Part shown: one piece after another, positions 1 to 46,539 of the stretch | Numbering within the stretch: position 1 is the first letter of the stretch | Layout: every line of letters starts with the position of its first letter | DNA from: Saccoglossus kowalevskii | Taxonomy: Eukaryota > Hemichordata > Enteropneusta > Harrimaniidae | NCBI RefSeq assembly: GCF_000003605.2 | Contig: NW_003114461.1 | Span: 625,709-672,247, forward strand | Direction of reading: 5' to 3' | Length of the DNA: 46,539 nt | Translations under genes and position numbers: made by a program | Notes under the pieces: generated by a model | Database searches by the model: none | Told to the model about the DNA's origin: nothing | Seen by the model: only the letters and a program-made list of their open reading frames with translations

Positions 1-3000
1 TAACGTTAAAAAATAATTAAAATAAATAATAATAATAATTATAGTAAATAATTAAAATAAATGATAATTATATTAAAAAAAAAATTAAAAAAATTAAGCC
101 AACCAGGATCTTATTTTAATCAGATTGTGTTGCTGGTGGATTAAAGACTCGTGTCCGTGTTGTATTTGACATACATATGCGTCAACGTGCAGCTTAGGTT
201 TATATTTTCATTGCCAACATTGGTCGCACGTCTTATAGAATTAAAACAAAACATACTATTACCAAATATGTTATATGTGTGTTTTTGTGTCATACATATG
301 TACTGTATAAACACATATTTGCATATGCGAATCTATAATAACCACTTTGATTTGTCACGAAGCGTGCTTTAAAAAGTTGATTTGTGCAACCAACACGTGA
401 ACCACTCTTACGATACAGTAAATGTTTATTGTGAAACAATCCCCCGATATAAATACACATAGAAGTAGTGATAGTAAATGAATTGTGTGCGAAGCATGTT
501 GATCTCACTTTTACATTTTTAAGATCTCCTCTGCCCCCCCTTTTTTTGTTCAGCTTGGTAGGTTTATGTTATTTAATTAAAAAGTATGCACGAATGGAGC
601 AATTTATTTATACGGCATTTAAAATCTTTAAGTCCGTCTACAACCATATAGTAGAATGCTTTGCATGGTTGATGCACATATTACAGTGACATTCATAATA
701 TTAGATGGTATAACGTCACCAACTCTTAGAATATTGTTGATTACGACTTTCGATTATGTAAACTACTATAATACATCAATCATGTAATATATTACATATT
801 TGTGCCTTTTATTTGTCTTGAATTATGACTGAAAGAAGCTTGATGGAATTACAAACTATCTAGTGTGGTCGACAACTCATGTATGAACAATAACTTTAAT
901 AAAGATTTGTCTGCATAAAAACAAAAGAATTTCACAATGTCGAAAACGGAAAGTCTTTATCGTAATGTTGCTGGTACATTAAAAAGTCATGAATAAAATA
1001 CTGAAAATTTAACGAAATGTCAAACCTATTAATATATTGTTGATTATGATAACAAATGACTGTAACTGCTACTTTATACAGAAGGTCATAGAATTAACGA
1101 CAGTCGTCCCTGTGTGAATTTCTAATTTTCTTTGGTATTAAATTTCTGCTTTCACATTTATTTGACATTATGCTGTACCTATTTTGTCTTCATCTTACAG
1201 GCTTCAGTTGTTAGTGAAAGAACAGTATAACTACTGAACTAATTTGTTCTATTTTTGTTCATGATCCATTTGCGTAACATCTACATTTTTCATTACTCTA
1301 AATTGCATTTTTGTTCACTGGCGAAGTTTCGTCTAAAATGAACACATTGAATAACTATCTTTTGTTTCATGTTTTACTTGGGTAGGGGGAGGGTGAATAT
1401 ACAGAGAACATAATCGGAATCCGTTTTTCTTTATTAAATGGATAGCAACAGCTGTTCCATAGCTTAGTAAGGGGGTTCAGTTGGCTGAAGTTATAATAGT
1501 GTATTAGGCGAGAATGTTGATATCCTCAGATTTCTGTAATCTTGTCCTACGGCGTGTTTAGTACAGCAATATCGTATGATCATTCGTGCCTGTAACAATG
1601 AAAATAAGTTCGTGTGTTTGAGAAAAATACCATGTCGGCGTTTTGTTCGATACATCGGCTATATTAGTTATCAACGTGTATATAATAGAACGACGATTGC
1701 AAATGAGTTTCCTGTGACTCCTATGTTCTTTTGGCCGTATTACAAAGTGTAAGAGACATTCATTTTGATGAAATAAGTCTGAATTTGTGAATATATTGAA
1801 TATAACTGTTACGCCAAGTTGAAAGCGAATTAGTATTTATGTCAAATATGAATTATACAATCATACAATTGTTCATTTGTTTTAACTTAATACATTGAAT
1901 CCATGGGATGGATTACAATTCCCACAATTGCCGATATTTCGCCGATTAGTGAAATCATTGTAAGGGAGGGCAATGCATTGTTTTGTGGCATACACAATGG
2001 ACCCTCCGTAGTGTTTCTGATTCTTTGAAGCTTACAAGTCGTCGTAATGTTTCCAAATAACGTCAGCGTGACATTTTCTACAGCTTTAATGGGTGGTTAC
2101 TTTTATGATTGTAGTGTGTGCTACTGAAATACACAATATGTCAGTTTTAAATTTTAATAAATCATATATATGATATAATAATAATAATATGATATAAACG
2201 TTGATTGGGACATTTAATAAGCATAATTAAGAGACCTGGTCACTTCCACATTTCATTGAATATATAATTATTCTTCACAAACTATCTTGAATTGGCTTCG
2301 TTTTTTTTCTGATCACCGCCACAATTTCCGTAGCTATACAGTATACAATATACACACGTTTTAAAACGTTAATTAACGTTTTAAAACTTTTTTAATTCGC
2401 TAAATGTCAACACGTTCTTTTTAACAGTGCTGAACTTTCACAGGCATTTCTTTCAATTTGTGATTTGACAACGTGTCAACACTTGCTAACATTTGTAATC
2501 TGAAATCACATGGAATGATCACACGGCATTGGTTCTTGTGCATATGTATTGCAAAACTTAATTGGGTACGGACCATTACTGTGCCGAGTCTAAGAAAAGA
2601 GTCTGGTAAAACGGAATCTTTCTTTAGATATAACAAAGTAATGTTTGTAAAAACATGACGTTTCAAAGCCTTGTTTCTATAATAATCAAATAAATAGATC
2701 GAGGTGACTTATACAACGGTACATATTTTGGGCAAGTAGGAAATATATATTTTATCTATCAATTGAAAGCCATTTTATCACTATAATTAATAACTTAATA
2801 CAATTGGCTAATTTGCACAATCTACATAACTTGCAAATCATTAACATTTAACTAGTTAGTTAACTAGTAGAAGATTGCCACAACCGTTCAAAATAAGAAA
2901 ACAACAGAAAATTTGGTACATAGAATTTTAATTTTTCTTTAAAATGAAATGAGGATGCACGTGCCCTGGGCATGTTCACACAGGTTTATTTAATCGTCTT

Positions 3001-6000
3001 TCAAAATCACAGAGTATGTCATAATTTACGGAACTGTTCATTGTATTTTTTCAAAAACAATGATAAACACGATTCTAAAGAAAATTGATAATTGTTTATA
3101 AATATGAAGTTTTTGAAACATATGAATGATATCTTTAACTAATATCTCCAAATACTGTTGTCTGCTTCCTTGAATAATAGTAATTGAATAATTAGTTGTA
3201 GTCTAGTGTGACTTTCAATTATTGTTCAAAGTGTAAAATTTGTCATACATACATTTTTCATTTTTATTTCAAAAATAGATTTGAAGTAAATAAAAGTGGT
3301 TGATGCTATTTATTATGGTTTTTACTGTTTTATTTCCTAAAGTTGAAAAATGTTACATAATTTGAGGTGGATGGATAATTCACTTTATTCTTATCAGGAG
3401 TTTGTAGGAGGTTAGTAAGATGTGTTTGTACGTTTTAGGTATCTAATCTGTTGAAAAAATATTCTGTGAATCATGTAAGCGATAATCTCACGTTTGCTGT
3501 GCATACGACTGGTAGCTACAATGCCTGTTGATTATAACTAAATACATGTCTCATACATAGAATATCGTTGTTCATATTACCTAAGCAAACTCGCACAGGG
3601 AAGACTGCCATTGAAAGGTTTACAAGGGTTTACTGCCAAAAGGATCCGTTTTTGAGCAACAGAGTCTGTAAAGCCTTTAGTATTAGAGAACACATCTTTG
3701 TTCATCATGCTTTTGCAATCGCTATTTCTGGTTGAGAAAGTTTCATGTCACACAAAATGAATGCAAACACCTCGTAGCCAGTTTATCATATGAAAAAGAA
3801 TTACGATAAAAGCCACATATACTATTATTATCTTTCATAATCTTGATTCGAAGACTTTTGAAGCGCCATGGCCGCCATGCAGTGCTATTTTTTTTATAAA
3901 CTGACAATGTATTGCATAGACACTGTATAGCAAGCATGTCACTAGGTTCAAACTAATCTGCACGTCTGGATGAATGATGTATTTGATTACTAAGGAAACC
4001 AAGTCATGAAAAATTGCAATGGAATATTATCGTAATAAATATTTGTACGAACATTATAGTGACTATATAAATTATAACATATAGAAGAACTTAAATGTAT
4101 GAGAATGAGAAAAGTGTGTTTGTTTGGATGAGCGTCTTGTGGTGGGCTCTCGCGTAGGCATTTTAAAATGATTAAGAGTCATTTTTTCCTGTCATTACTG
4201 ACAACGCTGTCACAGCGAACAAGGTTACTAACCGTAGTTTGTTTTAATATTTCTGTCTTCCCTGCCATGGACATAAGTTCGAGTGATTGGAACGCTATAC
4301 ATATATTTTTACCTGGGAGACAAATCATTACTTACATACTACCAATATATTTTTTATAATTAACGTCTAGTTCAAAATCGTTTGGTGTTTGATTAAAAGA
4401 AAGTAATTTGTAGAATATACTAGAATTTGTAACACATTAATCTGAACGATGTCATCGTGAGTGGGATTTGCTAAATCCATTTCACAAGAAAAAGATTTTA
4501 TGTTATGTATGGTATCATGTTAAGATAGTTCTGCAAGATTTCAGATGAGATAATATTTAATGAATATTATGATCAATTTTTAGATAATTATAAAAAAAAT
4601 TATGTTTTTACATATACAATGGATGTATATTTGTTGAAGTTCGCCGCACATATCTGCATTTCATTGTTTTTGTATGGTCAAAATCTATGTTTTTTATAAT
4701 ATTTACAAACCACAAGCCAGTTGCAGTTGCGCTTGTATATTTGCAATGCGTAGTATCCTGTTTAGTTAACAATGTTAGTGGTACTATATCCGCGGTCATT
4801 CTATTTTTTTTTTGACATTTAGTACAAAATCTAATATAATATAATTGTTTATAAAAATATACTATACGTGATCCGCGACCCTCAAAGAAAGCATTTCACA
4901 ATAACGTAAAACTTGACACTTGTGCATCTATTTTAGGTTTTGTGCTTTTTTTGAATATTGTCTTTCATAATTGAATTTAGAAAGCCATACCAGCAAAGAA
5001 TGGCAAAATTAATGTATTTTGTAGCCATATTTATTGCACACCGGAAAGCTTTTAAGCTAAGTGAAATCTACACAACGAATGAATATACAAACGTTACATA
5101 TACAAAACCATTTTAAATATTAAATAAAACATCAACAAAATAAACATGTTAATACTTTGAAGTAAACAGTTGAGTTTGAGACTAGATTTTGAGAAAATTT
5201 GTTTTAAAAGGAACGATAACAAATAAGCATTTTTTTGTGACACTACCCAAATGCCTTTACCCAGACCTAATATTTTTTGAGAATTTTAAACAAAATGGGC
5301 GAATGCCCTAGTATATGCGCTATTGTATTCCATATATTAATTAAACAACACATTTTTGTTGCTACGTATAATAGAAGACCTATATTGAAAAATAATAGGC
5401 AACTGACATATTAAATCCATCAATAAGAAATGTAATAGTTGTATTAGGAATTTTAACAAGGTACAATGCTAACAAAACAATATACATGAGACAAACTACA
5501 TTTACACGCATACAGAGGTCAATGTGTACACTAACACAAGAACTCACGCGATCACGAACATTCGGCACAGCTATTGTATGATATACCGGTCAGCACTGGC
5601 AATAACTAGTAGTAATATGTCAATTTGCAAATATGATAAAGAATATATTTTCTTTCAGCGACTGCTCATTAGTAATAACAAGTACAAACAAGCACTGTTG
5701 AAACTACCTTGAGTCACGTATCTCAAACTAATGAGTATTCGGCCAGATTTGACAGTGGAACCCCTGAATCCCTGGAGAGTGCACTTTTAATTTGAGTACT
5801 CGAGCTCACACATGGCTTGTTATAATGTGTAAAAACATTCGCAAAGGCTTACCCATTCGAAGTACATAAACATCAAATTTAAAGCATGCCCTATTTGATC
5901 ACGAGATCGAAGATCAATTCATCTTTATTTTAAACACGACCGAAGACACATGTTCCCAAATATGGTTCACATATACAACCGTGCAATAAAAGTCAATAGG

Positions 6001-8040
6001 TATATTACATTTTGCTGGCAAACAACTGTAAATATTCTACTAAAAAACAATAATAAATAGCATATAAATCCATAATTTAGTGTTGCCTGCCCAACTATAA
6101 ATAACAAATTAAATTAATACTTATTAAATATCACCATACGTCTACGTTCATAAGATTTACATTAGATGACCTGCATCTGTTTGAACATATCAACCAAATG
6201 GCTGCACCTAAACAGACATGACATGCGATGATGAGTAAAGTGAGCAATAAGTACTGCTAAACTCCAGTACGACGCAAGAATTTTTTTATTTGAAATGACT
6301 ATAGGTTCAACTCAAACATTATAATTAATATTATTAGAGGTGTATCTCGATTTTGTCGGCTTATAAATAACTCATTAAATAACCCGATTTTCGGTTTATG
6401 TAATATAATTTCATGGCACAATTATGATAGAAAATTGTCTATCTACGGAGATTTCATCCATGAAAAATCAAAGAGGAAATGTACCACTAGTAAGCAAATA
6501 TTGTATTTAAACTGGGTCACCCGACATGAGGGACAAATACCAAAATGGAAATAAAACTTTAAATGAACAGAATTGAGCCAATGGCATCATTACTAGGTAC
6601 TCGCATTATAGCAACTAAGACATCTGGTCTAAATAAATAATAATGCTGACTCATAAGAACTAAAGGTCAACTGCCCTTTGGGCAATTAAAGATCATTACT
6701 TTTTTAATCTCAAAGGCTTCATGACAAAAAGAAATGATTGTGGGGGAGAAGAATTAAGAGGGAAAAGCTTCATCCAACAAAAAGCTACATTTCCCACTTA
6801 CGGAAAAAAGTAAAATAAACTGTTAATAAATAAAGGTTAATTAAAATGTAATCATATATAGGAATGCAATTTAACTGCATTTCAATTAAAGAGTATCTAA
6901 ATAAAATAAAATTAAACTTAAACTTAAGTTAAATTTAATTTAACGTTTTATTTGGCATTCAGATTAAATGTAAACGCATAGGTAGGTATACTGTATATAA
7001 ATATAATTCCAAAAAATGACTTTCATCTTAATTTCCCATTTAAAACAAAAAAGTTCCGATTCTGCGTTTTTGTTGACAACCAGTGAAGTGGCCCATAATG
7101 CCACCTGTTTTACGCCGTTGACAATTTTAAGATTAGCCGTTTTCATAATTTGAATAGCTTGTATTCATAATAGTTGATTTATATTTAACCTTGTCGCATT
7201 TGCTATGATAGAATCGCATTACAAATTTAGCTTATTCTGAACATAGAAACACCCCTGTAATTCACGTACGCGCTACAAATTGAGCAAAAACGTTATATCA
7301 ATATGAGCACATTTTTCAAGGGTACGTGGTCATTCAGAACCAGTACAACCGAGACGATTTGATCAACTGAAAATATCTGACTCTATGTCAGCGAAACTGA
7401 TATCAATTGCATAATGGAACTAAAATAGTGGCGTGAAAACCAAGCAAAGAAAAAGGTACTTTTATTCGCAACTTCTTAACTGTATATGAACACCCCAATC
7501 TCCTGAAAAGTATGAATATATTTAATTGATGAAAATGTCTTCCCTATAAAGCCATATCACCTCTCTACAGTGCAGTGTACAAACGTAATAAGTACATTAA
7601 TCTTGAAATTATAATTACAAGACTCGGGGAAAGGTTTGGGTCGATGTAATATTATTATATAGTTTTAAATAAGCAATAAAGTTTGTGTCCTACTATATGT
7701 GCAATTCTCTCACATTCAAGGCAGGAAAAGCTTGGCTTCATGTTATCATAATTGATTGAGAGCGATTTTTTCACTAACCTTTTACTGGACTAACATTGTA
7801 CCTGTAAATTGTTCTCGCACCATCCGGGTTCTTCACTGATAGACTATTATAATTAAGATTATTATAATTGAAACTTTGATTTTGTGGTTATTTCCCTTAT
7901 GAGACATTCTGTAATTGAACAATAGCTGTCTTTCGAATCTGACCTCTTTTGAGTGAGCTTTGTTATTGTCGGAATCTTTCTGAGAATCGTTTTTTGTGTG
8001 TGTTTACTTTTGTACATAGCAACGATGACATTTGACTACA
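1..8040. other. Gene-poor AT-rich DNA, no gene recognised
   Basis: Both strands carry only short open frames (about 60-80 codons) with no recognisable motif, no conserved domain and no convincing acceptor/donor pairs around coding-like sequence. The first ~100 bases are a low-complexity A/T tract. Short poly-C/poly-T runs occur near 530-547. I see no LINE reverse-transcriptase motifs, terminal repeats or tRNA-like A/B boxes here. It is best read as intergenic or long-intron sequence. Confidence 0.6.
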
Positions 8041-8044
8041 CGAC

Positions 8045-8650
8045 GTACTCTCAAGAAATACAATTTGGATGTGATTTTTACTGCGTCCTTAATTACGTTT
8101 TCATTGTAGCTTTTTACTCTTCCTAGGTTGCCATCTACTTCAATCTGCAGTTTGGAACCCTTAAATACCGATTATCTAGACCATCTTGACCGGCATGGAT
8201 TTCTTTCATATCTTCCTTTAATTTCTCGTTGACTGCAATGGAGTGTTCATCTACATTAAGCGGAATTTAATCACGTGCTTTACTTGTAAACTATGTACAT
8301 TGATATCCCCGCATATTTCGGCGAGACCGCCCTACAAATTGTTCACCAGTTGTTCTGCTCGGTCGAATCTTCTATTAATTGCCCGTGATTCTCTAAACAG
8401 TGCAAGTATTTTCTTTAGCGTACAGTGGCTGGATGTGATCGGCAAAACAGAAGAGTCAAACATTTAAGACCATTCTTACTTGCCCTGTCATTTTTGGTAT
8501 ACTCATTTCGACCCCATTGTTGCAAATGCTCTACCATCTTCGTCTCCGCGGCTAGTCGAGCATTTATACTTCGAATTCTCAAATGTGCTGTGACCTCACC
8601 TAATAGAAGCTGTGAGTGTTGTAAGGAGATTTGATCATTTGTTATTGGAG
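8045..8650 (-). pseudogene. Broken coding remnant of unknown family
   Basis: On the minus strand, stretches of strongly protein-like sequence follow one another in shifting frames. They include pieces rich in charged and helix-forming residues such as LRIRSINARLAAETKMVEHL (about 8610-8540), LFRESRAINRRFDRAEQLV (about 8400-8340) and NEKLKEDMKEIHAGQDG (about 8235-8185), then a last piece containing NENVIKDAVKITSKLYFL (about 8110-8060). The look is of a helical or coiled-coil protein of roughly 200 residues, interrupted at several points. I do not recognise the family; it could be a processed copy of a host gene or part of a mobile element. No poly(A) tail or terminal repeats are evident at its edges. 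Confidence 0.35.
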
Positions 8651-8856
8651 ATAATTTAGTTTGTCAGATGTTGATCTGCGTAATCGAAGGCATCTTAAAA
8701 CAGAACTAATCCCAACAGTATTTATGTTATAACATTAATGGAACAACGGGATAGCAGTTTGTGTAGATCTGAAGAAACCAATCGCGATGCATCTTGGGGA
8801 GTGTAAGATGCAATCGAATACATATTCTCGACAGAAAAAAAGCGTCACCCTAATAC

Positions 8857-8953
8857 ATCATTTATTTGTTCATTTATTCATTTATTCATTCATTCATTCA
8901 TTCATTCATTCATTCATTCATTCATTTATTTATTTATTTATTTATTTATTTAA
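8857..8953. repeat. (TTCA)n/(TTTA)n microsatellite
   Basis: A tetranucleotide tract of ATTC units grades into ATTT units over about 97 bases. It explains the spurious repeated Ile-His/Ser-Phe open frame on the plus strand. Confidence 0.95.
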
Positions 8954-10026
8954 GCACAGATTGACCTACGAAAACTACGGCTTCGAAAGTACGTATTGCA
9001 TTCGTTTATCGTTCAAGGCTAAAACTCCCAAAAACATGCGTTTGGCACGTACAAAGTCTGACGTAGTGTACTTGTATGTGAAACTGATCACGGTACACAT
9101 GTGGAGTATAAGAATGGACTGTCGTTAAATTGTTGTTAATTTTATTCTGCATTTTCTTGTTATTTTCAGTTAAAACCATTATCACATGTTCATCTTCAGA
9201 CTGTGAAGCAGGGCATTTAGACATGGAAGTAGCGATCTTTGCATATATAAACAAGGAAAGCTATACAAAACATGGAAGGTAATGTACACAACGGATAGTT
9301 GTACGATTAACTTATGCGTTTAATGGGGCTACATTTGTTTTAATGCACAACTCGTGTACCAGCACATATTGTTATTGTCAGGTAAACACCCGCTGAAATT
9401 GCTCTTAAGTTCAATGAACTATTTGCCCTTACATTAGTTACATTGTTTTCACTCTGCCTCATTACCATGGCGATATGGACGAGACGGCTGCACCATTTAA
9501 CGTTTTGTTTATATTTTCAGCCATATATGCGTGTTCCTTATCAGCATATAACACACATTAGTAATGCCCTCATCAAAACTGTTATCTGACACCAATCCAA
9601 TAACTGTCAATTATATCGTATGTGATTTGCATTATGATTTTGTCTCTCAATAAACATGTTCGTCGGTGATTTGTGTTGTCGCGGGCGTAGATTGAACGCT
9701 ACGATTGCCACAGGCGCATGCAGATTTCGTGTAAACAATGTATTCTGCACGCCTTTGGTACGTGATGTGACCCACATTGCTTCATGAGAGGCGTGGTGGC
9801 CTTCGCGCTTCAACCTTTAATATCAACGCTAGTATACTAGCATACTAGTTATTTTTGGCTCGCCACGATCTCTAAGCTTGTTGAGACACGAGTTTTTGAA
9901 TATATTTAAGTAAGTCAATTACTGTTAAAAAATCATGAATTCGTCATATCTATGAGGAGTACTACAAAACCTTTGTGATTCCTAATGCTACTTGTAGTTC
10001 AATTTGAGCAACAGCAGACCCTCCCA
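8954..10026. other. Intergenic stretch, nothing recognised
   Basis: Short overlapping open frames without recognisable motifs. A small palindromic cluster of CTAGTATACTAG type lies near 9830-9848. No splice-bounded coding sequence is apparent. Confidence 0.5.
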
Positions 10027-10192
10027 TTAAAGAGGGGGAGTCGTCCCCTGCGCATGCGTCAGATGGCCAAAGCGTGTCATTGTTTACAAACAAGCGTCTA
10101 CCCACGAGCCTTTGCCTTTTTAAGCATGTGTTGTTATCGTCGATTGGGACTCAACTTCCGCGCGTGCGCAGATGACGACCCTCCCGCTTTAA
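10027..10192 (+). mobile_element. TTAA-flanked MITE, copy A
   Basis: A 166 bp element bounded on each side by TTAA. Its terminal inverted repeats are imperfect, roughly 30 bp. The left end reads AGAGGGGGAGTCGTC followed by a CGCATGCG core, and the right end is GCGTGCGCAGATGACGACC followed by CTCCCGCT. The same element recurs at 17091-17256 (same orientation) and 37345-37508 (opposite orientation). TTAA flanks and absence of coding capacity suggest a non-autonomous piggyBac-type element; the superfamily is inferred from the flank only. Confidence 0.85.
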
Positions 10193-13100
10193 GTTGAACT
10201 TCGGGCGAGTCGGACAATGGCGTGAATATTGGCTATACTGTCCGTGTTACAAGTCACATATGGTATGCATTCAACATGAATGATACGAGAAGAGTATTGA
10301 TATAGCGTGCCGAGTCTGTCGAGTCGCAATTCTCGACTTTGGGGTCTAAACAATCGTTAAGGTGAAAAAGGAAGCCAAATCAGGCGTCCGATAAACATGA
10401 GAGCAAAATCCCTGGATGTAGCCAGCGAAGTTATGCTTCAAATGAAAATTGAAGGCCATTCATAGTCTAACCACCAGCTAGAGAATTTCATAATTTTTTT
10501 TTTTAGATTTATTTAATTTTTTTTGCCCACTCCCCACATCTTTTGGAAGGTCTAGCGTTTTCCTCAGTCTGCAAAACATTTACATGAATTTTCTGATTTG
10601 TTATCTTTATATATATAGTGTTCCATTATGGTCACTAAAACGTATATGCTCACATAAAGATGCACCACCTAGACTGAACTTTTACATTTCTCACTCAAAA
10701 TATTTGAAAAAGTTCCCTCCTAAAATTGCAAACAATTTTTCCTGTTCTTAAAAAATAGTCAATTTGTTTCCTTTCCTCAAATCATCTTCTTGGAACAGGT
10801 TTTTCGATGAATAGTTACTATGCTGCTCAATATCTATAATTTTCATACAGTAATATAATATAATATGATAAATATGTTGTTCATGCGTTCAATTTCCCAT
10901 TTGATATAGTGTTGGTATTTAATTTGTCAATGATCTCCGCAATTAGAACATTCTTTGTAATTGAGCATAATCTCCATTATTCCTTTCTAAGCATATTCAC
11001 ACTCAGTGTCCGTCGGTCACTCTGTTTGGCTTTCTGGTTTCTTACTTTACAGACATCAGTATCAACAAATGGTGGCGCTATAAATCGTCATCCGAAAGCA
11101 AGTTTTTCCATGGTAAATACAAACTGCTTTCAAAAACCACTGCATTTTCAGTTTGATTTTTTTTTTTTTTTTTTGGAGAAAGCCTACAATACGTTATATA
11201 AAGTGGTTTAAAACCCGAGACCAACAACCAATTGCTGACTGCATTGAGAAAGGCGATGATCGCTCTATTTCTCAGAAGAGTAACTATGTACTCAAACTAT
11301 TTTCCGAAAGCTACACATATCGAAGATTTATTCTCGTCATTATATAATTATTTGTTATGTCAACATGTCAGTGAAGTAAAATATAGAAGTTTCGCTTTCT
11401 CGCTCTTGGTTGGTTTTGTGTATTGAAAAAAAAACCAGAGTATTAATGAATGACCGCCGTTGGTGGTAGACTTTATTGAGTCTCAGGATATTTAATTTAA
11501 AGGCAATAGATGTTTATGCGTTAATTGTACATTTGTTAAACCGAATCACGTGATGAAAAATGTGTCCACCACTTGATGCGACTTCAACGATGTTTCTTGT
11601 CATTTAAAATATATATTGTACTATACTACGTTTCTGCTGATAACTTCCGCCAAGGAAGGTACGTTTTTGTAGGCTTTAGTTTGTACGTCTGTAGAATTTG
11701 TTTGTCTGTAGGTAGAATGACTTTAAAAGTTGGGAACGCATTTTCTTGTTTTTAAGAGGGGTTGCCATGGGGACACCGGCCAATCGATCAGACTTTGAAG
11801 GAAATCTGGGTCAGGTTGTATGGGATTTTTTTTACAAGTGCAGATTGAGAGGCATATAGACGTTATAGTTGGTGCCGTTAAGTCGTGTCTAAAACCATGG
11901 GTCAATTAGCATGAATAGAAATTGATATATGTGGCATAGTTAGTGGGTTATTTAGTTTCGAGCAAGCAAATTTATTTCTTTAGAAAGTGCGTCGGCTGGT
12001 GTGTAACTCTATGTACGCCTCGAACATAGCTGATTGGCGAAGGCCAAGAAAAATACTGATGTAATTTTGCGAATGTTCACACCATCGCAATTATTATGCT
12101 ACGTCAAATGGACTACACTGGTTGCCTGTCGACACACAGCGTATGAACCCAGGGTTTTTAGTAATAGATTATTAAAAATAAAACATGTTTCATATACAAT
12201 GTTAATTCATACATTTTAGTTCACTAGAAATTGCATCGCCTTTTATACGTGTGTCTAAATCTTTTAATGAGCATTGTACATTATAATTAGAAACGGGAAA
12301 AACACGTACATTATATACACACTTTATATAATATAGGTATATGCATGCTCGTTATTTATACTTTATATACTGTTTTTAATTATTCAGGTAAATCTTACTT
12401 GGTGTTTTACAATATATCAACGTTATCATATGATTGCAACAATTACAAAATCAGTGTAGTTTGTGGAAAGAACAGAAGTGTTATAGTACCAATATGACAA
12501 TCAATGAAGTCAAGTCGTGTGTTTGTCATATCCAAGTACGTACGGATTTAATCGAATATTAAACTAAACGTAATTTTGTTTATATTTCATATGGGCGACT
12601 TTATGTCATTAGAAATACAAAACAAAATGCTTAAACTGATTTTGTGACAAAAAGTGTCAGAAATGTCACAGAAAATTATTTGCATGATTTATATAATCGC
12701 ATTGTTTCTATAGTTGGCATTTCCGCATGTCTCGAAATTTCGCTTATTGACAAAAATCCGTATATTGTTAAAATTCACATATTTGAAACTTAATGATATA
12801 AAATTATTATTATTACATAACAAAACACACGATCTTGTATATCTCGTCAATATACCTCTCGCACAAATGGCCGCTGAGATCTCGTAGAGTGCTAGAAAGC
12901 CACGGTACCCGTTTTTGCCCCTAAATAGTGGGTTCTTTTTTCACCCGTTTTGGCGTCACTTGTTCCAAACATCATGGGTACATAAGTGAGTGCACTCGAT
13001 GACACACACAAGTCTCGCGGTCATTCACGTGTTGGCGGTCGTTTGCTTTTAAGGTCCAATATATACGCGTCACCCATCTACTTTGACTAACACCGTGAAA

Positions 13101-13396
13101 TGCAACAAATAAAACCATTAAAGCTATTACAATCATAAAATAGAAAATACTGAATATTAAATGACGGATATATTTTCAAAAAACTTCACCAAGATTGGCA
13201 TATTGAAAAAAAAGCAAACACTCGTATGTTGAAACACAGATTAGCCATACGTAGCCTTACATTGGAATATTCTTCTATTGGTTACTGTTGAGCCAAATTG
13301 TTCCTACATTATCACTTTCAATAATTCATATCACAAAAAAAACTTTCGTTCCATCACTGATTTTCATGTTTCAACCACAGACAGAATCCTACCAAA
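10193..13396. other. Intergenic, nothing recognised
   Basis: No motif-bearing open frame. A poly-T run lies at about 11157-11174. A slightly GC-richer patch at 12860-13080 contains TATA-like and CACGTG/ACGCGT words but leads into no recognisable exon. It lies downstream of the TRIM-MIB stop codon, so the part next to 13396 probably includes that gene's 3' UTR; no clear minus-strand AATAAA was found close to the stop. Confidence 0.5.
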
Positions 13397-13609
13397 TTAC
13401 AGTCCAATCCAATTAAGCCACGACGAACTGGTCTTTGACACCTGGTCGAGGTTCAAACGTTTGTCTCTGTCGTCAGCGCGTTCCAGATCATAGTGACCAG
13501 ATGCACCCATCCTATAGATGTTCTCGCCGCCTTTATCCCATTTCACTTTGACCCAGTGTCCTTTGTTGGGTTTCGATAATACAGTGCCTTTACAGCCTGC
13601 TCCGCCATC
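13397..13609 (-). CDS. TRIM-MIB gene exon 3 (second half of MIB/HERC2 domain and stop)
   Basis: A 213 nt terminal exon (70 codons plus TAA) follows acceptor TTTTACACAG. It opens with DGGAGCKGTVLS and continues with VKVKWDKGGENIYRMG and GHYDLERAD, the remaining MIB/HERC2 core. A 26-residue polar tail then ends in SSSWLNWIGL. The exon 2/exon 3 junction falls inside the conserved QDGG motif, which confirms that the two exons belong together. Confidence 0.87.
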   Translation of the reverse strand, partial: DGGAGCKGTVLSKPNKGHWVKVKWDKGGENIYRMGASGHYDLERADDRDKRLNLDQVSKTSSSWLNWIGL

Positions 13610-16600
13610 CTGTGTAAAACAAATTATAAATGACAATGCAAGAATAAACAGACACACCATTGTTTTTAGTCTCGTTGATTTACACTCTTAATTTTTGTTA
13701 TTTAATAACTCACAATGACAATTTAATATTTGCGAATCGATCAGTAACTCAACTGAACGGGTATTTGAGAGATATGTTTTGTCACCTGATTCGATCTTTG
13801 AATTCATCCAAAAGTGATGTACTGACAAATTTGTCTACTAGTATTATATTATCGGCGTTAGACAAGTATTGAGTTTCGAACGTAGTGGCGTACTAGTTGA
13901 ACGCGTCATCCAACAAAATAGTCAGTGGCATTGAATGTTTCCGCGCAAAATCGGCAACGCCGCCTTGTCCCGGCCAACCCGGGGTTCTGATAGACTAATA
14001 ATCGCTCATTGTTGTCGAAAACGTCAGGAAAACGGGCAATGAACTTGTTGTAACACTTCACATCAATTTCTAACGATCTTTCTAAACATGTTACACACAA
14101 ATCGCAACACGTCAGTCATAGTTTGGACAGCAGGAACATTAGAAAACACGGCACATATAAAGTACGTAATATATCAAAAAGAACGTAACTATCGTGATTT
14201 TACTTTAATGTTGATATTCGAAACTTGTTTTATTCGTTATAAACCACCATCGACTGTGTTTAAAACATCTGTGATCACTACAACATGACTCGATGATAGC
14301 AAACGAAACTTAAAGTGGGGTGCATTTCCTCTTATAATATGTTTGTGGGTTTTGTTTATATTTCCCTCTTCATATACGAATCAACAAAATCAGACAAATA
14401 CACTGTTTAATTTGTGACATTCAACCGCATAATGAAATCGTGGAGATGTGATATTTACATTTATATCTTTACATCTAGTGAAGCCTACTTGTGCTTTTTT
14501 GCGGATTTCACGGTCTCTATTAAAAACATAATTTTAGCTCCATGCGTTCAGTACAACGCCGCTAAGATTGTAGTTAGTTTGAATGTTTGATTTGTGTTCA
14601 AAACACCGTCTAAATTATTGATACTTTTGACAACACTGGAACCACGAGCATCGTTTGAAATTTCCCCGGTCTAAGCGCCCACGCTTTGGGTTGTTAGAAC
14701 ATGCACGTTTGGTTGTTCGGAAACACTGAATTGCTTCATTGGTCGAAGTGTGCAACTTACTTGTACGCCACTGCGTTCGAAAATCAATTCCTGGCTAGTG
14801 TCGGTAGTATTCAAATTATGATTTCAATATCAATCAAATCTTGATCAAAACATTACAATATGAAATAGGACAATTGTTCTATTGACAATCTTTGCCTTAC
14901 GTACGGTGTCGACTTTGCGTTGTAATTAATACCCAGGACTAAATCCATCATTATCAGGGCACAGTGTCATTACCTGGTTCTGCCAGATCCAATCTGAACC
15001 ACGCTCCACTCTGTCACCTTCCGTCATTTCAGCCGCCAATAATGGTCCACTCATTGTCTGGAAATGTAAATTTGATAATTCACAATTAATTGAACAAACA
15101 CTTGGTAACGGCTGCACTGTTATAAAGGACGACGTAAATACATGAAATATATTTATGCATGTTACGCTCCGTATAAATTACGACCTATAAGCTCCGATGT
15201 TATGGGGTTCATGTATTATTAGACTAAACCGTCCGTCGTTGGATATCACTATAGTTAGAAATTGACACGTAAACAACATTTTCGGCAAAATTGTCATTCG
15301 TGTAACTCCTACAACAAGAGATGCTTTAATATAGAACTCTTTTCCCTGTTATATACGCATATACGCACATAAATGGATGCACATATATTTACTTCGCAGA
15401 TATGAATTATTCATCTATTTAAATAATTTTGATCAAAGTGGGATAATTTTGAAGAGAAATGTGTAAAGTATAATTTTTAAATTTTATACTGTGACGTAAA
15501 ATACGGGAGTGGCCTTTGTGAGGCTAATCCGTATTCAGGAGCTGGGAGCTTATCTTCAATACTGGTCTAATAATAGACGTCTCTGGCAGCGTGCTTATCT
15601 TATAGGTCTTCTATCTTAAGCTCATCCGTTGTCACGGTGAGGGGATCGTTTGGTGAAAGTATACCACCACAACTGAGGCAGTGCAGGATAGAAAATATAC
15701 CGGTAACAAATACTATAAATCAAAACAACGCAATATACAAGATTTCCTTCACTTTAATACATAAATAGTACGGGGGTGGGGGGGGGGGGGCTAGTCACTG
15801 AAACCAGCAAGAAATAGGGATAAACTGTAAACAAATAAAATCAGAGACTTGATCGATGCTGCAGGGAACATTCCACTACAATGTACAATGTTGCGTTCTT
15901 TCGTTTATGGCACACTGTCAAAGCAGCTGTACTACAATTTAAACTCGTGCTCTGTGTCCAGGGAGTATCGGCAACTGCACTGCTATATGCTGCTACTGGT
16001 AGCACTAGTACAACGGGAGTATTGCATTCCAGGCAGTGAGCTTCTAGGGGTTCCTGTTGATCAGCAGGGATTACTGCACAGTACGTCTGCATATGTACCT
16101 CAGTATAGGGTACAGCTCAATGAAGTCGGGTATCAGCTTCACAGTATATTACAGGGTCAAGTCAGGTCACCTTCCTGTCTAAAGTTTGTTTACATGTTTC
16201 AACTTAAATACTACAACTAAATTATGTCCATGCAAACAATAAAATGTTTTCAACGACATTTATTCTCAAAATAGCGGACAAATCAGTGTATAGAGGATGC
16301 GATATTTACTATATAGGGGCCGCCATCTTGAATGACGCATAAAACTAAATAAGAGACAAGTTGTGAAACTCGTTTTTCAGATTCCTACAAATCAGGACAA
16401 AAATACCAATCTTGCAGAAAAATACGGTCCGTTGGGGTTATATTAAGCCTAATGATAACGAAATTCGGCCGAATTCGTCGTTTTTGTGTGGAAAAATCCC
16501 TTGCATACAAACAATAGTAGGCTTGTAACGTTTATTTAATAAACTGAATTTATATTGTGAAAAGTGGAAAATGGTAGTAAACACAGAGAAGACAAATGTT

Positions 16601-18424
16601 ATAGCTTTTAAAAATGGCGGTCATCTATCGAACTCTGAGAAGTGGTACTATGGGGGGCAGCCCGTAGAAGTGATGCCATCTTATATTACACCCGGGTAGC
16701 AATTGTATATACGTTGCTAAGATACGGGTCAAAATGTTATCTTGCATTACTTGTCCCTAAAGCAATCCAATGTGCGATATAATACCGTGCTTTGTTGGGT
16801 ACGACAACACTTCCTATATCATATGATATGGGGTTTTTTTCGACTAAATTGTTATCACCGATTTTCAGATGATCATGTTAGAAATTGCAATATATTAGAC
16901 AGACATCATAATTTGAAAAACAATAAGTTTTTTTGTTAATTACGCGGTTATGCAAATATGTAGAGTAGCTATAATCCAAGGAAATGCGAGATATATAATA
17001 TTCACAGCGGATATGACTTTATTTTATAAATGGTGTTCCACTGACACGTGTACTGCGAGATTTAAACACGTTACAGTATACATTTTCAATTTAAAGCGGG
17101 GGGAGTCGTCATCTACGCATGCGTCAGGCGGCCGTAGTGTGTCTTTGTTTACAAACAAGTGTCTACCCATGAGCCTTTGCGCTCTTAGCGTGTGTTGTTA
17201 TCATCACTTTGAACTCGATTCCCGCGCGTGCGCAGGTGACAACCTTCCCGCTTTAAATTCACCCCGCTTTCCCATTGTTTTGTGACATCACATACTTACC
17301 CAAACAACTCTTCCGATGTCCGCGTACTTAATCACTGGCACCATGTTATAATTCTCTAATTTCATTTTGCCTGTAGTAGGAAGTTTACTGATGCTTTCCT
17401 TCGTCACGCTGTTTAACTTTCCACATACTTGCTTCTCCATTAACAGTACTTCGGTGTTGTTGCCATAGGAGAGCACCTTTCCCGAATAGTCACACGTGCT
17501 ACTAGCTCTATCGATTTGTTCTTCCATTTCCTTCTTGTACTTGTCAATAACGATACGCTTTACGGCGGCGCGTTCGTCAACTTCACGTTTCAGATTTTCA
17601 GCGTGAAGTTCTATTTGCTCTGTGAGAAGATGTATTAAATTTTTCGCCCTCTCGTCTATGTCCTTTTTTGCTTTGACGCGACATGACTCAAGCTCTTGAC
17701 CAGTCTGTTCTGCTCGATTCAACGAATACTGGCATTGAGAAATCCTCTCTTCTGCAACTGAAATCTGGGAAAGAATCGCGTCTTTTGTTGTTTTGGCGGC
17801 GTTATCGATGTCAATATTCTTGTGCCCTGTGTGTTCTTGAAGAGAACATAGTATGCAAACGGGTACTTTGCAAGTAGAACAAAACAGCTTCAATAATTCC
17901 GTCTTATGTTTCCGACACAGGGACGTGCTTTTTGATCTTGACTCTACCCAATTCCTCTTCGATAATAGATCGTCGCCGGATAGAACTTGGTGCTCCTTCG
18001 TGCTTTTCATTTTGGTGTGGTGATTGGAGCACTCTCGGCAAAGAAACTCGCTGCATTGTAAGCAGTAAGACAAAGTTAGGCTGGTACCTTCGCTCTCGCA
18101 GCTGAAACAGTTGACTTTTGACTCCCCTCTTGTTTTTCGGTAAGATTCGAACACTTTACAAATCTCGGAGACGAAGAAGTTATTCTTGAGACCATCTACG
18201 CCACTCTCGGGTAGTCTGAACGACATTCGACACACAGGGCACGATGGATTTGCTTTGAATATCGGGTTCTTGGCTGCATAATCTTTCAAACAGCGAGCAC
18301 AAAATGAATGAAGACAGTCTAGTATTTTCGGATTGGTTATCCGCTCCTGGCAAATTGAACATGTTAGGAAATCCTCGTCAATTTTGTCAAGAACCGCAGC
18401 ACGATCTTCGTTACTGGTGGCCAT
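13397..18424 (-). CDS. TRIM-type RING/B-box E3 ligase with C-terminal MIB/HERC2 domain (three exons)
   Basis: Predicted 473-residue protein from exons 18424-17300, 15057-14974 and 13609-13397, all junctions in phase 0. Residues 22-65 form a C3HC4 RING (Cys22, 25, 37, His39, Cys42, 45, 62, 65), which recruits E2~ubiquitin in known TRIMs. Residues 106-145 form B-box 1, and 170-201 form a B-box 2 with spacing C-x2-H-x8-C-x2-C-x4-C-x2-C-x4-H-x2-H. About 210-345 is charged and heptad-like, the expected coiled coil. Residues 389-447 match the MIB/HERC2 consensus (GDRVERGSDWIW, then QDGGAGCKGTV, VKVKWD, YRMGASGHYDL), the ligand-binding module known from Mind bomb and HERC2. Neither NHL nor B30.2 follows. 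The start at MATSNEDR was preferred because the RING follows at usual TRIM distance; the frame stays open 42 codons further upstream. Function as a cytosolic E3 ligase is inferred; the substrate is unknown. Confidence 0.85.
13610..14973 (-). other. Intron 2 of the TRIM-MIB gene
   Basis: A 1364 nt intron with GT..AG ends on the minus strand. It contains a Cys-rich minus-strand frame at 14142-13906 (see that entry) and otherwise AT-rich sequence with no motif. Confidence 0.75.
13906..14142 (-). other. Cys-rich open frame inside intron 2, unrecognised
   Basis: An open stretch of about 78 codons has paired cysteines near its beginning (CCDLCVTCL) and again near its end (RRRCRFCAET), with an FPDVFDNNERLL segment between. 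The Cys pairs suggest a small zinc-binding unit. However, no clear acceptor/donor pair brackets it, and the known exons 2 and 3 join in phase without it. It may be an unused or alternative exon, a scrap of another gene, or chance. Confidence 0.2.
14974..15057 (-). CDS. TRIM-MIB gene exon 2 (first half of MIB/HERC2 domain)
   Basis: An 84 nt exon, 28 codons, phase 0 at both ends, bounded by acceptor TTTCCAG and donor GTAATG. It encodes residues 376-403 and ends in GDRVERGSDWIWQNQ, which matches the start of the MIB/HERC2 consensus (G-x-R-V-x-R-G-x-D-W-x-W). Because it is symmetric, skipping it would preserve the frame but remove half of the domain. Confidence 0.85.
16515..16705 (+). mobile_element. 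LINE reverse-transcriptase fragment
   Basis: Plus-strand translation gives LNLYCEKWKMVVNTEKTNVI followed by AFKNGGHLSNSEKWYYGGQ. This matches the segment just after the FADD box in many non-LTR reverse transcriptases (L-x2-Y-C-x-K-W-x-x-x-V-N-x-x-K-T-x-V-x-x-F, then GG...E-x-W-x-Y). There is one in-frame stop upstream of it (VGL*RLFNKL) and the frame closes shortly after. It lies antisense within TRIM intron 1. The clade cannot be fixed from so short a piece. Confidence 0.65.
17091..17256 (+). mobile_element. TTAA-flanked MITE, copy B
   Basis: 166 bp, TTAA at both ends, terminal repeats AGCGGGGGGAGTCGTC at left and the complement of ACAACCTTCCCGCT at right. Same orientation as copy A, with clear matching of the internal CAAACAAGYGTCTACCCAYG segment. 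It sits in TRIM intron 1, its edge 43 bp from the exon 1 splice donor. Confidence 0.9.
17300..18424 (-). CDS. TRIM-MIB gene exon 1 (RING, B-box 1, B-box 2, coiled coil)
   Basis: A single 1125 nt exon encodes residues 1-375. This agrees with TRIM genes in which the whole tripartite motif sits on one large exon. It ends in ..GRVVW directly before a strong donor, G|GTAAGT on the minus strand. Reading past the donor gives only four more codons to a stop, so the frame was probably reported as a free-standing B-box protein in naive calls. The frame open from 18550 adds MLCIETHVDVSW..., which looks like 5' UTR translation, not conserved TRIM sequence. Confidence 0.9.
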
Positions 18425-18519
18425 TTTACCGTCCTGGTTCAACGCACTACCATAAGCATACGTGTCAGGTAATATGACCTTTGTACTGGCGTATTGTTGC
18501 ATGTAAATTACGTACCAGC

Positions 18520-18527
18520 TGACGTCA
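18520..18527. promoter_or_regulatory. Perfect CRE palindrome upstream of the TRIM-MIB start
   Basis: TGACGTCA lies 96 bp upstream of the chosen ATG. It is the full cAMP-response-element palindrome bound by CREB/ATF proteins. The same octamer also occurs at 23173-23180 and 32381-32388 in repeat DNA, so chance occurrence is possible. No TATA box is obvious around it. Confidence 0.35.
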
Positions 18528-18626
18528 ACATGTGTTTCTATACACAACACCGGCAGCGTATGTCAGTGTCCGCATTACAGGTTCGGTGAATGTGTCTATA
18601 ATCTGTCAATAAGATAGATAGGGATT

Positions 18627-19725
18627 GTATTTTGTTTTTGTTTTTTTTAATAAAATTTTATTTTCTAATAATAATTACAATTGTTCACATAACAGTAAAA
18701 ACGTCACAGACACGACATACAAAACATTACAAAAATAGTTTAGTACAGGGGATGATCATTCCAACAAGGGTGCCAACGCAACCCATTTTAAAACGTACTT
18801 TGTTTCGTTCAAGACATTTTTTCAATACATTTCTTTTCTTTGACAGTCTTTATAAAATAATCAAGAGAATGCGTTACATTTGTAAAGCGGCATATATATA
18901 TAAAAAAAACATATTTACCTATTAAAATAAAATGTTTTAATAGTGTACATTTTTTGGGAATCCAGAGAGAATACGTTTACAGCTTAGAAAAATATTATCA
19001 CTTCCCGGTATAGCCCCCCCAATAGTTTTGAAATATTTTCCAAAACGAAATTGTGGTTGTACATTCCCAGAAGATATGTTCAATTGTTTCTTTTTGTTTC
19101 CATTATTTTCAACAATTGTCCAATCGGATTTTATTTTGAAAAAGATAATTGTTGGTTGCCAAAATTCGATGCAATATTTTGAACTGAAAGATGCGCAGTT
19201 TTTCTTTCATTTTGGCAACGCACGCCAATTTTCAGATACATTTCCAATCCATTGTATCACTCACATACACAGTTGCTTTATATTTAGATATGGATATTGG
19301 TGTTTCAAAACGTTTTTCAACTAAGAAACTAAAAATCTCTTGTTTTACCACCAACAACTGTATCATTTATTTCTTTAGTTAAATTCGTATTGATATTTCC
19401 AGCAACTAATTTTAACTTCCAATAAGCTGGAATTGCGTGCAGAATACCATTAAAAGTTACAAAATCTGTCTTAATTGTGTATTTCTCTATAAATTGTTCA
19501 TATGACATAAAATTACCATCTGTATTTAATAAATGTTGTAAGCACTTTACCCCATTATTTAGCCAGTGTAAATAACACACTGGTTTTCCCACCAATTAAA
19601 ATGTATATGTTATTCCACAGTATTTCTGATTTGACCTCATTTGAATTACAGGGTGGGATTCTAATTGTTAGTTCATTGTTGAACCTATTATGATTGCGGT
19701 GTTTATGGTTGTAAATGTAGTATGC
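18627..19725 (-). mobile_element. 5'-truncated LINE, L1/Tx1-like ORF2 C-terminal part
   Basis: The minus strand, 19690 to 18640, encodes a typical L1/Tx1-type ORF2 tail. It contains an EILWNNIYILIGGKPV piece, then WLNNGVKCLQHLL and FVTFNGILHAIPAYWK. Then comes a FQFKILHRILATNNYLF-like piece, a Cys/His segment ETIEHIFWECTTT, and a final ICRFTNVTHSLDYF. The frame is interrupted more than once. An A-rich tail (poly-T on plus) at 18627-18650 marks the 3' end. The 5' end abuts the 3' end of the neighbouring LINE at about 19725. Only the last ~1 kb remains, the usual result of incomplete reverse transcription. Confidence 0.8.
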
Positions 19726-19729
19726 AAAT

Positions 19730-20850
19730 GAATTGAATGGAATTTATTCCACCAAAAACAAAACAACATTAAATGTAGAAAATGTACAGGTAGTAAATAT
19801 ATATTCTACGAATTCTACCTAGAGTACTTCCCATTTTTGGTGTGAACTAGTCGGGTTCATAAATTTTCAAATAAAGAAAAAAAGAAAAAAATTACAAATT
19901 TTTAACTTTGCTTTAAATATGTGTCTCTTAGTGATGGTTGTAAATGCATCAGGCAATGAGTTCCAATGTTTTGTTGCAGGGTATTTAGTTTGTGTTGGTT
20001 GAGTGTAAGATTCAGTTATAATAATCATGCTACAGGCGAAGCGGGTTTGATAATGATGGGACAATGGATCCAAATAGTTGTAAATATTATGTACAAAATA
20101 TTTATTACTGAGATCAAAGACAAATAAACAGGTTTGTAACTTACAGAGTGAAAACAAAAAATCTAGGATTCTTAGTTTTTGGAAAAGAGGAGCAGCATGG
20201 GAATACGAATCATTGAAAGTGATGAGGCGTACTATTTTTTTCTGTAAGAGATATATTGGTTGCAGTAGAGTAGCATATGTATTACCCCAGATTTCCAGGC
20301 AATATGTAATGTGTGGAAAAATTAAGGAGTTGTATAAGAGAATAAGGATATGTCTAGGTACAAACTGACGTAGTTGTGAAATCAATCCCATTTTTGGTGC
20401 AATAACTTTGCAAATTTTATCAATGTGAGCTTTCCATGACATATTCTGACCAAGAGACGCCAAGGTAATTGACAACATATACGCCCTCTATCGGTGATCC
20501 GTTGATATGCAGGCTGTCCTCAGTAGTGACCGATCGTTGTGGTGTTTTAAATATCATGTAATCTGTTTTTTTCAGGATTAATAATTAGCAAGATTAATTC
20601 AGAATTAATAGTTTGTTAGCACTGTACCACGAACCCACGAAAGTCATTATTAATTTCTGAAAGATTGATTTTATTGTTTTGAATAATTTTAAATAGGTTA
20701 GTATCATCTGCAAAGAGTCCAAAATAAAAGGAATTGGTAGAATTGGCTGTATCATTAATATAGATTTAAAATAAAACTGGGCCTAGAATCGACCTATGCG
20801 GAACCCCGCAGATAATAGGTCGGGCAAAGATGAAATATTTTCAATAAATT
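19730..20850 (-). mobile_element. 5'-truncated LINE, CR1/jockey-superfamily RT C-terminal part
   Basis: The minus strand from about 20835 begins with reverse-transcriptase motifs: GVPHRSILGPVLF, IYINDTAN, then the catalytic FGLFADDTNLF. The well-preserved frame 20478-19867 (203 codons) continues with WKAHIDKICKVIAPKMG, LLYNSLIFPHITYC, WGNTY and LLQKKIVRLIT, the usual post-catalytic region of CR1/jockey-type LINEs. There are stops and at least one frame change before 20478. The 3' end carries AATAAA and TTCCATTCAATTC-like sequence at about 19745-19725. The piece lacks the endonuclease and the N-terminal part of the RT. Confidence 0.85.
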
Positions 20851-22223
20851 ACATTAAGAATAAAGAGATTGAATGAAATTGCAAGGTTTGCGCCACTCAA
20901 TGTTGGGAATATGGCGTTCCATATCGGCTTTAGCCGTTAAACTACTAGTATTGCGTGCTGCATCTGTCCCGATTACGCTTACAAGATAACAATATCATTG
21001 TAGGCGAGGGATTACTATGAACAGACTGTAAACACATTTGTACATTTACCTGCATACTAAATAAAACAAATAAGTAATACGAACCTCATGTTGTTTAGTA
21101 CGATAATATAACGGCGTAAAACACTCGTTTATCCATACTCTTTACGAAAGAATCTGAATCAGCGAACTGTTGAATCGAATTTTGACTGTATGCTATGGGA
21201 GGAATATAAATTCCAGGAAACTAGGTGAAGTGCGAACATTTTAATATTTTCATAAATACGTCAGTAACTGGATTTGCTCTCCACAGAGGTGGTAAACACG
21301 TAGCAATACATTGTACATTAATCGTATTGCACAAAATAATTTAAACCGGAAGCCAGCACGGAGAAGCCGCAGGTATTTATACAGGTTATAAATATGCAAA
21401 GTCGAAGGTTTGCAAATAAGGGATTAACTTTATTGCACGAATTCAAGGCTATTTGAATTTCTATGTGTGCTCATAACGTGGTCGTTATTTTCAACACTGT
21501 TTACCGGTAATATACTTCGCTTGTTACACCGGTAAGTAATTCCTCGTTAAACTTGTCATGGTTTTATTTGTATGGTAAACTTTTGTTTGACACTAGTAAA
21601 TAGTAGGTCGATATCATTAAATTTTCAAAGCATGGTGTGTCGTCCAGTGCTCACAATAAATAGTTCATCGATGATATTATAATATTTATATTACATAGAA
21701 TTATGTTGATGTCGTTTCAAGAGACATAATTTTTTTACTGTTTAAAATGTTGTATATCGTAGATGCTAACCCCCCCCCCCGTAATTGCTATTACTGTATC
21801 CTTTTACGCGGGTTTACTTTCAATACTTATTTTAGACCTTCATAGTTTAATTAATGTTTATAGCAACAAAATGCTAATTTCGAACAGTTCTTTAAATAGG
21901 ATTGATTGCATTGCCACCTGTACCAGCGCAAAACAGTGTACATATATCATTTAATCATTATGTAGTTTATGTGTGTGTGTTCCGTAAAGAACTACAAGGG
22001 GAAATTGTTCTTCGTGTGATGTGCACACATAATTACATTTTTGGACCAATACTCATAGGACTAGGTCACATTAAATAGTGCAACATTAAAGGATAAAGAA
22101 ATGAATAATGAAATTCAAGATTGTTATACTTAATACAGAATAAAACAATACAAAAAAAATAATTAAACACAAAAACCTAATAACTTTAAATAAATAAAAA
22201 AAAACTATATATATATTTAAACA
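20851..22223. other. Intergenic, nothing recognised
   Basis: AT-rich, with a poly-C run at about 21770-21780. No motif-bearing frame and no terminal repeats. Two ACCGGTAA words lie near 21500-21535. Confidence 0.5.
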
Positions 22224-23450
22224 AATTGAATTGATAAAATCAACACGACTTACGAGGATTGAAGAGATTAAACTCGAGTTTTAAAATTTAAATGATTTTA
22301 AACCCGTCATACCACTGCTGTTACCTTGCAGTTGGAACTTTGGAATTTGAATTGATAAAATCCACACGACTTACGAGGATTGAAGAGATTAAACTCGAGT
22401 TTTAAAATTTAAATGCATTTAAATGATTTTAAACCCGTCATACCACTGCTGTTACCTAGCAGTAATTAGAACTTTGACCTCTCGCAGAGTATTTAAAAAT
22501 ATGTTCAAGTGTAAATCTGTGCTGGCATGTTGTACGATACGAGCATCCTGCTATGTGCAATGTACTGACAATTTAGCAATGCACGGAGATGTCTGCCACA
22601 AACAACGGGGTCTATTGATTTTGATAACACGCAGCACGAGTCGAGCAGTTTACAACGTGTTTATCATTGCAATTGATGTTGAAAAAATATATAGTTAAAT
22701 TTCTTTCGAGTAGTGTTACATATCGTATTGTTAAGCTAGATACATTTTAATTAATTTTTTATCGAATTGTATTTTAATTGAGTTTAATTAAATTGCGCTC
22801 TCATAGAAGGTTGCAATTTAATTAAAAATTGCAAATTGCATCTCGCGGGTTCTGAATAATCAAGGACATAACAGAGAGAATTAACGCCGCTTTATACCCT
22901 GAGCTGTTCCTCTAAATTAAACATGATGGTTTACAAAGTTAGTTAAGCAAGGTTACACAAGGAATAGACTGGTTAAAGCCTTCAAAACGTTTTTTTAAAG
23001 ACGTGAACAGATATTTATGTGAGACAGCATTTCTAATTTCAACTCTTTATGACTCACCCATGACTGTTTTAAGATTACTTCTTTACATTGATTTAAAAAT
23101 GTAAGACCAATCATGATAGGTTGAAATCAGCAAGGTATGATTACTTACTCTCGACAACTAGTACCAACGCTGTGACGTCAGTGCTTCGTGATGGTCAGTT
23201 CTTTATTTTGTTTATTTTACAGTCATCGACTTATTTGGACCTAGTAACTATGGCTCTGTAAGTCAACAAACGCTGACCCTGTTGTGACACATATTTATTC
23301 AACTCATTTTCAAAATGTTGTATCATTCCTAAAACATTTGAGGTCAAAAATCCAACTGCTAGGCAACAGCAGTGACATGCACGGTTAAAATCGTATTTAA
23401 AAACGATAGAGGTTTAAACTCTTCAATACTCGTAAGTCATGTTCAATTCA
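22224..23450. repeat. Foldback-like repeat: tandem left arm and inverted right arm
   Basis: A segment beginning AATTGAATTGATAAAATC occurs twice in tandem (22224-22343 and 22344-22480) with very high identity. The second copy has a short internal insertion. A third copy lies inverted at 23341-23450; shared words include CGACTTACGAGGATTGAAGA (CGTAAGTCAT.. inverted) and the edge AGGTCAAA. The arms enclose ~860 bp with no recognisable protein. This is the structure of a non-autonomous element with long terminal inverted repeats, one arm of which was duplicated. A target-site duplication is not evident. Confidence 0.65.
22783..22826. repeat. Perfect 14 bp stem hairpin
   Basis: TTTAATTAAATTGC at 22783-22796 is the exact reverse complement of GCAATTTAATTAAA at 22813-22826, with a 16-base loop. 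It lies inside the foldback-like repeat. Confidence 0.7.
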
Positions 23451-24263
23451 CCAATGTATACCTTTAAGTTGATTTATTTAGGTTTTAAGTTGTTCTATTA
23501 TTGTTGTTAATGTTTTTATTTTGTTTTCTTCAATTATTATTTATATATTCCTATATGTTTCTATATCAATGTCACAATGTAACTCGCGCATGCCTCAACT
23601 TTACACACAGACAACGACGACGTAGTGAATCTGTGACAGACCACGGCTTTGTAGAGCCCACTTTCAAAAGCCCATTTTTTTTAATATGAAGACATGCGAT
23701 CAATATAAAAAAATCCCCACGTTCATTTAAAGAGTAACTAGATACTAACATGTGCCAGATTTTCTTATTATCAACACGCCATATAAGCCAAGCCAAATGA
23801 ATATTTAAATTGCTATTGCTATGTATGTATGGCGTATGAACAGCAGTTGTTTATTGATTTTCTATTCTGTTGTTATTGTAGGCATTTGTTCCACTATGGT
23901 GTTGTATTATGTCAGGTCACGTATGCGGGCATAATTTGTAGCACACTGTCCGTTTAGACCCCAGACTTGGGGGGAAATGCCAGGCAACTAGTTATGCTAC
24001 ATTTTTTTTATAAAAATGTATTTCTAGATTTTTTTGAAATGTTATATGACCTTAAATGTGTTCTTAGTTATCCGCACTTATTTGTTTGCTTATGTGGTTT
24101 CGGTCATAATATAGATTGTTCTATTATTCAACATGGACCTGTTCATTTCATGTGGATAATGGCAATTAATTGAATTAGTCGCGAATGTGTTTCGATATTA
24201 TTAGCACGACTCTCACTTCTTTTTACCTAACGATTTGCGATTCTGTTTGTTTTGGTACAGAAA
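23451..24263. other. Upstream region of sulfotransferase gene 1
   Basis: AT-rich with no motif-bearing open frame. From about 24209 it resembles the sequence in front of sulfotransferase gene 2 (TCTCACTTC.. followed by TAACGATTTG versus TCACTCACTT.. followed by TAACAATTTG). A pyrimidine-rich acceptor, TTTGGTACAG, ends at 24260, three bases before the ATG, so a 5' UTR intron probably ends here. Confidence 0.4.
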
Positions 24264-25936
24264 ATGGAATGGGCCTATCTCCTAAATTATTCGCCAGGAA
24301 AACGAAAGAAAATCGTATTGTTTGCTTGTATGGTTGTAATTGTTTATCAAGGTAATCAACACGTATTGTATTGTACAAAAATGTATGTGGAAAATAATAT
24401 TATCTGCTGTATATTTTATAAGTTCGCACTTTCTGGTTACGTCAGAAAATTTTGAACATCCTATTTTGCAGGCGTACATACATTGCCAAAGATGAATCGT
24501 GTTTTGCATGGACTTTCAACTATTTTAACGAATAAAAGTACGACGCGTGTCGCTACGGTACGTACTTTTGGAAGTAGTTCATTTAGTTCACATTGGAATT
24601 ATTTCACAGTTCCAATGTGGTATTATATGGAGGGGTTTTCGAAACACGTTGAGCGTCAGTGTATGTGAAAACTGTATAAAATACAAGCATGGACCATATG
24701 CCACGTTCTTGATTAACACGAATGACAAAAAAACAGTTCACAAGTGATAAATTATTTCAAATGTATCAAATTGAAAACAAAATGAGAATGCATAAATTAG
24801 GTGAATTTAATTCGGTCGATTAATTTATTTTATAATTTATTTGTAAATACAATAATGAATAATATAATAATTTCCGCATTTGATGTGATGAAAAGTTGAT
24901 TACAACGAATTTGAATTTACTAGTACTTCTAGTTATAGTAATAGTTCTATTTTGTGCCTCATAATATAGACATAGTTTGCACTAAGTGAAATATTTCTTT
25001 GTAATTTTAGCTTTTGAAATGTCCAGACATGGCACATTAAACTTTCAAAGCTACCATCTTATATGTAACATTTGAAACGTGATGAGGTATTCTACCTCAA
25101 GTTATTACATAACCAATTGTATAGCTTCTTAACTGTCGAATGTGCATTTTTGCATATTTTTTTTTTACTAGGTGCCTGTAATAGATCCTGTTGAAAGCAC
25201 ATATGACTCAAGACGAGCCAGTGAGAAAAGACTTGAGAAAAGTGCACTGGAATGTGTTAAGCACAAAATTGTGTATAATCGCACTATCTCGACTGTACTA
25301 GTATCAAATGAATACAGGGTCATTATTAATGTCATTCCTAAAGTGGGGTCAGGTACATGGAAAAGACTTATGCGTGGAATTGACCCAACTTCAGCCAATG
25401 CCAAAGGCAGACGTCGACTGAACTTTCTGAAGTCATCTGAGTATGATCAGTATGTTAGCGGGGTGTTCTTTCGAGAACCATTGGAACGTCTGGTATCGTT
25501 TTACCACTTCATAATTTCTCCACATTCAACTACCCACTTCAACCACTATCACAAATATATAAGAACAGAGAACGGGAACGGCACGACTGATAATGAACCG
25601 ACATTCAGCCAGCTTGTACAGATGATTATAGATCATGGCCAGGTACCACCTCATTCTCGGCATTGGGAACGTCAATACCTACTGTCGCGTATATGCGAGT
25701 TTAATTACACTTTTGTTGGCCACATGAATCACCTATCTCAAGACGCCCCATACTTTGTACATATTGCATTTGGGGACGCAGCCCATTATCCAGTGGTACA
25801 TGAGAAAAAAGGTGAAGACAAATTCAGGAAAACAATGTCAACTCTGTCACAAACACTGATTGATCGGCTTATAGATTATTATAGATTAGATTATGAAATA
25901 CTTGGATTCGAAATTCCAGACTTATCTAAAAAATAG
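24264..25936 (+). CDS. Carbohydrate sulfotransferase (Golgi, type II membrane), paralog 1
   Basis: Three coding exons, 24264-24351, 24472-24557 and 25172-25936, give 312 residues; junctions are phase 1 and phase 0 with GT..AG introns of 120 and 614 nt. Residues 12-29 (GKRKK then IVLFACMVVIVY) are a cytosolic basic flank plus one membrane anchor, followed by a short variable stem. The luminal domain has the PAPS 5'-phosphosulfate loop IPKVGSGTWKRLM (Pro-Lys at 114-115) and the 3'-phosphate motif REPLERLVS (159-167). It ends LDYEILGFEIPD, like the DYxLFGY tail of Sulfotransfer_2 enzymes (CHST8-14 group). It should move sulfate from PAPS onto a glycan; acceptor and carbon position cannot be read. 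Sequons NRT, NGT and NYT fit luminal glycosylation. Exon 3 is in frame from GTG immediately after the acceptor, so its Val is internal and not a start. Confidence 0.85.
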
Positions 25937-27944
25937 AAAACAATGTTGCTCATGTGTTTGCCACTTTATTACAATTTATCTGGAGTTGGAAACGCTCCTG
26001 AAAATTTCATGAAAACTCGTTTTTAGATATGTCGTTCCAGAGATTCATATTTCTATGGCAATCGGGCACTCATCTAAAATCCACCAATCTTCCGTAATAT
26101 TTCATCAACATTTGTTCATAATATTTTGAGTTCCAAAAAATACCTTCTGTATATATGGCAGGCGGATCCAGATAAGTCCAAAAATGTATCTGATTTTTTT
26201 TTCAAGGGCAGCACTTCCTCATCTAATCTACTGTTACACCATGAGAAGAACCAGCCTATATGTTTAGTAATACCGGCATTATACAGTGATCTGTTAAATC
26301 GATTTGCCTGATTCTGCTGGCATGGGACGTTCTACAAAATGTTGTAATCGAATGAATGAACGAATCAATGAGCTTTCTGGACTTGAACAATTTCTGCTAC
26401 AGACAAATGGCGTCCGTTTACAGCCACACGCCCTGGGGGGTATTGCCCATGTGTAAAATTCACATCAAATAGTGCCCTCTATAGGAACAACTTTTATAAA
26501 AAATATTATCCGGTGACAATAAACATCTAATATGTCGTTATAAGATGAATAATTCTGGTTGTCACAAATTATTAGATTCCGCGACATCACGGGCTTATCT
26601 TGTAACCTGTTTACGACACTCGTTTGGAAAATCAAAATGTACAGCCCTGTCTTCCGTGAAGCCTAACCCGTATGTACACGGGTGGTACCGGCTTGTATCT
26701 CGTGTGAGATTTGAGTTCTTGTGATCTGGTGGGTGAACGTCGGGTTGACTTTACAGTCAAAATCAAATGAGCGGTGAGGGGGAGAAGAGCGTTCTGTCAA
26801 AACAATTTTACCGTCGACTCAATTTTAACGACCAATATGAGGCGTTCTATTTATTATAAAATCGACGTTGTTACAACCCTGCGTTACAACTAACAGGCAA
26901 AGCTGGTTGGGTGACGGTCAAAGTCTGTGCAACAACAACGCCGCTGTCAGACGTGGATTGTATAAAAAAAACACTGGACAATGTTTGATAGACGCAATGC
27001 ATGGAATGATGGGTGATACCTCCAGCGTAAACAAAACCTGATGCGTGTTGAAGGCATGAACGAAAACGACCTATTGAAAAGATTATGAATTGGAACTGCC
27101 TGTGACGTGTTGTCTGGGCGCCGTTTCGTCCTACAGTCAAATACAGAAACAAAAACTGATTTATTTTCTTATGCCAAGACCTGGTCGTTCATGCATTTCA
27201 AGCATGGCGTATTTACTTCTCGTGTGTGCTGTGGAAACATCTGATTTCGCGGTTTTGAGCTGTCGAAGTATTTCGCGAAAAATAAAACAAAGGGTAACAC
27301 CATACGAAGCAGTCAGGCCAATGTCTTGTTGATATCCGAAACTTGGAACCTCTAACAGAACGGTTATTTCCTGTACGCCTACCAGTATTACCCAACTACC
27401 ATTTGCAGCTCATTGCAGTCTGACACTTATTCACTGTAACCCTTCCCTTTTCCAGACTGTCTAGAAAGTTATACAAAAAGTATCATCCCTTAGAAAACAC
27501 AAGTCTTTGCCGTACGATCAAAGGAAAAATGCCCCCATAATAGTAACCAACATCGTTCTGGCGTTCCTAAAAATAAATTTAAAAAAACGAACACTGCATT
27601 GCTTAGTAGCAAATAATCACGGTAACAAAATCCGATCATGCTGCGTTTCACAATTATTATTATTACTTGGTAGTGATTATTAATAAAGTGAAAAAAGTAA
27701 ATTCGTTGAATTGTTCTGAAATGCAAGTAAATTTCTATTTAGTTTCATCGTACGCAAATGACTCCGGTCGCATGCAAATGCTCGACACCTGATAGGTAAA
27801 ATCGCTAATCAGCCAATCAAAATACTCGGTGATGCCAACGTGGTCAAATACCAATTTCACTGATTTACCATTTTAGGCATATTCAGTGGGTTTTAAATTC
27901 ACGGTTTTATCATTTAGATAATATGTTTTATGCTAAATTGTACA
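25937..27944. other. 3' flank of sulfotransferase 1 and intergenic DNA
   Basis: No recognisable gene. Between about 26380 and 27400 the composition is less AT-rich, with several CpG-containing words and short open frames on both strands; none carries a motif I know and none is bounded by convincing splice sites. Confidence 0.5.
26518..26523 (+). terminator. Possible poly(A) signal of sulfotransferase gene 1
   Basis: AATAAA about 580 bases after the stop codon at 25936, the nearest canonical signal seen on the plus strand. No GU-rich element was confirmed. It is a plausible but unproven 3' end. Confidence 0.25.
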
Positions 27945-28013
27945 TATTCACTGGGTTTTAATTTAGCGCATTTTCCTGTCAGCGAAATAAGCCAAATTAA
28001 AACCCAGTGAATA
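27945..28013. repeat. Perfect 20 bp inverted repeat (hairpin)
   Basis: The 20 bases at 27945-27964 (TATTCACTGGGTTTTAATTT) are exactly complementary to 27994-28013, around a 29-base loop. A related direct copy, TATTCAGTGGGTTTTAA, lies ~63 bp upstream near 27882. This could be a tiny foldback element or a transcribed hairpin. Confidence 0.8.
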
Positions 28014-30050
28014 ATTACCATTTTACAGTAGGCGTCAATGACTACGGTAAAATTCGTAAGATTGTGGGTCAAGAGTGAGTGTTGCTTTGACTTGGGTATT
28101 GTGTTTTACATTCCAACGGGAAATTTTTGCATGGTTTTAATTGAAAGCCCGTAACCTAATGTTAATGACATTGTTTACTGTCCTACATCGTCATGTCCTA
28201 GTGTTACCGATGGTTAGACATAGACAAACTACGTAACGATAATGCTGTTTGCCGGGGTTGTTTGTAAACCAACAAGCTTTGTATATTGAATAAACATCTA
28301 GGGGATTTATATTTTCGTTTACTCAAACTGTGACTGACAGGTATTTTGCATACATTAGCCACCATTTTAAACTCGTGATTTTCACTGGTCGCGGCACGTT
28401 TCGACCGAAAATAACAACATTTATACATCAAAAGTCCACCCAGATGAGTGTAATCGCTAGCGTACATATCCATGCCCCCGTGGATATATATTTGGAACCA
28501 CAGCTTGATCTCCAAACATCGTAAATGGCACATTTCACGGAGCTCCCGCCACGATGTTAGGAGCTTGGTTCGGATTAGCATACTAATACGGTGGCCATCT
28601 TGACCCTTATTTATAGTATCGGTTCCCATTTAAGCTAATACTATAGATTTTTGCCAAAGATCCAACATGGCGACACAACCATGCGACTGATGAAATTTAT
28701 TTATTTTTTCTCGCTAAAAGCTTACATGACGTTACCTGCCAATCACTCATGACAAACAAATGCACAAACGTCTTTGCCAACCCACGTGACTGATCCGAAT
28801 GCAACACTGCAAATTTAAAATAGTCGCATACATGTATCTCTAGGACTAAGCACTTTCTGTTTAGATGTAATCAAAAATGTCGGAAAACCACGTGACCAAC
28901 TTCAAGAATATTTTCAACCATAAATATGCCTCATATATATAAATGCTAAAAAGTAAATTTCAGATCAATATGTTCAGTGGTTTTAAAGAAGATGCATGAC
29001 CTTTTTAGTGCTTATATATATTGCATATGAAATACAGGAGGAGAAGAAAATGAAGAAATAGAAAAAGACACCATAGACTAATCAATATCTCAGTTGAATG
29101 AATATAAAAAGTATCACGTCTTTATTGTCATGAAAAAATACGATTAGAATTTGTGCAAAATGGACATGGCACTTATATCTTAAATTTAAAAAAAATTACA
29201 TTGAAAAAACACTCAAGTTTATCTGAAATATATATGTAGTTGTCCAATCTCTGTTACAGAAAAGGCTTCGTTGATACACCAGATGTTGTTTAACTTATCT
29301 ATACCATATACCGTGCTATTGTAGCCGTAGTATTCCCCATATTTTCTTGAAATAACTCATGCTTGTCACATAAGCAGGTGTGTCATCATTGAGAGTGATA
29401 CGAATAGACAGTTTCACAGATATCAGATGAATAGCTTTACAAAGACCAGGAGCTTTTTATGGCCCACCTGATGGATTGGGGACCAGGAATAAACCACCGA
29501 TGCAGAATTACCATCTGCGATAAAAACATTATTAGTTGTTTCAACAAGTGATTGTGGAATTGACTAGTGTAGTACGGAAAAGGCCTTCACCAGCACTCGC
29601 ATGAGATATACTGAGTTGAACCAGAGTTCTGGGGAAACCAGGATGGGAGTGTGTACAAATCCTCAGCAGTCGCTGGTTAGCTGTTGTATATATCTCGTAG
29701 CGTCGCTTATGTGTGGGCTTCGAATGCGAAGGCAACGTTCAGCGCCATCAATGTTGTGAAACACATTGACGGTGCTGAATGTTACGTTGCATGGAGCGTA
29801 AACTTCAATTGACCTCACTGTGATGACGCATGCGTTGTGGTTTACGGAAAATAGGCCCGAAGCATGCGTACTTCATACACAATATGCTAATAACGAGGTT
29901 ATGACGTAGACATATCTCATGAATATTATTTTAAAGTGAAATTATTGATAGAAAGCATTAAGTATGAAACACCGGAATCACGTATATTTGGTCTTGACCC
30001 CCGCTCTGTCTATTGTGGTTATTTGAAGACTGTAAATTGGTCCCCAACAT
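28014..30050. other. Intergenic, one long unsupported open frame
   Basis: The minus-strand frame 28629-28204 (141 codons) is the longest here. It shows no domain, no repeat pattern and no splice support, so I do not call it a gene. A hairpin at 29732-29790 is listed separately. Confidence 0.45.
29732..29790. repeat. Imperfect inverted repeat
   Basis: GCAACGTTCAGCGCCATCAATG at 29732-29753 pairs with 29764-29790, with two mismatches and one 5-base bulge, around a loop of about 10 bases. GCATGCG words follow at 29830 and 29873. Confidence 0.6.
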
Positions 30051-30264
30051 TTAAAGGGCGGCAGTCGCATACGCAAGATATATGGGTCTCATATAAACAA
30101 AGATGGCGACTTTGACTGTTGCGCAGATCAACGAGTACAAACTGAGATATTTCCAAGCTTTAATTAGGTAATTTACAGGTGATTGGAAGGTATCGAAGGG
30201 GTCACTGGCGGTACTCAGTACACAAATATCGCACATGCGCAGCGGGACGACCATTGCGCTTTAA
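30051..30264 (+). mobile_element. Second TTAA-flanked short element, divergent from the 166 bp MITE
   Basis: TTAA at 30051-30054 and 30261-30264 bounds 214 bp. The left end, AGGGCGGCAGTCGCATACGC, and the right end, CATGCGCAGCGGGACGACC then ATTGCGCT, resemble each other in inverted orientation. They also resemble the TIRs of the 166 bp family (GTCGTC and GCGCATGCG words), but the interior is different. Probably a related MITE subfamily; the ends are degenerate, so the call is tentative. Confidence 0.45.
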
Positions 30265-31614
30265 CAACTCCTTTCTCGTTTTAAAATACAATCTGAATGA
30301 GCTACGGCAAGCCGAAAAGTTCTCGATTGCGTACAGCGCCACCAGTGGCTGTTCCCGGCTCCATGCGTCAAGTCACCAATGGCAGGTATGCAACCTTCAA
30401 TAAAATCATGACCAAGTCAGTTTTAATCAGTGGTGTTTCTAATAAATGTAAGACTGTCTGTTTCTGAAATTTCTCATTTCTGGTTATAAAGATAAGGAGA
30501 TTTACGGATTATTATGCACTGTATATTATTGCACTATTTGTGCAAACTCTACGAAGCAATCGTTTGATTGCGATGGCAGAGCAGATATAGAGGGCGCACC
30601 CTTGTTTGATTTTACGGAGAAAAGGCACAGGAACGATTCAAATATTGATACATATAAGCTCTGTGTATCGGTGTAAACCAGTTTAATGTAGCAAATATAA
30701 TTCTCCCTGAAGTCAAAATCATTTAAACCATTTTACAAAGATTCACGATAAAGCATATAAAAGGTTATTTCTTGGTCAAGAGCAATAGTATCTAATTGGA
30801 TGTTAAAATAGTGAACAATGGTCAGTTTGATGTTGATGCTATGTATACTTAGACTGAGACTTCTCTGTTAAAATTTCACCTTTTAGAGTGAGCTCCGAGT
30901 GAGTTTGTTGTGTTGTATTCAAGGGCCCTTTTGGGATTAAAATCCCCGATACAAACCACAGACTAAATGAAATGTAAAACGCTGTTCGATACTAGTAGGA
31001 GGTACTAATAAATCGACATTAAACATATTTTGTTTCAAATGGCATTGTTATTTTAAATCTCCGAAGCTCCAGTCGGTTTCTGTCGGATATTAGCGATAGT
31101 ATAGTTCCAATGTTAAAGTGCATTTTACCATTGTCAAGGTGGTTTTCCAATATTTCTTAAAACTTGCTCTTAAGCATGATAAAGCTTGATATTAGACAAT
31201 AGCATAAAATCGATATTATAATAGATGCGATATCATATACCGGTAAGAATAAAAAAAGTAGGTCACTTCGCAAGCATCATGACATCAACTGCAGTGTTTG
31301 ATTACAAATTCACCATCCCTGCTATAAGGTTTATAGTTATAGATTAGTTTACTATACCTCCCATTCCAAACAGAACAAGCCATTCTATTTAATAGAAGGA
31401 GACGAGTGCGAAGATCTGAATAATGTCCAGTCGTCAATTTTATCTGAGAAGTGAGTGAGTGAGATTCTAAAACATCTGCGTTGCTTATTGCAACACTGAT
31501 ACACAGTTCTGTCAATTAAAGCATACCGTGAACAAAGTGCTACCAGACCACCGGGCATGTATGCGGATACATGATCAGTAATTTCAGTCACAGGACTCAA
31601 CTGTGAAGAAACGT
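30265..31614. other. Intergenic with one LINE scrap
   Basis: No gene recognised. Contains the LINE scrap at 30824-30879. An ATACCGGTAAG word lies near 31240. Confidence 0.45.
30824..30879 (+). mobile_element. Short LINE scrap, same element as 33262-33830
   Basis: About 56 bases (GATGCTATGTATACTTRGAC and ACTTCTCTGTTAAAATTTCAC) match 33434-33490 with only a few differences. The match starts and stops abruptly, so it is an isolated fragment. Confidence 0.7.
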
Positions 31615-32046
31615 TATTTTAAATTTAACTGCTCTTATTTTGAATTTAAATGTTTTTATTGTAAATTTAACTGCTCATATTTTAAATGTAACTGCTCGTA
31701 TTTTAAACTTTAATGTTCTTATTGTTATTTTAACTTCTCATATTTTAAATTTAACTGCTCGTATTTTAAATTTGAATATTCGTATTTTAAATTTGAATAT
31801 TCGTATTTTAAATTTAACTTCTCAAATTTTAAATTTAACTGGTCATACTTTTATATGCTCGTGTTTTAAATTTAAATGTTCTTATTTTAAATTTATCTGC
31901 TCACAATTTAAATTTAACTGTTCATATTTTAAATTTAAATACTTGTGTTTTAAAATCTAAGTTTTCATATTTTAGATTTATATACTTATTTTTTAAAATT
32001 TAAATACAAGGATTTTAAATTGTTTTAAATGTTCTTGTTTTAATGT
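31615..32046. repeat. AT-rich ~21 bp minisatellite, array 1
   Basis: About 20 imperfect units of TATTTTAAATTTAACTGCTC, with unit variants carrying GAATATTCG or AAATGTTCT. The plus-strand frame 31640-31960 (repeated ILNLT/ILNLN) is a translation artefact of this array. The same unit forms the array at 33831-34170. Confidence 0.93.
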
Positions 32047-32365
32047 GTTAAAATTAAAGCCCTAACGACACACCATGTTGTGAATTGTTTGTCAACGTAA
32101 CATGGACTATATGTATTGAAACTGAAAAAATATTGAGCTAACAAGCCCAGCAACCCGGCTTGAAATGCAGTAATTATGTGCATAGCTGATTCTCATGAAT
32201 ATAATTAAATATAAAATATATATGTACAATCATTACTAAATGCATTTTGTGCTTATGAATAATAAACTATTAGCTGGGCACGTGACAGTGTATCTAATTC
32301 CGAGATTCGATAAAAAATCGTATTCACTAGATATTGCGAACATCGATGAAGAAAGTTAGATACAT

Positions 32366-32480
32366 TATGAGCTGGTCATATGACGTCATTAATTATGCAC
32401 ATAGCTAATTTCCACAGTTCAGTTGCAGATACACATTTACCACTGACAAGGACTATGGATACAAAGATTTGAATAAATTG
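32366..32480 (+). repeat. Conserved tail downstream of minisatellite array 1
   Basis: TATGACGTCATTAATTATGC followed by CAGTTGCAGATACACA and GGATACAAAGATTTGAAT. It is closely matched at 34199-34305 downstream of array 2. Array and tail thus occur together twice, although here an extra ~320 bp separates them. Confidence 0.75.
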
Positions 32481-33261
32481 TTATCTTGTGATTCTATGGA
32501 AAAATTTGAGCTGCCTCATAAAAGGCTGTTCCATCATTGACGCTGCAGTTCGGCATCTTCTACACCCATCTGACGCATATCGCGCTAGGTGTGCCGGGAG
32601 TTTGTTCGAAATTTCGAACGTTTCGAAGTCAATCGTCGATTGCCACGTATTTTACGGATATATCAAATCGTTTCAGAGAACTGTTTACTAAATAATGATA
32701 AATGAAACTTAGAAAACTTGTAAGAACAAACTGGGCCCAAATTGCGCAAATTGAAATAAGTTTACGCTGCTAGAGTCTGGTTCGGATGGAGTTCTACGCG
32801 TGATTTTATTGCGCTCAGAGACGTTCTATTTTCGAACTAGTTGAAACCGAAAATAACGCAACTACTTTCGAACTTCAAACACAAATTTGATTATCGTTAT
32901 TATGTGTTAGTTTCTGTTGTTTCAAAGATTGAATTATGTATGACAATAATATTTCACTCTATAAACAATGTTTCACTAAAATATGTGATTCAAAGGCAAC
33001 CCAAATTGTAAAAAGCAATATCAAGTTCCGCGTATAAACACTGTTGTAAAGAGGCGACGGAGCGGAATTTTAGCCAAAATCGGCTAGTAAGGCGTCATAT
33101 GATACAGGTTTGTGCTGGGACAGCGCTTCCGGTGACGACACAACGGCTGTTCCATAGGTTAGATTGTTATGGAATATCTGATCCCATACTTTCCCGGATT
33201 CATTTTTTTTGTCAAGTCGACAAAATCAACTAGTGAAAATTAACGATGTGCAGTCACAATG
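32481..33261. other. Spacer between repeat tail and LINE
   Basis: No motif-bearing frame. AT-rich, with a CpG-containing patch at about 33050-33160. Confidence 0.45.
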
Positions 33262-33830
33262 AAGAGATTTATTAATCGTATTCCGTAGGGTTAAATTTTG
33301 GAACCCATATTGTTTGTAATTTACATTAATGATTTGCCAGGGACAGTGAACACAAATTCTGATGTTTTCCTTTTTGCTGATGATGCAACAATTATTTAGT
33401 ACAATTAACTCAGTGGAAGACTGCTGTAATTTACAGTTTGATAATGATGCTATGTATACTTGGACTGAGACTTCTCTGTTAAAATTTCACTCAGATAAAT
33501 GTAAATGTATGTCAATGGGGCGTAAATCCAGTGCAGCTATAGACTTTAAGTATACTATGGACCAGAAATTATCTTTTGAGATGCAAATGAGAAAATCATC
33601 AAAGCTAATCAAATACTAGGTCTTATTAGAAGAAATTATGAGTATTTGGATATTGATTTTTTGTATGCTTTCTACAGTTTTAGTAAGTCTCCATATTGAA
33701 TATGATGACCAGGTTTGGTGTCCACACCTTAAAAACATGTTAATGTTTTAGGAAAGGTTCAAAGAAGGGCTACAAAGCTTTTACCAGGTTTTGCAAACTT
33801 AAGTTATCCAGATAGGCTGCCGACATTTGA
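33262..33830 (+). mobile_element. Decayed LINE fragment, CR1/jockey-superfamily RT
   Basis: Plus-strand pieces read PILFVIYINDLPGTVNTN then VFLFADDATII (catalytic FADD box). Then LLKFHSDKCKCMSMG (frame 33362-33619), and later HIEYDDQVWCPHLKN and GKVQRRATKLLPGFANLSYP, matching the LVRPHLEYxxQVWxPHLKKxI..VQRRATKL block of CR1/jockey-type LINEs. Several stops and frame changes are present. It is truncated at both ends and ends abruptly where minisatellite array 2 begins. Confidence 0.8.
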
Positions 33831-34170
33831 CTACTCATATTTTAAATGTACCTGCTCATATTTTAAATTTAAATGCTCGTATTTTAAATTTAAATACTTG
33901 TAATATAAGTTCAACTGCTCGTTAAAGGCTCGTATTTTAAATTTGAATGTTCTTATTTAAATGTAACTGTTCGTTTTTTAAATTAATACTATTATTTTAG
34001 TAGTATTTTAAATTTAACTGCTCATATTTTATATGCTCGTATTTTAAATTTAACTGCTCATATTTTATATGCTCGTATTTTAAATTTAACTGCTCATATT
34101 TTATATGCTCGTATTTTAAATTTAACTGTTCGTATACTAAATATAAATTTAAATACTTGTATTGTAAATA
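33831..34170. repeat. AT-rich ~21 bp minisatellite, array 2
   Basis: Same TATTTTAAATTTAACTGCTC unit as array 1. Around 34010-34130 three near-identical higher-order units (CTGCTCATATTTTATATGCT then CGTATTTTAAATTTAA, ~43 bp) follow one another, showing a recent local expansion. Confidence 0.92.
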
Positions 34171-34195
34171 AAAGTGAACAGTGGAGAGAGATGAA

Positions 34196-34306
34196 TAATA
34201 TGAGTTAGTTATATGATCTCATTAATTATGCATAGTCCAGTTGCAAATACACACATACTCCCCAGGACCATGGATACAAAGATTTGAATGAATTATGTTC
34301 ACTAAA
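34196..34306 (+). repeat. Conserved tail downstream of minisatellite array 2
   Basis: ATGATCTCATTAATTATGCA then CAGTTGCAAATACACA and ATGGATACAAAGATTTGAAT. Counterpart of 32366-32480, here only ~25 bp after the array. Confidence 0.75.
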
Positions 34307-34725
34307 TAGGTTGCAAATATGCATGGGGTGGCTCTACTAACACAGCTATATTTCAAAAAATCATATCAATAATATACGTCCACGATCACCTCAACAAATA
34401 CTGGGATAATATACATGTAGCAATAAACTGAAAACTGTACATTGAAATTCACGTTCAAATAATCAACAATTCACAAATCAAACACAAATTAACATGAACA
34501 TATCGTGCTTCACGATTGATTAATAAAGAATTTACTGTATTAACCTTCCGAAACCTATTGCATGTTACCATATTGCTCTACTGTTTCATACTGCGCTTAG
34601 TATATGATTTACCAGATTCCACACTGTGTATCTACTCATATGATTCAGATAATCTTCGGGTAAGTATTCTTTTTAACTTAACTTATGGTGATGTTTATTT
34701 TAACATGTAATAAGTAATTTATCAC

Positions 34726-35024
34726 CATAGCGTAGTGAGTTGGCCAGCGCTTTACATTACTTAGAGAACGAAACTTCTCACACTTTACAATTTATCAGTG
34801 GTGTTACTGTGATTTGGGCAAGGCTATACATGTGTTTGTATTAATTTGTTCAGTATGCACTAACGCGTTTCCCACAACGGTGTTTTGTAAAGAGTTATAG
34901 ACAACACCACAAAATAGCGGAAGTGCCTCCTCGGGGTAGAACAGACACTTTCACAAACACGGATTTGAACTAGGAATTCGGCCTTGGCAGTATTGCATTA
35001 TATCCATCCGCTCGCCATTTAAAA
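34726..35024 (-). mobile_element. tRNA-derived SINE-like element
   Basis: On the minus strand an A-box-like TGGCGAGCGGATGG (35017-35004) and a B-box GTTCAAATCCG (34970-34960) are 47 bases apart, as in a tRNA-type Pol III promoter. No acceptor or anticodon stem forms, so it is not a working tRNA gene. About 230 bases of tRNA-unrelated body follow. A second A-box-like word, TAGCGTAGTGAG, lies on the plus strand at the opposite edge (34733). The ends are approximate and no A-tail was seen. Confidence 0.5.
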
Positions 35025-35913
35025 CATGGTTGATTGTATTGCGTAGCTACTCTGCCATTACTTGTATGGATGTGATAATATACGTTTCCTTTCCGTGTAG
35101 AGCATATCTCACGGGTGACCCTAAAATATCAACTGTCTTACTTAAACGAGCGTAGCGAAGTTCATTTGTTCTGCGATTCGTTGTGTGGATGCACTTTTGG
35201 TATACCTTTTGAAAGACGTGGCTATTGATGTGATCCAGGTTTGATACCATTGTTCGCCTATTTGTTGTTGTTGCTGATTCTTCGTATATGTGTTGCAGCA
35301 TAGAATTGGAGTAATCAGGTGGTCGTAAGCATGAACACCGCTTATACATTACGGGACACCACCCAGAATTGTAGATACATCCCTCATCTTCAGTTTGATA
35401 TTGCGTGTATCACATATACGTGTTTAGAAGACTATGGACCCCCTCCCTATAATTAAATAAATTGACATCTCCCTTGATTATAATGTAATTGTCATAAGTT
35501 GTGTATGCTCTTCTAGTTTATCTTGAAACAGGGAAGTGGTAGTAGACAGAATAACATTCAATAACTAACTAAAGTTACGTTATGCATCTTTATGGTGACT
35601 GAACATTCGGGTAAACGCTATACAGAAAAGAAAATTACGACATAAATCGTAACTCATGGTAGCTAATACGTGGTACGAGAGGTGATACTGCAGCTGACAA
35701 CGACACGTCCGTGCAAAATGTTTTATATGTGAAATACTAAAATGAAATTAAGTTGTATTCATTGGCGTATTTGTATTCAGATTTATCTGTAAAAAAAATA
35801 TTGGTAAAGCATATCTTGGATTTGGAACATTTTGTTTTCTATATTTACTCACTGAAACAATAATTGGAAATTTAGGAAAAGTACAGTCAGTAGAATATTG
35901 TATTGATAATGAC
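35025..35913. other. Intergenic, nothing recognised
   Basis: A 100-codon minus-strand frame (35349-35047) has no motif and no splice support. No repeats noticed. Confidence 0.45.
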
Positions 35914-36123
35914 ATGTTGTCAAACGGATGGCGCGTGTTTATCAACACCAAGCGCAGGCCAGTGCGACTTCTTGTATTAATAGTAATTACCGGCACTCTT
36001 GTTTATATTATTTATCGGCTACAACTGTTGGCGATCCACTCCGATAGGATTGTCTTTATAATCACTTTTGTGGCTTTGTGTGTGTGTGATTTCCAGTGTT
36101 TTCACGTATTATTACTTGTGTGA
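35914..36123 (+). CDS. Small membrane-anchor open frame, uncertain
   Basis: An ATG-started frame of 69 codons. Residues 13-18 (KRRPVR) are strongly basic and are followed by LLVLIVITGTLVYIIY, a clean membrane anchor. A second hydrophobic run, IVFIITFVALCVC, comes near the end. The basic-then-hydrophobic start resembles the first coding exon of type II Golgi enzymes such as the two sulfotransferases here, which suggests a first exon or its remnant. No good donor follows the first segment, and a ~320 bp satellite begins at the frame's end. It may be a broken exon, a tiny membrane protein, or chance. Confidence 0.25.
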   Translation: MLSNGWRVFINTKRRPVRLLVLIVITGTLVYIIYRLQLLAIHSDRIVFIITFVALCVCDFQCFHVLLLV

Positions 36124-36912
36124 TCTTTTTGGCTTGGGCGATTTGCTCAAACTTGGCAGGTAGGTCACACCTTCACCCTAGTCATTAGGAAGAATATGAA
36201 AACAATTTGGCACACCGTTGCCATAGCAACATCCAAAAACTGTTTGGGGATAGCTTCGCGCCTAATGTATCTCTTTCTACAAATTTAGGATAAAACACCG
36301 CAGACATAGCTTATTCTACTCAGCTTGAGTGTGGGCACAAAGTTACTATTTAAATTGTTGATATCTGTTTTCATTACCAAAACATTCGACCCCAAAGTTG
36401 GGGTAACTGTTCACCAGAAATGGCTTTTTAACTTTTTGTGTGATTTTTTTGGCTGAGCCGATTTGCTTCAAACTTGGCAGGCAAGTCACACCTTCACTCT
36501 AGTTAGGTTGTAAAATCTGAAAACAAATCCTGGCCCACTGTTCCTATGGCAACAGCCAAAAAACTGAATTTTTTAATACATTCGCGCCAAATGTATCTCA
36601 CTCTACATTTCTATGATCAAAAAGCACGGACGTAGCTCATTCTATTCAACTTGAGTGTGGGCATAAATTTACTGTTTTTTTATGTTTACAATGTATATTC
36701 ATTAGAGAAAAAAATTGACCTGAAAGTTGGGGTAATTTATCACCAGCAACGGCTTTTAACTGCTCTGTGATTTTTTGGGGGGCTTGGCAGATTTTGTTCA
36801 TACTTGACAGGCAGGTCGTACCATCACTAATTTTAAAAAAAAACTTGACCCACCGTTGCCATGGCAACAGCAATTTTTGAATACTTTCGCCCCAAATTGA
36901 TTACCTCCTACC
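36119..36912. repeat. ~320 bp satellite, two and a half tandem units
   Basis: Units start at 36119, 36439 and 36766, each with TGTGAT-TTTTTGGC and then CAAACTTGGCAGG and TCACACCTTCAC (or close variants). Each continues with CACCGTTGCCATRGCAACA; the first two complete units add CTTGAGTGTGGGCA and AAAGTTGGGGTAA. The third is cut at about 36912. The units have diverged considerably, so the array is old or shuffled. Confidence 0.88.
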
Positions 36913-37231
36913 AGTCTTGTAATAGCAGTGTTCAAATATTCATGCTTGTTATTTTGGCTACGTTGCGCACTGGTAAAATATCACTGGCGCCGACATTGTT
37001 ACATTGTATCAACATAATCCCAACGCAACTTTGAATGAACTGTTATTGCTGCCTTCAATTTAGAAAATACTATCGCAAAACGGTTGAAAAGAATAAATTT
37101 AACAACAGAAAAACGTCCTAACAATAAAATAAAGTAATTTCTAAAGACTGGACGTTTTTTGCGAACTTCGTTTACGTGATTCGGTTTTAGTTATAAACCG
37201 ACGTTATCTTCACGTTCATGTCCTACCACGA

Positions 37232-37297
37232 CAACAGCCGGAAACATGTTGCTTGCTTTTTGAGCGGAGCGGATCGCCAGCCTACCGGCTTGTTATG
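37232..37297 (+). repeat. Dispersed repeat copy 1 (GAGCGGAGCGGAT motif)
   Basis: CAGCCGGAAACATG then TTTTGAGCGGAGCGGAT and AGCCTACCGGCTTGTT. The inverted copy is at 46478-46539. Together the two bracket sulfotransferase gene 2 and the following sequence. Confidence 0.7.
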
Positions 37298-37344
37298 GTT
37301 GTTTGGCTACAGCTGTTTCTATTGTTTGGCTTGTGGTAAATAAT

Positions 37345-37508
37345 TTAAAGCAGGAAGGTCGTCACCTGTGCACGTGTGGGAATTGAGTCCCAGGCGACGA
37401 TAACAGCACAGACTAAAAACGCAAAGGCTGATGAGTAGACGCTTGTTTGTGAACTATGACACGCTATGGCCATCTGACGCATGCGCAGGTGGCGACTCTC
37501 CCGTTTAA
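37345..37508 (-). mobile_element. TTAA-flanked MITE, copy C
   Basis: 164 bp bounded by TTAA. It runs opposite to copies A and B (GCAAAGGCTGATGAGTAGAC internal segment versus its complement in the others). Terminal repeats are AGCAGGAAGGTCGTCACCTG and the complement of CAGGTGGCGACTCTCCCGT. It ends 69 bp before the ATG of sulfotransferase gene 2, at the point where upstream similarity between the two sulfotransferase genes begins. Confidence 0.9.
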
Positions 37509-37577
37509 TTGTCAATCACTTTCACTCACTTTTTTTTGTCTAACAATTTGTGTTTACTGTTTTACTAGGCAAACATA

Positions 37578-40159
37578 ATGGCATTGGTTCGTTTTCGGAA
37601 GTATCTGACACCAAATCTAACGATAGTCGTCTGTTTTGTTTGTACGGCTGTAATTGTATATGAAGGTAACCATTAAGTCAGTATAAGTATAATAAGAACA
37701 CTCTGAAAAATAATAGTGAAAAATAATAATATTTGCCGAGTAGGTGAATTTAGGTATGTAATCATGTAATTGTGTACGTCAGCACATCTTCGACATCCTG
37801 TCTTTCAGGTATGGACAAATTGCCAAAAATGGAGCATGTTTTTTCGGGACCCTCGACTCGTGCAGATAAACCACATATAAAAAGCGCTGAAATGGTAAGT
37901 ACTTTTGAAATTAGTTTATGGAGTAATAGAGCTAAACATTTCCATGTTGTTAATTGTATATGTGGCCTTCACATTGATAATTTGTGTATTTGTACATATA
38001 TTATGTGCACACCTGGTTACGGATTACTAGTAATATACACGCACATGGCTAGTTAAAAGTGTCAAAAAGACAAAGCCGTAGTTTACAGACATTAACGGCT
38101 TAACGAGGATTGCTTTATCGCCACGAGTGATGCAGCGTATCCTGTGACCGTATTATGAATATACATAATACAATGATACAACGAGTAATGAGCGAAAAAG
38201 CGAACGTCAGTGCGATGCCACTTGGTTATAGTATTATTACATACTTTTTTTCCATACAGTCGGTGCCACATATTAGGGACATACCGACCGAGAAATAAGC
38301 AGTACACTGTAATCCACGACTATTTCATTGGACATGGTGTCCTTTTTTAAATATGATTCAACACTGATAAACGTGATAAAGTTTTTGGTTCATGCGATTT
38401 TCTTATCAGTCAAAACATTGCATACCGGTAGTGATCGTATTAGTCACAATTAGGTTAGGATGCATTTTCATTTTCATTGTGGACTAAAGTCTATATGAGT
38501 TATTATTGTTAAGTACAGATATTTTTTTAAATTGTGTTGATTTGTTTGTACCATGACAGCTAACATTAAATGCCAATAACTGGATGATATTTTTGCTTGT
38601 TTTCGCAGTAACAGTAAAATACAGAAGTTCGTAGTACAATTGAGTCATTTCAAATATACATTCTACATGATAAGTTGCAAAAAGTAATTTATATAAACAT
38701 TATGTCATATGCATATCATATTGATAATATTATTTACATTGAACTGAGATCACTAATATGAAAACCACCACAAATTCGAATACATAGTCAAATGTGAGCT
38801 AATGTATTAAACAATATTTAATCATAAAACCATAGTCATGTGAACGAACAATGTTTTTACGATCAACGACTATTAAGCAAGTTCTCAATATTATATTTAA
38901 TACTAAGGGACTATGTAAATTCCACAGACTCGCCATTGTAATGAAAACATGCCACGGTTGACAGTATGCCACCTAAGCCGATATGACGCGTCGCCAACGT
39001 ACACAGATTTTTTGTGACGAACTTTGTTGTGCTGATTCATTGTGCTGCATTGACGCAACACAAAATTCTATACATCGATTTAGTCATCTTGATTAAAAAA
39101 AACATCTTACTATAATTATAGAATTTGTAATTCGAAAAAATTAAATTTACATTTTATAAACAAAATTAGTCTAAAACTAAGGAAATCAAAGGCCTCAAAT
39201 TTTGAGATTGAGCCTCAATTGTCCTATACAATCACTTATATTTTTGTTTTACTTGAAGAATCAGCAGTCAACAAGTTGACTGAACTTGATTTTGCGGATT
39301 CCATTTTGACTAAGAATGCCTTATAGTCATTAGTCCTATGCGTTATAATCAGTTGTCTTCGGTTATTATCTTGTAGGTGTCTGTAATAGATCCGGTTCAC
39401 ATCACTTATGACCCCAGAAGAGCCAGTCAGAAAAGACTTGAGACAGCTGCTTTGGAATGCTCAAAACTGAACAATATTACGTATTTTAGCAAAGGTTTAA
39501 ATATACTAGTATCTCACAAGTACAAAGTTACTGTTACAAGAATTCCTAAAGCGGGGTCAACTACGTGGCAACATGTTATGCACGAAATTGATCCAGTCTC
39601 AGGCGATCCTGAAAGCAGACGACGACTGAGTTCTCTGGCGCCACCTGAGTTTGATCAGTATGTTAGAGGCGTGTTCTTCCGAGAACCACTGGAACGGCTT
39701 GTGTCGTATTACCATTACCATATTTGTCCCCCTGGACCAGTTCCAACGCTTTACTTCCACCGCTATTATAAGTATATGAGAAAGGGACACGTGAATGCCA
39801 CTATGAATAATAAACCGTACTTAACGTTTATTCAGTTTGTACAGTTGGTTCTTGATTATGATCAGATACCCTCACAATCATATCATTGGCGACATCAATA
39901 TTTATTGTCACGTATATGTGAGTTTAATTACACTTTTATTGGACACATGGATCACTTGGCTCAAGACGCCCCATACTTCATGAATTTGGCAGTTGGAGAC
40001 TCATTTCATTATCCAGAGGTACACACGACAAGAGGTGAAAGTAGATTCAGGGAAACAATATCAACCCTGTCCCAGAAATTAATTGATCAACTTATTGATC
40101 ACTATAAGCTAGATTATAAAATTCTGGGATTTGAAATTCCAAACTTTTCCAAGAAATAG
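37578..40159 (+). CDS. Carbohydrate sulfotransferase (Golgi, type II membrane), paralog 2
   Basis: Exons 37578-37665, 37809-37894 and 39377-40159 give 318 residues. Exon 1 and 2 lengths and all intron phases equal those of paralog 1; introns are 143 and 1482 nt. Residues 16-28 (IVVCFVCTAVIVY) are the membrane anchor. The catalytic exon carries the PAPS loop IPKAGSTTWQHVM (Pro-Lys at 115-116) and the 3'-phosphate motif REPLERLVS (160-168). It ends LDYKILGFEIPN. Relative to paralog 1, it has a few extra residues before the PAPS loop and an extra short PPGP-containing stretch after YYHYHI, and a different residue context at the PAPS loop. The stem exon 2 is the most diverged part. NIT, NAT and NYT sequons are present. 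Acceptor-like TTTTACTAG ends nine bases before the ATG, as in paralog 1, pointing to a 5' UTR intron. The acceptor glycan is unknown. Confidence 0.86.
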
Positions 40160-41403
40160 TAGATTGTTTAGTTGTATTATTCTTTCATGAGGTTTATCCA
40201 TTGCTCAAATAGTAATTATGCTCTGGGCTTCATGTCGGTTTCGATTTCCAATTTGACTTTTTCAATTTGCCGAAAATGTGAAAACAAACACAATTTTGGG
40301 TGGTAGCCCATTCTTATGTTTTGAACTTCCACTATGACTTGGAAAAAAGTGAGAAACGTAAATAACAAATTTCTATAAAGCTCGTGTTAATCAGTCGTGG
40401 TGTTGGCAAGATTTAGTATTATTGTAATTATGAGTACTCTGTCTTTATAAGTGCAACTGAAATGCATTGAATTAACTGAATAATCATTGTGTTAACTGGT
40501 AAACAACTGTATGTAAAATTCTATATGACAGTGGAATTATAATTCATATCAAATATATATATGGCTAATTAATATGCAAACACGCACTAACTGAAAAGAC
40601 TCCCATTTTGTGCATCAGAACACAGAAGTAAAAAAGTTGCAACGACAAGACCACAAACACGAATAATTGTACTATGTTACAAGCCAGTATGTTATGTTGA
40701 CAGCCGCGATGGCCACGAAAGCGATCTTAGTGTGATTATGCGTAATTGACTAAAAAACAAGCATATCATACCATTTGTAGGTTCAACGGTAGGAAGATGA
40801 TTTTCCTTAGTCAAAAGCACTCATTTTCAGATATAGTTGTGACAAATTTTACGCCTTGATCAGTATCCTCAAACACTGACGGTAACAGTCATAGAAAACT
40901 CATGCTGTCAACTCAAAATTCCAACTGATAACGCATTACAAATATAACAAAATTTGAAATTTATTATATTTTACCTGCCAGTCAACGTGGTTCTAACAGC
41001 CATCAACACAACGCCACCAAAAATTAACGCTTAACCCAGTGAGAGTCTAATACGAGCGGTCCTTAGAATCAGATCCGCCCAAACCTATTTCTGAAGACCA
41101 ATCTTACTGAATTCTAACCTGTACAATGAACAGTGTGATCGTGTTTTGATATAACGCATGTCGCCAAACCTGTTAATGTCTGGTGACACTATATTGTTCG
41201 TTGGTACACCCTCACCCATCTATGGGGCGCGATCAGTGTCAACAACATAGCATTTTACCATTATGTTCACATTCATTTTTCATTTTATCATTATTATTTT
41301 TTTCATTTTCAGGTATTGTATTGTTTCCCCCGGCAAAAGTGTTTCTGTTCGTGAAGAAAAAGTTATATTTGAAAAAATATAACTATAATTTATGTTAATT
41401 AGT
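40160..41403. other. 3' flank of sulfotransferase 2, nothing recognised
   Basis: AT-rich, no recognised motif and no canonical poly(A) signal close to the stop. A pyrimidine-rich TTTTTTCATTTTCAG acceptor-like site at ~41313 precedes a short open run but has no matching donor. Confidence 0.45.
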
Positions 41404-41423
41404 ATGCAAATTAATATGCAAAT
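41404..41423. promoter_or_regulatory. Paired octamer motifs
   Basis: Two exact ATGCAAAT octamers, the POU-domain (Oct) binding word, are separated by four bases. No gene start was recognised next to them, so a regulatory role is speculative. Confidence 0.25.
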
Positions 41424-42965
41424 AAGCCTCAACCCTGAGAAAAATGGGTTTCACCAATACTAGGATTAATATCAATAATATATGACTCTTTTTGACTTCA
41501 CTGAGCTAAGTTTACAACAATTCTTGTTTTTGTTTCTCAAAAATCTTTAGTTCAACAGATACTAATCTCTAGAATCACTGAGATTGGCACATTCAATACT
41601 AATACTAATGTGACATTTTTGCTCTTTCACTTGTCCAAAATGGATTCCTTGTGTTATATTAACAGTTAGTTAATATCCTTGAATTAATTTTAATGTGTTC
41701 TTTCAAAACTGTATTGATTATACTTATTTTTAACTTTTTTTTTAATTATTTTACAGTGGTGCTGTAAAACTGCTTCAATTTCTTGAGAGACGTATTTTCC
41801 CAAATTACATACGTCAGTGGAAACTGCAGACTTTTGTAGCAGTTTAAATTTTTCTGGGTTCCTACAACATTGTGTCAGTGACTTGTTGTTGTACACAAAT
41901 GCCATACAATCCTGAACATTTCTAGCAGTGTAAATTGAATGGTTTAGTGTTTCATACCCTTTGATATTAACTGACATTTTGGAATATCACTGCACTAAGA
42001 TGACTTTACAATTATGTTACTACCGGTACTCCATTGAAGATTTTGAGCCGACCGACCCTTATCTACTGGCTTGCCTAATTATTACTTGCTCTGAAAACAT
42101 AGCTTTGCATTTACAACAGTTTATTAACAGATTTTACTGTATGTACAGTGAATACATTATATATAATAAACCATACTTAATTAATTAATTAATTACTAAA
42201 AAAAATTGTATTTTCGGAACGTGAGAATTATTTTGTTGCATAGTAATGATACTGAAACAAACCCAGGTTTTGGTAATATACAAAGACCTGAATTAACAAA
42301 GAAGTCAAGTTGTTATTAAAGGTAAATCAAGGTTTACCCCTGCTTTATGAATGCAGTTTCTTGAGCATGTATACATGTATGAGACATAGTTTGTTTGCAC
42401 TTGTGTGCTGCGAGATTTTGGACATGGGTCAATGGAAGTTTTTAGTTATCAGTACAATACTAGATTACGGGAAATCACTTGAATGTATGAATTGTACTCA
42501 AATAGAGTGCATATCAATATTTGATTTTCTGATGCGTCAGTGGATTATCAAAACTATTTTCGTCAAAGAAAATCTGTATACGTCAGTGGCGCGCCATGTC
42601 AGCTTAGGAGGCACTTTGCAAAACTTCAAGTTACTCCAAAACAAAATGCATATTTTGTTAGTGACAGAAAAATAAAAGTCAATTTTTAGGTACTGTAAAT
42701 ATTTTGTGAATGTAACATATACATTAGCACATAACGGTTTGTTGAATAGTTTGATAAGTTTTCTTGGAAGCTATTATTTTGCAGTATGTAGCTTCATGTG
42801 TCTAGATGACTGACTTGCCATTGAATACCTTGGAATTTTTGTTCATGGGTATGAACGTGCTAGACATTGTCTTTAAACATATATTGACACCATGTGATGG
42901 TGGGTAGTAAGTTTTACGCAAAAATTATGATGGTGCAAAACGCACAAAACATTAAAAGGGCGAGG
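41424..42965. other. Intergenic, two moderate open frames without support
   Basis: A minus-strand frame 41977-41690 (95 codons, several Cys) and a plus-strand frame 42310-42675 (121 codons) were read through. Neither shows a domain, and composition matches the surroundings. Confidence 0.4.
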
Positions 42966-43295
42966 ACAAAAACATGCTCAAAAAATATAATAAAAAGAAA
43001 ATGGTCAAAACAAAAAATGTTTTAATAAAAATGCTCATAAAATGTTTAGCGAAACATGTTCAAATAGTTATTGAAGAAAAAAAAGCTCAAAACAAAAATA
43101 ACTAAACAAATAAAAATAAAAAAATGCTCGAAACAAAAAATGTCCTAATGAACATTGATGAAAAATACAGCAGAAAATGTTCAAAACAAAAACAAAACAA
43201 TTCAGAACAGAAAATGATCAAAATAAAAAACTTAGAACAGAAAATGATCAAAATAAAAAATCAGAACAGAAATGATCAAAACAAATAATTTCAGT
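42966..43295. repeat. A-rich minisatellite, ~30 bp unit
   Basis: Degenerate units built on AAAATGCTCAAAACAAAAAA run through the segment. The best-preserved part, 43199-43292, has three near-identical units CAGAACAGAAAATGATCAAA followed by ATAAAAAA. Confidence 0.85.
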
Positions 43296-44733
43296 ACAAA
43301 TAATATAATCAAACTTACGCCGAAATCAATTATGTAATGGTCAAGAAATTATCTAAACATTGGAAACCGAAAATGTAATAAAAATGGACAGAAAACTCAT
43401 ACAATGAATAACTAATATAACTTAATGCTACGAGAAAAAAAAACTATAGCACTGATCTCACCCGTAGAATAATATGTAAATCCAAAACAAGCAGGTCTCT
43501 TGGGAGAATGTCGTTATTATTACTTACTTACGGGGCCTTTTGAAAAACCGATATCTCTATATAACGTTTAGCTATTGGTGACCGTATCAACATTCAGCCA
43601 CAAGATTACACAAACGAAGCTGTAACCTCGCCATCAGTAGAGAATATTATCTGTATCGCAGTTTTCCATCCCATCGCAAAATTTGGACAGAGGCATCGCA
43701 TGATGCGACAGAAAGAGTAAGTAGATGTATGTTATATTTTATTTTTGTTGACTAAAAATGGATATGTTTCTGAGTTTAATCCAGTTTAACGGCCACTGTA
43801 TCGTGTTTTTCAATCATTACGAATTTTACGAAACCTTGTTTCACACGTGAGTTCTTATATCTATACCACCATCACAACCTAAATCTAAAAACAAAATAGT
43901 TTCGAAATTAAAAAAACAACTATATTGAAAATTGATTCAGGTGATATGTGGTAATCGTAAATCAAGAGACAAATCTTATTTCGTTAGATTTTTTATTGCT
44001 GTAATTAGCGGAAATCAATCACCACACGTCGCGTGATAATAATTAAATGATATGATTTTTGATTCTGGATAGATAACAATTCAGTGACGGGACAAAATAA
44101 TTTTTGCAACGTTCCCCGTTTTGTGGAGACGCATCATGTTATTCTGCACAGACGTGGGCGGTATTAGCAATAGACGCTGACGCCATCGAGTTCTTCAACA
44201 AGTCTAACATATCCAATTCTGGCGACGACACAACTTATATGATCTGACGATCATGACGCTGTTACTATTCAGTACGATGCCTCGGGTACTTTAACTACTA
44301 CACCATTTCAGACAAATATAATAAAATATATAGACTATTCTTCAAATAATAGCCCTTTACCAGACAACAATCTGACCTATTTGATTAATGCGCTATGAGA
44401 GAGGAAGTAAACACCCTCCTCCAATGTATATGACTTCATTAATACACATATAGGGACGAATAGAATCATGAATAAGCCATGAATGTTACAGTCCCTGTTC
44501 GTTATCAAATTTAAGATATATAGTTTTGTTTATAGTAATACAGTTGGATTACAAACATGTCAGAAATATGGATCCGGAAGCTGATGCTTGACTATGATGC
44601 GTTTTTAACATTAAATTGGTTGAGAATCAGTCATTTTGTATGATCTGATATTCAAAAAAGTAAAGAGATATTGCTCTGGAACAGCAATTATTAAAACAAA
44701 GTGGCTACCACTCTGTCATTTTGAATACATCTG
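43296..44733. other. Intergenic, nothing recognised
   Basis: No motif-bearing frames, no terminal repeats and no LINE motifs noticed. Confidence 0.45.
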
Positions 44734-44758
44734 TATATATATATATATATATATATAT
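44734..44758. repeat. (TA)n microsatellite
   Basis: An uninterrupted TA dinucleotide tract of about 25 bases. Confidence 0.95.
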
Positions 44759-44889
44759 GACATGATATATAAGGAATATATGAATGAATTTGAACATAAC
44801 CAGTCAAAGCATGTCAGAGATATGCCGCTAGAACCGCATTCATTAAAGCAAAAGAGACGTCTGTCAGTCATTTTTTATCTGATCTGAAA

Positions 44890-45175
44890 AACAAAATGAT
44901 GTACATCAATATCTAATGTATATACCAAGTTTGAACAAAATCCACCTGTAAACAGCCGAGATCCGGTTCCGGAATGCCTGATATGCTTGATTTCAGTACA
45001 CAAATGGCCGTCATACGGCCATCTTGTTCGTGAAACAAATTGATGTGCATATGTTATTGTTATGTATATTATAATTGGTTCAGGCATTTCTAAGATATAA
45101 TTCCGAGGGCACGGACACATGGACGCACACACGCACATAGGTCAATCCCCAAGTCCCCGTTTTCGGACTATGTGT
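44890..45175. repeat. Probable dispersed repeat with CACGGACACATGGACGCACA end
   Basis: Contains ATATACCAAGTTTGAACAAA, GAGATCCGGTTCCGG, a CGGACACATGGACGCACACA tract and CCCCAAGTCCCCG. From memory, similar strings recur in repeats of several marine invertebrate genomes. Only one copy lies in this window, so the repeat status is inferred. Confidence 0.35.
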
Positions 45176-46053
45176 GGCATCTCGAACAACATTCTTGCAT
45201 TATCCAATATACTTAAAGTGCAACTGGAGGACATTGATGGCAGTTAACGGCCTGTTTCGGTCAAGGTTTAGGTAAAAGGGTATTCTTTTGGGCGGAAATA
45301 ACTGATAATCCTGGGCGTATTCCATAGGTTTATATGTAACTATTTTGGTGTTTAAATTCCTTAATAAACTGAAAATATTTAAATACGCTTTTGCGTGAAA
45401 GCATATTTATTCCACTACGTATATCTGCCATCGGGCACAGACTAGCATGGCGACAGGTATATGATTTCAGTGTTATGGCATATCTCTATTTCTTATAAAA
45501 AAAAAACACCCTTATTTATCATCTTTCTTTGTCGTTTTTTTTTGTATTTGACTGAGTGTGTATACATATTGGAGGGGGTATGGCACAATCGTATCGATCC
45601 ATTCCTCGTGGTTTGAAATTTACAGAAAACGAAACAAGGGTGGACGAGGAAGCCTATCGCCCTTTGCGTTAAATTCACTGGAATAACACAGAAAAATATG
45701 TACTTGCGCATTAAAACGTACACAAATTCTATTCGACGCATCAATTCAAACATCCTAGCTAAAACAATATTGGAAACTGGGGCATTTCTTTTAGTAAGAC
45801 GTAAGCCCTAAAACTGGCATTTTGGAAAATAAAAACCCGTTTCGTAAGCAGAATTAAAATATTCACAACATAATAACATTACCGTAAAGTTTCAAGAAAC
45901 AATAGAAATGTAATATTAATTAAGGGGTCACAATCGTCGTGTTATGTTTGATGTATATTCAATGCTGCACTTGCAACGTGACTGTAGCACAATGGTACTA
46001 ACTATGTATCACATCCTTGATCATCAGTGTTGATTAATCGATTGTATTTTCAG
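45176..46053. other. Intergenic, nothing recognised
   Basis: AT-rich. An 86-codon minus-strand frame (45753-45493) shows no motif. No repeats noticed. Confidence 0.45.
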
Positions 46054-46110
46054 GAATCCCCTTTGTTGCACCGGTAGTAGTGATGAGAACGATCGGGAAA
46101 CCCACAAAAG
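46054..46110 (+). CDS. Candidate internal exon, 57 nt
   Basis: Acceptor TGTATTTTCAG is followed by an open 57 nt stretch and a strong donor, G|GTATGT. Read as a phase 1-to-1 exon, it encodes IPFVAPVVVMRTIGKPTK. Phase-1 entry is also used by exon 2 (the stem exon) of both sulfotransferase genes, so a third paralog starting further left is imaginable. However, no anchor exon was found upstream and there is no sequence match beyond general pattern. Confidence 0.2.
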
Positions 46111-46477
46111 GTATGTACAGTTTCAAATTACTATTGTATTCAAGCAATAACTTGCCTCGCGTAGCTCAGATTTTGAGAAGGAAAGCAAACAAGTAAACAA
46201 TTATTGCCATAATAATAAAAATGTTCTTCCTGGACAATCTTTTTTTTTTCTTTCAAAAGAGGAAGAGAACAGTTAATCAGTTTTAAAATGACAGTTTTGA
46301 AACGAGACAGATGTGACACAAATCCTCTACTTCAAAACGAAAATCTATTGGGGCAAATATTTTGTAGAAAACGACTAGCCGTAATATTCTCAGATGGTAT
46401 TGATGCCACTTATCTGTTTTTTACAGAACCCAACTAAATGTGGCTCAGTATTAAATGTGCAGAGGTTGTTTTAAATT

Positions 46478-46539
46478 AAACAAGCCGGTAGGCTGGTTGG
46501 CAATCCGCTCCGCTCAAAACAAGCATATGTTGTTGGCTG
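46478..46539 (-). repeat. Dispersed repeat copy 2 (inverted relative to 37232-37297)
   Basis: ACAAGCCGGTAGGCTGGTTG then CAATCCGCTCCGCTCAAAAC is the reverse complement of the copy near 37.2 kb, with a 4-base insertion (AACC). It runs off the end of the window, so its full length is unknown. Confidence 0.7.

Follow-up and report, generated by a model that had tools for sequence, protein, structure and literature searches.

The window analysed here, by which we mean the whole 46,539-nt stretch of Saccoglossus kowalevskii DNA, sits at the end of its contig in the assembly (572 Mb, 4830 contigs) and holds three minus-strand exons that together encode a protein of 473 residues and a stop codon, each exon being a multiple of three in length and all of them in phase 0. 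Exon 1 (17300..18424) encodes residues 1-375, contains the whole module of RING, B-box 1, B-box 2 and predicted coiled coil, and ends at a GTAAGT donor. It is followed by intron 1 (15058..17299, 2242 bp, GT-AG) and by exon 2 (14974..15057, residues 376-403), in which a MIB/HERC2 domain begins at residue 389 (position 15018). Intron 2 (13610..14973, 1364 bp, GT-AG) divides this domain between WQNQ and DGG, and exon 3 (13397..13609, residues 404-473 and the stop) carries it on to residue 448 (position 13475), leaving a tail of 25 residues. The start codon at 18424 is flanked by A at -3 and by G at +4, a stronger context than that of an in-frame upstream ATG at 18502. The coordinates, phases, GT-AG borders and 473-residue length thus agree with the original prediction, which had placed a tripartite exon in phase with two exons that complete a MIB domain. 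A pseudogene or a broken copy of this gene (hereafter TRIM-MIB) was considered and set aside, because the three joined exons contain no internal stop and the zinc ligands are intact.

Other frames of the window were also observed. Upstream of the TRIM exon and in the same orientation, frames at 18937-20487 (minus strand) resemble the C-termini of reverse transcriptases by eye; three of these frames were scanned without a Pfam match at 0.01. On the plus strand, two related Sulfotransfer_2 frames (25172-25936 and 39377-40159, with 88.2 and 87.0 bits) are probably the last exons of carbohydrate sulfotransferase paralogs, and two low-complexity frames (8739-9128, FIHSFIHS..., and 31607-31960, ILNLTARILN...) have the look of simple tandem repeats.

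The first half of the protein begins like members of the TRIM/RBCC family, an N-terminal RING with eight ligands being directly followed by the B-boxes. The RING finger, of the C3HC4 type, spans residues 22-65 (18230..18361, minus strand) and reaches 32.7 bits against a zf-C3HC4 cut-off of 21. The zf-B_box profile matches two stretches of the protein, each at E<=0.01; B-box 1 covers residues about 106-145 (17990..18109), and B-box 2, at residues 168-202 (17819..17923), is the best stretch with 39.5 bits for a cut-off of 24.1. All zinc ligands are present, 8 in the RING and 16 in the B-boxes. A coiled coil is predicted at residues about 205-345 (17390..17812), in a stretch poor in Pro and Gly. 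A weak 3.5-residue periodicity with z values of 2.6-2.8 appears in three windows within residues 197-273, but the signal is not specific, as the MIB part gave one too, and Pfam TRIM_CC gave no match to the 473-residue protein. In a sequence search of the PDB, the RING part best matches TRIM3 and then TRIM2, members of the RING-B1-B2-coiled-coil TRIMs of the NHL class, and residues 21-357, from the RING to the predicted coiled coil, match the RBCC of TIF1-beta (phmmer). NHL, filamin, B30.2 and MATH are absent among the 15 Pfam families listed for the protein at E<=10, a list in which few matches above about 0.1 survive the HMMER filters. This agrees with the expectation that the MIB domain occupies the place where other TRIMs, including those of the NHL class, carry NHL, filamin or B30.2.

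Searching the same assembly with the TRIM exon gave 77 matching rows, among which the exon itself scores 838 bits and the best non-self row 142.8 bits. Identity in that row amounts to 28 percent across residues 10-339, and the rows with 47-62 percent are confined to short RING parts. From 30 loci (TRIM-MIB and the 29 next best rows), two were dropped because their longest frame had no RING, leaving 28 aligned TRIMs. The 8 RING and 16 B-box ligands, with the eight of B-box 1 among them, are invariant in 28/28, that is, common to TRIM-MIB and the 27 others. Among these 28 TRIMs, NHL is found in 18 and filamin in 11 (Pfam, E<=0.01, among the 25 of 41 families listed). In a tree of these 28, the branch leading to TRIM-MIB measures 1.14 and groups with just two others, likewise long (L030 and L037), a grouping that may be false. 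A recent duplication of another TRIM found no support, given the 28 percent identity of the best non-self row and the long branch. With no close copies and a long single branch, the TRIM half looks, by sequence comparison, like an old member of the family that stands outside any recent TRIM expansion, and TRIM-MIB appears to be a single-copy animal gene as far as the assembly shows.

The second half of the protein carries a MIB_HERC2 domain (PF06701) at residues 389-448, which scores 64.2 bits in the spliced protein against a cut-off of 33.5 and covers positions 1-65 of the 66 in the profile, so that a chance match was dismissed. Together with the RING and B-box scores, this bears out the expectation that the 473-residue product would pass the Pfam cut-offs for all three domains. 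The exon 3 frame alone reaches 45.5 bits in the genome search (13612-13475, one intron codon included), and the rise to 64.2 bits after splicing with exon 2 indicates that the two exons complement each other. No second MIB exon was found in the window, and ZZ, ankyrin and HECT are absent among the 15 Pfam families at E<=10.

Comparison with known MIB/HERC2 domains places this one nearest to HECTD1, although not by every measure. Domain by domain, the closest match in the PDB is HECTD1 (57.8 and 57.7 bits), and the two domains of MIB1 follow with 37.3 and 33.1 bits, whereas the MIB1 chain, thanks to its two domains, leads with 67.3 bits when scores are summed over whole chains. Plain identity does not separate them, being 32/63 with human HECTD1 and 30/59 with the first MIB of human MIB1, in a comparison for which the exons of the rows from the assembly were joined by hand. 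In the assembly, a Pfam MIB search at E<=10 gave 14 exon-level rows on four contigs, in a non-exhaustive search where exons were scored singly, the 17 best candidates were scored and some stretches read N. These rows correspond to TRIM-MIB (C804), to a HECTD1-like gene (C4441) and to tandem-MIB genes, which lie on both strands of C54 and on C2349. Among the four contigs a TRIM row was found on C804 only, and none of the 17 candidates could be assigned to HERC2; both statements hold within this non-exhaustive search. When the MIB domain of TRIM-MIB itself was the query, the 4 rows from the 4 candidates scored at E<=10 were TRIM-MIB and HECTD1, and the tandem-MIB genes gave no match. The affinity to HECTD1 consequently rests on the per-domain scores and on this last search, since identity and whole-chain score do not favor it. 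Moreover, the MIB intron lies between WQNQ and DGG in TRIM-MIB and between GELHNG and W in the HECTD1-like gene, and with such different positions HECTD1 itself is not necessarily the source of the MIB exons. HECTD1 also differs in architecture, being a large ligase of the HECT type that includes SUN and ankyrin parts (PMC11947180), none of which were found in TRIM-MIB; as with HERC2, the contrast extends to the HECT domain, which is not among the families listed for TRIM-MIB, its open reading frame stopping 25 residues beyond the MIB domain. The tandem-MIB genes of the assembly, at 169-189 kb of C54 (both strands) and 228-230 kb of C2349, are perhaps Mind-bomb-like duplicates.

Mind bomb (MIB1 and MIB2) has ankyrin repeats and C-terminal RINGs. 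TRIM-MIB shares with it the condition of a RING E3 with a MIB/HERC2 domain, yet its RING is N-terminal (residues 22-65) and no ankyrin is listed. The original prediction had proposed a Mind-bomb-type ligand reader mounted on a TRIM dimer. It is partly supported: a tripartite exon does run in frame into a MIB/HERC2 domain that is complete, but the Mind-bomb type of reader finds no support. In Mind bomb, a MIB-ZZ-MIB (MZM) unit, which in MIB1 is accompanied by a REP unit, binds the N-box of the Notch ligands Jagged1 and Delta (PMC11887331). TRIM-MIB has a single MIB and no ZZ, and for this reason a Mind-bomb-type contact with the N-box would not be expected to be kept and the ligand reader was discarded as the leading reading. 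A Notch-ligand reader on a TRIM scaffold would be consistent with the common domain family, with the 30/59 identity and with the first rank of the MIB1 chain by summed score; nevertheless, taken together with the higher per-domain scores of HECTD1 and the lack of a match to the tandem-MIB genes among the 4 candidates scored with this domain, the missing MZM unit makes this reading very improbable.

Observations outside the animal genome also touch the distribution of this domain. Four bacterial MAG contigs (JANJTH010000108.1, CAJWOS010000016.1, JADLFU010000144.1 and CAUJFL010000093.1), which are the relatives among 21 pattern matches, have MIB_HERC2 above the Pfam cut-off: a Planctomycetota protein combines two of them with a caspase-like domain, a proteobacterial protein has three alongside EF-hand matches, and Myxococcota proteins that are lipoprotein-like by eye have one each. 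The domain may therefore not be confined to eukaryotes, unless these contigs are misbinned. In a collection of viral contigs, where no relative of the whole 473-residue protein was found, an AAA_5 ATPase (IMGVR_UViG_3300046786_000471, 2902-4251) has an N-terminal MIB_HERC2 of 33.7 bits for a cut-off of 33.5.

To judge whether the two halves belong to a single gene, the splice sites were ranked with a scoring matrix from general knowledge against all same-strand candidates of the window (2799 donors and 2175 acceptors). The exon 1 donor is the 11th best of the donors and that of exon 2 the 29th, and the exon 3 acceptor ranks 47th among the acceptors. The exon 2 acceptor is poor, being 350th and outside the 20 best listed for 13397-18424. 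In-phase joining was not taken as proof by itself and is weak evidence, because 29 of the 180 AG sites in 17269-13610 would likewise leave at least 28 codons open in phase 0. The case for joining rests instead on the donor ranks, on the exon 3 acceptor and on the completed MIB domain. Joining is the better reading, given that neither half is damaged, that the two are collinear and in phase, and that a strong donor closes the TRIM exon. The TRIM and MIB exons thus probably form one fused gene that would be spliced in vivo as modelled here.

Separate TRIM and MIB mRNAs are less likely, although several features of the locus would accommodate them. In the intron-retained frame a stop lies three codons beyond the exon 1 donor, at 17288, which would give a TRIM of 378 residues without a C-terminal domain, and an AATAAA at 17023, in intron 1 and 277 bases past that donor, could terminate a transcript of the TRIM part alone; downstream of exon 3, the first ATTAAA appears at 845 bases and the first AATAAA at 1421 bases. 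Moreover, exon 2 begins with ACA ATG, with A at -3, so that the MIB exons could have a start of their own at its second codon (position 15054) and encode a MIB-only protein of 97 residues. Tripartite-only TRIMs do exist, accounting for 12 of 18 in the worm (PMC2533329), and the poor exon 2 acceptor points in the same direction. In this arrangement two adjacent genes would share their orientation by chance. Against it, the AG before exon 2 keeps phase 0 with exon 1, whose own donor is among the best in the window. MIB-only proteins, moreover, are not a class known to us, which further counts against this arrangement, and we regard it as unlikely. Somewhat less likely still as a separate account, although it overlaps with the fused gene, is that one gene makes two products, a TRIM-only isoform generated by intron retention or intronic polyadenylation and a spliced TRIM-MIB in which the MIB domain would be a regulated option. 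The in-frame stop right past the donor and the AATAAA at 17023 would fit such a scheme, but at such composition, by our own estimate, about one stretch of 277 bases in four would contain an AATAAA, so the motif is not a rare one.

Based on these data, the reading we favor, with a probability of roughly 75%, is that the product of the fused gene is a RING E3 ubiquitin ligase of the TRIM type, with a HECTD1-like MIB/HERC2 domain as its C-terminal recognition module. TRIM coiled coils dimerise, with the C-terminal readers near the center and the RINGs at the ends. By analogy, the RING-B-box 1-B-box 2-coiled-coil unit supplied by exon 1 would form an antiparallel dimer, and the linker would set the two MIB domains supplied by the downstream exons near its middle, with the RINGs at the ends. 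The MIB pair would then hold a substrate via a short peptide and the RINGs would transfer ubiquitin to it. MIB domains are generally regarded as substrate binders. Hence, the most likely function would be that of an E3 that ubiquitinates some MIB-bound substrate, in line with the proposal that the MIB domain of HECTD1 'may mediate interactions with substrates' (PMC11947180).

Regarding its origin, tripartite modules are frequently encoded by a single exon (PMC2533329), and a survey of fish describes TRIMs that gained new C-terminal domains, in one case from several exons (PMC3137616). The likeliest origin of TRIM-MIB would be comparable, with a one-exon TRIM unit capturing the MIB exons. In fish TRIMs of this kind and in TRIM-Cyp (TRIM5-CypA), as in TRIM-MIB, the tripartite module has exchanged its C-terminal domain, but the domains gained there are a chromodomain and RanBD/cyclophilin A and not MIB. 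The main texts of three works on TRIMs, namely Marin 2012 on TRIM origins (PMC3503706), the fish survey (PMC3137616) and a genomic analysis (PMC2533329), contain no occurrence of either MIB or HERC2, in accordance with the suspicion that the combination is not a named TRIM class. Likewise, no description of a TRIM-MIB protein was found in the open-licence literature among the matches listed, as judged by titles and the openings of abstracts. A possible relative is the orthogroup OG314 of Regan et al. 2021 (PMC8382680), described as 'Mib-herc2, protein ubiquitination', with 234 genes and 15.1 per bivalve species versus 0.4 in other molluscs. It resembles TRIM-MIB in comprising MIB-bearing ubiquitination genes, as compared by a description that gives no domain order; of TRIM-MIB, no close copy was found in the assembly. 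OG314 may include TRIM-MIB proteins, in which case the present gene would be of a known but unnamed type.

More tentatively, and with somewhat less than even confidence, TRIM-MIB could represent an old and unnamed TRIM class with a HECTD1-like MIB reader, kept as a single copy in some invertebrate lineages. If so, the tripartite scaffold bears a recognition module that HECT ligases also use. To our knowledge, the MIB module has so far been known from Mind bomb, HERC2 and HECTD1. The C-terminal domain is what defines the classes of TRIM ligases, and many such domains select the target of ubiquitination; MIB as a TRIM reader would add a new module to this set. It would also be a further case of a one-exon TRIM unit gaining its C-terminal domain from downstream exons, and would allow MIB binding to be examined in a protein of modest size, apart from the far larger ligases.
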